From positions 1-64,000 of the forward strand of contig FOBR01000013.1 of the NCBI GenBank assembly GCA_900109895.1: a stretch of DNA of 64,000 bases. The letters are read 5' to 3'. The position numbers were made by a program, and so were the translations under genes. This document shows, piece after piece, positions 1-64,000 of the stretch; position 1 is the stretch's first letter; each line of letters starts with the position of its first letter. Origin of the DNA: a bacterium A37T11. Its GTDB lineage: Bacteria > Bacteroidota > Bacteroidia > Sphingobacteriales > Sphingobacteriaceae. Below the pieces are notes generated by a model, which was not told the DNA's origin, did not search any database, and was given only the letters and a program-made list of their open reading frames with translations.

Positions 1-378
1 GATACTCGCGAATCGGCAGCTATTTACGTAGCCGACCATTTGCTGTATGAGCAGGCGGCCATCTCCGTCTATGATCCCAAGGTTACCCAGCAGCAAGTAT
101 ACAGCGACCTGGACTACCTGGCCACGCGAAACAGCCAGGAAAATCAGGAGTTGGTCAAGGTTGTCACTGACCCGTATGAGGCCTGCAAGGATGCCCATGC
201 CATTGCCGTACTTACTGAATGGGACGAATTTAAAGGCTATGATTGGCAGCGTATCTATGACAACATGCTCAAACCTGCCCACATCTTTGACGGCCGAAAT
301 CTGCTGGATGCTGAAAAACTCAGGAGCATCGGGTTTAAAGTACATCCTATCGGAAAGGCATCTCGGTTTGAATTATAA
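1..378 (+). CDS. ugd: UDP-glucose 6-dehydrogenase, C-terminal part (partial)
   Basis: The last 125 codons of a gene that begins before the window. The family oxidises UDP-glucose to UDP-glucuronate with two NAD+ in the cytoplasm, supplying acidic sugars for surface polysaccharides. The visible part is the C-terminal UDP-binding domain: DTRESAAIYVADHLL at the left edge, then SVYDPKV, DPYEAC, LTEWDEF and IFDGRNLLD, in the order and spacing usual for the class that also includes animal UGDH. It ends with TAA at 376-378. Its place upstream of rfb genes and glycosyltransferases fits a polysaccharide locus, although 513 bp separate it from rfbA, so it may be a separate transcript. Confidence 0.9.
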   Translation, partial: DTRESAAIYVADHLLYEQAAISVYDPKVTQQQVYSDLDYLATRNSQENQELVKVVTDPYEACKDAHAIAVLTEWDEFKGYDWQRIYDNMLKPAHIFDGRNLLDAEKLRSIGFKVHPIGKASRFEL

Positions 379-891
379 ATTATTCTTCTTCAGGAAGGGT
401 TTTGGCGGTTAATAATTCATACGTTAACCAAATCCATGAAATACTTAAAATTATACTTATCATTTTTTATTTCAAAGGTATGTATGAAATATTAAGATAA
501 AAAAAAGCTATCATTATAAGATTGTTAACTTTACTATTTTACCGAAATGCCTACTTTCCTCCACTTTTCTTAAATCTCAAACAAGGCTGCTCGATAAGAT
601 GCCAGGAGATTGCAACGAATACGCATGCAAGCAAAGCGGCCAGCAGAAAGTGATTATATGGATTTAAGGAAGATATTTTTAGGGAAGATCACAAAGATTA
701 CACGGTCATCTATGCTAATAAAAATCCACATGACGAACCTAAATTTAAAATCCTACAAATTATATTATATTGTTCATTATATTTATTTATTTTGTCTTTT
801 AACGTTAACTATATGGCAAATAGTTTTAAATAATAAGATTTGCACGCGATTATCAAGGCTATTTTATAGACAATATTAGCATAGATAAATA
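379..891. other. AT-rich intergenic region, no supported gene
   Basis: 513 bp of strongly AT-rich DNA between the UDP-glucose dehydrogenase and rfbA. An 89-codon frame at 610-879 exists, but its composition (I, K, L, Y runs) is what random AT-rich DNA gives and it has no recognisable domain. A perfect 10-bp palindrome TTAACGTTAA lies at 799-808. No exact TAnnTTTG box was found; AAGATTTGCA near 836-845 is the closest promoter-like string ahead of rfbA. Confidence 0.5.
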
Positions 892-1755
892 ATGAAAGGA
901 ATAATTCTCGCCGGCGGTTCCGGCACCCGTTTACATCCCCTAACGCTGGCTGTCAGCAAGCAGCTCATGCCGGTATACGATAAGCCGATGATCTACTATC
1001 CGCTCAGCACGCTGATGTTGGCAGGCGTGAAAGATATCTTAATTATTTCGACCCCTCATGATTTACCGGGTTTTAAGAAACTATTAGGCGATGGATCACA
1101 GTTGGGATGCGCTTTTACTTATGCCGAGCAACCACAACCGAATGGCTTAGCCCAGGCTTTCGTAATTGGCGCTGAGTTTGTCGGGAATGATAAAGTGGCG
1201 TTGGTTTTAGGGGATAATATCTTTCATGGGGAAGGATTTTCTCGTTTATTGCAACAAAATGCGGATCCGGAAGGGGGAGTTGTGTTTGCCTATCAGGTGC
1301 ATGATCCTGAACGATACGGTGTGGTGGAGTTTGACGAAGATAAAAAGGCCATTTCAATCGAAGAAAAGCCCACACACCCAAAATCAAATTATGCGGTTCC
1401 CGGGCTGTATTTCTACGATAATGAAGTGGTAGAAATTGCGAAAAATATCAAACCTTCTCCCAGGGGTGAATATGAGATCACCGATGTTAATAAACATTAC
1501 TTGGAACAAGGCAAATTGAAAGTAGGCATTTTAAGCCGGGGTACGGCATGGCTAGATACAGGCACATTCACCTCTCTGATGCAGGCAGGCCAGTTTGTAC
1601 AGGTGATTGAAGAACGGCAGGGGCTAAAAATTGGTTGTATAGAAGAGGTAGCCTTTCGCATGAAGTTTATTGATGCGGCCCAGTTGGAAAAAATTGCAAG
1701 CCCATTGTTGAAAAGCGGGTATGGCGATTATCTGATTAGATTAATCAAAAAATAA
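892..1755 (+). CDS. rfbA: Glucose-1-phosphate thymidylyltransferase RfbA/RmlA
   Basis: Makes dTDP-glucose from glucose-1-phosphate and dTTP, the first step to dTDP-deoxysugars for O-antigen or capsule. At 287 aa it has the usual family length. The nucleotide-binding signature GGSGTR is at residues 8-13 after the beta-strand [14 protein letters not shown] near residue 107 carries a metal-binding Asp, EEKP lies near 156, and GTAWLDTGT is in the C-terminal half. It is the first gene of a tight rfbA-rfbC-rfbB-glycosyltransferase run, with 2 bp to rfbC. The ATG at 892 directly precedes the conserved N-terminal strand, so the start is secure. Confidence 0.96.
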
Positions 1756-1757
1756 AG

Positions 1758-2291
1758 ATGGAAGTACAAGAGACGGCACTGAAAGATTGTTATATTATAA
1801 AACCCCGGATTTTTGAAGACCCCCGGGGATATTTCTTCGAAAGCTATAATTTTAACACCTTTAATGAAAAAACGGGTCTAAACGTCACTTTTGTTCAGGA
1901 CAACCAATCCTTTTCGTCTTATGGTGTTATCCGGGGTTTACATGCACAGGGAGGTGAACATGCACAAGCCAAGCTCGTAAGGGTACTCAAAGGAGCGGTG
2001 TTAGATGTAGCTGTGGATGCCAGGAAAGGTTCACCGACCTACGGCCAACACGTGGCTTTAGAACTAAGCGAGGAAAATAAACTTCAACTATTTGTTCCAC
2101 GCGGGTTCCTTCATGGATTTGCTGTGCTAAGCGAGGCTGCAGAATTCTTTTACAAATGTGATAATTTTTATCATAAAGATTCAGAAAAGGGTGTTCGATA
2201 CGACTCGTCCAATCTCCATATCGACTGGCAGATTCCATTGAATAAACAAATTGTTGCGCAACGCGATTTGGATTTACCCGTATTTAATTAA
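1758..2291 (+). CDS. rfbC: dTDP-4-dehydrorhamnose 3,5-epimerase RfbC/RmlC
   Basis: Epimerises C3 and C5 of dTDP-4-keto-6-deoxyglucose in the dTDP-L-rhamnose branch. The 177-aa cupin carries the family landmarks: IFEDPRGYFFE near the N-terminus, GLHAQGGEHAQAKLVR with the catalytic His, VDARKGSPTYGQ, FVPRGFLHGF and the YKCDNFY segment with the active-site Tyr. It starts 2 bp after rfbA and ends 29 bp before rfbB, so the three are probably co-transcribed. The order rfbA-rfbC-rfbB differs from the classic rfbBDAC. Confidence 0.95.
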   Translation: MEVQETALKDCYIIKPRIFEDPRGYFFESYNFNTFNEKTGLNVTFVQDNQSFSSYGVIRGLHAQGGEHAQAKLVRVLKGAVLDVAVDARKGSPTYGQHVALELSEENKLQLFVPRGFLHGFAVLSEAAEFFYKCDNFYHKDSEKGVRYDSSNLHIDWQIPLNKQIVAQRDLDLPVFN

Positions 2292-2320
2292 TAAATTTAT
2301 CAGGTATAAAGTATTTTAGC

Positions 2321-3370
2321 ATGAAACTAATCATTACCGGCGGGGCCGGATTCATTGGGTCACACGTGGTACGCCGTTTTGTAACCAACTATCCGCAATA
2401 TAGCATCATCAATCTGGATAAATTGACCTATGCCGGTAACTTGGCCAATTTGCAAGATATTGAAGCAGCGCCAAACTACCGATTTATAAAAGGAGATATT
2501 ACCGATGCTGCATTTATAGACGGTCTTTTCAAGGATGAGCAGCCCGATGCCATTATTCACCTGGCTGCCGAGAGTCATGTTGACCGGTCGATCAGCAACC
2601 CGATTGAATTTGTGCTGACCAATGTGGTTGGAACGGTTAATTTGCTGAATGCGGCACGCAAACACTGGGAGGGATCTTACGATCAGAAACGATTCTACCA
2701 TGTATCGACGGACGAAGTATACGGTGCCCTTGGAGAAAGTGGCATGTTTACCGAAGAAACCAAATACGACCCACATTCACCCTATTCAGCCTCCAAAGCA
2801 GGTAGTGACCATTTTGTGCGGGCCTATCATGATACCTATGGACTGGATACGGTGATCTCTAATTGTTCAAACAACTACGGTTCGCATCATTTTCCGGAGA
2901 AACTGATACCGCTAGCCATTCATAATATTACGCAAAACAAGCCGGTTCCAGTCTATGGAAAAGGGGAGAACATTCGCGACTGGTTATGGGTTGAAGACCA
3001 TGCCCGGGCCATAGACGTAATATTTCATAAGGCCAAGGCAGGGGACACCTATAATATAGGTGGTCATAACGAATGGAAAAATATCGATTTGATCAGGCTG
3101 CTGTGCCAGATCATGGATCGTAAGCTGGGCCGAACAGCGGGCGAATCAGAAAAGCTGATCACCTTTGTGAAAGACCGGGCAGGCCATGATCTGCGTTATG
3201 CCATCGATTCAACCAAACTGCAAAAGGAACTGGGCTGGGTTCCCAGCCTGCAATTTGAAGAAGGGCTTGAGAAAACAGTGGATTGGTATTTGGAGAATGA
3301 AGCATGGCTGGAAAATGTCACCTCAGGTAATTATCAAAGCTATTATAAAGAACAATACCAGGAAAGGTAA
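2321..3370 (+). CDS. rfbB: dTDP-glucose 4,6-dehydratase RfbB/RmlB
   Basis: Converts dTDP-glucose to dTDP-4-keto-6-deoxyglucose with bound NAD+. It is a 349-aa extended short-chain dehydrogenase: Rossmann motif GGAGFIGS at residues 7-14, active-site STDEVYG at 129-135, and YSASK at 155-159 supplying the Tyr/Lys pair. NCSNNYG and the ENIRDWLWVEDH segment are also typical of RfbB. The stop codon at 3368-3370 directly abuts the GTG of the next gene, implying translational coupling. No rfbD reductase follows, so the final sugar is not settled by this window. Confidence 0.96.
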   Translation: MKLIITGGAGFIGSHVVRRFVTNYPQYSIINLDKLTYAGNLANLQDIEAAPNYRFIKGDITDAAFIDGLFKDEQPDAIIHLAAESHVDRSISNPIEFVLTNVVGTVNLLNAARKHWEGSYDQKRFYHVSTDEVYGALGESGMFTEETKYDPHSPYSASKAGSDHFVRAYHDTYGLDTVISNCSNNYGSHHFPEKLIPLAIHNITQNKPVPVYGKGENIRDWLWVEDHARAIDVIFHKAKAGDTYNIGGHNEWKNIDLIRLLCQIMDRKLGRTAGESEKLITFVKDRAGHDLRYAIDSTKLQKELGWVPSLQFEEGLEKTVDWYLENEAWLENVTSGNYQSYYKEQYQER

Positions 3371-4255
3371 GTGCAACCCATTACTGTATCCTTTATTATT
3401 GTCAATTATAAAACCGCATCTTTGGTGTGTCGGTGTGTCCAATCGATCAAACAACATACGCAGTTCCAAACCTATGAAATTATTGTAGTGGACAATGCCT
3501 CCGGCGATGATTCTTTGGGTATCCTTAGTGAGCTAACCGATATTATCTTGGTTAAAAATACGCGTAATTCGGGATTTGGAGCAGCCAATAACATGGGGGC
3601 GGGGTTTGCAAATGGAAAATATTTGTTTTTTGTTAATCCTGATGCGTATTTGCTGAATGATGCTGTGACCATTTTCACAGATTTTATGGACAAACCAGAA
3701 AACAAAACGGTAGTTTGCTGTGGGGCGGACCTCGTGGATGACCGCGGTAATAAGCAAATGTCTTATGGTAATTTTCCATCGGTGTTTGAAGTATTTTCAC
3801 AACTTGGTTTTTATCGCCTGTACCGTCCATTTTTTGAAGAACACTTATCGATCAGTATCTGTAATCATCGCGATGAAGTTAGGCAGGTTGATTATGTGCT
3901 GGGCGCGGCCATGTTTGTACGGGCCGATGGGTTTGTTGCGGTTGGTGGTTTTGATGAGCAGTTTTTTCTGTATTTTGAGGAAACAGAACTTGCCTTTCGG
4001 TTTACAAAAGCGGGTTATCAGTGTGTCATCGTTCCGCAGGTGAAAATGGTTCATCCGGAAGGAAGTTTCGAAAAGGGTAATTATGCAAAATTAAAATGGT
4101 TTTCGGAAAGCAGGCAGCGCTACTTTAAAAAAACGAAGGGAAGCATACAAGCAGGAATTGTCAAATTCTTGTTGAGTCTGCAGGCACTGGCACGTTGGTT
4201 GTATCACCGGGATCCGTATTATTTTCGGGTATTTCGTATTATTGTGAAATCCTGA
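3371..4255 (+). CDS. Family 2 glycosyltransferase, rhamnosyltransferase-like
   Basis: A 294-aa GT-A fold transferase expected to move a nucleotide-activated sugar onto a lipid-linked acceptor at the inner membrane. Visible landmarks are the N-terminal VSFIIVNYK strand, VVDNASGDDS near residue 42, NSGFGAANN, and the DXD-like FVNPDAYL near residue 80. GFDEQFFLYFEE in the second half is a signature of WbbL-type rhamnosyltransferases. It starts with GTG directly after the rfbB stop with no gap, which supports a deoxysugar donor made by that pathway. The acceptor cannot be read from sequence. Confidence 0.88.
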   Translation: MQPITVSFIIVNYKTASLVCRCVQSIKQHTQFQTYEIIVVDNASGDDSLGILSELTDIILVKNTRNSGFGAANNMGAGFANGKYLFFVNPDAYLLNDAVTIFTDFMDKPENKTVVCCGADLVDDRGNKQMSYGNFPSVFEVFSQLGFYRLYRPFFEEHLSISICNHRDEVRQVDYVLGAAMFVRADGFVAVGGFDEQFFLYFEETELAFRFTKAGYQCVIVPQVKMVHPEGSFEKGNYAKLKWFSESRQRYFKKTKGSIQAGIVKFLLSLQALARWLYHRDPYYFRVFRIIVKS

Positions 4256-4287
4256 GTTGTTTGTTTAAAAAAATTAATGCAGCTTAT

Positions 4288-5346
4288 ATGTTATTGTTTT
4301 TAGCCGATTATCCCGATGAAGTGACACTGCTTGAGGGGATGGCGCAGCGGGTCGTAGCGATTGACAAGTTGTACCGTACTGAAAAGCGGATTTATCTATT
4401 TGTGTCTTACCGAAAGTTTTTTAAACGACAAATACTTCCCATTGATGACCTTGCGACACATTACCGTTGTAACTTGTTTCTGCACTTCTTTTTTATTTTG
4501 AAACTATTCAGGCAATCCTGGCTTTTGTATTTTCATTCCATCATGAATGTACTTCCGGTATTGCCATTTTTAATTTTTATCCGAAAGGGTCAGCGTGTGG
4601 TATTGGATGCGCATGGTTTGGTTGCCGAAGAGCAGTACTTGGCAGGAACTCGTTGGAAAAGCAGTCTGTATGAGTTAAGCGAAAGACGAATTTTTAAGAT
4701 AGCGGATGTAGTGATTACCGTCACGAATGCCATGGAGCGCTATTATCTGAAAAAACATCCACAGGCCACGGTGCACTATATTACCTGGACAAATTTGCCC
4801 TCGCACTTGAAAGGAGTCAATTACCAGCCAATTGAACCAACTGCTGGAGATGAGATTAGGGTAGTATATAGTGGCAATACGCAAATGTGGCAAAATGTGG
4901 GGCTGATGGTAGAGGTGATTAAAAAAAATTTATCTCCGCGCATCAGGTATGATTTATTAACCGGTCAGCCTGATTTAATGAAGCAGTACTTGGAAAATGC
5001 AGGAATACTTGGCCGGCCAAATATCCATGTAACGACAGTTGCGCCTAATGATTTGGAATCCTATTATAAAGCTGCGCACTATGGATTTATGATGCGGGGC
5101 GATGAGGACGTGAGCAGGGTATCATGCCCTACGAAGGTCATTGAATACATGTATTACGGAATTGTACCAATTATGAAAACCTTACGTATTGGAGATTTTG
5201 AAGAGATGGGATGTGAATGTGTTTTATACGATCAGTTTTCTGAGCATATGGGGCCAAGAAAGAGTCAAAACAATCATCGCATCATTGATGGATTGTTGAA
5301 AAGTGAACATGAATTGTTTGCACAACTGCAGAAGGTGTTTCGCTAG
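4288..5346 (+). CDS. GT4-like glycosyltransferase
   Basis: A 352-aa protein of the GT-B type. A longer frame opens at a TTG inside the previous gene (4195), but those 31 codons show no domain. The first ATG, at 4288, gives a normal strand start (MLLFLADYP) 32 bp after the previous stop, so it is preferred. The N-terminal half has the acceptor-side VVLDAHGLVAEEQ segment. The C-terminal half has VVYSGN, the donor-binding stretch SCPTKVIEYMYYGIVP near the end, and a short helical tail. It is the last gene of the polysaccharide run and ends 7 bp from the convergent histidine kinase. Donor and acceptor are unknown. Confidence 0.75.
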   Translation: MLLFLADYPDEVTLLEGMAQRVVAIDKLYRTEKRIYLFVSYRKFFKRQILPIDDLATHYRCNLFLHFFFILKLFRQSWLLYFHSIMNVLPVLPFLIFIRKGQRVVLDAHGLVAEEQYLAGTRWKSSLYELSERRIFKIADVVITVTNAMERYYLKKHPQATVHYITWTNLPSHLKGVNYQPIEPTAGDEIRVVYSGNTQMWQNVGLMVEVIKKNLSPRIRYDLLTGQPDLMKQYLENAGILGRPNIHVTTVAPNDLESYYKAAHYGFMMRGDEDVSRVSCPTKVIEYMYYGIVPIMKTLRIGDFEEMGCECVLYDQFSEHMGPRKSQNNHRIIDGLLKSEHELFAQLQKVFR

Positions 5347-5353
5347 GCTGATA

Positions 5354-6808
5354 TCAAGTTGTTAGTATATCAGTAGGAAAGTTCAGAAAAAATTTCGTTC
5401 CTTTTCCTGGTTGGCTTTCGGCACGGATTCGGCCGTTCATTTTTCCGATCATTTCATGCGCTATTGTTAAAGCCATACCAGCACCTCCTAATTTCTCAGA
5501 AGGAACTTTTGACCTTTTCCTGCTGAATAGCCCGTCAAGTTGTTCAGTGGTCATTCCTTTACCGCTATCCTGAATAATAATTGTTAGCTCCTTATCTGAT
5601 ACATCAGCCCGAGCTATAATAATACTATTATCAAAAGCATATTTCGTAGCATTACTAATTAGGTTTCTTAAAACAAATAAGATCATTTGGTAATGGGCAT
5701 AAACCACTTCTTCTCTTAGCACCTCAATTTGAAGAACGATTCCTTTTAGTTGCTGATCATATATAAATAGTGCATTTGCTTCTTCGATAAGATTGTAAAG
5801 GTTTATTGGCTCAGGCTTATAAGTAAAATCCTGTTTTTTTGATTCGACCCAATACAAAAGCCCTTCCATTAGTTCCATGCTTTTTTTACTTGTATTGCGT
5901 AGGGTATCCATGATGCCGTTTAGATCTTCTCTTGGTAATTTTTCATTAAGATGAGTAACTAAGTCAGCATTTAATATAATGGTGGTAAGTGGTTGTCGAA
6001 GGTCGTGTGCCAATACGGAGATCAGCATGTCATAAAACTGGTTCCAATGTTCAAGTTCCTGCGTCCTTAATAAGGCTTTTTCTGCCGATTCTCTTTGCAG
6101 GCGGGTTTCAACCGTAATATTATGTGCGCACAATACTGCGCCAACTACCTGATTTTCCTCGTTAAACACCGGACTTGCCTGAACGCTATAAGTGAGCTTT
6201 TCACCATTCCCTACCAATATATCTTCAGTCGTTTTATAACTGTTGCCAGCAAGAACAAACCTTAATAATTGCTCCATCCGTTCTTTATCCAACCCGGTGT
6301 CGCCACTGATAATATCTGGCCAGTAATCTCCTATCTGAATGGCTACACCTTTTCTAGCTTGTATTGCCTGTTTGGCAGCCCGGTTAAATGTCGTGATCCT
6401 CCCACGTATATCTGCAGAATACAATATAGCATCCGTACAATCCAATATTTGCTGGATATGCTGTTGTTTATCATCTTTATTCGTGTTATTATTTATTTTT
6501 TCTACAGTACAACAGCACAGCCCATCATAAAATGGAGTCGGCGTTAACCTGAAAAATATCTTTCCGGTGACAGTATTAGATGCTAATTCGGCTACTTGTC
6601 CTCTCAATAATTTTTTTAAAATTTCTTTCTCATTGTTATTAAAAAGGTTCAGCCAACCCTTACCGTGAGCCTGATGGTCTTCAATTCCGAATAATTTCCA
6701 AAAAGCAGCATTTACGAATTTGCAATAGCCTGATACATCAATGAATAACATACCAATAGGCAATGAATTCATTAATTCAAAACTGATTGTTTTGGAGATT
6801 TGATTCAT
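5354..6808 (-). CDS. PAS-domain sensor histidine kinase (no membrane segment)
   Basis: A 484-aa two-component sensor. Two PAS-like regions (about residues 10-100 and 115-235) are followed by a short helix. Then comes HisKA with the H-box VLAHDLRQPLTT (phosphoacceptor H268), and an HATPase_c domain with the N-box LRNLISNATKYA (about 380-391), DSGKGM (414-419) and GGAGMAL (441-447). No signal peptide or transmembrane helix is visible, so it should sense a cytoplasmic cue, perhaps through a PAS-bound ligand. No response regulator lies beside it, so it is an orphan kinase. It is convergent with the glycosyltransferase run and divergent from the GH95 gene. Confidence 0.92.
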   Translation of the reverse strand: MNQISKTISFELMNSLPIGMLFIDVSGYCKFVNAAFWKLFGIEDHQAHGKGWLNLFNNNEKEILKKLLRGQVAELASNTVTGKIFFRLTPTPFYDGLCCCTVEKINNNTNKDDKQQHIQQILDCTDAILYSADIRGRITTFNRAAKQAIQARKGVAIQIGDYWPDIISGDTGLDKERMEQLLRFVLAGNSYKTTEDILVGNGEKLTYSVQASPVFNEENQVVGAVLCAHNITVETRLQRESAEKALLRTQELEHWNQFYDMLISVLAHDLRQPLTTIILNADLVTHLNEKLPREDLNGIMDTLRNTSKKSMELMEGLLYWVESKKQDFTYKPEPINLYNLIEEANALFIYDQQLKGIVLQIEVLREEVVYAHYQMILFVLRNLISNATKYAFDNSIIIARADVSDKELTIIIQDSGKGMTTEQLDGLFSRKRSKVPSEKLGGAGMALTIAHEMIGKMNGRIRAESQPGKGTKFFLNFPTDILTT

Positions 6809-7025
6809 AATGTTAGATTTTAATCTTAGTTACTTACAATATGCCGTTTATTTAAATGAATTAAAAATTTGTATTATTTGTTTACATTTAAGTGACATAT
6901 CATTTAAGGGTTATGGTTAAATTTTATTTAAAATAATTACCGTAAAAATAAAAAATTGCCCAAATCACTTAGGAAAGGATACTAAGGAAAAATAATAAGT
7001 ATCTTACGGCATTTTTTTAGATTAA

Positions 7026-9494
7026 ATGAAAAAAAGCTATAGCTGGAGTTTCCTTCTGGTATTTATTACCACGATGGTATACGCACAACAATCTTTGCCT
7101 GGAAGCTCAAGGACCGGTGATATTACTGCTGAATGGCTGGACCGGGCCTCATTTACAGGCCATGCATCCAGGCCGGAAGGACGCCATGTTCTTTGGTACA
7201 GGGCGTCGGCCAAGGTATGGGAAGAAGCCCTGCCCATAGGCAACGGGCGGCTTGGTGCGATGATTTTCGGGGGGGTAGCCGATGAGCGCATTCAGTTAAA
7301 TGAAAGCTCCCTGTGGGACGGATATACCCAAGACCCAAATGATAGCACGGCGCTAAAGACGCTGCCTGAAATACAACGTTTATTATTTGAGGACAAGAAT
7401 ACCGAAGCGGTAAAACTAGCAGTGGCCCATATGATGGGCAAGCCCCAGAGGATAAAACCTTATCAATCGCTAGGTGAGCTTTGGATGGATAGCCCGCAAC
7501 TGGATGCTGGGGATTATGTGCGGAGCCTGGATCTATCCACAGGCGTGGTGAGTACAAAATATGTACACGAAGGTGTAACCTATAACCGGGAGGCCTTTGC
7601 TTCTGCAGCTGGAGAAGTGATCGTGGTGCGGTTTACGGCCAGTGCGCGCGGAAAAATCACTTATTCCTGGACCCTAAAGCGGCAACAGGATGCCGTTTGT
7701 GTTCCGGATGGCCAGGATCCGAATTCCTTGGTTCTGCAGGGTGAACTTCCCATTAAGGATGTAACCAGTAAGGATCGGGGGTTGAGTTTCGCTGCCCGGG
7801 TAAAGGCGGTGGTCGCTGGAGGTATTTTGAGCAAGCAAGGCAATGTGATGACGGTGAAAGGAGCCGACACGCTGACCCTTTACATTGCCGGGGCTACCAA
7901 CTATCCGGGTTTGGACCGTGTTAACGAGGTTCCGGCGGTTTTCGGACCTTCGCCCGAAAAAACCTGTACCGCAACGGTTGAGAAAGCCAGTCGGTTAACA
8001 TATAACACCTTAAAGCAGGAACACATCATCGAATACCAATCGTATTTTAATCGGTTAAAACTAAATCTCGGACCTTTGTCTGCAAATGCACAGCAGCTAA
8101 GCACCGACGAGCTTGTAAAGCAGGTGAAAGCAGCGGGCACACCCGACCCAAACCTGGTGGAGACCTATTTTCAGTATGGCCGTTACCTGCTCATTTCCAG
8201 CTCACGCCCCGGTACTATGCCTGCCAATTTACAGGGGCTTTGGGCTTGGCAGATGAACCCGCCCTGGAACGCAGATTACCATACCAACATTAATATACAG
8301 ATGAACTATTGGCCAGCAGAGATCACCAACCTTTCTGAAATGCATTTACCCCTATTTGACCTGGAAGAATCCTTGGTCATACCTGGCCAGCGGACAGCTA
8401 AGGTACTTTATGGGGCGCGAGGCTGGGTGGTACATCACCTCACCGATGCATGGGGTTTTACGGCGCCAGCCGATGGCCCGCAAGGCGTATGGCCCATGGG
8501 CGCTGCGTGGCTAGCCCAGCACCCCTGGGAGCATTACACTTATACCCGCGACACCGCATTTTTGGCAAAACGCGGCTATCCGCTTATGAAAGGTGCAGCT
8601 GAGTTCATTGTTGATTTTTTGGTGGAAGCGCCTAAGGGCACGGCTTTCGCCGGTAAATTGGTAACCAATCCCTCTTATTCACCCGAAAATACGTTTATCC
8701 TACCAAACGGTGAACGATCGGTCTTCACCTACGGAGCCACGATGGACCTGGAAATTATCCATGACCTGCTCAGCAATTGCGTGGAGGCCAGCAGGACCCT
8801 TGGTATCGATAAAAAATTTCGTGACAGCTGCCTGATTACGCTGTCCCGGCTGGCCCCCATACGCATCAGCAAAACAACTGGCCGGGTTATGGAATGGGCG
8901 GAAGATTATCAGGAAACCGAACCCCACCACCGGCATACTTCCCATTTATTTGCGTTGCATCCCGGCCATGAAATATCGGTAACGGGTACACCAGAACTAG
9001 CTGAGGCTGCCCGGAAAACGCTTGAAGCCCGTGGCGACGATGGCACAGGGTGGAGCCTGGCCTGGAAAATAAACATGTGGAACCGCCTGCACGACGGCGA
9101 CCATGCTTACAAGCTACTGACAGTATTATTGGGCGAAAAGACGCTGCCAAACCTGTTTGACACGCACCCTCCCTTCCAGATCGATGGCAATTTTGGGGCA
9201 ACGGCGGCTATTGCCGAGATGCTGGTGCAAAGCCAGGTGCCCAACGCGGATGGAACGTTTGAAGTGGAGCTTCTGCCCGCGCTTCCCAAGGCCCTGCCGG
9301 AGGGCTCCGTGAACGGCTTGCGGGCCCGTGGTGCTTTTGAAATCAATTTGGACTGGAAAGCCGGACGATTGGAAAAAGCCACTGTACAGTCATTGAAAGG
9401 CGGAAAATTGCTGCTTCGGCTCAACGGGCGCAAGGCGGTTTACCAAACGAAGGCCGGGGAAGTGTTAACACTAAACCAAGCTTCTTTTAAGTAA
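7026..9494 (+). CDS. Glycoside hydrolase family 95 (alpha-L-fucosidase type)
   Basis: An 822-aa exported enzyme with a signal peptide at about 1-20 ending in VYAQQ. GH95 enzymes release alpha-1,2-linked L-fucose, or in some members L-galactose, from xyloglucan or host-type glycans. Family landmarks are [16 protein letters not shown] near residue 72, [27 protein letters not shown] at 421-429 (the conserved catalytic Asn region), SPENTF with Glu554 as the likely acid, and [14 protein letters not shown] with Asp720. Length is normal. The SusC/SusD pair about 680 bp downstream suggests a small polysaccharide utilisation locus. The intervening repeat array could separate the transcripts. Confidence 0.94.
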
Positions 9495-9524
9495 ATAAGT
9501 AGCTTTCTTATACAGGTACATCAT

Positions 9525-9998
9525 GGTATACCGGTATCGGTTCACGCCGAATGGTAAAGGGTATGCCGTATGCCCAAACCAAGTCACGGTATACAGGTCT
9601 GGGTTTACTGTGTACCCAGACCTGTTCGCACAACACCTTTTTCGGTTCACGATGAACCAGGCCCGGTTCGCCGTGAAAGGGTATAAGTACACAGCAAAGT
9701 GAAAGGAGTTCACCGTGCACCCTCTATAGTTTACCGCGAACTGAAACCAGTTCGCGGTAAACCGGTTTCAATTTGCGGCGAACTGGTTTGGGTTCGCGGC
9801 CAACCTATAGGAGTATGCCTACAAACGAAAAGGGTATACGGAATACCCCTATAAGTATCCCGCATACCCAAACCAAAATGCGGCGACCGGGTTAGCGGTC
9901 GCCGTTAATGGATTTAAGTACACCGCAAACCCATACCGGTTTGCGGTGTAGGTATATTGGTATGGCGTAAACCCAATCCGGTTTCAAGGGTGAAAACC
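9525..9998. repeat. Dense array of related inverted repeats
   Basis: About 470 bp built from short degenerate units, a core like TTCGCGGYGAA or its complement framed by GG and CC, for example GGTTCGCGGCCAACC at 9791-9805 and GGTTCACGATGAACC at 9644-9658. Many pair into perfect hairpins: 9594-9604 with 9614-9624 (11 bp), 9729-9743 with 9748-9762 (15 bp, 4-nt loop), 9832-9837 with 9843-9848, 9881-9889 with 9896-9904 (9 bp), and 9919-9931 with 9938-9950 (13 bp, 6-nt loop). Frames crossing it are artefacts rich in P, G, R and Y. It begins about 30 bp after the GH95 stop; from 10010 the sequence becomes AT-rich. Confidence 0.85.
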
Positions 9999-10065
9999 AT
10001 AAAATTTTATCAAAATTTGCCTTTCAGCCTGAAAAACAAATTTAGATTCCAGCGGTTTTTTATTC

Positions 10066-10073
10066 TATATTTG
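10066..10073 (+). promoter_or_regulatory. Candidate Bacteroidota -7 box for the SusC/SusD operon
   Basis: TATATTTG fits the TAnnTTTG consensus and lies about 100 bp before the SusC start in the AT-rich stretch after the repeat array. The expected -33 TTTG is only weakly represented (TTTA at 10041-10044), so this is tentative. Confidence 0.35.
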
Positions 10074-10174
10074 GCCTCAAATTAAAAATGTCAATAAATT
10101 AAGGCAATTTTGCAAAACCGGTTTTTCAAATTATGATGGTAGTTAAAACCTTTAATTATTGGGTATAAACTTTA

Positions 10175-13100
10175 ATGATTATGTATATAAAAAACTTTTT
10201 AAAATTATTTTTGGGTATTATCGCCAGCTTTTTGCTATATATCCAAGCGCCACTTGCAGCGCCTATTTATAAAATGAGCTTAATTCTAAAGAATCAGCAA
10301 CAACCCGTTAAAGGAAAAGTGGTTGATTCTACCGGAAAACCTTTACCAGGTGCAACAGTACGTATTTTAGGTGGTCAAGGCGCTACCTCAACAGATGAAA
10401 ACGGGCAATTTGCTATTGTATTGGAAAAAGGGCAAAAACTACAAATCTCTTATACAGGCTTTCGTTCACAGGAAATAACCTATATTAGTCAACCCTCCTT
10501 GACGGTTACTTTAAAAGAAAACAACAACGCATTGGATGAAATCGTTATTGTTGGTTACTCGTCCCAAAAACGATCATCTATTACAGGTGCAATTGCTCAG
10601 GTAAAAATGGCGGATCTGGAAAGCCGAAGGGTGCCCAGTGCCGTACAAGCATTACAAGGGCAAATTGCAGGCGTCCAAATTACCCAGAGTTCCGGGGCTC
10701 CGGGAGACGCAATTAATGTACGTATTCGGGGTGAAGGTACTATAGGCAATAATAATCCTTTATACATCGTGGATGGCATTCCGACACGAGATATTACATT
10801 TCTAAATCCATCGGATATTTCCTCCATGTCTGTATTAAAAGATGCATCTGCAGCTTCTATTTATGGCTCACGTGCTTCTGCGGGAGTAGTCGTTATTACC
10901 ACTAAAATGGGTAAAGCAGATCACAATAGTTTTGATGTAAACTACTACGGAGGATTGCAACAGGTATCCAACCTGCCAAAATTGCTGAATGCGTCACAAT
11001 TTATGGATGCTTCCGAAAAAGCGTGGAACAATTCTGGAAATACGGGAACAAACCCCTATACCATGGATAAAACCCGCACTGATTTGGCCAATACCGATTG
11101 GCTGGACGAGCTCTTTGAAACAGGAAAAACGCAAAGTGTCCAAGCATCAGGAAGTGGGGGTAACGAAAAAACACAATACCTCATCTCTGGTGGATATTTT
11201 AGACAAAATGGAATTATTGTATACGATAATGACAAATATGAGCGCATTAACTTTCGGGTAAACGTAAATAGCAATGTAACAGACCGGTTTAAAATTGGTG
11301 CCAATTTACAAGCATCCTATTCTAGTCGGGATCAGATTTCCTCCAAAGGAGATTCTCCGGGTATCATCCGTCATGCCCTGTTAAGGCCGCCTGTCCTTGC
11401 CGTATATAAAGATCCCAGTGATCCTACCTGGTCTGCAGCAGACCCCTTTACCGACCTGCCTTTTTATAAATTTAATCAGGTAAATACCGGATATGAAAGC
11501 AATAAGTATGAAACAACACAAAATCCGGTAGCTGCTGCATATTTTTCCAACAATGTTTTTAGTCAAATCAAAACTTTTGGAAATGTTTTTGGCGAATACG
11601 CTTTGCTGGCAGATAAATCATTAAAATTCAAAACCAATGTGGGGATTGATCTCAATGTGAATCACACGAAGGCATTCTATCAAAATTATGGCGATGATGA
11701 TGGATCGGCAAGTGATAATGATTTGGGTAAAGGGCGCATAAATCGCCCGGATGGATTGGACGAAGATCGGGGAACCGATTTTACCCTTACTTGGAATAAT
11801 GTACTATCATATGAAAAGCAACTCGGTAAACACCATCTCAGTGCTTTGGCTGGAACAGAATATATTACCAATAATGCCTCTTCCATCAATGGTTCCCGCA
11901 GGCGCTATGATTATACCATGTCTACGTTTCAGTACCTTGATTATGGAAGTACGTTGTTGGATGTATGGAATGGCGGATCTGGTTCAGAATATTCATTATT
12001 TAGCCTTTTCGGCTCGGCAACCTATAACTATGACAACAAATATATGGTTACTGGCAACCTCAGGGCAGATGAATCATCCCGTTTTGGTGAGAATCATCGC
12101 TGGGGATATTTCCCATCTGTTTCCATGGGTTGGACAATTAGTCAGGAAGACTTTTTAAAAGATGCCAACTGGATAAGTGATCTGCGATTGCGTGCCAGTA
12201 CAGGCACCTTAGGAAATCAGGAAATTGATAATTACACCTACCTTACGCTCATTACCAAAGTTGGTGAAAATTATAAGACCAATCGATATGGCAATCCAGA
12301 TCTGAAATGGGAAAGTACCAGGCAAGATAATGTAGGCATTGATGCTGCATTCCTGAAAAATCATTTATCATTTTCAGCAGATTATTTTGTTAAAACGACT
12401 TCAGATATTTTACTACCTATATCATTACCTAAATTGGTTGGGGATGTTGAACCAACCTATATAAATGCAGGGGAGGTACGGAACAAAGGGTTCGAATTTT
12501 CTCTTGGTTACAACAATACTACCTCAGGAGGATTTCATTATAGCGTCAATGCAAACATCGCTACTCTTGCCAATAAAGTGCTAAAATTGCATCCAAATGT
12601 ACCCTATATAAGCGGTACCGCTACGAGGACACAAGTTGGCCACCCATTAAATGCCTATTATGGATATGTCGTAGATGGCATTTATCAAAATGCAGATGAG
12701 ATAAAGGCACACCTGTTCAGCGAAGAAAACCCAGTGGCAAAGCCCGGCGATATACGGTTCAAAGACCTTAATGGAGATGGAACAATTAACGATAAAGACA
12801 GGAATTTTGTAGGCAATCCTATACCCAAACTCACTTATGGGCTTAATCTTTCCGGAGGCTATAAAGGATTTGACATTTCAATTCTTGTACAAGGGGTACA
12901 AGGAGTAGACCGTTACGATGATGGCAGGAAAATACTTGATTTTGACTCAAGGCACTTCAACTACACTACAGATGTTCTTAAAGCATGGGATGGAGAAGGC
13001 ACAAGCAACACCATTCCACGTCTCACTTTCAATGATAACGGCAGTAGCCGAATATCCAATATAGTTGTAGAAAACGCTTCCTACGCCCGGCTAAAAAATG

Positions 13101-13297
13101 TAGAAATTGGCTATTCTTTCAAAGCGTTATTAGCAAAAAATAATTTTCTTAAGAATACACGAATTTATATTTCAGGGCAAAATTTGCTAACAGTCACTAA
13201 CTACAAAGGTCTTGACCCGGAGTCGACCGATCTGATAGATATGGGCACTTACCCTTCCTCCAGAAGTTTTCTGTTTGGCATTAACGTTTCCTTCTAA
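10175..13297 (+). CDS. SusC/RagA-type TonB-dependent outer-membrane transporter
   Basis: A 1040-aa outer-membrane importer that works with the SusD lipoprotein downstream to take up oligosaccharides using TonB energy. After an N-terminal export signal (hydrophobic to about residue 30) come a carboxypeptidase-regulatory-like domain (about 44-120, KGKVVDSTGKPLPGATV), the TonB-box region DEIVIVGYS near 129-137, a plug with VRIRGEGTIGNNNPLYIVDG, and a beta-barrel ending in an aromatic residue (GINVSF). ATG codons at 10175 and 10181 are both possible. The SusD start is 19 bp after its stop. The substrate is unknown; the upstream GH95 gene hints at a fucosylated glycan. Confidence 0.95.
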   Translation: MIMYIKNFLKLFLGIIASFLLYIQAPLAAPIYKMSLILKNQQQPVKGKVVDSTGKPLPGATVRILGGQGATSTDENGQFAIVLEKGQKLQISYTGFRSQEITYISQPSLTVTLKENNNALDEIVIVGYSSQKRSSITGAIAQVKMADLESRRVPSAVQALQGQIAGVQITQSSGAPGDAINVRIRGEGTIGNNNPLYIVDGIPTRDITFLNPSDISSMSVLKDASAASIYGSRASAGVVVITTKMGKADHNSFDVNYYGGLQQVSNLPKLLNASQFMDASEKAWNNSGNTGTNPYTMDKTRTDLANTDWLDELFETGKTQSVQASGSGGNEKTQYLISGGYFRQNGIIVYDNDKYERINFRVNVNSNVTDRFKIGANLQASYSSRDQISSKGDSPGIIRHALLRPPVLAVYKDPSDPTWSAADPFTDLPFYKFNQVNTGYESNKYETTQNPVAAAYFSNNVFSQIKTFGNVFGEYALLADKSLKFKTNVGIDLNVNHTKAFYQNYGDDDGSASDNDLGKGRINRPDGLDEDRGTDFTLTWNNVLSYEKQLGKHHLSALAGTEYITNNASSINGSRRRYDYTMSTFQYLDYGSTLLDVWNGGSGSEYSLFSLFGSATYNYDNKYMVTGNLRADESSRFGENHRWGYFPSVSMGWTISQEDFLKDANWISDLRLRASTGTLGNQEIDNYTYLTLITKVGENYKTNRYGNPDLKWESTRQDNVGIDAAFLKNHLSFSADYFVKTTSDILLPISLPKLVGDVEPTYINAGEVRNKGFEFSLGYNNTTSGGFHYSVNANIATLANKVLKLHPNVPYISGTATRTQVGHPLNAYYGYVVDGIYQNADEIKAHLFSEENPVAKPGDIRFKDLNGDGTINDKDRNFVGNPIPKLTYGLNLSGGYKGFDISILVQGVQGVDRYDDGRKILDFDSRHFNYTTDVLKAWDGEGTSNTIPRLTFNDNGSSRISNIVVENASYARLKNVEIGYSFKALLAKNNFLKNTRIYISGQNLLTVTNYKGLDPESTDLIDMGTYPSSRSFLFGINVSF

Positions 13298-13316
13298 CTT
13301 ATTTATAGATAAAAAT

Positions 13317-14801
13317 ATGAGATCATTTATTAATTATGTTGGCCAGATTAGCCTATTACTGCTTCTTGGTAGCTGTAATATGGACAAAGATCCAATTGGA
13401 TTGTTGACCCCAGACCAAGTGAGTGACAGTCCCTCAGAGGCCACCTTTAAATCAGCAGTCAATAGCGCATACGAACCTTTACGAAATACCATAGGATTTA
13501 TCGGAGATGGAAAATGGGATGACGGACTATTTATAAGAACTGATTTTGTGCTCGAAGATATCGCTGGGGGTGATATGAACAAGAAGTGGGTATCAGATGG
13601 AGATCAGTCATGGATGGATGATGTAAGCAGATTTTCTTTTACAACTGAAAACCCGGGCTTTCTAGGTTTGTGGACCTATGATTATGAGGGCATCTCCCGA
13701 TGTAATTTTGCTATTGACAAAGTATCCAACAGTCAAACGGTAGCACAAGCAGGCGTAGATCCTGCTCTTGCAAATCGGTTTTTAGGTGAAGTCCTGTTTT
13801 TAAGAGCATACTATTATTTTGAACTTGTCACGAATTTTGGAGATGTAGCCCTTTTGTTAAAACCATTAACCTCCTTTAACGATGCATATGAAGTGTCTAA
13901 ACGAGTGCCTAAAGAACAAATATGGCAACAAATCGATGCTGACCTTTCACAAGCATTTAGTCTGGTGCCAGATGGTAAATTCGCAGTTGCGGCCGATCCT
14001 TGGAGAGTTTCAAAAGGGGCTATATTGGCTATGCAAGCCAAAGTAGCCCTATACAACGAGAAATGGCAGGAGGTGTTGAATAAAGTACAAGATTTGGAAA
14101 ATACTCATAGTTATCAGTTGAATGATAATTATTTTGATAACTTCAGTATAAATAAAGAATATACCGACAATGAAGTTATCTTTTCATACAACCATACCCA
14201 GGGGACACTTCCCCAAAATGGAAATGGAATAGGGTCACTTTTGGGCTGGGGATTTCTGGCGCCTACCAATGATTTCATCTCCGAATTTGAAGATAATGAC
14301 CCCCGACTGGGATATACTGTAAATGTTAAAGACCAACTGGCGTATAAATTCATGGGGCGTTTAGATGCCGCCAATCGGGGTAATGGAGATTCTCCTAGTA
14401 ATAAAGTGCTGATTCGTTGGGCTGATGTACTCCTTTGGAAAGCAGAAGCATTGATTCATACAGGAGCTTATCCTCAAGCAATCCAAAGTATAAACCAAGT
14501 ACGTAGGCGAGCCAGAAATACGGTTACCATTGAAGGGACGCATGCGCCCGCAACCTCACTTCCAGATCGGAGCGATAATGAAACCGACCCCAAACAAATT
14601 ACACAATGGCTTATACACGAAAGAAGGGTAGAGCTTGGTTTTGAAACGCATCGTTTCAGCGATCTTAGAAGATGGAAGATAGCTGAAGAGACACTTAAGC
14701 TGCTCGGGAAAAATTTTAAAAGCAACAATTATCTCTACCCTATACCACAAACAGAAATTGACCTATCTGGAGGGTCAATTACTCAAAATGAAGGGTATTA
14801 G
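13317..14801 (+). CDS. SusD/RagB-type nutrient-binding lipoprotein
   Basis: A 494-aa surface lipoprotein that caps the SusC barrel and binds glycans. The frame is open from 13275 inside susC, but the ATG at 13317 gives a proper lipoprotein signal (hydrophobic core, lipobox LLGSC), so it is chosen. SusD features follow: FLRAYYYFELVTNFGDVALLLKP (TPR-like helical part, about 160-185), RWADVLLWKAEALIHTGAY, and the C-terminal ERRVELGFETHRFSDLRRW followed by YPIPQTEI. It is co-transcribed with the SusC gene, and a hairpin at 14809-14835 follows. Confidence 0.95.
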   Translation: MRSFINYVGQISLLLLLGSCNMDKDPIGLLTPDQVSDSPSEATFKSAVNSAYEPLRNTIGFIGDGKWDDGLFIRTDFVLEDIAGGDMNKKWVSDGDQSWMDDVSRFSFTTENPGFLGLWTYDYEGISRCNFAIDKVSNSQTVAQAGVDPALANRFLGEVLFLRAYYYFELVTNFGDVALLLKPLTSFNDAYEVSKRVPKEQIWQQIDADLSQAFSLVPDGKFAVAADPWRVSKGAILAMQAKVALYNEKWQEVLNKVQDLENTHSYQLNDNYFDNFSINKEYTDNEVIFSYNHTQGTLPQNGNGIGSLLGWGFLAPTNDFISEFEDNDPRLGYTVNVKDQLAYKFMGRLDAANRGNGDSPSNKVLIRWADVLLWKAEALIHTGAYPQAIQSINQVRRRARNTVTIEGTHAPATSLPDRSDNETDPKQITQWLIHERRVELGFETHRFSDLRRWKIAEETLKLLGKNFKSNNYLYPIPQTEIDLSGGSITQNEGY

Positions 14802-14808
14802 CATTACT

Positions 14809-14835
14809 TTATGCGGCGCCAAAGGCGCTGCATAA
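14809..14835 (+). terminator. Hairpin after the first SusC/SusD operon
   Basis: TTATGCGGCGCC (14809-14820) and GGCGCTGCATAA (14824-14835) pair over 11 of 12 positions around an AAA loop, 8 bp after the SusD stop. There is no T-tract afterwards, so it may act in RNA 3' end protection as much as in termination. Confidence 0.45.
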
Positions 14836-14872
14836 ACAGGATTTGAAACGTAAACTTTAATGAATTCCTTGT

Positions 14873-14914
14873 TATCCGATAATATTGTCCTATCATAGGT
14901 AAAAATATCGGATA
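14873..14914. repeat. Inverted repeat with ATCCGATA arms
   Basis: TATCCGATA (14873-14881) and TATCGGATA (14906-14914) form a 9-bp AT-rich stem that can extend with mismatches. The same arm sequence recurs in the inverted repeat at 56375-56422. Confidence 0.5.
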
Positions 14915-14980
14915 TTATTGACCTTGGATATGTTTATCCTTATATTTTCTTTGTCAAAGTTACATGAAAGGATATTGGTT

Positions 14981-15115
14981 ATGACTCGGGTTCTGTTGCA
15001 TATAGAAAATAAGAAGAAATGGAATGCCATAAAAACCGTATTGGAAGCTATGGATATAGACTATGCCACTCAACAGCCTGGGCAATCTATGGAAGAAGGT
15101 GAATTAGACTTATGA
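14981..15115 (+). CDS. Small antitoxin-like ORF, 44 codons (possibly truncated)
   Basis: Starts MTRVLLHIENKKKWNAIKTV, a pattern I associate with short Bacteroidota proteins (DUF2683-like) that sit beside toxin genes: a beta-strand, then a helix and a second strand (MDIDYATQQ). A TTG at 14918 would extend it by 21 codons, but the ATG at 14981 begins the recognisable part. It ends at TGA 15113-15115, while the same frame continues open past that stop (QWKSSIQKRMKLSVG) in a way that resembles lost C-terminal sequence, so it may be a decayed antitoxin. No toxin gene follows on this strand; the ORF6N gene is convergent. Confidence 0.45.
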   Translation: MTRVLLHIENKKKWNAIKTVLEAMDIDYATQQPGQSMEEGELDL

Positions 15116-15191
15116 CAATGGAAGTCGTCTATACAGAAACGTATGAAATTATCTGTTGGAGCACTCAATAAATTCCCACTAGTAAACCTAA

Positions 15192-15770
15192 TCATTTATT
15201 CCCTTTTCCAATATCAAATCCTATACCTTTAGTTTCTGGCTTCGGCTTCTCGGCGGTTTCTTGAAGGCGGTCCAGGTATTGAAATATCAGTTCAATATTT
15301 TTATCATGACTGTCATGCCGGCGATTCTGCTTTTCAACAGCATTTTTTACTTGCTCAATCTGAAGCCTAATATCTGTAGTATCGGTTAGTAATTGGCGCA
15401 TGCGGGTAAATATCCGCAGAATTTGGATATTCACAGAAATGGCCCGATCGCTGTTTAAAATTCCAGAAAGCATGGCCACTCCCATTTCGCCGAAAGCAAA
15501 TGGGGGTTTCCTGGTTCCACCCCAACTTGATGTTCCAATTTGGAATATCAAGTTTTTAAATTCTTCATCAGTAAGCTGAAACATAAAATTGTCATCCGGA
15601 AAACGCTTTATGTTCCGTTTTACGGCTTTGTTTAAATTCCCCGTGACGACTCCATACAAAATTGCGAGGTCTTTGTCCAGCATGACCTTCTGCCCCCGGA
15701 TAATGTAGATCTGGTTCATAACCACCTCATCGGGCACTAAAATTTCTTGATTTGTAGCTGTTTTTGCCAT
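15192..15770 (-). CDS. ORF6N domain protein
   Basis: A 192-aa protein whose first 125 residues match the ORF6N domain known from phage and Bacteroidota DNA-binding or antirepressor-like proteins. It has IYIIRGQKVMLDKDLAILYGV (about 25-45), then NLNKAVKRNIKRFPDDNFMFQLT, then a Trp/Gly-rich loop, then FAFGEMGVAMLSGILNSDRAI, which closes the domain. The rest (about 130-192) is charged and helical, with a Pro/Lys-rich tail. There is no signal peptide, so it is cytoplasmic. Homologues are scattered singly through Sphingobacteria with no firm function; a link to mobile elements is inferred only from the domain. Confidence 0.88.
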   Translation of the reverse strand: MAKTATNQEILVPDEVVMNQIYIIRGQKVMLDKDLAILYGVVTGNLNKAVKRNIKRFPDDNFMFQLTDEEFKNLIFQIGTSSWGGTRKPPFAFGEMGVAMLSGILNSDRAISVNIQILRIFTRMRQLLTDTTDIRLQIEQVKNAVEKQNRRHDSHDKNIELIFQYLDRLQETAEKPKPETKGIGFDIGKGNK

Positions 15771-15898
15771 ACCATTTAAATCTAATTAATATAGCAAAAA
15801 TATAAATAAGTCATTATAAATCAACATATATTGAAAAATACTAAACAGCAGTCGGCATTATTTTGATTGCTGTTTTATTGACTGATTGACTTTCTCTA

Positions 15899-16060
15899 TC
15901 AACCCTTCCAAAATTCCCTCAACACATACTTATTCACACTGCCGCCCCATTCGGTTCCGGGGATGGTATTGACGATTTTCTTGCGACCCCCAACCTTGAT
16001 GTGATCGGTGATTTCTTTCGCTGTGCGGGCTGTTTCCAAAAAGTCGGAAGCCAGCACTGC
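15899..16060 (-). pseudogene. C-terminal remnant of a paralogue of the adjacent HTH-type gene
   Basis: Reading on the minus strand gives 53 codons from AVLASDFLETARTAKEITDH to VNKYVLREFWKG and TGA at 15899-15901. It aligns with the end of the intact neighbour at 16110 (LLASTFLRKPKTAEEIAEKL through GRYVLRGE), sharing L-A-S-x-F-L, T-A-x-E-I and Y-V-L-R. An in-frame TGA lies immediately upstream, and no N-terminal part is present. It sits directly downstream of, and in the same orientation as, the intact copy, as expected for a tandem duplicate that lost its front half. Confidence 0.75.
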
Positions 16061-16109
16061 TCAAGTAAAAATAGTTGAGAACTAAATGGGTAACCCTATT
16101 ATAAAAATT

Positions 16110-16658
16110 CTATTCCCCCCTCAGCACATACCTTCCCTCACCTCCCGGCACCACCTTCACCAGCTCCTTCAGCCCTTTTTGCCGCAGCAGGGCCTTCACG
16201 CGGCTGGGTTTAAGGATGATCTTGGAGGATAGTTTTTCGGCAATTTCTTCAGCGGTTTTGGGCTTCCGCAAAAAGGTGCTTGCTAAAAGCTCCTTCATCA
16301 GTTTTTCTTCCTTGGCGGTCTGGGCTTGCTTGGCCTGTACTTTCTTTTGTTTTTGTTCCGCTACGTAATCGCGCAGGGCTTTTGGCATTTGTTCGAAGGT
16401 GGGGACGTCATAATCGGGATTTCCCATTTGGTAATAATGGACACCGAAGTATAAAGCAATTTCTTCGGCATTTTCTATCCCAACGCTAATTTCGCCTCTT
16501 GTGATTTTTCCCACCTGCGTATCCGGCTTGTTAATATAATCTGCGAATAACGATCTATTTAATTTTGCTGCTTTGATATATTTAAGTAGTTGGTTCCCAA
16601 ATAACACCTTGACACTTGGTATTCCTATATCGTTAGTTTGTAAATATTTTTTCGACAT
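16110..16658 (-). CDS. Putative DNA-binding protein, Xre-like N-terminus plus winged-helix-like C-terminus
   Basis: A 182-aa cytoplasmic protein of unassigned function. Residues about 20-75 (LLKYIKAAKLNRSLFADYIN, then VGKITRGEISVGIENAEEIALYFGV) read like a degenerate Xre/Cro helix-turn-helix. A charged helix (about 98-118, EQKQKKVQAKQAQTAKEEKL) links to a C-terminal part (KTAEEIAEKLSSK, SRVKALLRQKGLKELVKV) resembling a winged helix. A broken paralogue lies downstream at 15899-16060. It is divergent from a rightward promoter at 16661-16691 that starts 3 bp from its own start codon, so it could regulate that promoter. The family match is by pattern only. Confidence 0.6.
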   Translation of the reverse strand: MSKKYLQTNDIGIPSVKVLFGNQLLKYIKAAKLNRSLFADYINKPDTQVGKITRGEISVGIENAEEIALYFGVHYYQMGNPDYDVPTFEQMPKALRDYVAEQKQKKVQAKQAQTAKEEKLMKELLASTFLRKPKTAEEIAEKLSSKIILKPSRVKALLRQKGLKELVKVVPGGEGRYVLRGE

Positions 16659-16660
16659 TA

Positions 16661-16691
16661 TTTGGTTATTAATTTTTTATTGTTACCTTTG
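16661..16691 (+). promoter_or_regulatory. Bacteroidota promoter TTTG-N19-TACCTTTG
   Basis: TTTG at 16661-16664 and TACCTTTG at 16684-16691, separated by 19 bp, match the -33/-7 consensus of the Bacteroidota primary sigma factor. Transcription would start near 16698 and run rightward into the leader region. It lies immediately beside the start of the divergent HTH gene. Confidence 0.6.
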
Positions 16692-16851
16692 CTTCATTGG
16701 GTTACTAAAGGCTATCCGTCAATCAGGAAAGCCCGTCGTAAACCGGAAAAATATGACCCCGATAAATCGGGATTAAACAGGTCTCTCGTCCAGAAGCCGT
16801 CAATTTCAGCAACGAGAAGACCGAATGTTCGCCCATTAGCTGAGTTTTATG

Positions 16852-16859
16852 TACTTTTG
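16852..16859 (+). promoter_or_regulatory. Second -7 box TACTTTTG
   Basis: An exact TAnnTTTG match followed by CAGG. The -33 position is poor (TTCG near 16828). Transcription from here would begin near 16866, just before the foldable element at 16874-16968. Confidence 0.45.
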
Positions 16860-16873
16860 CAGGTACATTCAGT

Positions 16874-16968
16874 GGGGCGGGCTATTCGCGTCTTGCTTTT
16901 GTTGCTACCCGACCTGGTCGGGATGGTTCTTGACGGCACCATGGGCAAAAGCGGCGGTAGCTCGCCCC
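16874..16968 (+). ncRNA. Putative structured leader RNA or riboswitch-like element
   Basis: Nested complementary segments predict a branched RNA on the plus strand. P1: GGGGCGGGCTA (16874-16884) with TAGCTCGCCCC (16958-16968), 11 pairs including one G-U. P2: GCTTTTG (16895-16901) with CAAAAGC (16946-16952). P3: CCCGACC (16908-16914) with GGTCGGG (16916-16922). P4: ATGGT (16923-16927) with ACCAT (16938-16942). Further hairpins follow, for example GGGTTT/AAACCC at 16972-16985. Frames crossing the region look like noncoding sequence. I do not recognise a named family. It precedes a 49-codon ORF and the TlpA-SusC-SusD genes. Confidence 0.5.
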
Positions 16969-17052
16969 TTTGGGTTTTTAAACCCCATCGGTCGCTTCCC
17001 CCAGCCTTTAGCGGGAGGCCTGTTTCTTAATCTTACTAACAATTAATAGATT

Positions 17053-17202
17053 ATGGAACAGACGTTTACTCACTTCCGTTACCCTAAATTCCCATCCAGC
17101 GCCTCGCGCGCTGCGGGAAACCCTGCCCTGGCCTCAACGCCCGGCATCATTTCCAAATCCCTTCAAAATCACCTCAAAAACGTTATTAAAAACCCGGAGT
17201 AA
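17053..17202 (+). CDS. Small ORF, 49 codons, unknown function
   Basis: ATG at 17053 to TAA at 17200-17202 encodes a 49-aa basic peptide beginning MEQTFTHFRYPKFPSS and ending NHLKNVIKNPE. It has no signal peptide, membrane segment or cysteine. The middle is Ala/Ser/Pro-rich and the end is a short amphipathic helix. It lies 84 bp after the foldable leader and is followed by a GC-rich hairpin at 17226-17246, so leader, ORF and hairpin may form one short transcript or an attenuation unit before the TlpA gene. I do not recognise the sequence. It could also be a chance frame. Confidence 0.4.
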   Translation: MEQTFTHFRYPKFPSSASRAAGNPALASTPGIISKSLQNHLKNVIKNPE

Positions 17203-17225
17203 CCTTCATTTCGTCCGCACGGCCC

Positions 17226-17246
17226 GCACGCATTTAAAATGCGTGC
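17226..17246 (+). terminator. GC-rich hairpin between small ORF and TlpA gene
   Basis: GCACGCATTT (17226-17235) pairs with AAATGCGTGC (17237-17246), followed by the moderately T-rich CCATTCTTT. A second imperfect palindrome (TGCACGCAA with TTGCGCGCG) covers about 17256-17278. It could be a terminator for the small ORF or an attenuator controlling entry into the TlpA-SusC-SusD genes. Confidence 0.4.
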
Positions 17247-17325
17247 GCCATTCTTTGCACGCAATGCAATTGCGCGCGAGCGATTGATTTAATTCATTGA
17301 TTTTTAACTAATCAACAAATGAAAC

Positions 17326-18819
17326 ATGAAGGTGATATACCCTCTGGGCATTCTATTGCCCAAACATACCCATTTTTTTTCAAAAAAAACGTTCCTGCGG
17401 GCCTGGTATTTTACCGGTACGCTCCTGTATTTTACCGCCGGGCTTTGGTACGGTACCAATGCTCAGGAAACCAATAATATAAAATCTACTAGCCTCTCTG
17501 ACAGCCTCGGTATCCCCGAAGGGGGCCTCAAAATCGGCGACTCCATCCCCGAAGCCCTCTGGCACCTGCCTTTGCAAGTGGTGAACCATCCGGAAGGGAA
17601 GGATACCATTACCCTGAACGATTACCGGGATAAAAAACTGATCATCCTGGATTTCTGGGCCACCTGGTGCAAACCGTGTATACAGTCCTTAAACGAGTTG
17701 AACAAATTTTATGGGACAACGGGCTATCAAGATCTCGCCGTGCTGCCTGTTACGTATCACGACCAGGCCACTGCGCTGGATTTTGTCAGGCAGGCTTCGT
17801 GGAAGTTTCCAAGCGTCAGTAGTGATAGCCTGCTTTCCCGGTATTTTCCCCACTATGCCATTCCCTTTCAGCTCTGGATCACAGATAACCGGGTCATAGC
17901 TACTCCGAAATGGTGGCTTGCCTCTGTAGAAAATATTACCAAAACCCTGGCGGGTGAACCGGTAACCCTGTCCAATACCGCTAAAAACGTAGAGCGCTAT
18001 ACGCCGCTGTTTTTAAAAGGGAACGGCGGTGATGGCCATCTGGCCCTGGTTCAGTCCGTTATTTCAACAGGTGATCCCGCTTTCAGAAGCTGGAAACTCT
18101 ATTTTCGGTCAGAAAAGGGCATTAGCATCATCGGTGGCCACAATGCGGACTTGTTCCAAAATCTATTCTACGATGCATTCAGGCCGTTCATCCACCTGGA
18201 GTTAGCCAATGAAGATGGTCTAGGGCTCGCCGTGGAACTTCCGGACAGCCTGAAGCGGCAGTTCCTCTCCCCACGTCCGCAACTGGCTGATTTCCCTGAT
18301 CCACAACAATATGATGACAGCCTAGGGAAATGGACGCGCAAGAACCGTTTCTCTTACCAACTGATCGTGCAAAAATCCTTGTCTCAACCGGAAGCCCTAG
18401 CGTGGATGAGGCAAGACCTGCTGCGTTGTTTTGGGGTCTATTATGGCATCGACGCCCATATCGGGAACAGGCCGCGTCGATTCCTTGTATTGCGTGTGCT
18501 TAAAAATAGACAGGAAACCCGTAGACTGCTCCACAGCAAAGGTGGTTCGCTACGCATATTAAGCCCCGGGGATGACAAAGACTACCAGTTACGCAATGCA
18601 CCGCTGGGCCTGATCCGGTCAAGGATCAACCAAGTGGCTCCATTCATGCCCTTTTTAGATGAAACGGGCCTTTCAGACCTGAAAGTCGACATAACGCTTT
18701 CAGCTCACAGTTCGCAAAATATCATAGTAGCCAATAAAGCCTTGGCCACTTATGGCCTCTGCTTATCCATCCTGGAAAAAGAGGTGCCCGTGTTAATTAT
18801 TTGTCCAAAGATCCCTTAA
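17326..18819 (+). CDS. TlpA-family thioredoxin-like protein with TIGR03435/DUF3738-like C-terminus
   Basis: A 497-aa exported protein. A hydrophobic segment at about 28-44 ends near TNAQ. A TlpA/AhpC-TSA fold spans about 65-205 with the redox motif WCKPC at 114-118 inside ILDFWATWCKPCI. The C-terminal half (about 230-497) has the layout of TIGR03435 (DUF3738) proteins: LPDSL, a helical middle, then DETGLSDLKVDITLS and a closing pair of strands with VPVLIICPKIP. Such redoxins often accompany SusC/SusD pairs in Sphingobacteria. The SusC gene starts 22 bp after its stop, so it is operonic. The redox partner is unknown, and the C-terminal assignment is by pattern memory. Confidence 0.8.
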   Translation: MKVIYPLGILLPKHTHFFSKKTFLRAWYFTGTLLYFTAGLWYGTNAQETNNIKSTSLSDSLGIPEGGLKIGDSIPEALWHLPLQVVNHPEGKDTITLNDYRDKKLIILDFWATWCKPCIQSLNELNKFYGTTGYQDLAVLPVTYHDQATALDFVRQASWKFPSVSSDSLLSRYFPHYAIPFQLWITDNRVIATPKWWLASVENITKTLAGEPVTLSNTAKNVERYTPLFLKGNGGDGHLALVQSVISTGDPAFRSWKLYFRSEKGISIIGGHNADLFQNLFYDAFRPFIHLELANEDGLGLAVELPDSLKRQFLSPRPQLADFPDPQQYDDSLGKWTRKNRFSYQLIVQKSLSQPEALAWMRQDLLRCFGVYYGIDAHIGNRPRRFLVLRVLKNRQETRRLLHSKGGSLRILSPGDDKDYQLRNAPLGLIRSRINQVAPFMPFLDETGLSDLKVDITLSAHSSQNIIVANKALATYGLCLSILEKEVPVLIICPKIP

Positions 18820-18841
18820 CCCCTTCTTAACGATCGTCAAA

Positions 18842-21800
18842 ATGAAATTAACAAGATTACTATACCTATTGGCTTCGCTGTCGTTTTCCGTTGGTTACGG
18901 ACAACAGCAACGGCTCACGGGCCAGGTCACTTCCGCCCTTGACCAGAGCCCGCTTGCAGGAGCGAGCCTCCGCCTTAAACTCAGCGGTAATGCCACGCAT
19001 TCAGGCCCTGATGGGCAGTTTAGGTTGCCTGTACCCAGCGGCCCTGACACGCTGCTTGTTCACTACCTGGGTTTTCAGGACCTGGAAGTAGCCCTATCAG
19101 TAAAGGCTTTGAGCTTTCTTCGTATTTCCCTCACTCCTGCCACATCCGAGCTACAAGAGGCCGTAGTGAACACCGGATACTACCAGGTGCCGATTGAACG
19201 CAGTACGGGTTCATTCACCCAGGTAGACCAGGCGTTGCTTAACCGAAGCACCGGCAGCAACCTGCTGCAACGGTTGGAAGGCGTGACCAGCGGACTACAG
19301 TTCAGCCGCAACCGCCTGCAGGGCGAAGACGTGTCCGGAACACCTGATTTACGGGTGCGCGGGTTGAGTACCATCGAATCCGATAACCGTCCGCTGATCA
19401 TTGTTGACAATTTTCCGTACGAAAGCGATATCAGCACATTAAATCCGAACGATGTACTCAGTGTCACCATTTTAAAGGATGCTGCTGCCGCTTCCATCTG
19501 GGGAGCCCGCGCCGGCAACGGCGTTATTGTGATCAGCACCAAGCAAGGCCAATATCAGCAAAGAAATCTGCTTTCATTTAACAGCAGCATCACCTCTGTA
19601 CAAAAGCCGGATCTTTTTTACAGCAAGAGCTTCTTGCCGTCTGCCACCGAAATGGCCATTGAAAAAGAACTATTTGATGCAGGTCTTGATCAGGAACAGG
19701 CCAATGTGCCCCTCCAGGCTTATACAGAATTGCTCATCCGCCAACGGGACGGCCTGATCAGTGAAGCAGATTTCGACCATGAAAGCAGACTGCTTGGGCA
19801 AAGCGATATACGGAAGGAAGCCCTTACCTATTTATACCAAACCACACTTGATCAGCAATACGCGCTGAATGCCAGTGGTGGCGGGAATGCCTACCGTTAT
19901 TATACCGGTTTGGGCTATGACCGACAGCGCGGCTCATCGATCGGAAACAACAACAGCCGGCTAACCATCAACACACAAAATACGTTTCAGTTATCCAAAC
20001 AGATAGAGGTCAGCACCGGCATCTGGTATGAATCCGGGCAAAAAACCAATAACGGGCTCACCATGGAAGACCTTAGCAGCCCGCTTATCGGCAATCCATC
20101 TACGTATAGCCGCCTGGCCGACGGACAAGGGCATGCCCTGCCCCTCGTCAGGGACTGGCGGCAGGCATATGTGGACGGGGCCGCCACGCTGGGATTGCTT
20201 GACTGGAATTACAGGCCGCTGGATGAGCTGCAATTGGCTGATAATAGCAGCCATAGCTCTGAAATACGCATCAACAGCCACATTACCTATCATTTTTTCG
20301 ACCACTTTGACCTGCAGGGCAGCTATCAGTACCTGCACAGCAACCAGGACGACCGGAATTATTATGCGCCGGACACATATTTTGTCAGAAACCTGGTCAA
20401 CCAGTTTACCCAGCCCAATGGCAACCTGATCATCCCGAATGGGGGCATCCTCCGAGGCAGCGGCCCTCAGCTCAATAGCAGTCATTCCGGACGTGTACAG
20501 CTCAACTATGCGGAAACGTTTCAGGGTTTGCATCAGATCGCCGCGCTTGCCGGGGTGGATATGCGGCAGCAAGTCTCCGCAAGCCAGCCCGGTTATTTGC
20601 TGTATAATTACGATGATGATGTGCGTACCAGTGATATCCTTTTTGACTACAGCATGTTCTACGAGCTGCAGCCCGAAGGATATAACTATGGCTATTTGCC
20701 TACACCCCCTACATCGACGGCTTACTTCACCAACAGGGAGCTCTCTTATTATGGCAATGCTTCCTATACGTATAAGGGCCGCTACATCGTTTCGGCCAGC
20801 AGCCGATGGGACGGCAGCAATCTGTTTGGGGTGAAAGCCAATCAACGGGGCGTGCCGCTATGGTCTGCCGGTCTAAGCTGGGAGCTTGACAAGGAGCCGT
20901 TTTACCGTCTGGCGGGCTTGCCTTATGCAAGACTACGCGCTACCTATGGTCGCAGCGGAAATGTCAATAAGACGATCAGCCACTACGCGGTAATCCGCTA
21001 CGGCAGCAATACCGTCACCGGCCTTCACAATGCATTATTAACAAGCCCCGGAAACCCATCGCTGCGTTGGGAAAAAGTAAACACTCTCAATACGGCCCTC
21101 GATCTGGCTACCTCCGACAAACGTATACAGGCCAGCCTGGAATACTACCTGAAAATCTCCACGGACCTGATCGGCGATAAATACATGGATCCGACCGTGG
21201 GAATTACCAATAACTACAAGATCAACTATGCAGATATGCGTACCCAGGGCTTTGACCTGCAGGTCACCGCGGTTCCGGTGCCGGGCCTCATCCGGTGGGA
21301 AAGCGTTTTGCTATTAAGCTATGTGCGCAATAAGATCACCCGTTTTGAAGCCCAGGAACTCACCAGTATTGATGACTATTTTCACTATACACCGCCTGTA
21401 AAAGGCCTTTCCAGAGACATGATGCTGGCATTGCCTTGGAACGGTCTTTCACATGAAAACGGGATGCCGGTGATCTATCAGGATGGGCTTGTCAGTACAG
21501 ATTACCGCGCGTATTACGAAAATTTTGATCCCGGATCGCTTGTTCAGGCCGGGTTAAGCGTGCCACCCTTTTTTGGCAGTTTCCGCAATACGCTACGCTG
21601 GAAGCAGTTGGAACTAAGTGTCCTTGTTTCGTTTAAAACAGGCTATGTATTCAGGCGGCGATCCATTGGTCCCGGGGCCGAATATTACAATGGAAACAAC
21701 GGTTTCCACACAGATTATCTCAAACGGTGGAAACAACCCGGTGATGAGGCCTTCACCAGCGTTCCTGCCGCCGTGGAGCCCGGTGTTTACCGACCTTCCA

Positions 21801-22063
21801 ACAATTACGTCGAAGCGGTGTACCGTGATTCAGAGGCCCTGATCAGTAAGGGCGATCATATCCGCCTCCAGGATATCCAATGCAGTTATACCCTGCCCGT
21901 CCGTAAGGGCTTTCTGGCTGGCAAAAACCTTCGCCTATATGCCTATGCCCGGGACCTCGGCATCCTGTGGCGTGCCAACAAAGAAGGGATCGACCCTGAC
22001 TATGCCCAGACCAACTACCCGCCCCCCGCATCCTATTCATTTGGGTTACAAGCTACATTCTAA
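18842..22063 (+). CDS. SusC/RagA-type TonB-dependent outer-membrane transporter
   Basis: A 1073-aa protein with a signal peptide (to about residue 20, YGQQQ), a carboxypeptidase-regulatory-like domain (about 24-100, LTGQVTSALDQSPLAGASL), a plug with LRVRGLSTIESDNRPLIIVDNFPYE, and a C-terminal barrel ending SFGLQATF. No clear DEVVVVGYG-like TonB box is present. In its place stands ELQEAVVNTGYYQVP, a variant common in the redoxin-associated SusC subgroup. The plug motif ILKDAAAASIWGARAGNGVIVI carries W where most have Y. It lies between the TlpA gene and its SusD. The substrate is not predictable and may be a peptide or protein. Confidence 0.94.
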   Translation: MKLTRLLYLLASLSFSVGYGQQQRLTGQVTSALDQSPLAGASLRLKLSGNATHSGPDGQFRLPVPSGPDTLLVHYLGFQDLEVALSVKALSFLRISLTPATSELQEAVVNTGYYQVPIERSTGSFTQVDQALLNRSTGSNLLQRLEGVTSGLQFSRNRLQGEDVSGTPDLRVRGLSTIESDNRPLIIVDNFPYESDISTLNPNDVLSVTILKDAAAASIWGARAGNGVIVISTKQGQYQQRNLLSFNSSITSVQKPDLFYSKSFLPSATEMAIEKELFDAGLDQEQANVPLQAYTELLIRQRDGLISEADFDHESRLLGQSDIRKEALTYLYQTTLDQQYALNASGGGNAYRYYTGLGYDRQRGSSIGNNNSRLTINTQNTFQLSKQIEVSTGIWYESGQKTNNGLTMEDLSSPLIGNPSTYSRLADGQGHALPLVRDWRQAYVDGAATLGLLDWNYRPLDELQLADNSSHSSEIRINSHITYHFFDHFDLQGSYQYLHSNQDDRNYYAPDTYFVRNLVNQFTQPNGNLIIPNGGILRGSGPQLNSSHSGRVQLNYAETFQGLHQIAALAGVDMRQQVSASQPGYLLYNYDDDVRTSDILFDYSMFYELQPEGYNYGYLPTPPTSTAYFTNRELSYYGNASYTYKGRYIVSASSRWDGSNLFGVKANQRGVPLWSAGLSWELDKEPFYRLAGLPYARLRATYGRSGNVNKTISHYAVIRYGSNTVTGLHNALLTSPGNPSLRWEKVNTLNTALDLATSDKRIQASLEYYLKISTDLIGDKYMDPTVGITNNYKINYADMRTQGFDLQVTAVPVPGLIRWESVLLLSYVRNKITRFEAQELTSIDDYFHYTPPVKGLSRDMMLALPWNGLSHENGMPVIYQDGLVSTDYRAYYENFDPGSLVQAGLSVPPFFGSFRNTLRWKQLELSVLVSFKTGYVFRRRSIGPGAEYYNGNNGFHTDYLKRWKQPGDEAFTSVPAAVEPGVYRPSNNYVEAVYRDSEALISKGDHIRLQDIQCSYTLPVRKGFLAGKNLRLYAYARDLGILWRANKEGIDPDYAQTNYPPPASYSFGLQATF

Positions 22064-22081
22064 TTCTTTAAAATATTAGTG

Positions 22082-23449
22082 ATGAAAAAACGTATTATAA
22101 TACATTATTCTTTTCTGTTATTGGCCCTCGGCGCTTGTGGCAAGGGATTTCTTGCGGTAAAATACGACAAAAGCGTCGTTACACCCACCACACTGGCCGA
22201 TTACCAGGCCTTGTTGCATGGCAATATGCAAACACCCAGCTCGCATGAGCTCGGCATTACCGGATCCGATGAATTTTATCTGAGCAATGCTTCCTGGCAG
22301 TCGCTCGTGCAACCTTATCTTAAAAACGGTTATATATGGGCCGATGACATATATGAGCAGCAGCCCTGCGAGGATTACAACCGGGCTTACAGCCGCATCC
22401 TGACTGCAAATATTGTCTTGGACGGGCTGGATAAACTAACCCCGAATGAAGATGAAAAACAACAATGGGACCAGGCAAAGGGGGCAGCACTCTATTTCAG
22501 GGCTGAAAAATTTTATCAGCTGGCGCAGCTTTTCTGCAAGCCTTACTACAAAGAAACCGCCACAATAGATCCCGGAATAGCCTTACGCCTCTCCCCGGAT
22601 GTGGAGCAAGCCTCTCAGCGCGCTTCGGTGGCCGAAACTTATCAGCAGATCTGTGCAGATCTATTGGCGGCCCTCCCTTTGCTTCCAGTCATTTCGCAGA
22701 CCAATCTGCATCCGTCCAAAGCCGCGGCAAATGCCTTGTTTGCCAAAACCTATTTGCTCATGGGTGATTATGTCAGCGCTGCCGGCTATGCGGCCGACTG
22801 CTTATCGCAGCAGAACATGCTGATCAATTATCAAACCCTATCCAAGGATTCAAATACGCCGTTCCCGGCCTATGCAGAAGGCAATGAGGAAGTCATCCTG
22901 CTGTCCTATACTGCCAATATACCCATTGTTGCCAGCTCGCGCTTCAATGCCGATACCACCTTGTTGGCCCTATACCAGTCAGGAGATCTCAGAAACGCTA
23001 TTTTTTATCGTACCAACACAGACGGCAGGATCCTGTTCAAAGGTTCGTATGCCGGAAGTGCCTATTATTTTACGGGACTATCCACCAGTGAGGTGTGGCT
23101 GATTAGTGCAGAGTGCCATGCACGACTGGGCCAATTGGGGAAAGCGATGAACGATATTAATACCCTGCGAAAAACCCGTTTCAGCCCGGAACAATATGTC
23201 CCTCTTGAAGCTGCAGATGAACAGCAGGCCTTGAGGCTTGTCCTGGAAGAACGCCGGCTTGAACTGGTGATGCGGGGTACGCGTTGGGAGGATCTGAGAA
23301 GGCTGAACAATGAGCCGGCATTTGCAAAAACACTGGTGAGGCAAGTGAATGATCAGCGTTACGAACTATTGCCCAATAGCCCGCGCTACGTATGGCCATT
23401 ACCCGATGATGCCATAAATTTCGGACATCTCACACAGAATCCCCGCTAA
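22082..23449 (+). CDS. SusD/RagB-type lipoprotein
   Basis: A 455-aa lipoprotein partner of the upstream SusC. ATG 22082 is preferred over GTG 22079. The signal is MKKRIIIHYSFLLLALGAC with the lipobox LGAC. SusD-type helices are recognisable (AALYFRAEKFYQLAQLF near 137-153, EVWLISAECHARLGQLGKAM, LEERRLELVMRGTRWEDLRR), and the end YVWPLPDDAINFGHLTQNPR is close to the usual YPIP segment. It begins 18 bp after the SusC stop, and a strong terminator follows at 23454-23489, so TlpA-SusC-SusD form one operon. Confidence 0.94.
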   Translation: MKKRIIIHYSFLLLALGACGKGFLAVKYDKSVVTPTTLADYQALLHGNMQTPSSHELGITGSDEFYLSNASWQSLVQPYLKNGYIWADDIYEQQPCEDYNRAYSRILTANIVLDGLDKLTPNEDEKQQWDQAKGAALYFRAEKFYQLAQLFCKPYYKETATIDPGIALRLSPDVEQASQRASVAETYQQICADLLAALPLLPVISQTNLHPSKAAANALFAKTYLLMGDYVSAAGYAADCLSQQNMLINYQTLSKDSNTPFPAYAEGNEEVILLSYTANIPIVASSRFNADTTLLALYQSGDLRNAIFYRTNTDGRILFKGSYAGSAYYFTGLSTSEVWLISAECHARLGQLGKAMNDINTLRKTRFSPEQYVPLEAADEQQALRLVLEERRLELVMRGTRWEDLRRLNNEPAFAKTLVRQVNDQRYELLPNSPRYVWPLPDDAINFGHLTQNPR

Positions 23450-23453
23450 TAAA

Positions 23454-23489
23454 AAAAACCGTCATGGAAGACGATCCATGACGGTTTTT
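23454..23489. terminator. Bidirectional intrinsic terminator
   Basis: AAAAACCGTCATGG (23454-23467) pairs perfectly with CCATGACGGTTTTT (23476-23489) around an 8-nt loop. It has a T-run on either strand and lies between convergent genes (SusD on plus, small exported protein on minus). Confidence 0.92.
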
Positions 23490-23509
23490 CCTAAACACCA
23501 CAATTTAAA

Positions 23510-23968
23510 TTACGGTTCGAATGCATACCGATCCTGATTGTCGTCATTCTGAACAATTTCGGCACCGGCCGCTAAAGCGTCTTCAACAGTCATGTTCAGG
23601 ACGTTTAATCCGGTTGGAATGATCAGATATACGGAGCAGGGATCGTTTGGATTCCCTTCCGCACATTCAGTACTGCTCGGAGTGCTGGGAGGAGGCGTGG
23701 TCCGTACCGTACCAATGCGCTGATTGGCATAGGACGTAGCGGGCGACCCGATGATCGTCAGGTTACGCCATTCGGTGCTGGTTAATACTTTTATACCGGT
23801 GGTTTTTGACACCTTTTCTACTTTACGTGTATCAGTCTTAAATGCATTCACTCCCAGATACACCATACCAACCAGTGCTAACAAGCCCAACCCACCGATT
23901 ATTTTGTTTATTACTCTTTTATTCACTTGATGAACTTTGTTTTCGCTGTTGGAAAAAAAGCATCCCAA
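23510..23968 (-). CDS. Small exported protein of unknown function
   Basis: A 152-aa protein with a hydrophobic N-terminal helix (IIGGLGLLALVGMVYLGVNAF, about residues 23-43) that could be a signal anchor. The rest is exported-looking: a Pro/Thr/Ser-rich stretch (TTPPPSTPSS) and two cysteines in ECAEGNPNDPCSVYLIIP that could form a disulfide. A GTG at codon 15 (23926) is an alternative start that trims an N-terminal tail lacking signal features. The organisation loosely resembles short DUF6520-type proteins encoded near SusC/SusD operons, but I cannot assign it. It is convergent with the SusD gene across the terminator. Confidence 0.6.
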   Translation of the reverse strand: MGCFFSNSENKVHQVNKRVINKIIGGLGLLALVGMVYLGVNAFKTDTRKVEKVSKTTGIKVLTSTEWRNLTIIGSPATSYANQRIGTVRTTPPPSTPSSTECAEGNPNDPCSVYLIIPTGLNVLNMTVEDALAAGAEIVQNDDNQDRYAFEP

Positions 23969-24404
23969 AAAAAGGTTAAAGTTTTAAAATAAATGATTAA
24001 AAATGTTTTTCCGTCCGCTTACGTGGGGATCCGGTTGCGTGCCGTCTGTGCATCCCGTTTGGGGCAAGATCGTCAGGGTGGTTTGTCGGCACAGCTTACG
24101 CTGGAACAGTGCACCGTGCCGCGGATAGCGTATCCTTTTAATAAACAAAGACCGGAATAATAGATAATGAATAGTTACCGCGCAAAACAAATGGTTTGCG
24201 GGGGCAGGGTACCCCTTGAACCCATTCCCTGCTTTCCCAACAAACCACGCCATGAAACAAACAAACAACAAATCAAACAATTCCATTTTTCCTTTGCAGG
24301 CCGGTTTTTCTGATTGCCGGCCCGGCACTACAAAGGAAAGGAGCTTTTTCGGGCTAAAAGCGCGCAAGCTGGGCGCGCTTTTTTATAATAGTAGATGCTG
24401 GAGG
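23969..24404. other. Intergenic region with hairpins; no supported gene
   Basis: 436 bp between two minus-strand genes. A 127-codon minus frame (23984-24367) has no domain, no signal and erratic composition, so I do not call it. A hairpin GGCCGG (24299-24304) with CCGGCC (24317-24322) stands 34 bp before the terminator at 24356-24386. Confidence 0.5.
24356..24386. terminator. Intrinsic terminator downstream of the AAA/DUF4143 gene
   Basis: AAAAGCGCGC (24356-24365) pairs with GCGCGCTTTT (24373-24382), with TTAT beyond. On the minus strand it ends TTTTAG about 20 nt after the ATPase stop; on the plus strand the T-run is better, so it may also end a rightward transcript. Confidence 0.8.
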
Positions 24405-25574
24405 TTAATTCTGTGATGACATCATTAAAAGAAAATGCTGAAGACCCGTCACCTTAATTTTTTCAGCTAACGGATATTGGTCTTCAGAAGGAGTGATCAC
24501 AAAGGCTTGATCGATACCCAAATCATCCAATACGATGTGAAAGCCTTTAGAGACCCTCGGGTTGATTGAAAATTTAATTTCAACAGCCATCAACGGTTTT
24601 ATGCCATCTGCTAATATTAAGTCGCATTCAGCGCCGTGCTGGCTACGATAATAGTACATTTCTAAATGGGCAGGTTTTCGTTGATAGATCTGTTCAATCA
24701 CATAACTTTCCCATGAGCTACCTACAGTAAGATGTAAGGGTAACTCGGCTTCACTGCGGATGCGGTTTAACACATGCAACAAACCACTGTCGCGGATATA
24801 GACTTTCGGGGCTTTCAGCACCCGCTTTTTCACATTCACATACCAGGCTGGGAGTTGCCTCACCATATAAGCCCCCTCCAGAAAATCAAGGTACCGCTTT
24901 ACGGTAGGGCTGCTCACCCCAAGGGCGCTCGCATAACTTTCCGCGTTCCATATACCGCCACTTTGCCCGGCCAGCATATACCAAAAATTGCGAATAATGG
25001 TTTCTGACAAGTTTACCCCAAATAACAGGCTCAGGTCACGTTCAATATAAGCTCTTATGAAATTTTCAGCCCAGCGTATAAAGCCCTGGTCACTGGCACT
25101 GGTTAGTGCCTTCGGAAAACCACCCCGAAACCAATGCTGGCTCTGGCTGATGCCGCTTTCCAGTGCCTCCAACAAATTAACAGTTGAAAGTTCGGCGTAA
25201 GCAATCCTGCCGGCTAGGGACTCAGATACGCCTTTTACCAATGCTGGGGATGCCGAGCCCGTTAATATAAAGCGCCCTGGTCTCCTATTTTGATCAATGA
25301 TTGGACGAAGTTGGCGAAAGAGGTCTGGCATCCGCTGAATTTCATCCAATACGATACAACTATCTGCATATTCACCAAAGATAAAAGTAGCATTTTCCAT
25401 CCGGGAAAGGTCCCGGTCGTCTTCCAGGTCAAAGTAAATAACATCGTGTCCTGTTTCTTTTAACAGTTGCCGGGTAAGTGTCGTTTTACCTACCTGACGT
25501 GGTCCTAACAAAGCAACTGCGGGAAATTCCCGTAAAAGAAGCTGAAGCTGTTCAGCAATGTCTCTTTTAATCAT
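24405..25574 (-). CDS. AAA family ATPase with DUF4143 domain
   Basis: A 389-aa cytoplasmic P-loop protein. The AAA_14 domain begins with Walker A GPRQVGKTTL (about 24-33), and Walker B is in CIVLDEIQRMPDLF (about 73-86). The sensor-like ILTGSAS lies at about 107-113. The C-terminal DUF4143 part carries YVIEQIYQRKP and the nuclease-like GAECDLIL...VEIKFS signature (E-C-D, then E-I-K). The family is widespread and usually annotated only as ATP-binding protein. It is a single-gene unit with its own terminator. Confidence 0.9.
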   Translation of the reverse strand: MIKRDIAEQLQLLLREFPAVALLGPRQVGKTTLTRQLLKETGHDVIYFDLEDDRDLSRMENATFIFGEYADSCIVLDEIQRMPDLFRQLRPIIDQNRRPGRFILTGSASPALVKGVSESLAGRIAYAELSTVNLLEALESGISQSQHWFRGGFPKALTSASDQGFIRWAENFIRAYIERDLSLLFGVNLSETIIRNFWYMLAGQSGGIWNAESYASALGVSSPTVKRYLDFLEGAYMVRQLPAWYVNVKKRVLKAPKVYIRDSGLLHVLNRIRSEAELPLHLTVGSSWESYVIEQIYQRKPAHLEMYYYRSQHGAECDLILADGIKPLMAVEIKFSINPRVSKGFHIVLDDLGIDQAFVITPSEDQYPLAEKIKVTGLQHFLLMMSSQN

Positions 25575-25659
25575 GCATCAAAAATATTAATTACCGAGTA
25601 AATATAAAATTTAATTTTAAATATACTCTATTAATTTTTTTTCAATAATTCGTATCGGG

Positions 25660-26241
25660 TTATCTTTCTTCCGCATATCGCTTGCGTAATTTGCGGAAAT
25701 GGCCGTCACTGATATGCAACAGTTCAGCTTGGAAGTGAATGGGAACACGCAGCACCAGCTCTTTTAATTGCGTTGCAAATTCCACATACCGGTCAAATGC
25801 CTTCTCCTCCTGATACACCTCTATGAGCCTGCGTAACCGCAGGATCTTTCGCTGCTTAAGGATCTGAAACAGTTCGGCCACTTCCTGAAACAGCTTTTGT
25901 GCCTCCTGCGCATGGTCCAGTTTAAACAACAGCAGTTTGGTTTTTTCGAGTGCCCGGAACTCAATGGGCCGCTGTCGCCTGCTAAAGGTATGCTCCGTGC
26001 CGGTGAAGAAATCAAGGGGCAGGGAGAGCTCCCGCATACTTTCCCTCCCTGACCGGCTCAGTGCATAAGCACCCACCAGCCCTTCAAGCACAATGCAGAA
26101 ATAGGGGAACAGGTCTGTCGGGAATTTGATCACCTCCCCTTTCCGGTACATCTTTAGTTGGTGGTGGCCGTCCACATAACTCCTGGCCTGCGGCCGCACA
26201 TCGCTGTAATGCGCCCGCCAGAATTTATAAAATCTTTCCAT
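25660..26241 (-). CDS. Crp/Fnr-family regulator (cNMP-binding-like fold)
   Basis: A 193-aa protein beginning MERFYKFWRAHYSD at the ATG at 26239-26241. A TTG 39 bp upstream would add 13 residues of no obvious meaning. The layout is that of the short Bacteroidota Crp/Fnr group: a cupin-like sensor (KMYRKGEVIKFPTDLFPYFCIVLEGLVGAY), the PLDFFTGTEHTF segment, a dimerisation helix, and a C-terminal helical part ending in HISDGHFRKLRKRY, where a winged HTH would normally be. That C-terminal region is poorly conserved, so DNA binding is uncertain. No adjacent co-oriented gene suggests a target. Confidence 0.75.
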   Translation of the reverse strand: MERFYKFWRAHYSDVRPQARSYVDGHHQLKMYRKGEVIKFPTDLFPYFCIVLEGLVGAYALSRSGRESMRELSLPLDFFTGTEHTFSRRQRPIEFRALEKTKLLLFKLDHAQEAQKLFQEVAELFQILKQRKILRLRRLIEVYQEEKAFDRYVEFATQLKELVLRVPIHFQAELLHISDGHFRKLRKRYAEER

Positions 26242-26652
26242 AAAAACCGCTAATAATGGAGCGGAAGTTAAGGTTCTCAAAAAGGCCAGTCAATGGAACA
26301 GGTGGAACCCCAAATAACAGAAATTCCGGCAAACCGCATTATTTATGGCTATAAGCGACAATTGTCGATGGAAATCCTGAACTAAAAAAATGAAAACAGT
26401 ATTTTGTTAGGTAAACGCGGTAGTTTGATCAGCGCTTTTTTTTGTCAAATACGCGCAGTTAGTGGAACTCCCGTCTTCAGCTTGAAATTTCATTCCGGAA
26501 AATGCAGTCTTTATTCCTTCTCTGCACTATTGATACTTTATTCCTTTCTCATCCAATGGAATTCCCCACGTTTGTATGGTGATCACGCAGGAGAGTGCCC
26601 GCCTGCCCGGTTTGGAAAGATGGCTTTTTTTAGATTTTTAACCTACAAAAAA
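26242..26652. other. Intergenic region, nothing recognised
   Basis: 411 bp separating the Crp-like gene and the peptide ORF. One plus-strand frame is open from 26404 into the peptide ORF, but its upstream part has no start context or domain. No clear promoter box or hairpin was identified. Confidence 0.4.
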
Positions 26653-26814
26653 ATGGATCTTCAACACCTTTTAGACTTAGTAAATTCAACCTCATTTATA
26701 GAGGCCGTAACTGGTAAATTGACCAATTTTATCGCATTAAGCGACCTGATGCTGACCAACGACAATCCGCTGATACCGGATCCTGAAAGCTGTGATGTTC
26801 CCATCATATTATAA
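26653..26814 (+). CDS. Small peptide ORF, 53 codons, precursor-like
   Basis: ATG 26653 to TAA 26812-26814 encodes a 53-aa acidic peptide starting MDLQHLLDLVNSTSFIEAVT and ending PESCDVPIIL. The first 35 residues should form amphipathic helix; the tail is polar with one Cys and a hydrophobic end, an architecture shared by leader-plus-core peptides. It is 18 bp upstream of an acyltransferase-like gene, suggesting co-expression. It is preceded by the AT-rich run TACAAAAAA, typical of Bacteroidota translation starts. I do not recognise the family, and a chance frame cannot be excluded. Confidence 0.45.
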   Translation: MDLQHLLDLVNSTSFIEAVTGKLTNFIALSDLMLTNDNPLIPDPESCDVPIIL

Positions 26815-26832
26815 ATGGAATGATCCCGCAAT

Positions 26833-27822
26833 ATGGAAACGTACCACCAGCAATATGTCAAGATCTGCCTTGAATCGGCAGATCTTGACATCCGCTCACC
26901 AGAAGGGCGGCTCAACCTGTTTACATTTTATAGCGCCAACCTGGCCCACTTCCTTCCTTTCATTCCGAAAAAGGAACATGAACGATTGTTCAGGGCCACC
27001 ATAAAAAATCAACGTTTGTGCCTGCTTGACCAGGCCTATTTTGGGGAAGGTTTACCGGTGGATATTCTGGGATGGGACCCAGCCTTTAAGCAAACGCTCA
27101 AAGAGCATCCGGGGATTATCTGCACCATGCATTCGGGATCATACCGCCTCATTAATTATCTGTTGGCAAAGGAAGGGATTCCCTTTGCTCTGGTGATCGC
27201 CGATCATGTCCATGAACAGCAGGTGCCCCATTTTAAAGATTTGTTTGAGAAATACTTGCCGGAGACCCGTCTGCGGTTCATCAATGCAAACGATCCGATG
27301 GCTGCCCTAACCATGTTCCGCCTTTTAAAACAGGGTGTGAATTTGCTGGTATACATGGATGGGGATGTGGGTGCGCCTTTAAAGGATAAGAAAAAGTTAT
27401 TTCGGGTGCCTTTTCTGGGACAGCATGTGTACGCTCGGAAGGGAATACCTTATCTGGCCTACAAAGCAGGGACAGCGGTATACCCGTTGTTTAATTTCAG
27501 GCAGGCAGACGGCGCTATACACTTCTTTCACGCTGCACCGCTCCATAAAAAGAGCAGGTCGCTTGAAGAGTATATCGCCCACGTTATTGAGCGGGTGTAT
27601 GGTCAGTTCGGGTCGTTGTTGCTCCATTTCCCTGAACAATGGGATAATTGGTTTCGCCTGCATCAGCAAATGGACACCGATCGGTGTTATATGCAGCCCA
27701 TGATGGAACCAACCGGTCGTTTTGGATTGTTTAAAGGCGATGGACGTTATTATTTACTGGACAAGCATACGTATAAAACCATCCTGTTGACAGATGACCT
27801 CGTTAAGCAGTCCAGGGGATAA
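26833..27822 (+). CDS. LpxL/HtrB-like lysophospholipid acyltransferase homologue, atypical active site
   Basis: A 329-aa protein with the LPLAT layout of late lipid A acyltransferases: a block around IICTMHSGSYRLINYLL (about 95-111), LVIADHVHEQQ, a conserved MDGDVGAP region, then RKGIPYLAYKAGTAVYPLF and LEEYIAHVIERVYGQFGSLLLHFPEQWDNW near the C-terminus. The catalytic H-x4-D/E reads H100-SGSY-R105, so the acidic partner is replaced by Arg. That suggests a changed or lost acyl-transfer chemistry. No N-terminal membrane helix is obvious. It lies between a 53-codon peptide ORF and a LytS-type kinase. Confidence 0.7.
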   Translation: METYHQQYVKICLESADLDIRSPEGRLNLFTFYSANLAHFLPFIPKKEHERLFRATIKNQRLCLLDQAYFGEGLPVDILGWDPAFKQTLKEHPGIICTMHSGSYRLINYLLAKEGIPFALVIADHVHEQQVPHFKDLFEKYLPETRLRFINANDPMAALTMFRLLKQGVNLLVYMDGDVGAPLKDKKKLFRVPFLGQHVYARKGIPYLAYKAGTAVYPLFNFRQADGAIHFFHAAPLHKKSRSLEEYIAHVIERVYGQFGSLLLHFPEQWDNWFRLHQQMDTDRCYMQPMMEPTGRFGLFKGDGRYYLLDKHTYKTILLTDDLVKQSRG

Positions 27823-27876
27823 CCGCACCGATGCAATAATAAAATAAAATACATACATTTATTGAAAAATAAATGT

Positions 27877-28938
27877 ATGATGAAAAAATTACAGAATAAA
27901 GTATGGATTTTTTTGAAAAGGCACAAGTTCGGAAGCTATCAGGTATTGTATTGGATCTTCTATTTCCTAATGACCATGGTGAAGAACAACGATCTTAAAA
28001 AACCTTGGCCGTGGTGGGGGGTACTCATCATTGATGCTATGGTCTTTATAATGATATACACCATTGTGCTCATATTCAGGAAGGCTTCCCTGGCCCTGCA
28101 TAAACGCTTGGTGATCCTGATCACCCTGTTTATAGCTTATACTTTTTTATACTATTACTTAATTTTCGTCAAGCTGCCTGAATATGGTATCAGGATTTTT
28201 AATGAAGCCGCCGTTTTTACCTGGCCGGGGTACTTATTTTTAATGTTTGTATATTACTTTCATTCTATGATAGAGGCGGGTTTGCTGGCGGCCATCTACC
28301 GCGTACGAGGGGAGGAAAAAGAGAAGCGCAAAGCCCAGGATAAGTACCATCAGGCTCAGTTGCAATTTTTGATGGCCCAGCTTTCACCGCATTTTACGTA
28401 TAATTTCGATAATAAAGTCCTGGCCATTGCAACCCGTACATCGCAAGAATTGGTAAAACCTCTGGAACAGCGTGCTAAAGTGTTGCGGTACGTGACGGAA
28501 CATGCCGGCAAGTTTACCCTCGAAGTACCGCTGAAGGAAGAAGTTGACTATGCGCAAAAACTGGCTGCGGCCTATGGTTTTGCACACAGTGGTACGCAGC
28601 TAAACGTTCGGCTGCACGATGACCGGCTGGGTCATACGATCATACCGATGCTGAGCAGTCCCTTGCTGGAGAATGCCTGCGAATATGGCATATACTGGGA
28701 TGCGGAGAACCCCATCACGCTTAATTTTTATGGTACCGCGAACAGCCTTCGGATCGTATGCCGCAACAAAATTAATCCCATACAAAGCCATCATAAATCG
28801 ACCGGCATCGGTTTGTCAAACCTCCGCAAGCGCCTGAAGCTGGTATACGGCGCCAGGGCCACCTTGAAAATCGTTAACGACGGGGTCTTTTATGAAGTCA
28901 ATATTAACATCTATTATGAAGAAAAAACCAATAGATAG
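27877..28938 (+). CDS. LytS-type sensor histidine kinase (His_kinase family)
   Basis: A 353-aa membrane sensor. An upstream TTG at 27862 is possible, but ATG 27877 (MMKKLQNKVW) is preferred. Four hydrophobic segments occupy about residues 20-150 (among them WWGVLIIDAMVFIMIYTIVLIF and LITLFIAYTFLYYYLIFV). They are followed by a linker helix and the His_kinase domain with QLSPHFTYN, giving phosphoacceptor H172. This is a variant of the usual NPHFLFN. The ATP-binding part has LLENACEYG and TGIGLSNLRKRL. The 3' end overlaps the response-regulator start, so the two are a translationally coupled pair. Confidence 0.88.
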   Translation: MMKKLQNKVWIFLKRHKFGSYQVLYWIFYFLMTMVKNNDLKKPWPWWGVLIIDAMVFIMIYTIVLIFRKASLALHKRLVILITLFIAYTFLYYYLIFVKLPEYGIRIFNEAAVFTWPGYLFLMFVYYFHSMIEAGLLAAIYRVRGEEKEKRKAQDKYHQAQLQFLMAQLSPHFTYNFDNKVLAIATRTSQELVKPLEQRAKVLRYVTEHAGKFTLEVPLKEEVDYAQKLAAAYGFAHSGTQLNVRLHDDRLGHTIIPMLSSPLLENACEYGIYWDAENPITLNFYGTANSLRIVCRNKINPIQSHHKSTGIGLSNLRKRLKLVYGARATLKIVNDGVFYEVNINIYYEEKTNR

Positions 28939-29713
28939 GAAAACCCTGCTCATTGTTGACGATGAGCCGGAAGCCGTTGAGCTGCTCAAAGGATGGGCAA
29001 AACAGCGGGATGACCTGATCATCGTGTTGGCTACTTCCGATCCGGAACAGGCCATGGAGTTTGTGAAACAAGAAGACGTGGATATCGCCGTCATTGACCT
29101 GAACCTGCGTACCATGTTGGGCACGGAGCTGATGAAAGAAATGGAGGGCCATGACACCCAAATGATCATCTGTACAGGATCTAATGACGCCGGCACAGAA
29201 GTAATGACAGCAGGAGCGTTGGATTACTTACTTAAAGGTAGCGGGCAGGAGCGCTTTGATCTATCGATTGACCGCGCCATTAAACAACTCAATCTGATTA
29301 ACGGTAATTGGATACCTCCCGATCATCCGGATATATTAGGATTGCGTAATGCATTGGATGGTGATAAGAGCATTATTTTTTTAAAGGTTGCTGATTTGAT
29401 ATATGCCCGTGCCGATGAGAAAGAGATATGGTTATTCCTGGCGGATGGTACAGTGCTTAAGGTCGTGGAAAAACTGAAAAATCTTAAACGAAAACTGGAT
29501 CCGAAACGTTTTCTGCAGATCCATCGTAGTTATATTGTAAATATGTATAAGGTGGGTAAATATGAATACATGGTAAATGATAGGTCTTATAAGGTGGTCC
29601 TTGATAAGGCCTATAGATTGGATTGGCCGAATAAAGAAAACGATTGGAAACTACCAATGGGCGGATACGCATGCAAAAATCAATTTGATCGATTTTTTGG
29701 ATTGGATAAATAG
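28916..29713 (+). CDS. LytTR-family response regulator
   Basis: 265 aa from ATG 28916, which overlaps the kinase by 23 bp; ATG 28892 is an alternative adding 8 residues. The receiver domain is about 10-130: LLIVDDEPEAV with the acidic pocket D15-D16, phosphoacceptor D61 in VIDLNLRTMLG, CTGSND, and DYLLKGS with the conserved Lys. The LytTR DNA-binding domain is at about 155-250 (IIFLKVADLIYARAD, RFLQIHRSYIVNMYKV). LytTR proteins bind short direct repeats about two helical turns apart. The repeat cluster at 30821-30869 is a candidate target. Confidence 0.9.
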   Translation: MKKKPIDRKTLLIVDDEPEAVELLKGWAKQRDDLIIVLATSDPEQAMEFVKQEDVDIAVIDLNLRTMLGTELMKEMEGHDTQMIICTGSNDAGTEVMTAGALDYLLKGSGQERFDLSIDRAIKQLNLINGNWIPPDHPDILGLRNALDGDKSIIFLKVADLIYARADEKEIWLFLADGTVLKVVEKLKNLKRKLDPKRFLQIHRSYIVNMYKVGKYEYMVNDRSYKVVLDKAYRLDWPNKENDWKLPMGGYACKNQFDRFFGLDK

Positions 29714-29722
29714 TAGGTTAGG

Positions 29723-30292
29723 ATGCTGATTAAGAAATTACATAAACTGGGGCGTGATATTGAGCTTTTGAGCAGTGGCGGGGCAGGTGAAAGCTGGAAC
29801 CACGCTGCCCTGCTTGACATCAATGAGCGTATACACCAACTGCTGTCTGAAGCAACCGAACACTTGGAGCAATTGAACGAACAGCTGAAATCCCGCAAAG
29901 AGCTGCAGGAATTGCTCATGCAACTAAAACACAAGCAGGCAAAGACCCGTACCATGTTATGGCAGGAGCAGGTAAGCTTTTATCAGGACATGATCACCGA
30001 GATACAAGAACATTTCAAGAAGGAAGAGAATGCTTATATAACTATATCGCTTACTACGCTGGAGATCTTATTTTTAATTCGCCTGTTTCTGGAGGAAGAG
30101 ATTATTCAAGCAGATTCATTACAGCCCATTTTCCGATTTCTCAGTAGTTATACCGGCACTTTACAACACAGCCGGTTATCCTTTGAGAGCTTAAAAAAGA
30201 GATATAGTAGCAGTACTGCTGTTAATAAGAAAGTCAAACAATTGTTGCAGCGGATGATTACCCGCATCGACAAATATTATAACGATAAATAG
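29723..30292 (+). CDS. Coiled-coil protein of unknown function
   Basis: A 189-aa cytoplasmic protein starting 9 bp after the LytTR regulator. It is almost entirely helical: charged heptad-like stretches at about 30-75 (INERIHQLLSEATEHLEQLNEQLKSR, split here only by length) and 75-110, a leucine-rich segment at about 110-125 (LTTLEILFLIRLFLEEE), and a basic C-terminal helix. No catalytic motif or signal peptide. Its position between the two-component pair and the HTH gene suggests a regulatory or adaptor role. The function is not recognised. Confidence 0.65.
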   Translation: MLIKKLHKLGRDIELLSSGGAGESWNHAALLDINERIHQLLSEATEHLEQLNEQLKSRKELQELLMQLKHKQAKTRTMLWQEQVSFYQDMITEIQEHFKKEENAYITISLTTLEILFLIRLFLEEEIIQADSLQPIFRFLSSYTGTLQHSRLSFESLKKRYSSSTAVNKKVKQLLQRMITRIDKYYNDK

Positions 30293-30316
30293 CGTATGTA
30301 AAAAAATATTAAGCCT

Positions 30317-30676
30317 ATGTCAGATGTTCATTTACTACTACAATGCGGCCTACGCATCGAGGCCTTGATGGAAAAATTAGTAGCACAACAGCAACAGACT
30401 CCTCAATGCTGCTGTTGTGTAACGATGGCGATAGCGCCAGAAGAGGTTCCTGAGGATCCCACCTATGACCGCTTTTGCGCGGCTATCTATCTCGAAAAGA
30501 GTGAAAGAACCGTGACCCGTTGGCGCAACGAGGGAAAACTTAATTACATCATAGAAGACGGTAAGATCAGATATGCTGAGTCAGTACTGGATGCACGCTA
30601 CCTGAAAGTTAATGGGTTTCCTAAGAAGAAGAAGAAAAAGGGCGACAACGGAGCCCAAGACGATATACAGAGGTAA
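30317..30676 (+). CDS. Small HTH (excisionase/MerR-like) protein with Cys4 and Lys6 runs
   Basis: A 119-aa protein. Residues about 50-97 (DRFCAAIYLEKSERTVTRWRNEGKL...IRYAESVLDARY) match the HTH_17/excisionase type, a single recognition helix around TVTRWRNEGKL followed by a wing. Four consecutive cysteines (QCCCCVT, about 31-34) could bind metal or sense redox state. The C-terminus has a six-lysine run that should add nonspecific nucleic-acid affinity. It is 24 bp after the coiled-coil gene, so part of the kinase-regulator operon, and is followed by the 306-bp regulatory gap before the lysis-like genes. A DNA-binding role is inferred. Confidence 0.7.
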   Translation: MSDVHLLLQCGLRIEALMEKLVAQQQQTPQCCCCVTMAIAPEEVPEDPTYDRFCAAIYLEKSERTVTRWRNEGKLNYIIEDGKIRYAESVLDARYLKVNGFPKKKKKKGDNGAQDDIQR

Positions 30677-30731
30677 TTCTATTAAGGTAATATAGGAAAT
30701 TGTGACGGGTTACCATTAAAAGCCGATATAT

Positions 30732-30759
30732 CTTGCCTTTATTTATGACGTCATATTTG
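30732..30759 (+). promoter_or_regulatory. Promoter-like site containing palindrome ATGACGTCAT
   Basis: CTTG (30732-30735) is followed after about 16 bp by CATATTTG (30752-30759), one base off TAnnTTTG. The perfect palindrome ATGACGTCAT (30745-30754) sits in the spacer and -7 box, where a bound dimer would block RNA polymerase. Confidence 0.35.
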
Positions 30760-30820
30760 TAGCATCTCCCAATAACATAGGTACGGAATTTAAAAAAATT
30801 AAACAGTCGCGTGCTATTCA

Positions 30821-30869
30821 GGTGCCAAAAATGGTAACTGGGTGCCAAGCAGGTGTCAGGCAGGTGCCA
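30821..30869 (+). promoter_or_regulatory. Four phased direct repeats GGTGYCA (operator candidate)
   Basis: GGTGCCA at 30821 and 30841, GGTGTCA at 30852 and GGTGCCA at 30863: starts are 20, 11 and 11 bp apart, close to whole helical turns, so all would face one side of the DNA. They lie about 115 bp before the holin-like gene. They are candidate binding sites for the LytTR regulator or the small HTH protein. Confidence 0.45.
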
Positions 30870-30982
30870 TTATTAGGTGATTGTCAAAAGGTAAACTATG
30901 TTTGTGATAATCAAAAATGAAAAAGCTTGTTTGGCTGGTGAAGGAATTATCTAAAGTTTAAATAATAGAAAGGAGTACAAAA

Positions 30983-31447
30983 ATGCAAAGACAAGAAGAC
31001 GTCCCGGTGGTCGGGATGGATGGTTTTCTGCTCACAAAAGCAGATTTGGTGGAAAAAATTACCTGGGAGCGGAAACGGCGATGGTTAAATGTTAGGCACT
31101 GGCAGGGCTGGACCGTGTTGGGTACCTTAGCACAGGTCATCGTCCTGATAATCTTGTTCCTGTACAGCGGTCCGCTATTAAGACTGATCGACCCCACTGC
31201 GGCTACCTTGGATATTGGTGTACTAAGCGCGGTTCTTCTCGCTATCCTCGTCGTCGATGCCTTTGTGGTATTGGCCTGGCTGCTGCTGCTACTGGTGCGC
31301 CATACCCTAACAGAATTTTATGAATGGGATGATGAACACGAATATTTAAAGAAAAGAATTTCGACATGTTTAGAAGTAAAGATTTTGACCGGTATTTTTT
31401 CCGGATTGGTTTTGTTGTTTTGGTCTGTTTTTTTGGTTTTGTTGTAA
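30983..31447 (+). CDS. Small membrane protein with three helices, holin-like
   Basis: A 154-aa inner-membrane protein with hydrophobic segments at about 45-66 (GWTVLGTLAQVIVLIILFLY), 76-105 (LDIGVLSAVLLAILVVDAFV and onward) and 132-154 at the extreme C-terminus (ILTGIFSGLVLLFWSVFLVLL). Charged stretches separate them, and the soluble N-terminus carries a Lys/Arg-rich segment. Three helices, small size and a position directly before a peptidoglycan hydrolase are holin-like, but there is no sequence motif to prove it. Its last 82 bp overlap the hydrolase gene in another frame. Function is inferred from context. Confidence 0.6.
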   Translation: MQRQEDVPVVGMDGFLLTKADLVEKITWERKRRWLNVRHWQGWTVLGTLAQVIVLIILFLYSGPLLRLIDPTAATLDIGVLSAVLLAILVVDAFVVLAWLLLLLVRHTLTEFYEWDDEHEYLKKRISTCLEVKILTGIFSGLVLLFWSVFLVLL

Positions 31448-32067
31448 ACCATGGTGGTGTAGTAGAGACGCAAGATCTTGCGTCTGTACCAGGTACCAAT
31501 ACAGAACCATCAAACAAGAATAACGACGCCAGAAGAAGGCTGCAGCAAATTTACACTTCCCAAATCGGCATCCGTGAAAAGACAGGTAAAAACGATGGTC
31601 CTGATGTAGAAAAATACTTGAGGTTCATTGGATTATCAAAAGGCTTTTCCTATTGTGCAGCTTACGTTTGCTGGTGTTTACACGAGGCCGGTATTGACAA
31701 CCCAAAGAACGGCTGGGCACCGGCCTTGTTTCCGACGAAACGAGTGGTTTGGGAAAGGAAGCAACAGAAGCCAATTGGCGCCATGCAGGGACTTACAACG
31801 TATAACTTACAACGTACAACTCCCTTAGCCGGCGACGTCTTCGGTATCTATTTTTCAGAACTGAAACGCATGGGCCATTGTGGATTTGTGGACAGTTGGG
31901 ACGGTACCTGGATGATCAGTGTAGAGGCTAATACCAATAGCATCGGTTCCGTTGCCTCACCCGATGAGCCCGGTAATCCGATACGGGCAGGCCCTGGTGA
32001 AGGCGTATACCGTAAAAAGAGACTCATCAAGACGATTTATAAAGTCGCTGATTGGATATCAAAATAA
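31366..32067 (+). CDS. Membrane-anchored CHAP/TIGR02594-like peptidoglycan hydrolase
   Basis: A 233-aa protein. An N-terminal hydrophobic helix (about 11-29) could be an uncleaved anchor. A linker is followed by a cysteine-amidase domain of the TIGR02594/CHAP type: IYTSQIGIREKTGKNDGPDV, then FSYCAAYVCWCLHEAG with the catalytic Cys, GDVFGIYF, MGHCGFVDSW with the catalytic His, and SVEANTNSIGS. The family cleaves peptide bonds in the murein stem or bridge, as phage endolysins do. The linker contains a 20-bp palindromic repeat translated in frame, and a loop before GDVFG contains a 14-bp-period repeat. The ATG at 31366 overlaps the previous gene by 82 bp; no later ATG precedes the domain. Confidence 0.8.
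   Translation: MFRSKDFDRYFFRIGFVVLVCFFGFVVNHGGVVETQDLASVPGTNTEPSNKNNDARRRLQQIYTSQIGIREKTGKNDGPDVEKYLRFIGLSKGFSYCAAYVCWCLHEAGIDNPKNGWAPALFPTKRVVWERKQQKPIGAMQGLTTYNLQRTTPLAGDVFGIYFSELKRMGHCGFVDSWDGTWMISVEANTNSIGSVASPDEPGNPIRAGPGEGVYRKKRLIKTIYKVADWISK
31466..31485. repeat. Perfect 20-bp palindrome inside the hydrolase gene
   Basis: AGACGCAAGATCTTGCGTCT is its own reverse complement and is read in frame as part of ETQDLASV in the linker. The sequence resembles the AGACGC...GCGTCT palindromes dispersed through some bacterial intergenic regions. Confidence 0.8.
31791..31816 (+). repeat. Tandem 14-bp-period repeat inside the hydrolase gene
   Basis: ACTTACAACGTA occurs at 31791-31802 and 31805-31816, and a third partial ACAACT follows. 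It encodes LTTYNLQRTT in a loop just before the conserved GDVFG strand. Confidence 0.75.
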
Positions 32068-32068
32068 T

Positions 32069-32138
32069 CGTCATGTTGAGCGAAGTACAACGGAAATAGC
32101 AGAGATCCTTCGACTCACTTCGTTCGCTCTGGATGACG
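32069..32138. repeat. Bacteroidota intergenic imperfect palindrome
   Basis: The left arm starts CGTCATGTTGAGCGAAG (32069) and the right arm ends TTCGCTCTGGATGACG (32138). The arms match at about 13 of 17 positions, with AGAGATCCTTCGACTC between. This GTCATG-TGAGCG...GATGAC element is a familiar dispersed repeat in Bacteroidota genomes, typically at gene ends. Confidence 0.7.
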
Positions 32139-32193
32139 TTCTAAGAAATTCTATTAAATAATTGAATACATATAAATTTAAAAATAAAAAACA

Positions 32194-32835
32194 ATGAGAA
32201 CTCCCAAATTAATCAGTAATTACGATTATCTAACCGATGCCGAACTCGCTTCATTGGCTACACGCGTTACTGACGCAATGCGCACAAATACGAATTTTCC
32301 GGACCTGAACCCGCCGTTTGCCGATTATGAAGCAGCGGCACTTGACTATATTGCCAAGCAGGGCATTACGGCCAACAGAAATGCCAGCGCCCAGCAAAAG
32401 AAAGAAAAGGATGAAGCGCGCGAAGTGCTTATCGTGATGATGCGCAAGGTGAGCAGTTACATCAACAACCTGACTGATGTGAGCTCCGTACAGTTAAGCT
32501 CGGGGTTTCTTCCCGTGGCTGATCCTAAAAGTCTGGGTAATCCATCTGCACCGGCGTGGAGCCGTCTTCGGCTTTCTTCAAGGCCTGCTGAAATTTTATT
32601 GGACTTTCCAGCCGTGCCTGGGGCTTACGATTATGAGTTGCAAATTGCCTGGGAAACCGATGCAAACAACCAATTGATATGGCTTTCTGCAGGAACTAAT
32701 TCTAGCTCACGCGGCAACTTTTATGCGCCTGTGAAAGACGGTGTAAGGTATTATTTTCGTGTGCGTGCGCGCAACAGACGGGGTATGAGCGGCTGGAGCC
32801 CGGTTTCTTCCCTGATTGCCCAGGTGGATGCTTAA
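32194..32835 (+). CDS. Fibronectin type III domain protein
   Basis: A 213-aa protein without a recognisable signal peptide. Residues 1-110 are helical (DYLTDAELASLATRVTDAM, AQQKKEKDEAREVLIVMMRKVSSYINN). Residues about 115-210 form an Fn3-like beta domain: RPAEILLDFPAVPGAYDYELQ, then VRYYFRVRARNRRGMSGWSP, the classic Fn3 last strands, and a short SSLIAQVDA tail. Fn3 modules bind carbohydrate or protein and are frequent in phage structural or lytic proteins. It stands between the hydrolase and the spanin-like lipoprotein. Cellular location and partner are unknown. Confidence 0.75.
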   Translation: MRTPKLISNYDYLTDAELASLATRVTDAMRTNTNFPDLNPPFADYEAAALDYIAKQGITANRNASAQQKKEKDEAREVLIVMMRKVSSYINNLTDVSSVQLSSGFLPVADPKSLGNPSAPAWSRLRLSSRPAEILLDFPAVPGAYDYELQIAWETDANNQLIWLSAGTNSSSRGNFYAPVKDGVRYYFRVRARNRRGMSGWSPVSSLIAQVDA

Positions 32836-32848
32836 TGGGTCAGTAAGT

Positions 32849-33346
32849 ATGAAACGCATGAACTTTTTATTCGTCATATTCCTGCTTGCGATCATGGCTT
32901 GCACTACCAAACGCCAGTTGAAAATGGACACTTCACAACAAACTGACAACCAATATTTCAAGCTTCGGGAAATGGGTTTAACGCAGGTTGACTCCTCACA
33001 GGAAAGGTGGTGGAGCCTTACGAATGATCAGCAGGAAACGTTAACCATCATGCCGGTGGGGGTGTTTCGTTATCACCCGGACTCGGGTTTTATGGGTGAA
33101 GCCAACCAAGTGGTGCTTTATCGACAAAAATGGTCGCAGGAAGATTCGCTGCATCGGGTCATGGGCAACAAGGTGACTGTATCAGTCCGGGAGATGACGG
33201 ATAGCAGCCATGCGATGATTACCCACGGGGCTACGGAACAAAGGGTTCACCGCACCACCTTGGGCTGGACGTGGTGGATCGGAGGCCTACTGGCAGTAGC
33301 ACTGGTTCTTTTGCTTTGGACCATGCGGAAGCGATGCTGGCCCTGA
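32849..33346 (+). CDS. Lipoprotein with C-terminal membrane helix, unimolecular-spanin-like
   Basis: 165 aa from ATG 32849, chosen because it places the signal at the N-terminus (MKRMNFLFVIFLLAIMACTTK, lipobox IMAC). The frame is open from a TTG at 32816 inside the Fn3 gene. A mixed beta/helical periplasmic part follows (about 25-135, with RYHPDSGFMGEANQVVLY), then one strong transmembrane helix (about 141-160, WWIGGLLAVALVLLLW) and a basic tail RKR. An acylated N-terminus in one membrane and a C-terminal helix in the other is the topology of phage u-spanins such as T1 gp11. No sequence homology is claimed; the call rests on topology and on the neighbouring holin-like and hydrolase genes. Confidence 0.6.
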   Translation: MKRMNFLFVIFLLAIMACTTKRQLKMDTSQQTDNQYFKLREMGLTQVDSSQERWWSLTNDQQETLTIMPVGVFRYHPDSGFMGEANQVVLYRQKWSQEDSLHRVMGNKVTVSVREMTDSSHAMITHGATEQRVHRTTLGWTWWIGGLLAVALVLLLWTMRKRCWP

Positions 33347-33356
33347 AACCTGTATA

Positions 33357-33392
33357 GCGGCGACCCCTAATCAGGTCGCCGCATTTTTGTTT
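33357..33392 (+). terminator. Intrinsic terminator of the lysis-like cluster
   Basis: GCGGCGACC (33357-33365) and GGTCGCCGC (33374-33382) form a 9-bp GC-rich stem followed by ATTTTTGTTT. It lies 11 bp after the spanin-like gene and before the convergent PAP2 gene. The arm sequence also occurs in the repeat array (9880-9888). Confidence 0.92.
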
Positions 33393-33413
33393 ATTTATGC
33401 AGCCTGAGTTGTG

Positions 33414-34253
33414 TTATTTTGGATAAAAAACTGGATGGAAACTAAAAATGAGGGCGGAAGGCTTTTTGCTTGAAAGCTGCTGTTTACGTTGCCATTTATA
33501 CACGGATTTGGTCAGAAAATAAGAAAGGAATGCTGCTGTGGCTACATCTGTTGACCAATGCCTGTTAAAATATAAACGCGAGCCAGCGGTAAGGCCTGCC
33601 AGGGTATAAGCTGTATATCCTACCCACTTTTCTTCTTGAAATTCAAGGGCCAATGCGGTCGCGAATGAGACAATGGTGGTGGTATGCCCCGAAGGGAAGG
33701 AGGTGTAACCGTCCTTATAAGGGTGCGAAAAATGGTATTGGTTATCCGTATAAGCAGGTCGTTGTCTCCTGACTACCCCATTAATGGCTGAGTATGCAAC
33801 CGTTGTAAGTAAAAGAGACTGCATGCCGTTGAGTGCTACCCGATGTATTCTGTCATTCTTTATAAGGGCACCAATAGCAAAGGCAGAGATTAAGGAATAG
33901 GGAGCATAATTGTTGCCAAAAGGTGAAAAAAAATTGGCCACTTTGTCTCTCTGAACTGAGCGATGTCTTTGTATGGCGTGTTTAATAGCAGGATCAGCGA
34001 GGCTTAGCATTCCTATTCCCAAGGTAATGGAAGTAAACTTAACCCATTCATTTTTATTCCAATGTGCTGGTCGGCTAGCCAGGTGAGTAAAGGCTGGACC
34101 ATAACTCTTTATGTAGTTAAAATTTAAATGGATCGGCTTTTCCTGAAGTTGTACCTTCACGGTATCTGTAACTTGGGCAACGACATATTGTGCCCAAGTT
34201 AAGGTTATCATACAAGTAAAAATCAAATCCCTTTTTGTTATCATCTTTTTCAT
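33414..34253 (-). CDS. PAP2-family phosphatase
   Basis: 279 aa from the ATG at 34251-34253 (MKKMITKRDLIFTCMITLTW), a signal-like start; an in-frame ATG 99 bp further upstream gives an N-terminus without signal character. The three-part PAP2/vanadium-haloperoxidase site is intact: VVRRQRP (K/R-x6-R-P type), SFPSGHTTTIVSFATALA, and GSRLYFNRHWSTDV with the catalytic His. Such enzymes dephosphorylate lipid phosphates (phosphatidic acid, undecaprenyl pyrophosphate or lipid A) at the membrane. Short hydrophobic helices flank the motifs. It stands alone, convergent with the lysis-like cluster. Confidence 0.9.
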   Translation of the reverse strand: MKKMITKRDLIFTCMITLTWAQYVVAQVTDTVKVQLQEKPIHLNFNYIKSYGPAFTHLASRPAHWNKNEWVKFTSITLGIGMLSLADPAIKHAIQRHRSVQRDKVANFFSPFGNNYAPYSLISAFAIGALIKNDRIHRVALNGMQSLLLTTVAYSAINGVVRRQRPAYTDNQYHFSHPYKDGYTSFPSGHTTTIVSFATALALEFQEEKWVGYTAYTLAGLTAGSRLYFNRHWSTDVATAAFLSYFLTKSVYKWQRKQQLSSKKPSALIFSFHPVFYPK

Positions 34254-34542
34254 ATATTTTTTTCTACTCCTTTTCTTAAAGGAGTTCGAATGCAAGATAG
34301 CTATCGCCTTTTGCAGTGTCAAGTTTGGCTCCTCCGCATGCGATGACCACATATTGCTCCTGCTATTTTATAGGTGCAAGTTGTAGCATCCAGGGCAAAT
34401 ATATTAACCTGTTGGGGTAAACTTATAGCCTGAAAAGATTGGTAAATTTTTTCTGACAAATTATCAAGATGACTTTTACTTTTTTCAAACAAACAATGCT
34501 TGAGTCTTCCTTACTTTCGTGGTTTCAATTAAAATAATAGAC

Positions 34543-35112
34543 ATGTTAAAATTAAAAGTTATTTCCTCTACAGTGCGCCCTGGAAGAAAAGGCCCCTTAA
34601 TAGGTCGTTGGGTTACAGATTTGGCTAATAGTCAGGGTAATTTTGAAGCCGAATTGTTAGATTTGGGCGAAATAGGTTTACCCTTGATGAATGAGCCTGT
34701 ACATCCTGCTATGCAGCAATATGAACACGAACATACGAAAGCCTGGAGTGCAAAAATAGCAGAGGCGGATGCATATATTTTTGTTACGGCTGAATATGAT
34801 TATAGCTACCCTGCTCCGCTTAAGAATGCTTTGGAATATCTGCTACACGAGTGGGGTTATAAGCCAGCGGGCATCATTAGCTATTCAATAGGACCCTTTG
34901 CAGGTGTACGGGCAGCACAAAATCTTAAAAATGATTTATTGCCGCTTAAAGTGATCACTGTCGCAGAAGTACCAATTCCTATTGTGGATTCTTTTATTAA
35001 TGAAGAAGGGGCTTTTGTGCCGACTGAACAGATATTGGCCAATACAACGGCTATCTTTGGCCAACTGAGCCGCTGGGCAAAAGGCTTAAAGGTTATTAAG
35101 GAAGATGCATAG
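34543..35112 (+). CDS. NAD(P)H-dependent FMN reductase
   Basis: 189 aa from ATG 34543; a GTG at 34519 would add 8 residues. It is a flavodoxin-like FMN_red fold: LKVISSTVRPGRKGPLIGRWV at the N-terminus binds the FMN phosphate, LPLMNEP follows, then AEYDYSYPAPLKNALEYL (about 85-105), and YSIGPFAGVRAAQNLK lines the isoalloxazine site. The family reduces FMN or quinones and azo compounds with NAD(P)H in the cytoplasm. It is a single gene. TACTTTCG at 34512-34519, one base off TAnnTTTG, lies 23 bp before the start. Confidence 0.92.
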   Translation: MLKLKVISSTVRPGRKGPLIGRWVTDLANSQGNFEAELLDLGEIGLPLMNEPVHPAMQQYEHEHTKAWSAKIAEADAYIFVTAEYDYSYPAPLKNALEYLLHEWGYKPAGIISYSIGPFAGVRAAQNLKNDLLPLKVITVAEVPIPIVDSFINEEGAFVPTEQILANTTAIFGQLSRWAKGLKVIKEDA

Positions 35113-35233
35113 ACTTATGATTTATCCGGGTACAACTAATAGGAGTTGGTACCCGGTATAAAAATTAGCATCTGTTTGATGTTGGCGCCATATTTTTAAC
35201 GCTTCTTATCATTAAACAAGATTGAATGGTTTT

Positions 35234-38200
35234 TTAATGCCTATTTGTATTTTTTAAATCTAACAGGTATTTACTGGGAGTTTTTCCAAACTCTTTTTTA
35301 AAAGCCCGCGTAAAGTATGACTGGGTTTGGATGCCAACGAGGTACATTACTTCGGTAATGGGAAGATCTTCTTTGGCCAGCATTTCGGCGGCAGATTTTA
35401 GGCGAACTGATCGAATAAGGTCGCCAATGGAATGGCCTGTAAGAAGTTTGATTTTTTGATACAAAAGCGTCCGACTCATGCCTGTTTCCTTGCAGAGATG
35501 GTCCACATCCAGTGCAGGGTCGCTCATAGATTGCTTGATGATGGAATATAAATTGTCCATGAATGCTTTGTCCTTGGTATTCCGAGCGGTTTCATTCCAT
35601 ACGGCATTTTGCTGAGCTATGACGTGACGGGCTATTTCTCTGCGCTGTTTGACCAGATTGTCTAAGGTAAGCTGTAATACTTCCATTTGCACTGGTTTGG
35701 GGAAATAAAAATCAGCGCCACAACGAAGCCCTTCAACGGTTGCATCTGCAGCATTTTTTGCCGTAAGCATAATAAACGGTATATGTAAGGTGCTTTCTCG
35801 GCTTTTAACCGCTTCGCAAAAGACATATCCGTTCATTTCGGGCATCATTACATCGCTGACAATGATATCAGGAAGGTGTTCCTCCAAAATAGCCAAACCT
35901 TCTTTTCCATTGCCTGCCTCTACTATATAAAAGCGTTCGGATAGCTTGTTCTTTAAAAATGTTCTTAATTCAAGGTGGTCTTCTACCAATAATAAATGAG
36001 GTTTAGAAGGGTCAGAAGCTGTTTCACTGGTGATGTGGGTAGGTAAGAATGACACTTCTTCAGCGGCCAATGTGGGTAGTACGATGCTCTCTAAGTGTTG
36101 GCCAATATTCTCCTGGCCAGATTCCCAACGTTCAGATGTGCTGAAATCTTCTTGGAGACTAGGAATAGATATCAGGAATTCGGTGCCTTTATGCCGCTCG
36201 CTATTTACGAGGATACGGCCTTTATGAAGCAATACCAGGCTTTTGACAAAGGCCAAACCGATGCCAGATCCCAAATGGTATTCACTTGTGCGGTAATAAC
36301 GCTCAAAAAGATGCTGTATGGAGGGGGCAGATATACCTATGCCGGTATCGACAACATGCAGGTGGATGTATCGTTTTGCTTTATACGCGCTTTTTACGGT
36401 TAGTTCATTCGAAAAAGAGGGCTTGAACTGGTGTAGCTCACTATATATATTTACAGTGACTTTACCCCCTTTGGGAGTGTATTTAAAGGCGTTGTCCAAT
36501 AGGTTCAGCAATATTTTTTCCATCACTTCGCGGTCAAAATAAATGGTAGGGAAATGACCTGCCGATATGTTAAAGGTTATTCTTTTTTGTTGGGCCAATA
36601 CGCTGAACTCCTCGCATATTTCCTGAACAAAACGGCTGAAGTTTCCATTGGTTGCCCGTAATTTGAGCGATCCCTCCTCTACCTTGCGGAAATCCATAAG
36701 CTCATTGACCAGACGGATGAGCCGATGTGCATTTCGCTGGATGAGCTGATAGTTTTGTAATACATTCGGCCGCTGTTCTTGTTGTACTAGTTCTTCAATA
36801 GGTCCGGCTATTAACGAAAGGGGGGTGCGAAATTCATGGGAGATGTTGGTGAAAAATTGTAATTGCGTTTGGTAAATCTCGGTTTGTTTTCGTTCTTCAA
36901 GCTTCTGGATCTCGATGTGGTGTTTAAAATAAATCAGGCTTCCGGCAATTGCTGCAACAAGTAGAACGGTACCGAGCCTAAACCACCAGGTGCCCCAAAA
37001 GGGTGGGTGTATAATGATGTTTATTGACGTGCCCTTTTTATTCCAGATGCCGTCGTTGTTGGCTGCCTGAACTTTAAATTGGTAGTTGCCTGGACTTAGG
37101 TTGGTATAAGAGGCTTGCCATTGGGAAGCTACTTTGCTCCACGAACGATCAAACCCTTTAAGCATGTACCGGTAACTGTTGTTTGCTGATGCAATATAAT
37201 TGAGAGCTGCATATACAAAAGCAATACTTGACTGTTGATAATTAAGTTCGATGGTGGGCGTCATGCTGATGTCCTGCTGTAATGGCGAATCTTTTTCATC
37301 GGGAGTAATTTCTCTATTAAATAGTTGAAATGAGGTAAGGTATACGGGTGGGGCTTGTTTATTGATGGGCATATGTTCGGGATGGAAGGTGTTGAATCCA
37401 TTAATGCCTCCAAAATAGAAAGTGCCGTCTCGGCCAACAAGACAGGCGTTTGCTTCAAATTCATATCCTTGAAGACCGTCATTGCTGTTAAATTTTCTGT
37501 ATTGGCTGGTTTGGGGGTTAAATTTTGTGATACCTTTTGAAGTGGATATCCACAGGTTTCCTTGTTTATCTTGTACGATGCCCTTGATATATTCCTGGTC
37601 CAATCCGGCATTTTGACCGTAGCTTTTAAAAGCGTGTTCTTTTTCATGATAAAGGTATAATCCTTTTTGTCCAACCCACAGTCTTTTTTGTTTATCGGTA
37701 AAAATGACGCGGATATCAGGTTTTTTGATGTCGTTATGAAAATAGTGTTCAATACGCCCAGTTTTTGGGTCATAAGCGTTTAATCCACCGTCGTCAGTGC
37801 CAATCCAAAGTTGTCCATGGGCATCTTCTGCCATCGAGACTACGTTATTTCCGGTGAGATTTTCGTTGCTGCCGTCAACACCAAGGAATCTGCTGAATTT
37901 GCCGGTTGCAGGGTCAAAAATGTTTAGGCCTCCATAGTAGGTGGCTACCCAAAAGCGGCCATTGTGATCGCGTAGTACTTGCTGAACATAGTTTGAACTA
38001 ATGGATGATGGGTTACCTGCTTGATGAAGGTAATGTGAGAATTTGCCACTTTGTGGGTCGAACCGATTCAGGCCGCCTCCCCATGTGGAGATCCAAATTA
38101 TATTGGAGGAATCGCGAAAAAGATGCAGAACGGCATCTGAATTTAGGCAATTTTGAATGTTGGGTTGATTGCGATAGTGGGTAAATTGATGATGGTTTGG

Positions 38201-39367
38201 TTCAAAACGATCCATCCCTCCTCCGTCTGTACCTATCCAGATATTTCCATTTTTATCTTCACAAAATGTTTTGACGTCGTTATAGCTTAAGCTGTTCTGA
38301 CGGTATTCTTGCTGAAACCAGGTAAATTTCCGGGCACCCGGACTGATTAAATTTACTCCGCCACGATGGGTGCCAATCCAAATATTTCCTTGGCTGTCTT
38401 CACAAAGAGAGGAAACCGTGCGTTGTGATAGACTGCTTAGATTGCCTGCCTCAAAACTATAATGAAAGAATCCATTATTTTTTTCGTCATACAAGTTTAG
38501 TCCTCCGTTGATACACCCTACCCATATATTTCCAAAATGGTCTTGAAGTATTGCACGAACCTGGTCACTGGGCAACTGTTTAGTATGGTGTTCCTGTTGG
38601 GAATAGCGATGAATAAGCTGGCCTGTTTTGTTGACAACTAAAATACCTTGTGAGGAGGTGCCTATCCATATTTGTCCGCGGCGATCCTGAAGGATGCTGT
38701 TGATGGAGAGATCGCCACTAGGGTCAATATAGGGGAGGGGGAGTGTCTTAAATGTGCCTGAGTTTTCATCAAAAAAACAAATTCCCGATTGTGTTCCGAT
38801 CCATAAGTGCCCTTGCGTATCGTGATAAAGAGCAAATACGCGTTCATCAGGTATGCTGTTTTGATTACCCGGTTCATGCCGATAGGAACGTACCTTTTGC
38901 CTTTTTTCGTCCAGGTTGTAGAGCCCGTCTGAGGTGGCTATCCAGAGTTTATGTTGCTGATCTTCATTAAGAGCATATATTTTTTGGCTATGAAAGCGCT
39001 CTGATTTAATCGGAAATTGTTCAAATTGATTATGCTTGGCATCAAAACGGTTAAGGCCATTACTGGTGCCTATCCAAAGAAAGCCGGCGTGATCAGTGTA
39101 AAGGCAATGTATGAAGTTATCACTGATACTGTGGTTGTCGATTGGATTATTACGGAAAGATACTATGTGATATCCATCATACCTATTCAATCCGTCTCGC
39201 GTGCCGAACCACATAAACCCGCGGCTGTCTTGACCAATACATTCTACCGTACTGTTGGACAATCCTGAATATTGATCAATGTGAGAAAAAGTATGCCTTG
39301 GGGTCTGAGACCTTGAATAGATTGGGACTAGGAAGACTAAGGTTAACAAAAACCATTTTATATTCAT
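35234..39367 (-). CDS. Hybrid two-component system regulator (HTCS) of the galactan locus
   Basis: 1377 aa from the ATG at 39365-39367 (MNIKWFLLTLVFLVPIYS, signal peptide); the frame is open 27 codons further upstream without signal features. A periplasmic two-component propeller of Reg_prop repeats (about 30-670, many GNIWIGT-type strands) and a Y_Y_Y domain (about 700-780) precede a transmembrane helix near 800. Then come HisKA with H844 in ISHEFRTPLS, HATPase_c, a receiver with D1172 in VSDVMMPEMNG, and a C-terminal AraC HTH (about 1275-1370, GIQTQSYFTRAFKKEFGKTPSKYL). Such proteins sense an oligosaccharide in the periplasm and activate the adjacent locus, here the divergent SusC-to-GH2 genes. 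Confidence 0.96.
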   Translation of the reverse strand: MNIKWFLLTLVFLVPIYSRSQTPRHTFSHIDQYSGLSNSTVECIGQDSRGFMWFGTRDGLNRYDGYHIVSFRNNPIDNHSISDNFIHCLYTDHAGFLWIGTSNGLNRFDAKHNQFEQFPIKSERFHSQKIYALNEDQQHKLWIATSDGLYNLDEKRQKVRSYRHEPGNQNSIPDERVFALYHDTQGHLWIGTQSGICFFDENSGTFKTLPLPYIDPSGDLSINSILQDRRGQIWIGTSSQGILVVNKTGQLIHRYSQQEHHTKQLPSDQVRAILQDHFGNIWVGCINGGLNLYDEKNNGFFHYSFEAGNLSSLSQRTVSSLCEDSQGNIWIGTHRGGVNLISPGARKFTWFQQEYRQNSLSYNDVKTFCEDKNGNIWIGTDGGGMDRFEPNHHQFTHYRNQPNIQNCLNSDAVLHLFRDSSNIIWISTWGGGLNRFDPQSGKFSHYLHQAGNPSSISSNYVQQVLRDHNGRFWVATYYGGLNIFDPATGKFSRFLGVDGSNENLTGNNVVSMAEDAHGQLWIGTDDGGLNAYDPKTGRIEHYFHNDIKKPDIRVIFTDKQKRLWVGQKGLYLYHEKEHAFKSYGQNAGLDQEYIKGIVQDKQGNLWISTSKGITKFNPQTSQYRKFNSNDGLQGYEFEANACLVGRDGTFYFGGINGFNTFHPEHMPINKQAPPVYLTSFQLFNREITPDEKDSPLQQDISMTPTIELNYQQSSIAFVYAALNYIASANNSYRYMLKGFDRSWSKVASQWQASYTNLSPGNYQFKVQAANNDGIWNKKGTSINIIIHPPFWGTWWFRLGTVLLVAAIAGSLIYFKHHIEIQKLEERKQTEIYQTQLQFFTNISHEFRTPLSLIAGPIEELVQQEQRPNVLQNYQLIQRNAHRLIRLVNELMDFRKVEEGSLKLRATNGNFSRFVQEICEEFSVLAQQKRITFNISAGHFPTIYFDREVMEKILLNLLDNAFKYTPKGGKVTVNIYSELHQFKPSFSNELTVKSAYKAKRYIHLHVVDTGIGISAPSIQHLFERYYRTSEYHLGSGIGLAFVKSLVLLHKGRILVNSERHKGTEFLISIPSLQEDFSTSERWESGQENIGQHLESIVLPTLAAEEVSFLPTHITSETASDPSKPHLLLVEDHLELRTFLKNKLSERFYIVEAGNGKEGLAILEEHLPDIIVSDVMMPEMNGYVFCEAVKSRESTLHIPFIMLTAKNAADATVEGLRCGADFYFPKPVQMEVLQLTLDNLVKQRREIARHVIAQQNAVWNETARNTKDKAFMDNLYSIIKQSMSDPALDVDHLCKETGMSRTLLYQKIKLLTGHSIGDLIRSVRLKSAAEMLAKEDLPITEVMYLVGIQTQSYFTRAFKKEFGKTPSKYLLDLKNTNRH

Positions 39368-39433
39368 ATGTGTTCGCTGTAGCAAAAGAACGAAGATCGG
39401 AAATTTTGGGTGATTTGTGGATGATTTGTTCAT

Positions 39434-39464
39434 TTGGACAAAAAACATGTACGATTGGACAAAA
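39434..39464 (+). promoter_or_regulatory. Direct repeat TTGGACAAAA x2, likely HTCS operator
   Basis: TTGGACAAAA at 39434-39443 and 39455-39464, 21 bp apart (two helical turns), in the 165 bp between the HTCS and the SusC gene. AraC-type HTCS domains bind such spaced direct repeats just before the promoter. TTATTTGCA at 39486-39494 is a near match to the -7 box. Confidence 0.6.
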
Positions 39465-39532
39465 GGTATAGCGGCATATTATACGTTATTTGCATGGACG
39501 TTTAAAACCATCATAAACTAAGCGAACCAACA

Positions 39533-42517
39533 ATGAATTATATTAAACGAATGGGAAGGTGGGCAACGGTGCTGATACTGTTATGTTGCATAAGTCTGGC
39601 TGGTATATTGAAAGCTCAGGATTTGAAGCCTGTTACGGGTAAGGTGGCTGATCAGACTGATGGAAGTCCGGTACCGGGAGTTAGTATACTAATTAAGGGT
39701 ACTCATGTAGGAACGGCTACTGATGCAGATGGTAACTATCAAATTCAGGCTAAAAAGGGCGTGGTATTAGTTTTCACAGCTGTTGGTTATGTAAGCCGGG
39801 AGGTGTTGGTAACAGCGGATGTGTTGAATGTTGAGATGACGGCAGAACAACGTCAGTTGGATGAGGTGGTAGTTATTGGATATGGTACTCAAACTAAAAA
39901 GGAACTTACCGGATCGATAGCCACGGTATCTTCTAAAGACTTTCAAAAAGGAAATATCACCACTCCCGATCAGCTTATTTCTGGTAAAGTTGCAGGTGTA
40001 AGTATAACTGCTAAAAGTGGAGCTCCTGGTGCAGGAAGTACTATTCGTATACGGGGGGGGGCGTCTCTGGCAGCAAGCAATGATCCGTTAATTGTGGTGG
40101 ATGGTGTCCCGTTGAGCAATAACAGTATTTCAGGAGCCACCAACCCACTTAGCTTAATTAATCCTAACGATATTTCGTCATTTACTGTCCTTAAGGATGC
40201 AGCAGCTACGGCTATTTATGGCTCAAGGGCCTCGAATGGAGTTATTCTGATTACTACGAAAAGTGGCGCGTCAGGAAGTCCAAAAATCAACTTCAATACC
40301 CAGATGTCTGTTAATAATACTGCGGGTCGGATTGGAGTGTTGGATGCGAATGCTTTTCGTCAATATGTAAAAAAGAATGGTAATGATAACCAGATTGCTC
40401 AATTGGGAAATGCAAATACGGACTGGCAGGATGAAATCTACCAGACGGCTTTGGGTACAGATAATAACCTGAGTATTTCTGGTACTTATAAAAAGATGCC
40501 TTATAGGATATCTGGCGGATACCTTAACCAGGCGGGCGTGTTGGTAACAGATAAAATGAATCGTACGAGTGCGGCTATTAGCCTTAAGCCTTCATTCTTC
40601 TCGGATCATCTTAAAATAGACCTAAATTTAAAAGGTGCTTTAACCAATACCCGCTTTGCTAATCAAGGGGCTATTGGGGCAGCGGTTTCATTTGATCCAA
40701 CACAACCGGTATTTGCCAAAAATCAGTATGGAAACTACTTCGAATGGCTAAATACCTCTTCAGACGGATCTGTCGTACCCAACCTGAATGCTACCCGAAA
40801 TCCGGTAGCCTTGCTGGCCTTGCGCAATGACCGTAGCCAGGTTAAGCGTAGTTACGGTAACATTCAGTTTGACTATTCAATGCATTTTTTGCCAGAACTT
40901 CATGCTAATCTTAATCTTGGTTACGATGTTTCCAAGGGCGAAGGTAATACGTATGTACCGGCATATGCGGCATCTGAGGCAGATGTGAAAGGATTGGATA
41001 ACCACTACAGACAGGGAACGACCAATACTGTTGCAGAGTTTTACCTGAATTATAACAAAGATATCTCCTCTTGGAATAGTAATATTAATGCTACAGCGGG
41101 ATATGGATACTATGATTTTATGAATAAAACATATTTTTATCCTAGTTATAATGCTTTGGGGGAAGTTGTGGCTGGTACAGAACCCGCTTTTCCTTTTGAT
41201 AAGCCCCGGACTACGTTGATCTCCTATTATGGTAGGCTAATTTATACATTGGCCAAGCGCTATATTCTGGCGGCTTCTATCAGGACGGATGGCTCTTCTA
41301 AATTTGCTCCCGAAAATCGATGGGGTCTGTTTCCTTCTGTGGCTTTTACCTGGAGAGCTAATGAGGAGTCTTTTCTGAAAGATGTCAACGCATTGTCTGA
41401 CCTGAAACTTCGGCTGAGCTACGGGGTGACCGGGCAGCAGGATGGAATTCCTTATTATTCTTACATTCCTACTTATTCACTTAGTGTAGCTTCCGCAAAA
41501 TATTTATTGGGCGATACTTATTACAGCATGTATGCTCCCGGGGCCTATGATCGAGATATTAAGTGGGAACAGACAGCTACCTATAATGCTGGTATCGATT
41601 TTGGTTTTTTGGAAAATCGCTTAAGTGGAAGCGTGGATGCTTACTTTAAGAAGACCAGGGATCTTTTAAATACGATCCCAATTCCATTGGGATCTAATTT
41701 CAATAATGTCATCACAACAAATGTGGGAAATATTGAAAACAAAGGATTGGAAGCGGCGCTGAATGGACAAATTATCCGAAAAAAAGATTTTACCTGGGAT
41801 GCTGGGGTTAATTTTACCTATAATGTTAATAAGATAACTAAGTTGACTAAAGTAGATAATCCTGATTATATTGGCGTGCTGACGGGGGGGCTATCCGGTG
41901 CGGTGGGAAATACCATACAAATAAATTCTGTTGGGTATAATACCTATGCGTTTTATACCTACCATCAGGTCTATGATGCGAATGGTAAACCGTTGGAAGG
42001 TGTTTATAAAGATATGAACGGAGATGGTATCATCAACGAGAAAGATCTTTACCGCACAAAGTCTTCTGTGCCTAAGGCAATGTTTGGCTTTAGTACGCAA
42101 GTAAGTTATAAACGGTGGTCATTATCTACGGTATTGCGTAGTAACCTTGGAAACTATGTGTACAACAACGTGCAGGCCAATTTGGGTGTAAGTCGCAATA
42201 TTTTAAACGCCAATGGTTATTTAATGAATGCGACGAAGGGAATGGACAAGTCTGGTTTTGTAAGTAATGAATATCTCACCGATTATTACCTGGAGAATGG
42301 TTCTTTCTTGCGAATGGATAACTTGGGAATTGGTTATGATGCCGGAAAAGTTTTTGGGCATGATCATCCGGTAAGCCTGCGTCTGAGCGCCAATTGCCAA
42401 AATGTTTTTGTGATCACAAATTACACGGGTCTGGACCCGGAGATAAGCAGTGGTATAGACAGCAATTTTTACCCACGCCCCCGCACATTTGTATTGGGCG
42501 TTAACCTGGACTTTTAA
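39533..42517 (+). CDS. SusC-type TonB-dependent transporter of the galactan locus
   Basis: 994 aa. Signal peptide to about residue 28 (AGILKAQD), a carboxypeptidase-regulatory-like domain (about 32-108, VTGKVADQTDGSPVPGVSI), the clear TonB box LDEVVVIGYG (about 113-122), a plug with IRIRGGASLAASNDPLIVVDG, and a beta-barrel closing FVLGVNLDF. It imports oligosaccharides cut at the surface by GH53. It is the first gene of a six-gene plus-strand run; its TAA overlaps the ATG of susD by one base, so the two are translationally coupled. Expression is expected to depend on the HTCS and its 21-bp-spaced operator. Confidence 0.96.
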   Translation: MNYIKRMGRWATVLILLCCISLAGILKAQDLKPVTGKVADQTDGSPVPGVSILIKGTHVGTATDADGNYQIQAKKGVVLVFTAVGYVSREVLVTADVLNVEMTAEQRQLDEVVVIGYGTQTKKELTGSIATVSSKDFQKGNITTPDQLISGKVAGVSITAKSGAPGAGSTIRIRGGASLAASNDPLIVVDGVPLSNNSISGATNPLSLINPNDISSFTVLKDAAATAIYGSRASNGVILITTKSGASGSPKINFNTQMSVNNTAGRIGVLDANAFRQYVKKNGNDNQIAQLGNANTDWQDEIYQTALGTDNNLSISGTYKKMPYRISGGYLNQAGVLVTDKMNRTSAAISLKPSFFSDHLKIDLNLKGALTNTRFANQGAIGAAVSFDPTQPVFAKNQYGNYFEWLNTSSDGSVVPNLNATRNPVALLALRNDRSQVKRSYGNIQFDYSMHFLPELHANLNLGYDVSKGEGNTYVPAYAASEADVKGLDNHYRQGTTNTVAEFYLNYNKDISSWNSNINATAGYGYYDFMNKTYFYPSYNALGEVVAGTEPAFPFDKPRTTLISYYGRLIYTLAKRYILAASIRTDGSSKFAPENRWGLFPSVAFTWRANEESFLKDVNALSDLKLRLSYGVTGQQDGIPYYSYIPTYSLSVASAKYLLGDTYYSMYAPGAYDRDIKWEQTATYNAGIDFGFLENRLSGSVDAYFKKTRDLLNTIPIPLGSNFNNVITTNVGNIENKGLEAALNGQIIRKKDFTWDAGVNFTYNVNKITKLTKVDNPDYIGVLTGGLSGAVGNTIQINSVGYNTYAFYTYHQVYDANGKPLEGVYKDMNGDGIINEKDLYRTKSSVPKAMFGFSTQVSYKRWSLSTVLRSNLGNYVYNNVQANLGVSRNILNANGYLMNATKGMDKSGFVSNEYLTDYYLENGSFLRMDNLGIGYDAGKVFGHDHPVSLRLSANCQNVFVITNYTGLDPEISSGIDSNFYPRPRTFVLGVNLDF

Positions 42518-44127
42518 TGAGTGAAAAGAAAAGTATGAACGCATTAAGAAATTTCACAAATGGTGTATGGTCCCTGGCATTAGCGGTTTTAATGGCTGCT
42601 TGTGCCAAGGATCTGGACAGACAACCGACGAACGATTTGACACCCGACCGGGTATACAGTACTCCTGAAGGATACAGGCAGGTGCTGGCAAAATTATATG
42701 GCAGTTTTGCGCTGACAGGAAATGGCGGGCCGGATGCAACAACTGGTGATATTGGTGGCATTGATCAGGGAACGTCTGATTTTGTGCGGCTGTTTTGGAA
42801 TATGCAGGAACTAACCACCGAAGAAGCGGCTATTGTTTGGAACGATCCTGGCCTGCCCGATTTTCACAATATGAATTGGTCATCAGATAACTTGCTCATT
42901 CGTGGGCTCTACAGTCGAAGCATTTATCAAATCACCGTATGCAACGAGTTTCTGAGGGAATCAACAGACGAGAAGCTGAGTAGCCGTAACATTACGGGAA
43001 CGGATGCAGACGACATAAGAAAGTATCGCTCAGAAGCTCGTTTTTTGCGGGCCTATCAATATTGGGTGCTACTTGATTTATTCGGCAATCCACCTTTTGT
43101 AACGGAAAACGATGAAATTGGTACGTTTATTCCGCCGCAAATAAAAAGATCTGAATTGTTTGATTATGTAGAAGCTGAGTTAAAAGATATTGAGAATACC
43201 CTGTTGCCTGCTGGGCAGAGTGACTATGCACGGGCTAATCAATCCGCTGCACAGGCTCTATTAGCCCGAATGTATCTTAATGCGGAAGTGTATACAGGTC
43301 AGCAGCGATATACGGAAGCGATTACGTATGCTTCAAAAGTGATAGCCGCTCCGTTTAGTCTGAAGGACGACTATCATAAGCTGTTCATGGGTGACAATGA
43401 TCAAAACAACCCGGAAACCATCCTGGCTATTGCTTACGATGGAGTGAATACGCAAAATTATGGCGGAACTACTTATCTGGTCAATGCGGCTGTTAGTACT
43501 GCTATGGGCGCTGCCGGTTTTGGAATACCAAATGGTGGTTGGGCAGGGATGCGAAGTACCAAAAACCTACCACTATTATTTACTGATTATAGTGGAAATA
43601 CGGATAAGCGGGCCATGTTCGAGGGTGATAAGCTCGAAATGGACGATATAAAGGAATTTACCGATGGGTTGGCGGTGATCAAATTCACCAACCTGACTTC
43701 TACTGGTGAAACGCCGGCTTCCATAAATGGAGTTTATGTGTCTACAGATTTTCCGCTGTTCAGGCTGGCAGAACAATACCTAATCTATGCGGAAGCAGTT
43801 AAAAGAGGCGGTAGCGGCGGTTCTGAGGTACAAGCACTAAATTATTTGAATGCTTTGCGAAAGAGGGCCTATGGAAATGATAAAGGCATTATTAGTTCTT
43901 ATTCTTTGGATTTTGTATTGGATGAACGGGGTAGAGAACTGTATTGGGAAGGCTTTAGAAGGACTGACCTGATTAGGTACGGAAAATTTACAGGAGGTAA
44001 TTATTTGTGGCCTTGGAAGGGGGGGGTATCTGGTGGGCGAGGGGTTTCAGATTTTCGCCAACTTTTTCCACTGCCTACTTCGGATCTATCTGCAAACACC
44101 AATTTGATTCAAAACACGGGGTATTGA
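42517..44127 (+). CDS. SusD-type glycan-binding lipoprotein of the galactan locus
   Basis: 536 aa from ATG 42517, overlapping the susC stop (TAATG). ATG 42535 is an alternative that shortens the n-region. The lipoprotein signal ends LAVLMAAC. SusD landmarks: FLRAYQYWVLLDLFGNPPFVTEN (about 174-196), AAQALLARMYLNAEVYTG, FPLFRLAEQYLIYAEAVKRGG, and DERGRELYWEGFRRTDLIRYGKF near the C-terminus, ending LFPLPTSDLSANTNLIQNTGY. It holds galactan chains over the SusC pore. It is followed after 1 bp by the SusE/F-like gene. Confidence 0.95.
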   Translation: MSEKKSMNALRNFTNGVWSLALAVLMAACAKDLDRQPTNDLTPDRVYSTPEGYRQVLAKLYGSFALTGNGGPDATTGDIGGIDQGTSDFVRLFWNMQELTTEEAAIVWNDPGLPDFHNMNWSSDNLLIRGLYSRSIYQITVCNEFLRESTDEKLSSRNITGTDADDIRKYRSEARFLRAYQYWVLLDLFGNPPFVTENDEIGTFIPPQIKRSELFDYVEAELKDIENTLLPAGQSDYARANQSAAQALLARMYLNAEVYTGQQRYTEAITYASKVIAAPFSLKDDYHKLFMGDNDQNNPETILAIAYDGVNTQNYGGTTYLVNAAVSTAMGAAGFGIPNGGWAGMRSTKNLPLLFTDYSGNTDKRAMFEGDKLEMDDIKEFTDGLAVIKFTNLTSTGETPASINGVYVSTDFPLFRLAEQYLIYAEAVKRGGSGGSEVQALNYLNALRKRAYGNDKGIISSYSLDFVLDERGRELYWEGFRRTDLIRYGKFTGGNYLWPWKGGVSGGRGVSDFRQLFPLPTSDLSANTNLIQNTGY

Positions 44128-44128
44128 G

Positions 44129-45217
44129 ATGATAAAAATGCATATGAAACGTTTTTGGAATGTGATAAGCTTAGTCCTATCAGCGGCAATGATGCTGGGG
44201 ATTGGCTCCTGTAAAAAAGATTTGGAAAAGGTGGTGGTAACTGAAGGTACAGCACCTACAATCAGCTGTTCAACTACCCAACTCGACCTGGGGAAATTGG
44301 ACCCAGTTACAGATGCCATTACATTTAGCTGGAAGGCTGCCAGCTATGGTTTCCAGGCGGCTGTAGAATATACTTTACAGCTGGACAAAGGCGGCAATAA
44401 TTTTGCTGCACCCAAATCTATTTCTTTGAACCCTACAGCTAATGATAGCACTTTTAAAGTGACTGATTTTAATAATATTTTGGTATTACTCGGACTTAAT
44501 CCAGCTGTAGAGAGTACGGTAGAAGCACGGATCGTATCATCATTAGCGGGTGGCCAACAAACACTGTATTCTGATGCCCTGTCTATCAACGTAACGCCTT
44601 ATTCGGTGGTCATTGCTTATCCGTTTCTGCTAGTTCCAGGGGGGTATCAAAATTGGGACGCCGGAGAGGCGCCCAAGGTGGTTTCTGTTAAAGACGACGG
44701 ACAATACGAAGGATATGTGTATTTTCCCGAAGGAACTGATCTTACATTTAAGTTTATTACGGATGTAAATTATAGTGTGGCGTATGGATGGGCCAGCAGC
44801 ACCAATACGGATGATATGGCCAGCGGGACGATGAGTAGTGCTGCAAGTGGTAACTTGTTTGTTCCGCGTGCAGGTTATTATTTGTTGAAGGGTAATACCA
44901 GCACAGGAGCATGGAGTGCCACAAGAACAGCATTCAGCATTGCAGGGGATGCTACTGGTGGATGGGAAAATGATGTGGATATGACGTATGATGAAGCCAG
45001 CGAGGAATGGCGCGTAAACATTAAGTTGGTTGCGGGCGCAGGGTTTAAATTTAGGGCAAATCACGACTGGGGGATTAATTATGGGACTAATGACCCGGAC
45101 AATGGCTTTCTTAAATTGGATGGGGGCAATTTGTCTGCCAGCGAAGATGGAAATTATATCGTAAGCTTACGACTTAATAATGCCGGTAATTATACGTATT
45201 CACTTCAGAAAAACTAG
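44129..45217 (+). CDS. SusE/SusF-like surface glycan-binding lipoprotein
   Basis: A 362-aa lipoprotein: signal MIKMHMKRFWNVISLVLSAA, lipobox IGSC. The N-terminal SusE domain (about 40-155: LDLGKLDPVTDAITFSWKAA, VEYTLQLDKGGNNF, then VEARIVSSLAGGQQTLYSD) is followed by two SusE/F-type starch-binding-like repeats (about 170-260 and 265-362) with aromatic residues in YQNWDAGEAP and HDWGINYGTNDPDNGF. In galactan loci such proteins supplement SusD in capturing substrate. Spacing of 1 and 3 bp to its neighbours marks a tight operon. Confidence 0.9.
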   Translation: MIKMHMKRFWNVISLVLSAAMMLGIGSCKKDLEKVVVTEGTAPTISCSTTQLDLGKLDPVTDAITFSWKAASYGFQAAVEYTLQLDKGGNNFAAPKSISLNPTANDSTFKVTDFNNILVLLGLNPAVESTVEARIVSSLAGGQQTLYSDALSINVTPYSVVIAYPFLLVPGGYQNWDAGEAPKVVSVKDDGQYEGYVYFPEGTDLTFKFITDVNYSVAYGWASSTNTDDMASGTMSSAASGNLFVPRAGYYLLKGNTSTGAWSATRTAFSIAGDATGGWENDVDMTYDEASEEWRVNIKLVAGAGFKFRANHDWGINYGTNDPDNGFLKLDGGNLSASEDGNYIVSLRLNNAGNYTYSLQKN

Positions 45218-45220
45218 GAC

Positions 45221-46258
45221 ATGAAAAAGAGAATGTTTTATATACTGTGGATAGTAGCCATGTTTTCAGGTTGCACAAAGAATATCAGTGCGCCTGAATT
45301 TCCGGATACCCCCTTGCCTGAGGGATTTGCTAAAGGGGCAGATGTGAGCTGGGTAACCGAAATGGAGCAAAACGGCCTTTCTTTTAAGAACGATTTAGGG
45401 GCGACGGCAGATCTGTTTCAGATATTGAAGGACAAAGGGATGAATGCTATCCGCCTGCGGGTATGGGTTAACCCTGTGAATGGGTGGTGCAATACGGATG
45501 ATCTGCTGGTAAAGGCCAGACGTGCAAAAGCGCTGGGCTACCGGATTATGGTCGATTTCCATTATAGCGATACTTGGGCAGATCCAGGTGCACAGGCAAA
45601 ACCTGATGCTTGGAGTGGCTTGTCATTTGATAAGTTGGCGGCTATGGTGGGTAGTTATACAGAACTTGTGCTAAATAGGTTAAAACAAGAGGGTATTCAT
45701 CCTGAATGGGTACAGGTTGGCAATGAAACCAATGATGGGATGCTTTGGGAAGATGGACGTGCTTCGACAAATATGGCCAATTTTTCGGCACTAATCAATG
45801 CGGGATATAAGGCCGTGAAAAATGTGGATAGTTCTATCAAAGTGATCGTTCATTTAGCTAATGGTTTTGATAACGATCTTTTCCGTTGGATGTTTGACGG
45901 TCTTAAGGCAAATGGTGCGCAATGGGATGTGATTGGTATGTCGCTTTATCCATCGGTAGATAATTGGCAAACACTGGTGGAACAGTGCGAAGACAACATG
46001 AGCGATATGGTGCAACGATACGGTAAGGAAGTTATGCTATGCGAAGTGGGAATGCCGGCTTCTTCGCCGGCAGCCTCCACTGCGTTCCTTAAGGCTATTA
46101 TTTCAAAGAATGCCGCTTTGCCTGATGGGAAGGGGGTAGGCGTGTTTTACTGGGAGCCGGAAGCTTATGGAAATTGGAACGGTTATACGTTGGGGGCTTT
46201 TGACGATGAGGGAAAACCAACGAGCGCTTTGGATGCGTTTTCAATGACCGGATATTGA
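45221..46258 (+). CDS. GH53 arabinogalactan endo-beta-1,4-galactanase
   Basis: A 345-aa lipoprotein (signal to AMFSGC at residue 18) with a complete GH53 TIM barrel. Landmarks: GADVSWVTEMEQNG, MNAIRLRVWVNP, MVDFHYSDTWADPG, QVGNETNDG with acid/base Glu169, MLCEVGMPAS with nucleophile Glu275, and FYWEPEAY. The family cuts internal beta-1,4 bonds of type I galactan, the side chains of rhamnogalacturonan I. The lipid anchor implies surface exposure, so it makes the oligosaccharides for SusC/SusD import. This enzyme defines the substrate of the locus. Confidence 0.96.
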   Translation: MKKRMFYILWIVAMFSGCTKNISAPEFPDTPLPEGFAKGADVSWVTEMEQNGLSFKNDLGATADLFQILKDKGMNAIRLRVWVNPVNGWCNTDDLLVKARRAKALGYRIMVDFHYSDTWADPGAQAKPDAWSGLSFDKLAAMVGSYTELVLNRLKQEGIHPEWVQVGNETNDGMLWEDGRASTNMANFSALINAGYKAVKNVDSSIKVIVHLANGFDNDLFRWMFDGLKANGAQWDVIGMSLYPSVDNWQTLVEQCEDNMSDMVQRYGKEVMLCEVGMPASSPAASTAFLKAIISKNAALPDGKGVGVFYWEPEAYGNWNGYTLGAFDDEGKPTSALDAFSMTGY

Positions 46259-46266
46259 ATAGGTAT

Positions 46267-48477
46267 ATGATGGCGCTGTTTAATAAACTTGTGCTACTAT
46301 TGGTAGGTGCAACGGGATGCCTTGGGGCTTTTGGCCAGAAAAGAATAACGAATGGGCCGGTATATGTGGATGACATGGGGGTGATGCGCTGGACTACCAA
46401 TAATCAGGAGGCGGCTTTTTTCGGGATCAACTATACGGCCCCTTTTGCCTATGCTTATCGTGCTATGAAGCGTAGTGGTATTGATGTGACCAAAGCCATT
46501 GACCAGGATGTGTATCATTTCTCGCGATTGGGTCTTAACGCTTTTCGGGTACATGTTTGGGATACAGAGATTAGCGACTCATTGGGTAATCTTCTTCAAA
46601 ATGATCACTTGCGTTTGTTTGACTATTTATTGGCTAAATTAAGGGAGCGGAAAATTTATACGCTGATTACGCCGATTGCTTTTTGGGGAAACGGCTGGCC
46701 GGAAAAGGATGAATGTACACCTGGGTTTTCCAGGGTTTACGGAAAGGGACAGGCTACTGTAAATGAAAAGGCGGTGAGGGCACAGGAACGCTATATTCAT
46801 CAGCTTTTTGAGCATGTTAATCCTTATACAGGTCTACGGTATGGTGATGATCCATTTATTATTGGGGCAGAGCTTACAAATGAACCATCACATCCCCAAC
46901 CAGAGGTAGTGACTTCATATATAGATCGGCTTGTAAATGTGTTACGAAATACGGGTTGGACTAAACCTGTTTTTTACAATATAAGCCAAAACCCGCCATT
47001 GGCGGCTAAAGTGGCTGCCGCCCGGGTGGATGGCTTTACTTTTCAATGGTATCCGCTCAATTTAGTAGCCAACCATAGGATAGAAGGCAATTATTTGCCA
47101 CACGTTGATCAGTATACTATTCCTTACGATACCATATCAGCTTTTCATAAGAAGGCTTTGTTAATCTATGAATTTGATCCAGCGGATCAATTGCAGCCAA
47201 TTTATTACCCGGCAATGGCCAGAAGTTTTCGGAAGGCAGGTTTTCAATGGGCAACCCAGTTTGCCTATGATCCAATGGTACTGGCACATACTAATAGCGA
47301 ATATGGGACGCATTACCTGAATTTGGCCTATACGCCTGCCAAGGCTATCAGCTTATTAATTGCAGCTGAGGCTTTTCGTAAAATTGCCAGGGGGCGTGAT
47401 TTTGGTAAGTATCCGGCTGATACCGTCTTTGACCATGTGGTGCTGAGTTATTCCCGGCAAACGAGTGTATTTAATGACGGAAATAAGTTATATTATTCAG
47501 GTAATACTGAAATAATTCCGCTGAATGTGAAGGCATTGCAGCATGTGGCGGGGACGGGTTCTTCCTCTATTGTTCAATATGCGGGTTCTGGGGCTTATTT
47601 TCTGGATCGACTTGCTTCTGGCAAGTGGCGGTTGGAAGTAATGCCTGATGTGAAGTTGCTGGCAGATCCCTTTGCTAAACATGCTCCTGGTGATACCGTA
47701 GCCGCTGTTTCATGGAATGAACAGCACATGAAGGTTGATCTGGCAGAATTGGGAAAGACGTTTTGGATTAAAGGACTCAATAAAGGAAACAGATATCGTG
47801 TAAGGGCTTCAGAAGGGAAGTTTCTATTGGGTCCAGGCACGTATTTGTTAAGTAAAGATGAGAGCGATGGTTTGGCAGATCCGACTTTTTTTGCACCTCC
47901 GGGAATGGGGGGTGACCGGCCGGCATATAACTTTCTGGCTGACGAAAACCATGAAATTCTCTTATCCTCCCAGAAACCCTCTTCTGCCAGTTTTTATCCG
48001 GAGTGGGACAAGGATATAAGCATCCGTTTCCCCACGCCGGCACAACCGTCATGGGCCATGGAATATACGCCTGGAAAGAGGCCTAATAATGCGGAGGGAA
48101 TGGGCTTACAAATTATTTTGCCTCATGGTATACGGTGTAGTACCACTAAGCAACTAAACCTCCGGGCACGTGCTCTGCACGGCCCGGTGATTTTGGAAGT
48201 AATTGTAATAGATTTGGATGGACAGCCTTATAAGTCACAGGTAACGCTGGGCGAAGAAATGAAAACGGTCTCGATACCACTGGATAGTTTAAAAGCAGGG
48301 AAAGGTTTGTTACTTCCCAGGCCGTATCCGGCATTTATGCCCTTGTGGTTTGCGCCCGATGTACCTATACATCTTCATCCGGATCGTCTTGAAAAACTGC
48401 AATTGTTCTCCCCATTTCCTTCAGGTGTTTCGGTTGGAGCAATGGGTTGGGAAGTGGAATATATAGAAATGTATTAA
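46267..48477 (+). CDS. Clan GH-A glycoside hydrolase, possibly GH147-type beta-galactosidase
   Basis: 736 aa from ATG 46267 (46270 also possible; a TTG at 46255 overlaps the GH53 stop). Signal peptide to FGQ near residue 24. The TIM-barrel part has GINYTAPFAYAYRAM, LNAFRVHVWDTEI, and the GH-A pair: acid/base Glu206 in ELTNEPS and nucleophile Glu302 in LIYEFDPAD. The C-terminal third (about 440-736) is beta-rich and probably non-catalytic. Family assignment is uncertain: GH5-like, or GH147, a beta-galactosidase family known from Bacteroides galactan loci. Between GH53 and GH2 it likely trims galacto-oligosaccharides. Confidence 0.75.
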   Translation: MMALFNKLVLLLVGATGCLGAFGQKRITNGPVYVDDMGVMRWTTNNQEAAFFGINYTAPFAYAYRAMKRSGIDVTKAIDQDVYHFSRLGLNAFRVHVWDTEISDSLGNLLQNDHLRLFDYLLAKLRERKIYTLITPIAFWGNGWPEKDECTPGFSRVYGKGQATVNEKAVRAQERYIHQLFEHVNPYTGLRYGDDPFIIGAELTNEPSHPQPEVVTSYIDRLVNVLRNTGWTKPVFYNISQNPPLAAKVAAARVDGFTFQWYPLNLVANHRIEGNYLPHVDQYTIPYDTISAFHKKALLIYEFDPADQLQPIYYPAMARSFRKAGFQWATQFAYDPMVLAHTNSEYGTHYLNLAYTPAKAISLLIAAEAFRKIARGRDFGKYPADTVFDHVVLSYSRQTSVFNDGNKLYYSGNTEIIPLNVKALQHVAGTGSSSIVQYAGSGAYFLDRLASGKWRLEVMPDVKLLADPFAKHAPGDTVAAVSWNEQHMKVDLAELGKTFWIKGLNKGNRYRVRASEGKFLLGPGTYLLSKDESDGLADPTFFAPPGMGGDRPAYNFLADENHEILLSSQKPSSASFYPEWDKDISIRFPTPAQPSWAMEYTPGKRPNNAEGMGLQIILPHGIRCSTTKQLNLRARALHGPVILEVIVIDLDGQPYKSQVTLGEEMKTVSIPLDSLKAGKGLLLPRPYPAFMPLWFAPDVPIHLHPDRLEKLQLFSPFPSGVSVGAMGWEVEYIEMY

Positions 48478-48479
48478 TT

Positions 48480-50927
48480 ATGAAAATCCGCCTGTTTATC
48501 TTTTGTGTATTTCTGTTTATCTCTATATTTAGTGTTGTTGCACAGGAAAGACAATCTGTTGACCTGAACGATAATTGGAAGTTTACCAAGGGTGATGTGG
48601 CTGGTGCTGCCCAGCCTGACTTTGACGATAGGAAATGGCAGAAGGTTTCTGTGCCGCATGACTGGGCTATTTATGGTCCTTTTGATAAAGGGAACGACTT
48701 ACAGGTAGTCCAAATTGTTCAAAATGGAGAGAAGGTGCCTTCTGAGAAGACTGGACGTACCGGTGCGCTGCCATATATGGGTACGGCATGGTATCGCCGT
48801 CAACTTGATATTCCAAATTTTGTGGTTGGTAAAAGGGTTGTGTTATTGTTTGATGGTGCGATGAGCCATGCTCGTGTATATGTTAATGGAAAGGAGGCAG
48901 GTTATTGGGCCTATGGTTATAATGCCTTCCACTTAGATGTGACACCGTTTCTAAAAAAAGACGGACCCAATGTGTTGGCGGTACGGCTGGATAATCCAGA
49001 AGAGTCTTCCCGTTGGTATCCAGGAGCTGGTATTTTTCGTCATGTGCACCTTATCATTACCAATGAACCACATATTCCAGTTTGGGGAACGTATGTAAGC
49101 ACGCCGTCGGTGAGAGATGGGTTGGCACTGGTAAGGCTGCGTACACAGGTTGATGGAGTAACGAAGCAACAGGTCGGACAGCTAGTCACAAAAATATATG
49201 ACCCTCAGGGGAAAATGGTCACCACAGACACTACATCTTTTTTAAATGATAACTATTTAGCTGATCAATATTTTAGGGTACATCAACCTCAATTATGGTC
49301 ACCTGAAAAGCCTTTGCTTTATAAAGCAGTGAGTCAGTTGTATGTGGATGGCCGGCTAGAGGATTTTTATGAAACAACATTTGGTATTCGGTGGTTAACT
49401 ATGGATGCTCGAAATGGTTTGATGCTCAATGGAAAATTTCGGAAATTTCATGGTGTTTGTGATCATCATGACCTCGGTCCGCTGGGGGCTGCAGTTAATA
49501 AAGCCGCCCTTAAAAGAAAGTTAATGTTACTGAAGGATGTTGGGGTGGATGCGATACGGACTTCACATAATATGCCTTCTCCAGAATTGATTTCTTTATG
49601 CGATGAGCTAGGATTTATGGTCATCGCGGAGAGTTTTGACGAATGGAAGGCTCCGAAAATTAAAAATGGCTATAGCCAATTGTTTGATCAATGGGCTGAG
49701 AAGGATTTGGTCAACTTGATCCACGCATTCAGGAACCATCCGTCGGTGGTCATGTGGAGTATAGGAAATGAGGTGCCAGACCAACATACTAAAGAGGGAG
49801 TGACCATCGCATCTTGGTTGCAGGACATTTGTCATCGTGAGGATCCAACGCGCCTGGTAACTTCAGGGATGGATCAAATTGATGCCGCGCTAAATAATGG
49901 TTTTGCGGCAATATTGGATGTGCCTGGATTCAATTATAAACCTTCGCGCTACAAGGAAGCTTTACAAAAGCTGCCGCAAGGGTTTTTATATGGTTCAGAA
50001 ACTGCCTCGACAGTGAGTTCCAGGGGAAGCTATTCTTTTCCGGTTAAGGAGGGGGCAGATGTGATCCATACCGACAAGCAATGCTCTTCTTACGATTTGG
50101 AACATTGTGCCTGGTCACAAACTCCTGATGAGGAGTTTGTACAGCAGGATGACTTAAAAGGAGTGTTAGGAGAATTTGTCTGGACAGGGGTAGACTATTT
50201 AGGTGAACCATCTCCTTACGATGGCTATTGGCCTTCGCATAGCTCCTATTTTGGAATGATTGACTTGGCTGGCATACCTAAAGATCGGTATTATTTATAC
50301 CGTTCACGTTGGAATAAATCAAGCCCAACTTTGCATCTAGTGCCGCATTGGACCTGGCCTGGGCGTGAAGGAAAGATTACTCCGGTGTATTGTTACACGA
50401 ACTATCCGGCGGCTGAATTATTTGTAAACGGAAAAAGTATGGGGGTAAAGCGAAAAAATCCTAAAGGTATGCAAACCAGGTATCGGTTGATGTGGGATAG
50501 TGTTCGATATGAACCCGGATCGGTAAGGGTGGTTGCACTTGATATTAATGGGCTTCCAGTAGCTGAAGAAATGGTAAAAACGGCAGGTAAACCACATCAT
50601 ATCCTGATGAATGCTGACCGTTATACGTTGGCTCCAGATCAGCAGGATCTGTCTTTTATAACAGTTCGGGTTGTAGATAAAGATGGAAACCTGTGTCCGC
50701 AAGCGGACAATGAATTGGCGTTTGAGGTGTCGGGTGCGGCATCTTTCAGGGCGGCGGCAAATGGTGATCCGACTAGTCTTGAGATGTTTCATCTTCCTCA
50801 TATGAAGGTGTTTAACGGACAGCTAGTAGTTATCTTGCAAGCCGGTAGAAAGCAAGGGGATGCTGAGCTAAAAATATCAGGTAAAAAATTGAAATCCGGA
50901 AAGTTGATCCTTCACGTAATTCGTTAA
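48480..50927 (+). CDS. GH2 beta-galactosidase
   Basis: 815 aa from ATG 48480, 2 bp after the previous stop; it has a cleavable signal peptide (to about 21, VVAQE). GH2 architecture: sugar-binding jelly roll (about 30-190, GTAWYRRQLDIP, GRTGALPYMG), an Ig-like domain (about 195-295), the TIM barrel (about 300-590) and C-terminal beta domains. Acid/base Glu431 lies in WSIGNEVPDQ, nucleophile Glu507 in YGSETAST. RWLTMDARNGLMLNGK and HGVCDHHDLGPLG mark the start of the barrel. It should release galactose from imported oligosaccharides in the periplasm. It is the last gene of the locus; no strong plus-strand terminator follows. Confidence 0.95.
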   Translation: MKIRLFIFCVFLFISIFSVVAQERQSVDLNDNWKFTKGDVAGAAQPDFDDRKWQKVSVPHDWAIYGPFDKGNDLQVVQIVQNGEKVPSEKTGRTGALPYMGTAWYRRQLDIPNFVVGKRVVLLFDGAMSHARVYVNGKEAGYWAYGYNAFHLDVTPFLKKDGPNVLAVRLDNPEESSRWYPGAGIFRHVHLIITNEPHIPVWGTYVSTPSVRDGLALVRLRTQVDGVTKQQVGQLVTKIYDPQGKMVTTDTTSFLNDNYLADQYFRVHQPQLWSPEKPLLYKAVSQLYVDGRLEDFYETTFGIRWLTMDARNGLMLNGKFRKFHGVCDHHDLGPLGAAVNKAALKRKLMLLKDVGVDAIRTSHNMPSPELISLCDELGFMVIAESFDEWKAPKIKNGYSQLFDQWAEKDLVNLIHAFRNHPSVVMWSIGNEVPDQHTKEGVTIASWLQDICHREDPTRLVTSGMDQIDAALNNGFAAILDVPGFNYKPSRYKEALQKLPQGFLYGSETASTVSSRGSYSFPVKEGADVIHTDKQCSSYDLEHCAWSQTPDEEFVQQDDLKGVLGEFVWTGVDYLGEPSPYDGYWPSHSSYFGMIDLAGIPKDRYYLYRSRWNKSSPTLHLVPHWTWPGREGKITPVYCYTNYPAAELFVNGKSMGVKRKNPKGMQTRYRLMWDSVRYEPGSVRVVALDINGLPVAEEMVKTAGKPHHILMNADRYTLAPDQQDLSFITVRVVDKDGNLCPQADNELAFEVSGAASFRAAANGDPTSLEMFHLPHMKVFNGQLVVILQAGRKQGDAELKISGKKLKSGKLILHVIR

Positions 50928-51162
50928 ATTTTAACTTGTCTTTGAGTAGATCTTCATTTAGGAGGCCACCAAAAAAACGGCTATTTATGTGTAATATTAA
51001 ATTATCTTTTGAAGAAATGGAATTTAAAAGAATATTATCAAGTTTATAATTGCAATAGTTTTAAAACCCTGGTTTTGTAAATACACCAATCAAATTTAGT
51101 GCTATTTTAACACAGAAAAAGAATGGTTGTATTTTTAATTACCAATGGTATATTTATAAAAT

Positions 51163-51190
51163 AACCGCCCCGGATCACGGGGCGGTTTGA
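51163..51190 (-). terminator. Intrinsic terminator of the Hsp20 gene
   Basis: AACCGCCCC (51163-51171) pairs with GGGGCGGTT (51179-51187). On the minus strand the stem is followed by ATTTTATAAATA, about 37 nt after the Hsp20 stop. The upstream part of this 296-bp gap (50928-51162) is AT-rich and shows nothing recognisable. Confidence 0.8.
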
Positions 51191-51223
51191 CCTGAAAGTA
51201 TTTCCAGCAAAGCGATTTGTTAA

Positions 51224-51664
51224 TTAGCGAATATCGATTTGTCTTACCTGATGTTTGGCCTCTTCTTTTTTGGCCACCTTGATATGAAGGATGCCGTCTT
51301 TATAAGAGGCTTCAATCTGCGCATCGTCAGCAGAATCAGGAAGTGCAAAAGATCGCACAAATGAATTGTAACTATACTCCCGTTTCGTGTATTGTTTGTC
51401 ATGTGATTCTTGTTGCTTTTGTTGTTCTACCGAAACAGTGAGCAGGTTTCTATCTAAATTAATTTTGAAATCACCTTTTTCGAGTCCTGGAGCCGCCATT
51501 TCTATGTTGTAATCATCTGCTGTTTCGCTTACATTAACAGCAGGTACACGCGATACCATTCGGTCTGAAAAAAATGAATCGTTAAAAAAGGATTCAAAAA
51601 TATCATTGAATCCAGAAGATAAATTAGGGGTGTTGTTTCCGTTTTTGAATTTTACAAGTGACAT
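51224..51664 (-). CDS. Hsp20/alpha-crystallin family small heat-shock protein
   Basis: A 146-aa ATP-independent chaperone that holds unfolding proteins. An N-terminal arm with NDIFESFFNDSFFSD (about 21-35) precedes the alpha-crystallin domain (about 42-135): VNVSETADDYNIEMAAPGLEK, FKINLDRNLLTVSVE, REYSYNSFVRSFALPD, and the closing ASYKDGILHIKVAK. The C-terminal tail RQIDIR carries the I-x-I anchor used in oligomer assembly. A full Shine-Dalgarno sequence precedes it, unusual for this phylum. Neighbour HdeD-like gene suggests a stress region. Confidence 0.95.
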   Translation of the reverse strand: MSLVKFKNGNNTPNLSSGFNDIFESFFNDSFFSDRMVSRVPAVNVSETADDYNIEMAAPGLEKGDFKINLDRNLLTVSVEQQKQQESHDKQYTKREYSYNSFVRSFALPDSADDAQIEASYKDGILHIKVAKKEEAKHQVRQIDIR

Positions 51665-51671
51665 TAGAAAA

Positions 51672-51681
51672 TTCCTCCTTT
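51672..51681 (-). promoter_or_regulatory. Canonical Shine-Dalgarno ahead of Hsp20
   Basis: The minus strand reads AAAGGAGGAA seven bases before the start codon. Full anti-Shine-Dalgarno complementarity is rare in Bacteroidota, where most starts here have only A-rich leaders, and should give strong translation. Confidence 0.75.
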
Positions 51682-51835
51682 CAAAACATTATAATTATTA
51701 AACTTAAAATAAAGATAATTTTTAAATTGGATTTACCTTCAAATCTTTGAAATTATTATCAACTGCTATGCCAAGATGTTAAAACGGTAATTTTTTCACG
51801 TATAATGCAAAATTGACAGACTAATAGCCCCTTTA

Positions 51836-52429
51836 TCAAATGTTAGGTTCTGAGGGCCTGTTTGCTTGTATATTTTTCAATTTTTTTAACTTTAAGGATA
51901 AGTAAACGCTAAATATTCCCGCCATGATCAAGGCCAGAGCTGTCCATGTAACGATAGTAAAGCCTGCAAATGTTGGGTTCCAAAGTAATATAAAAGAAAA
52001 GAGGGTGCCTATAATTCCAATAATCAAAAGGTTGCCCCAATCCCTGACTCCATAATTTTTGAGATCGATAGCATTACTGAGAGCTAATATAGAACGGTAT
52101 AGTACTAAAAATCCAACGTAAATGGGCAGTGTAGTAATCGAAATAAGCGGGTTGTTGACTAAAAGAATCCCGATTAATAAGGAAACAATGCCAGATACTA
52201 ATATCCATCCCCAGTTATCCAATTCTTTTTGATTGGAGAAGGAAAAAATAATTTCCAGAAATCCAGTGACAATAAAAGTTGTAGTAAATAAAATAGACAA
52301 CGTTAGATACGATTCTAATGGGTACGAAAATGTCCAGATACCTGAAAAGATGAATATTATGCCCATGATGAGCTGAAGATACCAGTGCTTCACCGCAGTT
52401 TTAACCGATTTCATGAATGAGTGTTCCAT
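51836..52429 (-). CDS. HdeD-family (DUF308) membrane protein
   Basis: A 197-aa inner-membrane protein with six hydrophobic segments arranged in three pairs (for example LQLIMGIIFIFSGIWTF, LTLSILFTTTFIVTGFLEII, WILVSGIVSLLIGILL, LLIIGIIGTLFSFILLW and IVTWTALALIMAGIFSVYLSL). The tail is short and basic. The pair pattern with G-I/V-x3-L-L-I-G is that of HdeD, an acid-resistance protein of enterobacteria. In Bacteroidota its job is unproven. It is co-oriented with hsp20, 171 bp upstream, so probably separately transcribed. Confidence 0.85.
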   Translation of the reverse strand: MEHSFMKSVKTAVKHWYLQLIMGIIFIFSGIWTFSYPLESYLTLSILFTTTFIVTGFLEIIFSFSNQKELDNWGWILVSGIVSLLIGILLVNNPLISITTLPIYVGFLVLYRSILALSNAIDLKNYGVRDWGNLLIIGIIGTLFSFILLWNPTFAGFTIVTWTALALIMAGIFSVYLSLKLKKLKNIQANRPSEPNI

Positions 52430-52673
52430 AATTTAGTTTTATAATTTTTTATAAATTTATTAACTATAAGCATATTTCATTCCAATTTTTAACAGAAAAA
52501 TTTTTAAATGGAATTCTTTGCTTGTCTATCTTACAAAACCTAATTGCGAGTAGGTGGGCATAATCGAAAAAGGGCAAGTATCTTTTATAACTATACAATT
52601 AGGGTGTTTATCTAGACTTGACACTATTTAACAAGACATCTCATTATTATTGCTTGTAACTAAAAACTAAGCA

Positions 52674-53405
52674 ATGGAACGTAAACAATTTATTCGCTCG
52701 TTGTCACTTTTTGCCCTTTCTTCTTCTTTGGGGCTAAAGGCGTGTTCAAAGGACGAGGACGGTAAAAATTCTGACGATGGGAATGATGGGGAAGATGTTT
52801 CTGTGGATGAAAGCTGCAAAGTAACACCATCTGAAACCGAAGGTCCTTTTCCAACCAAAACCCCATCGTCTTATGTGCGATCGGATATTCGTAAAGGTGA
52901 TGGTGTAGGAGCGGCATTGACAGCTGTCATTACGATTGCCAATGTAAACAATGACTGTAAGCCTTTAGAAGGAGTATTGGTGGATATATGGCATTGTGAT
53001 GTAAATGGCGATTATTCAGAATATGGAGGCACGCAAATGCAATCTACCAATTATCAGAGTTTGCATTGGCTGAGGGGAAGGCAAGTTACTGATGCAAATG
53101 GTCAGGTGACTTTTCAAACCATTTTTCCAGGATGGTATCAAAGCAGGGCTACGCATATTCATGCCCACATTTATAGCAATAGTGGTAATTCTTTGCTGGT
53201 TACACAAATAGCTTTTCAAGACAGTTTGTGCGAAACCGTAAACAAGACGGGCTCTTCTTACGGGTATACTAAAGGAATGAATGGCTATACTTACAATGCG
53301 CAAGACAATGTTTTTAGTGACGGATCCTCACAGGAAATGTCCTCGGTAACTGGGAGTTTGGCCGATGGATTCAAATTGGAAATTACAATTAGAGTGAAGG
53401 CATAA
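52674..53405 (+). CDS. Intradiol ring-cleavage dioxygenase-like lipoprotein
   Basis: 243 aa. The N-terminus (MERKQFIRSLSLFALSSSLG, then LKAC) looks like a lipoprotein signal and is followed by a low-complexity acidic linker (DEDGKNSDDGNDGEDVSVDE). The domain starts at TPSETEGPFP. It then has LEGVLVDIWHCDVNGDYSEYGG with the first Fe-ligand Tyr, QTIFPGWYQSRATHIHAHI with the second Tyr and two His ligands, and a C-terminal strand. All four Fe(III) ligands of protocatechuate/catechol 1,2-type dioxygenases seem present. Exported members of unknown substrate are common in Bacteroidota. It is 1 bp from a pirin-like gene. Confidence 0.88.
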   Translation: MERKQFIRSLSLFALSSSLGLKACSKDEDGKNSDDGNDGEDVSVDESCKVTPSETEGPFPTKTPSSYVRSDIRKGDGVGAALTAVITIANVNNDCKPLEGVLVDIWHCDVNGDYSEYGGTQMQSTNYQSLHWLRGRQVTDANGQVTFQTIFPGWYQSRATHIHAHIYSNSGNSLLVTQIAFQDSLCETVNKTGSSYGYTKGMNGYTYNAQDNVFSDGSSQEMSSVTGSLADGFKLEITIRVKA

Positions 53406-53406
53406 T

Positions 53407-54087
53407 ATGAAGGAGGCCCGTATATATATTGCAGACCATCGTGGATATACGCGTTGCGGGCTTATGGATGTTTATAGTACATTTAGCTGGGAAAAATATG
53501 TCAATTCCGATAAAGGTCCTTTTGGGTTAATCCGTTATGTTAATGAAATAAAGGCTGCAAAGGGAGGGATGATAAAAATGAAGGCCAGTGCTAATTCGTA
53601 TGAGGTAATCATTCCACTATATGGAAATATACAAATATTTACTGATCAATTTGAAAAGGAGGTAGCTATTGGTGAAATGTGCTGTTTTGGAGTTATTCAC
53701 CCCTCTGGATGGACAGTGGGTAGCTTGGCTGAGGAAGGTGAAGGTATTAATTTTCTGCACTTGACTATTGTTGGAGATGTGGCTGCCAATGTCCAGGCTA
53801 AAATCTGGGATTTACCTATTAATCAAACGCATGACAAAATGATTGCAGTGACAAAAGATTCCTATTCATTCGCGGTATTTATGGGTGCTTTTTATCATAA
53901 GCAGCTTTCTGTTTTTGATTTACCAAGAAATTTTTCTAACATTTTTTTAATGACGCTGGATGGTGCAGTTGAAGTGGATGACCGGCTCTTGTATGCGGGA
54001 GATGCGCTTGGCATATGTGATATAGATCATGTTGAGATGGAATGTTTAGCCTCTTCTGCTATTATCTTGGCAATTGCATTACCCTAG
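53407..54087 (+). CDS. Pirin-like bicupin protein
   Basis: A 226-aa cytoplasmic protein one base after the dioxygenase-like gene, so co-transcribed. The N-terminal cupin contains RGYTRCGLMDVYSTFSWEKY, FGLIRYVNEIKAAKGGMIKMK and VIIPLYGNIQIFTDQ. The C-terminal half closes with FSNIFLMTLDGAVEVDDRLLYAGDALGI, close to the C-terminus of YhhW-type pirins. The pirin His tetrad is not evident in the N-terminal half (no H-P-H-x-G-F-E), so metal binding and quercetinase activity are doubtful. Role unknown. Confidence 0.65.
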   Translation: MKEARIYIADHRGYTRCGLMDVYSTFSWEKYVNSDKGPFGLIRYVNEIKAAKGGMIKMKASANSYEVIIPLYGNIQIFTDQFEKEVAIGEMCCFGVIHPSGWTVGSLAEEGEGINFLHLTIVGDVAANVQAKIWDLPINQTHDKMIAVTKDSYSFAVFMGAFYHKQLSVFDLPRNFSNIFLMTLDGAVEVDDRLLYAGDALGICDIDHVEMECLASSAIILAIALP

Positions 54088-54100
54088 GGTATTATAGGTG

Positions 54101-55363
54101 TTAGCCGGTTTGTTTTTCCAGGTCTTTTTGCAAGTCCAGTTTACGGAATGAAGGTAACAATGCTCCAGTAGCTAATACCGTGACCAAGGTCATGCTGGCG
54201 CCGAAAACCACTGATGTGACTGTTCCCATAAAACGGGCAGTGAGCCCACTTTCAAAGGCTCCCAATTCATTGGACGATCCAACGAATATGGCATTAACTG
54301 ATGCTACCCTGCCCCTTAAATGGTCTGGTGTGCGTAATTGTAGGATGGTGTCGCGGATTACCATGGAGATTCCGTCGGTTACCCCGCTGAAAAATAGTGC
54401 TACTACAGAGATCCAAAAAATTTTTGACAATCCGAATACGAGGATGCACACCCCAAAGCCAAAAACTACCGTTAGCAGCTTAATTCCTGCCTTTTTGTAC
54501 ATTGGAAAATAGGCAGACACAAGCATAATAAGTGAAGTGCCAACCGCCGGGGCAGCCCTTAGGATACCAAAGCCTTCAGAACCTACTTTTAATAAGTCTT
54601 GGGCAAAGACTGGTAAAAGAGCCACTGCTCCGCCAAATAACACGGCAATCATGTCTAAAGTTATTGCACCCAAAATGGATTTTTCATGATATACAAAAGC
54701 GAGACCTTCTTTTAGGCTATTCCAGACTGTTTGGTTTGTTTTTTGGTTCATGACGGGTTTTTTTGAAATTCCCAGCAAGCTAAGGTATGCCACAAGGGAA
54801 AAACCGAAAATAAGACACATGGACCAATTTACGCCGATCATACTTATGGATAACCCACCCAATGCTGGTCCCAAAACCCGGGCTAACTGTCCAATTGTAC
54901 TGTTCCACGTAGCCCCGTTGGGATATAATTTTCTGGGAATAATGAGGGCCATGAGCGAAAAAATGGTTGGACCAAGGAACGCGCGTACAAAGCCACCTAA
55001 AAAAACTAACGAATAAATTCCAGTCAGTATTAGTTTAGATGGCCAGCCAATTATTACCCTTGGCCAAGTTAACAGGAACAAACCCAAACTGATTATTGAA
55101 AATCCAAGAATACATTTTTTCAGTAGACTTTTATTTTCGTGCTTGTCCGCTACATGTCCGGCCAACAAGGCCATTATTATTGCTGGGATGACTTCGGCAA
55201 GGCCAATATAGCCCAATGCTAAAGGTGATTTTGTTAATTTATACACTTCCCATTCGATTACTACAAACTGCATGGACCATGCAAAAACCAAGGAAAAACG
55301 TACTAATAAAAATATATTAAATTCCCGATAGCGAAGCGACGCATACGGATCAGCCTTATCCAT
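54101..55363 (-). CDS. MFS transporter (EntS-like, 12 helices)
   Basis: A 420-aa inner-membrane protein with about 12 hydrophobic segments and the soluble start MDKADPYASLRYREFNIFL. It has features of the drug/siderophore exporter group MFS_3: VIEWEVYKLTKSPLALGYIGLAEVIP, then ALLAGHVADKHENKSLL (motif A-type loop), ALGGLSISMIGVNW, and LRTPDHLRGRVASVNAIFVG in the second half. The substrate is unknown. It is convergent with the pirin-like gene and divergent from the broken acyltransferase gene. A promoter with a palindrome in its spacer lies at 55378-55408. Confidence 0.88.
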   Translation of the reverse strand: MDKADPYASLRYREFNIFLLVRFSLVFAWSMQFVVIEWEVYKLTKSPLALGYIGLAEVIPAIIMALLAGHVADKHENKSLLKKCILGFSIISLGLFLLTWPRVIIGWPSKLILTGIYSLVFLGGFVRAFLGPTIFSLMALIIPRKLYPNGATWNSTIGQLARVLGPALGGLSISMIGVNWSMCLIFGFSLVAYLSLLGISKKPVMNQKTNQTVWNSLKEGLAFVYHEKSILGAITLDMIAVLFGGAVALLPVFAQDLLKVGSEGFGILRAAPAVGTSLIMLVSAYFPMYKKAGIKLLTVVFGFGVCILVFGLSKIFWISVVALFFSGVTDGISMVIRDTILQLRTPDHLRGRVASVNAIFVGSSNELGAFESGLTARFMGTVTSVVFGASMTLVTVLATGALLPSFRKLDLQKDLEKQTG

Positions 55364-55377
55364 TTAAATGTTTTGTA

Positions 55378-55408
55378 CAAACTTATACAATTGTAAGCTT
55401 ATACACAA
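55378..55408 (-). promoter_or_regulatory. Promoter of the MFS gene with palindromic operator in the spacer
   Basis: On the minus strand TTG (55408-55406), 20 bp, then TAAGTTTG (55385-55378), an exact TAnnTTTG box. The spacer starts with the perfect palindrome TACAATTGTA (55386-55395), and CTTATACA is repeated at 55382-55389 and 55398-55405. The transcript leader would be only about 8-10 nt. Confidence 0.5.
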
Positions 55409-55463
55409 TATGATGTGTGCAGGCATTACGGCACAAAAATTGAAGAAAGTGTAAAAATCCGGT

Positions 55464-56375
55464 ATGAAAAGATTGGGAATTGTTGATTATTTAAGGGGTT
55501 ATTCAATATTTACAATAATCGTATTTCATGTATTTCAACGCGTTCCACTTAATGATATTTTGCAAAAAGCCATTAATTTTGGTGGAACAGGTGTGCACGT
55601 TTTTGTGCTCTGTTCCGGATTTGGACTCTATCTCTCACATCTGAGAAAGCCGCTGTCTTATTTCTCATTTATTAAGAAAAAAGCATTAAAAATTTATATT
55701 CCATATATTATAATCGTTTTACTTTCTTTTTTGGTGCCTTTCATGTACCAAAATGATGATCGATGGTTAGATCTTCTTAGTCATATTTTCCTTTTCAAAA
55801 TGTTTGTGGAAAAATTTATGGATAGTTTTGGAGCGCAGCTCTGGTTTATATCTATGATTTTTCAATTTTATTTTATTTTTCCTTTCCTAGCCAATTTTGT
55901 AGACAAAAACAAATCAGAATTAAATATTGGATTAGGTTTGTTAATAAGTTTATTGTGGTCTGTTTTTGTATGTTTATTAGGAAAATATGAAATTCGTGTT
56001 TGGAATGGATTTTTCCTTCAGTTTTTATGAGAATTTTACCTTGGAATGATCATAGCCCGTTATTATCTGAAAAAAGGGAATTTACGAATGAAAGGAGGCG
56101 TTTACAAAATGTTCAATGATGTACCGTCACTCATCGGATATTTATTTATTTCATTACTTATTTATAGATACTCAAAAAACGTAATTGGCCGTTTATTTAT
56201 TTGGGTAGCTACATTTTCGTATGAGTGGTACCTTGTACACATGCTGGTAATTAGCACTTGTATTTATTTTTTGCAAGACACCTCACTAGGCATTTATCCA
56301 ATCATGCTGATCGGTTTTGTTTGCAGCATTTTAGCTGCTTTATTGTATAAAAAAGTATTGCAATACATTAAATAA
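55464..56375 (+). pseudogene. Acyltransferase-3 family gene split by one in-frame TGA
   Basis: Two plus-strand pieces in the same frame, 55464-56030 (188 codons) and 56031-56375, separated only by TGA at 56028-56030. Together they encode about 303 residues of an OafA/acyltransferase-3 membrane protein: MKRLGIVDYLRGYSIFTIIVFHV with the conserved His, LCSGFGLYLSH, QLWFISMIFQFYFIFP, then FFLQFL[stop]EFYLGMIIARYY, and FSYEWYLVHM at the end. The stop sits where family members carry Trp, so TGG to TGA is the simplest change. Nothing else is damaged, so the event is recent, an assembly error, or read-through. Such enzymes O-acylate surface glycans. Confidence 0.8.
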
Positions 56376-56422
56376 AATTATCCGATAATTTCACCTTCAC
56401 GGTAAATATTATCGGATAATTT
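56375..56422. terminator. AT-rich inverted repeat between convergent genes
   Basis: AAATTATCCGATAAT (56375-56389) pairs perfectly over 15 bp with ATTATCGGATAATTT (56408-56422), loop 18 nt. It lies between the acyltransferase pseudogene (+) and the PQQ dehydrogenase (-). The stem is unusually AT-rich for a terminator, and its ATCCGATA core recurs at 14873-14914. Confidence 0.6.
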
Positions 56423-56457
56423 ATAACATTTTCTATAGCTTAATTTGCTTAAGCTAT

Positions 56458-58593
56458 TTATTTCTTTTTAGAAGCGCGAGCTTGATACCTTATGTATTGG
56501 ACAATGGCTTTAAGGTCATCATCACTCAGGTAGCTAAATTGAGGCATTCCTTTTGGTTTAAGCATACCATCATGTACTACACCCTTAAATGTAGCAAAGT
56601 CCAATGGAATTGCCGATTTCCTTAAATCCGGGGCGTTTCCTCCTGCCATAGCACCTGCGCCGTGACACAGCGTACAGTTATTGCCACCATAGAGCATGCC
56701 CCCCTTTTGCACTTGCACAGAGTCTAGTTTAAAATCTGGAGGATCCTGTATGGGCAGGTCTACTGGTGGGGTTTTCGCAGGCAAAGAAGCTTTTCCATTT
56801 AAGGCAAATGTCAAAATTCTTCTTTTTTGGCTTCGGTAGTCCCAGCCCAATTTTGCAGCATCCGGGCCTAAGGTTGAAGGGCCATTTGAATACCCGGTTA
56901 CAATAGTAACATATTGCACCCCTTTTACCAAATAAGTGATGGGATGACTCAAGATACCATTCTGCGCGTCAAATGACCATAATTTCTTACCTTCTTTGGT
57001 ATCATACACTTCTACATACCCTTCTGCAGTGCCTTGGAAAACAAGATCACCAGCTGTGGTCATCACCCCACCATTTCCAATGGCCAGGCGTGGAACGGAC
57101 CAAACTTGTTTCTGTGTCTGTGGATTCCAGGCCATCAGTTCACCCAAAGGTTTATTCGACATTTGTGGAAATCCTTTTAATACAGGTGTCTCAAAGGCCG
57201 TATTTGAATATCCCTTATGGCTAGGACGCTGCCAGGTTTTTACATCAATACCTTTCTCGCTATAGTAGGCCCCTTCATGTTGCACGGGAATGTATACCAA
57301 TTGGGATTTAGGGCTGTAGGACATTGCATACCAGTTGTGCGCACCCAAACTTCCGGGTGATAAGAATAACCCGCCATTCTTAATTTTAGAATATGATTCT
57401 GGTTTAATTACGGGTCTTCCCGTCTTTATATCAATGCTAGATGCCCACCCAGTTTCTACATAATTTTTAGCTGAAATCAATTTACCGTTCGTTCTGTCAA
57501 TTACATAGTAAAATCCATTTTTTGGAGCGGTCATTAACACCTTACGGTCTTGACCATCTACTTTAAAAGTAGTCAATTCCATGTCCATGGCTGCATTATA
57601 ATCCCAAGTCTCAGCAGGGTTAGTCTGGTAGTGCCATTTATATTCTCCATTGTCTGCATTTAACGCCACTACCGAACATAAAAACAAATTATCACCCCCA
57701 CCAGGGCTACGAACGTCAATATTCCATGGAGAACCGTTGCCAGTACCTAAGTAGATCTGATTTAGTTCAGGATCGTAAGTTATGGCGTTCCAAACAGTTC
57801 CGCCGCCACCCCATTTCCACCAATCGCCTTTCCAGGTTTTGGCAGCCATCTCCATTGCTTTGTTTTCAAAACCATCAGCCGGATTTCCAGGAACGGTATA
57901 AAATCGCCAAAGTTGTTTGCCATTATTTACGTCATAAGCAGTCACATAACCCCTTACTCTAGCAAAATCAGCGCCTCCATGCCCAATAATCACCTTGCCA
58001 TTAAATACTTTCGGCGCACCAGTTATATACCTGCCATCATTATCACTTAAAGTAGTTTTAACCTCCCAAATTAATTTTCCATTTTTCGCATCAACTGCTA
58101 ATAACCGTCCATCCTGTGTTCCTACAATTACTTTTCCATCATCATAAGCTAATCCCCTGATTCCCCAGGCCAATTGTAATCGGTCTCCCGCCACATCAAC
58201 AACCTTTGGATCATAGGTCCACAATTCCTTTCCGGTGGCGGCATCAACAGCAGATAAAATACTAAATCCAAAGGCTGTATAAAGTACGCCATTTACTGCC
58301 AAGGGTGCAGCGACAGAAGTTGGACCAACCTCAATATCTTTATACCATTGAAGACCCAAATTTTTCACATTGCTTTGATTGATCTGATCAAGCGGGCTGT
58401 AGTGATCTTCACTATATGTTCTTCCATCGCTGGCCCAATTTGCTCCATCAGCCTCATCTGTTAACATCTCTTTCGTGGTTTTCGGTTTATCAGAGGTATC
58501 TGCTGTTGTTTTTTTCCCTTGCTGGCAGCCCACAATAGAAAAAAAGAAAAATGCAGCCCCAACGAGTGATCCCACTCTTTTAAAAGGTTTCAT
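56458..58593 (-). CDS. PQQ-dependent alcohol dehydrogenase with cytochrome c domain (quinohemoprotein type)
   Basis: 711 aa from the ATG at 58591-58593 (lipoprotein signal ending FSIVGC); a longer frame adds 13 residues. An eight-bladed PQQ propeller covers about 50-600: NWASDGRTYSEDHYSPLDQIN, VGTQDGRLLAVDAKNGKLIW, WKWGGGGTVWNAITYDPELN, GNGSPWNIDVRSPGG, and PAETWDYNAAMD near the catalytic Asp. A C-terminal cytochrome c domain has NNCTLCHGAG as haem motif and a Met in KPKGMPQFSYL as likely axial ligand. It oxidises primary alcohols or aldehydes in the periplasm and passes electrons to the respiratory chain. It is the last gene of the efflux-ALDH run. Confidence 0.93.
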   Translation of the reverse strand: MKPFKRVGSLVGAAFFFFSIVGCQQGKKTTADTSDKPKTTKEMLTDEADGANWASDGRTYSEDHYSPLDQINQSNVKNLGLQWYKDIEVGPTSVAAPLAVNGVLYTAFGFSILSAVDAATGKELWTYDPKVVDVAGDRLQLAWGIRGLAYDDGKVIVGTQDGRLLAVDAKNGKLIWEVKTTLSDNDGRYITGAPKVFNGKVIIGHGGADFARVRGYVTAYDVNNGKQLWRFYTVPGNPADGFENKAMEMAAKTWKGDWWKWGGGGTVWNAITYDPELNQIYLGTGNGSPWNIDVRSPGGGDNLFLCSVVALNADNGEYKWHYQTNPAETWDYNAAMDMELTTFKVDGQDRKVLMTAPKNGFYYVIDRTNGKLISAKNYVETGWASSIDIKTGRPVIKPESYSKIKNGGLFLSPGSLGAHNWYAMSYSPKSQLVYIPVQHEGAYYSEKGIDVKTWQRPSHKGYSNTAFETPVLKGFPQMSNKPLGELMAWNPQTQKQVWSVPRLAIGNGGVMTTAGDLVFQGTAEGYVEVYDTKEGKKLWSFDAQNGILSHPITYLVKGVQYVTIVTGYSNGPSTLGPDAAKLGWDYRSQKRRILTFALNGKASLPAKTPPVDLPIQDPPDFKLDSVQVQKGGMLYGGNNCTLCHGAGAMAGGNAPDLRKSAIPLDFATFKGVVHDGMLKPKGMPQFSYLSDDDLKAIVQYIRYQARASKKK

Positions 58594-58709
58594 ATAAATT
58601 ATTCGTTTAGTTAAGCATGTTAGTTTATTCACTTTCTATTCATTTAATTCCCCTAAGGGATACCGTAATAACAAAAAAAGAAATATAAAGTTCGCTGAAT
58701 CCGCATAAA

Positions 58710-58745
58710 AGTGAAAAAAGATAAAGGAGCTTTTGCTCCTTTATC
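58710..58745 (-). terminator. Intrinsic terminator of the ALDH gene
   Basis: GATAAAGGAGC (58720-58730) and GCTCCTTTATC (58735-58745) form an 11-bp stem with a 4-nt loop, followed on the minus strand by TTTTTTCAC. It lies 6 bp after the ALDH stop, so the PQQ dehydrogenase downstream probably has its own promoter. Confidence 0.9.
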
Positions 58746-58750
58746 TGAAT

Positions 58751-60235
58751 TTATTTTACTTTAATTCCAACAGCTTTTACCCGGGTAAAGTCTTCAATAC
58801 CAGCTTTACCCCCTTCTTTTCCTATACCACTATATCCCCAGCCTCCATAAGGGCGGCCTTCAGCTATTAAATCATAATTGTTGATGTGCACATCACCTGT
58901 AATAAGTTGCTCTGACACCCTTAGTGCTTTATTGATATCATTCGTTTGAATATATCCTGATAACCCATATTCGGTGGCATTCGCAATTTCAATAGCCTCT
59001 TCTTCGGTTTTAAAAGGAATGATAGATAGTACTGGGCCAAAAACTTCCACCTGTGCCAATTCTGAGTAAGGATCTACGTCCGCAAAAACTGTAGGTTGGA
59101 TATAATATCCCCCTTCTAAGTCCCCACCTACAGGACCACCTCCGGTAACTAATCGTGCCCCATCTTTTTTTGCACGCTCAATCATTCCAAGTATTTTGTC
59201 ATAAGAGGCTTTGTTTATTACAGGACCAAGGGTAGTATTAGGGTCAAAAGGATCACCCACTACATAACTTTCGGCAAGAGTCTTGACACGCTCCACCACT
59301 TTCTCATAAATAGATTGTTGTACCAGCATTCTAGTAGGGAAGGCACAGCCTTGTCCAGTCATGGCTGCAACAGACATAAATGTGCCCATGCTACAAGCAA
59401 AATCGAGGTCAGCATCGTCAAAAATTATGTTTGCGGACTTGCCCCCAAGTTCTAAAATGGTTGGTTTAAATGTCTCAGCGGCACTTTTAAGTATACTTTT
59501 AGCGGTCACTGGACCCCCTGTAAAGGAGATCAGTTTTACATCCTTATGAGCTACCAAGGATTCCCCTGCTTCCTTATTTCCTGTGAGTATATTAATCACG
59601 CCAGCAGGAAATCCTGCTTTTTTAACTAACTGTGCAAATAAATCACCACTATATGGAGTAAGTTCAGAAGGTTTAACCACTACCGTATTTCCGGCTAGAA
59701 CAGCAGCAGGAATTTTCATGGCTAAAGATACAAGTGGGCCATTCCAGGTAATTATAATACCCACTACCCCATACGGTTCAAGTTGTGTATAACCAAATTC
59801 GCCGGAGTCTGTTAGCGAATTTGTCACTTCACCGCTTAATTTTCCTTGCCAGCCCGCATAATACCTGATCCAGCTCACTGTTTTTTCAACGGTGAATGCG
59901 CCACCAGATATCGCAATGCCATTATCCAAAACACAACGCCTCATGAATTCCTCCTTGTTTTCTTCCACAAGGTCGGCTAATTTATACAATAATCTAGCCT
60001 TTTCTTCGGGTTTAACTTTGCGCCAGGATTTGTAAGCTTCTTTAGCAATAGCTACAGCTTTATCCACTTCCGCTTTTCCACCTAATGGAATATCATTGTC
60101 TACTTTTCCGGAAGTTGGGTTGATATGTCCGTATGAACCGGCTGAACCTTTGTCCAGCACCTCATCGCCAATATAGAGTTTAACATCTGGAGCAATGCGG
60201 CCGCGCGTCGGGGCCACTTCTTCTTCTACTATCAT
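58751..60235 (-). CDS. NAD(P)+-dependent aldehyde dehydrogenase
   Basis: A 494-aa cytoplasmic enzyme that oxidises an aldehyde to an acid. The Rossmann domain has IITWNGPL (Asn165, oxyanion hole), KPSELTPYSGDLF, and FTGGPVTAK at about 238-246. The catalytic base is Glu262 in LELGGKSAN, the nucleophile Cys297 in GQGCAFPTR, and EVFGPVLSIIPF lies in the C-terminal half. Length is normal. The specific substrate cannot be read. It follows the AraC regulator on the same strand (91 bp) and has its own terminator. With the PQQ dehydrogenase it would complete oxidation of an alcohol to an acid. Confidence 0.94.
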   Translation of the reverse strand: MIVEEEVAPTRGRIAPDVKLYIGDEVLDKGSAGSYGHINPTSGKVDNDIPLGGKAEVDKAVAIAKEAYKSWRKVKPEEKARLLYKLADLVEENKEEFMRRCVLDNGIAISGGAFTVEKTVSWIRYYAGWQGKLSGEVTNSLTDSGEFGYTQLEPYGVVGIIITWNGPLVSLAMKIPAAVLAGNTVVVKPSELTPYSGDLFAQLVKKAGFPAGVINILTGNKEAGESLVAHKDVKLISFTGGPVTAKSILKSAAETFKPTILELGGKSANIIFDDADLDFACSMGTFMSVAAMTGQGCAFPTRMLVQQSIYEKVVERVKTLAESYVVGDPFDPNTTLGPVINKASYDKILGMIERAKKDGARLVTGGGPVGGDLEGGYYIQPTVFADVDPYSELAQVEVFGPVLSIIPFKTEEEAIEIANATEYGLSGYIQTNDINKALRVSEQLITGDVHINNYDLIAEGRPYGGWGYSGIGKEGGKAGIEDFTRVKAVGIKVK

Positions 60236-60326
60236 TATTTAACTATTTAATAGGTCTAACAATACCTCAAAGTTCTTGTTAATCGTTGACAGTAAAGAAC
60301 ACAAATCAAATAAAAAACTATACTTT

Positions 60327-61229
60327 TCAAAGAAAAGAGCGTCGGAAAGCGATGGGACTTTGACCGCAGTTTTTTTTGAAAAATCTGTTAAAATACGTAG
60401 GATAATCAAACCCGAGACTGGAGGCTATATCGGCGACACTCCAATTCGTTTTAGACAGCAGTTCTTTAGCCTCCTGAAGTATTCGTTCTGAAATTAATAG
60501 ACTGGTCGGTTTGCCGGTTATCGCATGCAGCACAAAGTTTAAGTGGTTTACATGAACAAATAAATGATCGGCAAAATCTTTCGGTTTCTTTAGGAAAATA
60601 CCCTTATTAGGAGATGTTATGGGAAACTGCCCTTCAAGCAAATGATTAAACTCATTGGCGATGCGACTATTGGCATCTAAATAAGGTTCATGGCTTATAT
60701 GATGGTCAATTTTCATAGCTTCATGTAAAATTACATGAAGATAATCACGAATTAAATCATCTTTAAAGGCATAGAAAGAATTTTCCTCCTTAATAATTCG
60801 CTGAAAAAGTTTTTCATATAATGATACTTGTTCAGCAGAAAGAAAAAGGTAACGCGACAAATTGATATCAAAGAGATGTGAATGTCTTATACTTCCCATT
60901 CGATCATCATTGATCAGAAAGTCGGGTGTAAACACACAAAAATAACCAGATTGGGAAACTGATAAGGTTTTATAGGCATACGGTATAAATGGGTTAATGA
61001 AAAATATCGCAGGCTTATCAATCAAAACTTCTTCTGCCCCAAACCTAAGTAATATTTTACCCCCCAGAATAAGCATTATTTTGAAAAAATACCGCCTTTG
61101 CATGGGCACAGTCACCGCCTGGGAGGACAATAAACTTTCAGCCCTGAGTTGCGAAAAAGGGCCATCATATTGATTGTATTTTAATAAATACTCTTTTGCC
61201 GTTTCATACGTCTCCAAATTTGTTTTCAT
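60327..61229 (-). CDS. AraC-family transcriptional regulator
   Basis: A 300-aa regulator. The N-terminal cupin-like sensor (about 30-160) has ILGGKILLRFGAEEVLIDKPAIFF and CVFTPDFLINDDRMGS, typical of Bacteroidota AraC proteins. The C-terminal pair of HTHs (about 195-300) includes HLNFVLHAITGKPTSLLISERI and LLSKTNWSVADIASSLGFDYPTYFNRFFKKN, the well-conserved second helix pair. It begins 12 bp after the EmrB-type gene, so it belongs to that transcript and likely controls it, with the following ALDH gene, in response to the exported or oxidised compound. Confidence 0.93.
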   Translation of the reverse strand: MKTNLETYETAKEYLLKYNQYDGPFSQLRAESLLSSQAVTVPMQRRYFFKIMLILGGKILLRFGAEEVLIDKPAIFFINPFIPYAYKTLSVSQSGYFCVFTPDFLINDDRMGSIRHSHLFDINLSRYLFLSAEQVSLYEKLFQRIIKEENSFYAFKDDLIRDYLHVILHEAMKIDHHISHEPYLDANSRIANEFNHLLEGQFPITSPNKGIFLKKPKDFADHLFVHVNHLNFVLHAITGKPTSLLISERILQEAKELLSKTNWSVADIASSLGFDYPTYFNRFFKKNCGQSPIAFRRSFL

Positions 61230-61241
61230 ACCGGCTTGCCA

Positions 61242-62789
61242 TTATACGGTTGCCTGAACAAGTTCTTTTGACTGCGCCCTGTCGCGCCAGTTAAAGATAC
61301 GTCTAATAGAAGAAGAATGAAATGGAAAGACCAGAATTAATATAATAATCACAATCCCTATAATATTTAGCGCCCCATAAATATCACGCATAGCCAAAAG
61401 GGAAGCTTGATTTTGCATAACTTTGGTAATACCGGAACCCCGGGATACAATTAAAGGATCCATGCGATCCATACCTGCCGCTAAACTGGTCATATTTACC
61501 AGTTGTCTATGGTAATACCAATTAGCAATGGTATTTGCCCATACAATAGGTACTAAAAATGACCTGACCAAAATTAGAAAAGTCACGGAGGGAAGAAAAG
61601 CCTTCACCGGTACATTCCCTCCTAGGTATACTCCAGCAGTAATATAGGAAATAATGAGTGCCATACCGCGAAAAAACATGGGATAGAATAACAAATCAGG
61701 ATTGGTTTGCGGATTGATCAATAAATACATCCATACATTGGAAATGAGGTAGCAAAGTCCGGCAAATGCAAAGATATATTTGCAATTTTTTGTTTGTTTA
61801 AAATAAAAGTAAGTTAATATTGGCCCTACTATATAGCCCCAAACTGCATAATTGCTTGCTTGAGCACTTTTTAAAGGATTACCGGGCACAATAATGCCCA
61901 TGAAGGCTGAAAATAGTGATGTGTTGGCGTAAAATATTCCCAACATAAATAGAACTAGTAAAGTGACCGGAAGCGCCCTGTTTTTAAAAGCACTGAAATC
62001 AAAAATCTTTCTTTTTACGTGAAAATTTCGATTTAAAAAGAGTGTTAAAAAGAAAATGGCACTCACCGTACCTATTAGGATATGATCAGAATGGTACCAG
62101 TTTTCAATCATTCCATATGTACTGAAAAAAGCAATTAATAATAGGGATATTGCCATTAGTACACTTCCAAAAAAATCGTACTGATATAATGGTATGTACC
62201 TTTTATTAGTAGGCTGTTTGGTCATACATATAATTATGATTAGTCCGATAAACAATAATAAATTCTGAAAATGAAAACTCATTTCCCAAAAATAGGTGTC
62301 GGCGATCTGCGCAGCCACCAAACCAGATACACCTGGAATCAATATAGCTAACGGATAATATACACAGTATAATTGATATCTTTCACCTTTGGGCATCAAT
62401 ATTGGAGTCAACTCTCCAATAATGCAAACACTACCAAAAATTTTCACCGCTCCGACTATAAATGATGCCATCACCATGGATAGTACATCACTGGCTGTTG
62501 CCAGCACAAAATTTAGAGGAAGCAGAATTAAAATTACTGTAAGTAGGATATTTTTTTTGCTGGTGAAGTTATTAACCCGAAATACAAGGGGCATGGCACA
62601 AGTCATTCCCGTATAATAGGCATATGATGCCATGGATATGTCAGAAGATATAGCAGATTGACTACCTATAATATAAGAACTAATTGTTGTAGGAATGCCA
62701 TTACTAAATGAAAGAAAAGTAGCCAGGATTAATAACAGCCAAAAATCAAGCTGTTGTGGTACCCACGATCGAAATATCCGGTCAGACAT
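61242..62789 (-). CDS. EmrB-type MFS efflux pump (DHA2 family)
   Basis: A 515-aa inner-membrane protein with about 14 hydrophobic segments, the DHA2 count. Family features include FLSFSNGIPTTISSYIIGSQ in the first helix, FIVGAVKIFGSVCIIGELTPIL and LIPGVSGLVAAQIADTYFWE in the N-terminal half, and SFLVPIVWANTIANWYYHRQ near the C-terminus. The usual DHA2 motif around helix 4 is only loosely kept, as in other Bacteroidota homologues. It is 20 bp after the EmrA gene and 12 bp before the AraC gene. With EmrA and TolC it would expel a toxic compound directly out of the cell. Confidence 0.85.
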   Translation of the reverse strand: MSDRIFRSWVPQQLDFWLLLILATFLSFSNGIPTTISSYIIGSQSAISSDISMASYAYYTGMTCAMPLVFRVNNFTSKKNILLTVILILLPLNFVLATASDVLSMVMASFIVGAVKIFGSVCIIGELTPILMPKGERYQLYCVYYPLAILIPGVSGLVAAQIADTYFWEMSFHFQNLLLFIGLIIIICMTKQPTNKRYIPLYQYDFFGSVLMAISLLLIAFFSTYGMIENWYHSDHILIGTVSAIFFLTLFLNRNFHVKRKIFDFSAFKNRALPVTLLVLFMLGIFYANTSLFSAFMGIIVPGNPLKSAQASNYAVWGYIVGPILTYFYFKQTKNCKYIFAFAGLCYLISNVWMYLLINPQTNPDLLFYPMFFRGMALIISYITAGVYLGGNVPVKAFLPSVTFLILVRSFLVPIVWANTIANWYYHRQLVNMTSLAAGMDRMDPLIVSRGSGITKVMQNQASLLAMRDIYGALNIIGIVIIILILVFPFHSSSIRRIFNWRDRAQSKELVQATV

Positions 62790-62809
62790 CTAATTTAACC
62801 CTTCTGCTT

Positions 62810-63898
62810 TTATTTATTTACAATTGCATTCATACCAATCCGAAGGCGATCCAAATCTTCTGCATTATTTTGCTTATCAAAGTCAATCCTTACAGGAATG
62901 CGTTGTTGCACTTTCACAAAATTTCCGGTAGAATTATCTACAGGAACTGCCGAATATTTAGAACCAGTAGCTTCTGATATAGCGGTGATACGACCATGAA
63001 AAGTTTTACCCCTCAACGCATCAATTTTTATGTTTACCTCCTGACCTATATTCACACTTTTCATTTGAGACTCCGTATAATTCGCAGTGATCCATTTTTC
63101 ATTACCGCGAATAATGCTCACTAGTGCCTGACCTGGTTGAATAAGTTGCCCTTCTTCAATTATCTTGCGGCCTAAAACTCCGTCATAAGGTGCCCGTATT
63201 ATCGTATAAGACAAATTAAGTTTTGCCAGCGCAACTGCAGCCCGCGCACTCTCCAAAGCTGCATCATTTAACGGAAGCTTTTTACGACTTTCTTCGGTAG
63301 TCAGTTTTGTGGTGGTATGTTGTGCTTGCAATGCACGGTATTTTGCCTTCATCGCATCTAACTGCGTTTTCACTTCATCAAATTGATATTGAGAAACCAC
63401 ATCGGCTTTAAGTAAATTTTCATAACGGCGGTAGTTTGTTTCCAAATTCTGTAACTGCGCCCGCAATTCTTCTAAATTAGCGTCTGCCACATTCACACTA
63501 TTTGATGCAACATCTACGCCTGATGAGGTAACGATGCGTGACGCTTCGGCATTGGCCAGCGCAGAAAGTGCTTCCTGCACATGCAGTTTATATTCATCAT
63601 CTTCAATAATAGCCAGCGTATCACCTTTATGTACAGCCTGATGTTCCGTAAACCGGATCTCCTTGATATATCCGGCTATTCTTGAATTGATAGGGTTAAT
63701 ATAAGCATCCACCTGTGCATCGTCAGTATACACGCTTTCATTAAAATGAAAAAACACCAACACGCCCCAAATGATTGCTGCCAGCACGACAAGTGCAGAA
63801 ATCCAATTAACAATTCGGATTTGCTTTCTCCGTTTTTCTTCCCTTTCGGTATGTGTCTCCACTTTGATTTCCGGATTTTGTACGATATCTTCGTTCAT
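62810..63898 (-). CDS. EmrA/HlyD-type periplasmic adaptor
   Basis: A 362-aa membrane-fusion protein. A single N-terminal anchor helix (about 30-50, IVNWISALVVLAAIIWGVLVFF) is preceded by a charged tail. A biotinyl-lipoyl-like half-motif (about 60-95, YTDDAQVDAYINPINSRIAGYI), a coiled-coil hairpin (about 105-210), the second half-motif (YTIIRAPYDGVLGRKIIEEGQLIQPGQALV) and the beta-barrel end (VRIDF...RIGMNAIV) are all present. It links the EmrB pump to the outer-membrane TolC. The TolC-type gene lies immediately upstream (stop 34 bp away), so the order is tolC-emrA-emrB-araC. Confidence 0.92.
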   Translation of the reverse strand: MNEDIVQNPEIKVETHTEREEKRRKQIRIVNWISALVVLAAIIWGVLVFFHFNESVYTDDAQVDAYINPINSRIAGYIKEIRFTEHQAVHKGDTLAIIEDDEYKLHVQEALSALANAEASRIVTSSGVDVASNSVNVADANLEELRAQLQNLETNYRRYENLLKADVVSQYQFDEVKTQLDAMKAKYRALQAQHTTTKLTTEESRKKLPLNDAALESARAAVALAKLNLSYTIIRAPYDGVLGRKIIEEGQLIQPGQALVSIIRGNEKWITANYTESQMKSVNIGQEVNIKIDALRGKTFHGRITAISEATGSKYSAVPVDNSTGNFVKVQQRIPVRIDFDKQNNAEDLDRLRIGMNAIVNK

Positions 63899-63931
63899 AT
63901 ATTTCTAACTAAAAATTTTCTACAATTGTTT

Positions 63932-64000
63932 TTAAAGTTTTCCCACAGCTTTTTGCAACTGGTACCAGCGGAACAAGATGTTTGCTTTGGCATTGCTCAA
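63932..64000 (-). CDS. TolC-family outer-membrane efflux protein, C-terminal end (partial)
   Basis: The window ends inside this gene; only 22 codons and the stop at 63932-63934 are visible. They read LSNAKANILFRWYQLQKAVG-KL, typical of the final helix of Bacteroidota TolC/OprM proteins (A-x-x-N-x-x-x-A/R-x-Y-x-L-x-K-A-x-G-x-L). Its position as first gene before emrA and emrB supports the call. The evidence is short but the context is strong. Confidence 0.7.
   Translation of the reverse strand: MSNAKANILFRWYQLQKAVGKL

Follow-up and report, generated by a model that had tools for sequence, protein, structure and literature searches.

The window (the whole analysed stretch of DNA, 64,000 nucleotides) harbors, between a divergent regulator gene and a TlpA-SusC-SusD gene set, a region which an earlier note had described as an unnamed nested RNA structure at positions 16852–17052. 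The four complementary segment pairs of that description exist, nest and equal the minimum free energy fold, and overall its observation is confirmed in part and its interpretation likewise supported in part. The element has roughly double the length then delimited, and the kissing loop, alternative helices, start-codon hairpin and conserved leader peptide described below were absent from that account. The following features are distinguished (coordinates in the window, strand):

16110–16658 (−): divergent gene of an HTH (HTH_3/XRE-like) regulator (Pfam HTH_3, E 1.9e-5)
16662–16691 (+): likely promoter predicted from sequence, TTG at 16662–16664 and −7 box TACCTTTG at 16684–16691
16699–16744 (+): 5′ hairpin in which the kissing word CCGTCAA occurs a second time (16716–16722)
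16775–16789 (+): arm L (AAACAGGTCTCTCGT), predicted partner of arm R or, alternatively, of arm B
16797–16803 (+): kissing word K1, CCGTCAA, in the loop of the L:R hairpin
16812–16822 (+): arm R of this 5′ hairpin (78.5% and 89.2% of cells paired in helices 1 and 2)
16830–16879 (+): middle hairpin, alternative to P1, with compensatory changes; helices CGCCC 16830–16834/GGGCG 16875–16879, CTGA 16840–16843/TCAG 16869–16872 and ATGTAC 16849–16854/GTACAT 16863–16868
16870–16972 (+): core of 33 pairs with covariation; helices P1 16874–16884/16958–16968 with flanks, P2 16895–16901/16946–16952, P3 16908–16913/16917–16922 and P4 16924–16927/16938–16941
16930–16936 (+): kissing word K2, TTGACGG, in the P4 loop
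17012–17032 (+): arm B, predicted partner of L (long range) or of C (start-codon hairpin)
17049–17061 (+): arm C over the leader-ORF ATG at 17053–17055 (duplex prediction)
17053–17202 (+): leader ORF of 49 codons, ending ...LKNVIKNPE-stop
17326–18819 (+): gene of a TlpA/AhpC-like thioredoxin-fold protein (Pfam AhpC-TSA)
18842–22063 (+): SusC-type TonB-dependent receptor gene (Pfam Plug and barrel; STN not found)
22079–23449 (+): gene of a SusD-like lipoprotein (Pfam SusD-like_3)

An ORF6N-domain gene (15192–15770, minus strand) adjoins the HTH gene.

Occurrence of the element in Sphingobacteriaceae

A BLASTN search of the window's own genome yielded two diverged copies (80% and 73% identity), both located between a divergent gene of about 180 amino acids and a SusC-type gene. 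Among 100 genomes (its own and 99 relatives) matches were found nowhere but in this genome, and covariance models were therefore employed. Model R1, built from the three copies in the window's genome, matches 68 of 301 Sphingobacteriaceae genomes (full-length, E ≤ 0.01), with six matches in the window's genome. Sixty R1 places, fetched with their flanks and with the match recovered in each, constitute together with the three seed copies the first set of 63 loci. Model R2, trained on 61 of these loci, includes the P4 loop, excludes K1 and matches 89 of the 301 genomes, representing 9 of 25 genera (E ≤ 0.001), with seven places in the window's genome. At the class level it matched 4 of 395 genomes, namely three Sphingobacteriaceae and one (G585) from another family, and a search of named genomes with a consensus pattern returned 40 stretches, 37 of them under the name Pedobacter, including two copies in P. 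suwonensis DSM 18130. A held-out set of 60 loci was composed of 42 places found by R2 only and 18 previously unused R1 places (G235:C5, G243:C6:939285 and G213:C11 being left out); it includes close relatives of one another or of first-set loci.

The covariance search in Sphingobacteriaceae that had been suggested in the earlier note thus revealed a family with compensatory changes in the core stems. The Rfam scan suggested alongside gave no match at the gathering thresholds of release 15 in the window and ten loci carrying the RNA (11 sources), and with relaxed thresholds 601 bases of L062 gave nothing near a gathering score, in agreement with the family being unnamed. No published description of the element was recognised in titles and the beginnings of abstracts, preprints and most subscription journals lying outside this scope, and the element is apparently an RNA class new to the record.

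The RNA is also present in L112, L146 and G585 (L226), that is, in records named Flavobacterium or Flavobacteriaceae plus one genome of another family, which could reflect either transfer or misnaming.

Core, kissing loop and alternative helices

Folding energy alone makes a weak case for the single window sequence (z −1.71; an equally good fold in 13 of 200 shuffles); the core is settled by comparison. In an alignment of 61 cores (A8; the near-duplicates L097 and L106 of the 63 loci were left out) the 33 core pairs are standard in 92.7% of cells, with many G-U pairs, and double changes occur in 28 of the 33, compared with 16.8 ± 1.8 for shuffles that ignore relatedness (0 of 500 as high). In a second control, which retains relatedness, the partners were slid by one to three columns and pairing fell to 37–53%. 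P3 is the weakest core helix, with 76.0% of cells paired. The core hence displays the conserved secondary structure with compensatory changes that characterizes structured cis-regulatory RNAs, and the hairpin at 16874–16968 proposed earlier is real, forming the core of a structured leader of about 350 nt. Its 11-bp, 7-bp (16895–16901 with 16946–16952) and 5-bp helices were correctly delimited; the remaining one, given as 16908–16914 with 16916–16922, exists with other limits, since it would enclose a single nucleotide, whereas the fold contains 16908–16913 with 16917–16922 and a three-nucleotide loop. Judged from its sequence, the core with its several helices and conserved internal loops resembles a riboswitch in anatomy.

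The decisive feature, supported by comparison, is a 7-bp kissing (loop-loop) pairing: TTGACGG (16930–16936), in the loop of P4, is exactly complementary to 16797–16803 in the loop of a hairpin further upstream. Across the loci K2 reads TTGACGG, CTGGCGG, TTAGCGG, TTGGTCG, TTTGCGG or TTGGTGG and the partner co-varies, with new words contributed by the held-out loci, e.g. ATCGCCAAA (L189) and AAAACGGTCAA (L213). In alignment A9, which comprises 59 sequences (of the 63 loci L096, L097, L106 and, without stated reason, L073 are left out), 99.8% of the K1:K2 cells are paired, a figure outside which L096 with its different 5′ half falls; double changes are seen in five of the seven pairs, one of which has 26 double-changed cells. 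A perfect match of at least 7 bp exists in 61 of 63 first-set loci and 55 of 60 held-out loci, while swapped partners with other words reach such a match in 13%. The first-set exceptions are L096 and L015, the latter with 6 bp at the usual place and its exact word (CCGTCGA) solely in an extra 5′ hairpin. The held-out exceptions are L228, whose 5′ half is altered like that of L096, as well as L209, L224, L225 and L243; a complementary word is discernible by eye at another distance in L209, L224 and L225, and one of 6 bp in L243. In L089 the P4 loop is complementary to K1. An exact second kissing word is found in the 5′ hairpin of the window, L016 and L049, and a 6-of-7 word in that of L050; within the first set of 63, only copies from the window's genome have an exact one, and this second word might rival K1 in pairing with the P4 loop.

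In L096 and L228 the core is intact, while the 5′ half is different and both K1 and arm L are gone; these are perhaps decaying elements.

The duplexes L:R, L:B and B:C are predicted in most of the 56 loci examined, the best B:C pairing being weak or displaced in at least six (L077, L080, L095, L097, L098 and L105). Upon comparison with the median of swapped partners less than 60% identical (112 loci), the own partner lies above the median in 100 loci for L:R, 91 for B:C and 79 for L:B, the weakest helix in this respect. By complementarity, mutually exclusive helices are thus predicted at the start codon in most loci, where the leader start codon would reside in a hairpin competing with a long-range helix. 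Compensatory changes indicate a further mutually exclusive pair, as the 5′ strand of P1 alternatively pairs upstream within the middle hairpin. Here 9 of 11 aligned pairs have changed on both sides and 86.5% of cells are paired, the CGCCC/GGGCG part being based solely on the window and the other copies in its genome. This hairpin was judged by the aligned-column count because a loose stem scan around the place of the enclosed TAnnTTTG box passes nearly all loci (121 of 123).

The promoter-like TAnnTTTG string (TACTTTTG, 16852–16859), from which an RNA start near 16866 had been deduced, is indeed present, yet it sits in arm and loop of the middle hairpin and does not appear to serve as a promoter: at this place TAnnTTTG occurs in 55 of 123 loci and the full TTG-N17..23-TAnnTTTG pattern in 2. 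Of 123 loci, 78 have the full pattern between −330 and −105 (random stretches: 36 of 1230); in 75 of the 78 it ends 131–190 nt before the core, and in the window it is located at 16662–16691. Transcription probably starts near 16698, about 170 nt upstream of the former estimate, and as this promoter precedes all parts, all elements would share one transcript.

Leader peptide and downstream genes

The statement that nothing in the interval suggests a coding role holds for the core, but a conserved short ORF begins at 17053, just beyond it. ORFs were chosen by position only, as the ATG nearest to +71 after the core (+45 to +95) that opens 15–60 codons. Such an ORF exists in 115 of 123 loci, eight having none at the expected place. 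Pro is the next to last residue (−2) in 113 of the 115 ORFs and is lacking there in two; further Pro residues within the last 11 positions are found at −3 (19 ORFs) and −10 (17), and elsewhere in at most three. The Pro −2 is encoded by all four codons (CCA 48, CCT 22, CCG 22, CCC 21) and all three stop codons are in use, which argues for selection acting on the peptide. The C-terminal consensus is LLKN[VI]I[CR][SA]P[ES]-stop, and with [CR][SA]P[ES] the ORFs have the hallmark of arrest peptides (RAPP-like, NAP/NSP-stop), namely a short upstream ORF with a conserved Pro-bearing C-terminal motif. Pro is the very last residue in only 3 of the 115 ORFs, which places them outside the NAP-stop/NSP-stop group itself. 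The ORFs span 15–49 codons with clusters at 34–38 and 43–49. The ORF of L096 is short and devoid of the Pro end, and L228 has none at the expected place.

In 113 of 115 loci the ORF contains more C than G, a bias that would favour Rho action on an untranslated ORF and is at most suggestive of its involvement; around the ORF the C-over-G excess surpasses the 90th percentile of control stretches in 22% of loci only. A scan for terminator-like patterns returned several hairpins in the window before the next gene, and a 10-bp hairpin at 17225–17247, between leader ORF and TlpA-like gene, is terminator-like, so that intrinsic attenuation is possible as well.

An ORF of at least 500 amino acids follows on the same strand in 57 of the 63 first-set loci; the other six have none in the stretch examined, so a SusC operon need not follow every copy. 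Among the downstream genes scanned at first-set loci, Plug was detected in 45 of 45 and STN in 1 of 45, and the operons behind the RNA thus encode mostly SusC proteins without an STN domain. A TlpA/AhpC-like gene often intervenes between RNA and SusC (Pfam match in 32 of 39 middle genes, window and other loci), while in other copies SusC directly follows the leader. This layout bears out the earlier reading as a cis-acting structured leader, usually ahead of TlpA-SusC-SusD or SusC-SusD genes. On the other side, 53 of the 63 loci have a divergent ORF no more than 720 nt upstream. HTH families are a minority among these 53 genes (HTH_3 8, HTH_26 5, HTH_19 4); HTH_3 is found at the window and L015, and none at L016.

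The window's genome contains 50 SusC matches (E ≤ 1e-60), three of which were left out of the inspection of upstream regions, and it appears to split its SusC paralogs into STN-bearing and STN-less ones. Of 20 further paralogs taken as STN-less by their length, 10 are preceded by a leader peptide at a distance of up to 3 kb, as against 0 of 20 long paralogs. By N-terminal scan, STN was found in all 11 long paralogs tested and in none of six peptide-bearing paralogs tested, some of these fragments being short. Two of the 20 paralogs taken as STN-less do possess STN, L260 and L263 (just below the Pfam cut-off), both without peptide. The weakest of the ten peptide loci is L261, a 17-codon ORF at −1513. 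R1 finds the RNA at one of the ten (L249). Word pairs of the K1:K2 type were identified by script in L246 (8), L247 (8), L249 (12) and L262 (7) and by eye in L245, L248, L251 and L255, with L250 bearing an 11-bp pair in another setting; pairs at loci beyond R1 suggest that the family is wider than the models reach.

Proposed control and alternative readings

With rather better than even confidence, the comparative sequence data are taken to represent a new family of cis-acting leader RNAs that would gate an arrest-type leader peptide, which in turn would set SusC/SusD operon expression; in Pedobacter and relatives the RNA seems to switch access to the start of a very short gene preceding SusC/SusD. 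All parts would reside on one transcript from near 16698. In the OFF state L:R would be formed and kiss P4, leaving arm B free to seal the start codon of the ORF, and in the ON state L would pair with B and leave the start codon open. Synthesis of the peptide would cause the translating ribosome to slow or stop at Pro-X-stop, and termination ahead of SusC, perhaps Rho-dependent, would be prevented by ribosomes occupying the C-rich ORF. Candidate triggers of the switch are a metabolite, a protein or the imported substrate.

Bacteroidota possess dozens of SusC/SusD systems, the control of which has been described chiefly via sigma/anti-sigma pairs and two-component sensors. It is tentatively proposed, as an idea that may well prove wrong, that at STN-less SusC proteins of Sphingobacteriaceae a two-stage gate of kissing-loop sensor RNA and arrest-type peptide might replace trans-envelope sigma/anti-sigma signalling, each operon having its own RNA sensor and its own kissing word. 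STN-less SusC with RNA or peptide would offer a testable second mode of SusC control, and the element provides an RNA family whose tertiary contact stands out unusually clearly, as well as a fresh set of candidate arrest peptides.

By analogy, the element would work like riboswitch-plus-uORF leaders and like arrest-peptide control of TonB-dependent transporters, while lying outside the named families tested. In Bordetella the uORF CruR (DUF2946) with a C-terminal RAPP arrest motif controls a copper-regulated TonB-dependent transporter via Rho; it has 145 residues, is predicted to be exported, contains CXXC, and its mRNA is argued not to sense copper itself (PMC9426467). Shared with it is an upstream ORF with a C-terminal Pro motif before a TonB-dependent transporter gene, whereas the peptides described here have 15–49 residues, end in Pro-X-stop and follow a large structured RNA; as judged from peptide length and motif, they are not CruR-type uORFs (DUF2946, CXXC, RAPP). 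Bacteroidota arrest peptides ending in NSP-stop or NAP-stop stall with the stop codon in the A site, and RAPE and RAPS are among the motifs searched in the same work (PMC10987492). Like the present peptides these are Bacteroidota leaders with a conserved Pro at the C-terminus; unlike them, they precede secA/secDF and end in Pro, not in Pro-X before SusC operons. The B12 riboswitch-uORF leaders of metE and ppe2 from M. tuberculosis (PMC11260477) likewise join an RNA switch to a uORF, translated in their case, but they are cobalamin riboswitches, whereas here no Rfam family reached the gathering score. The same absence of a gathering-score match in the window and ten loci separates the element from Pedo-repair (RF01715), a Pedobacter RNA motif found by comparison (PMC2864571), assuming that RF01715 is still part of release 15.

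Other readings are not exclusive of the gated arrest peptide, and their odds overlap with its own. A plain ligand-binding riboswitch, the core of which would bind a metabolite of the SusCD cargo and control initiation of the leader ORF only, with the ORF coupling without arrest, is possible though doubtful. Multi-helix core, internal loops, kissing loop and start-codon platform as well as the published B12 riboswitch acting with a uORF (PMC11260477) are in line with it, but the last approximately eight residues are conserved as amino acids, so the peptide itself should have a function, and the gene context points to no ligand. The short ORF might instead encode a functional small protein or exported signal, the level of which the RNA merely holds low. 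The conserved C-terminal motif and the clustered lengths would fit such a role, which is nevertheless improbable given 15-codon ORFs (L209, L225 and L226) that retain hardly more than the Pro-rich end, dissimilar N-termini among loci and the lack of any signal peptide discernible by eye.

Kissing loops are typical of antisense RNAs, and K1 and K2 could in principle belong to two RNAs, a small RNA from the upstream promoter kissing the leader of a transcript that starts near 16866. This is quite improbable: TAnnTTTG does occur between K1 and K2 in the 55 loci mentioned, but the full promoter is there in two, and the middle hairpin (compensatory changes) and L:B (complementarity) span the proposed start. 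Least credible, and indeed highly improbable, is an element acting at the DNA level, with inverted repeats that would form an invertible promoter or be operators of the HTH protein encoded divergently from the promoter region at the window and L015. Against it, the stem arms vary yet stay complementary with many G-U pairs, the words differ by locus, HTH genes are the minority noted above and only 2 of 123 loci have a full promoter between the repeats.

Some minor observations concern the region behind the leader ORF. Several Pedobacter-type loci (L062, L079, L081, L082 and others) have, at about +440 to +450 after the core, another mini-ORF of some 21 codons that ends FDRLYALKPKNP[VE]-stop, again Pro-X-stop. 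Small hairpins of varying sequence are found inside the start of the downstream gene (17326–17373 in the window, the first approximately 48 nt elsewhere), with a mean z of −1.1 for 106 distinct sequences, 52 of them below −1, as calculated with base shuffles and no control region. In addition, N-terminal words such as LYSMGRYCPNF or GESYAL recur ahead of the signal peptide of the downstream gene.
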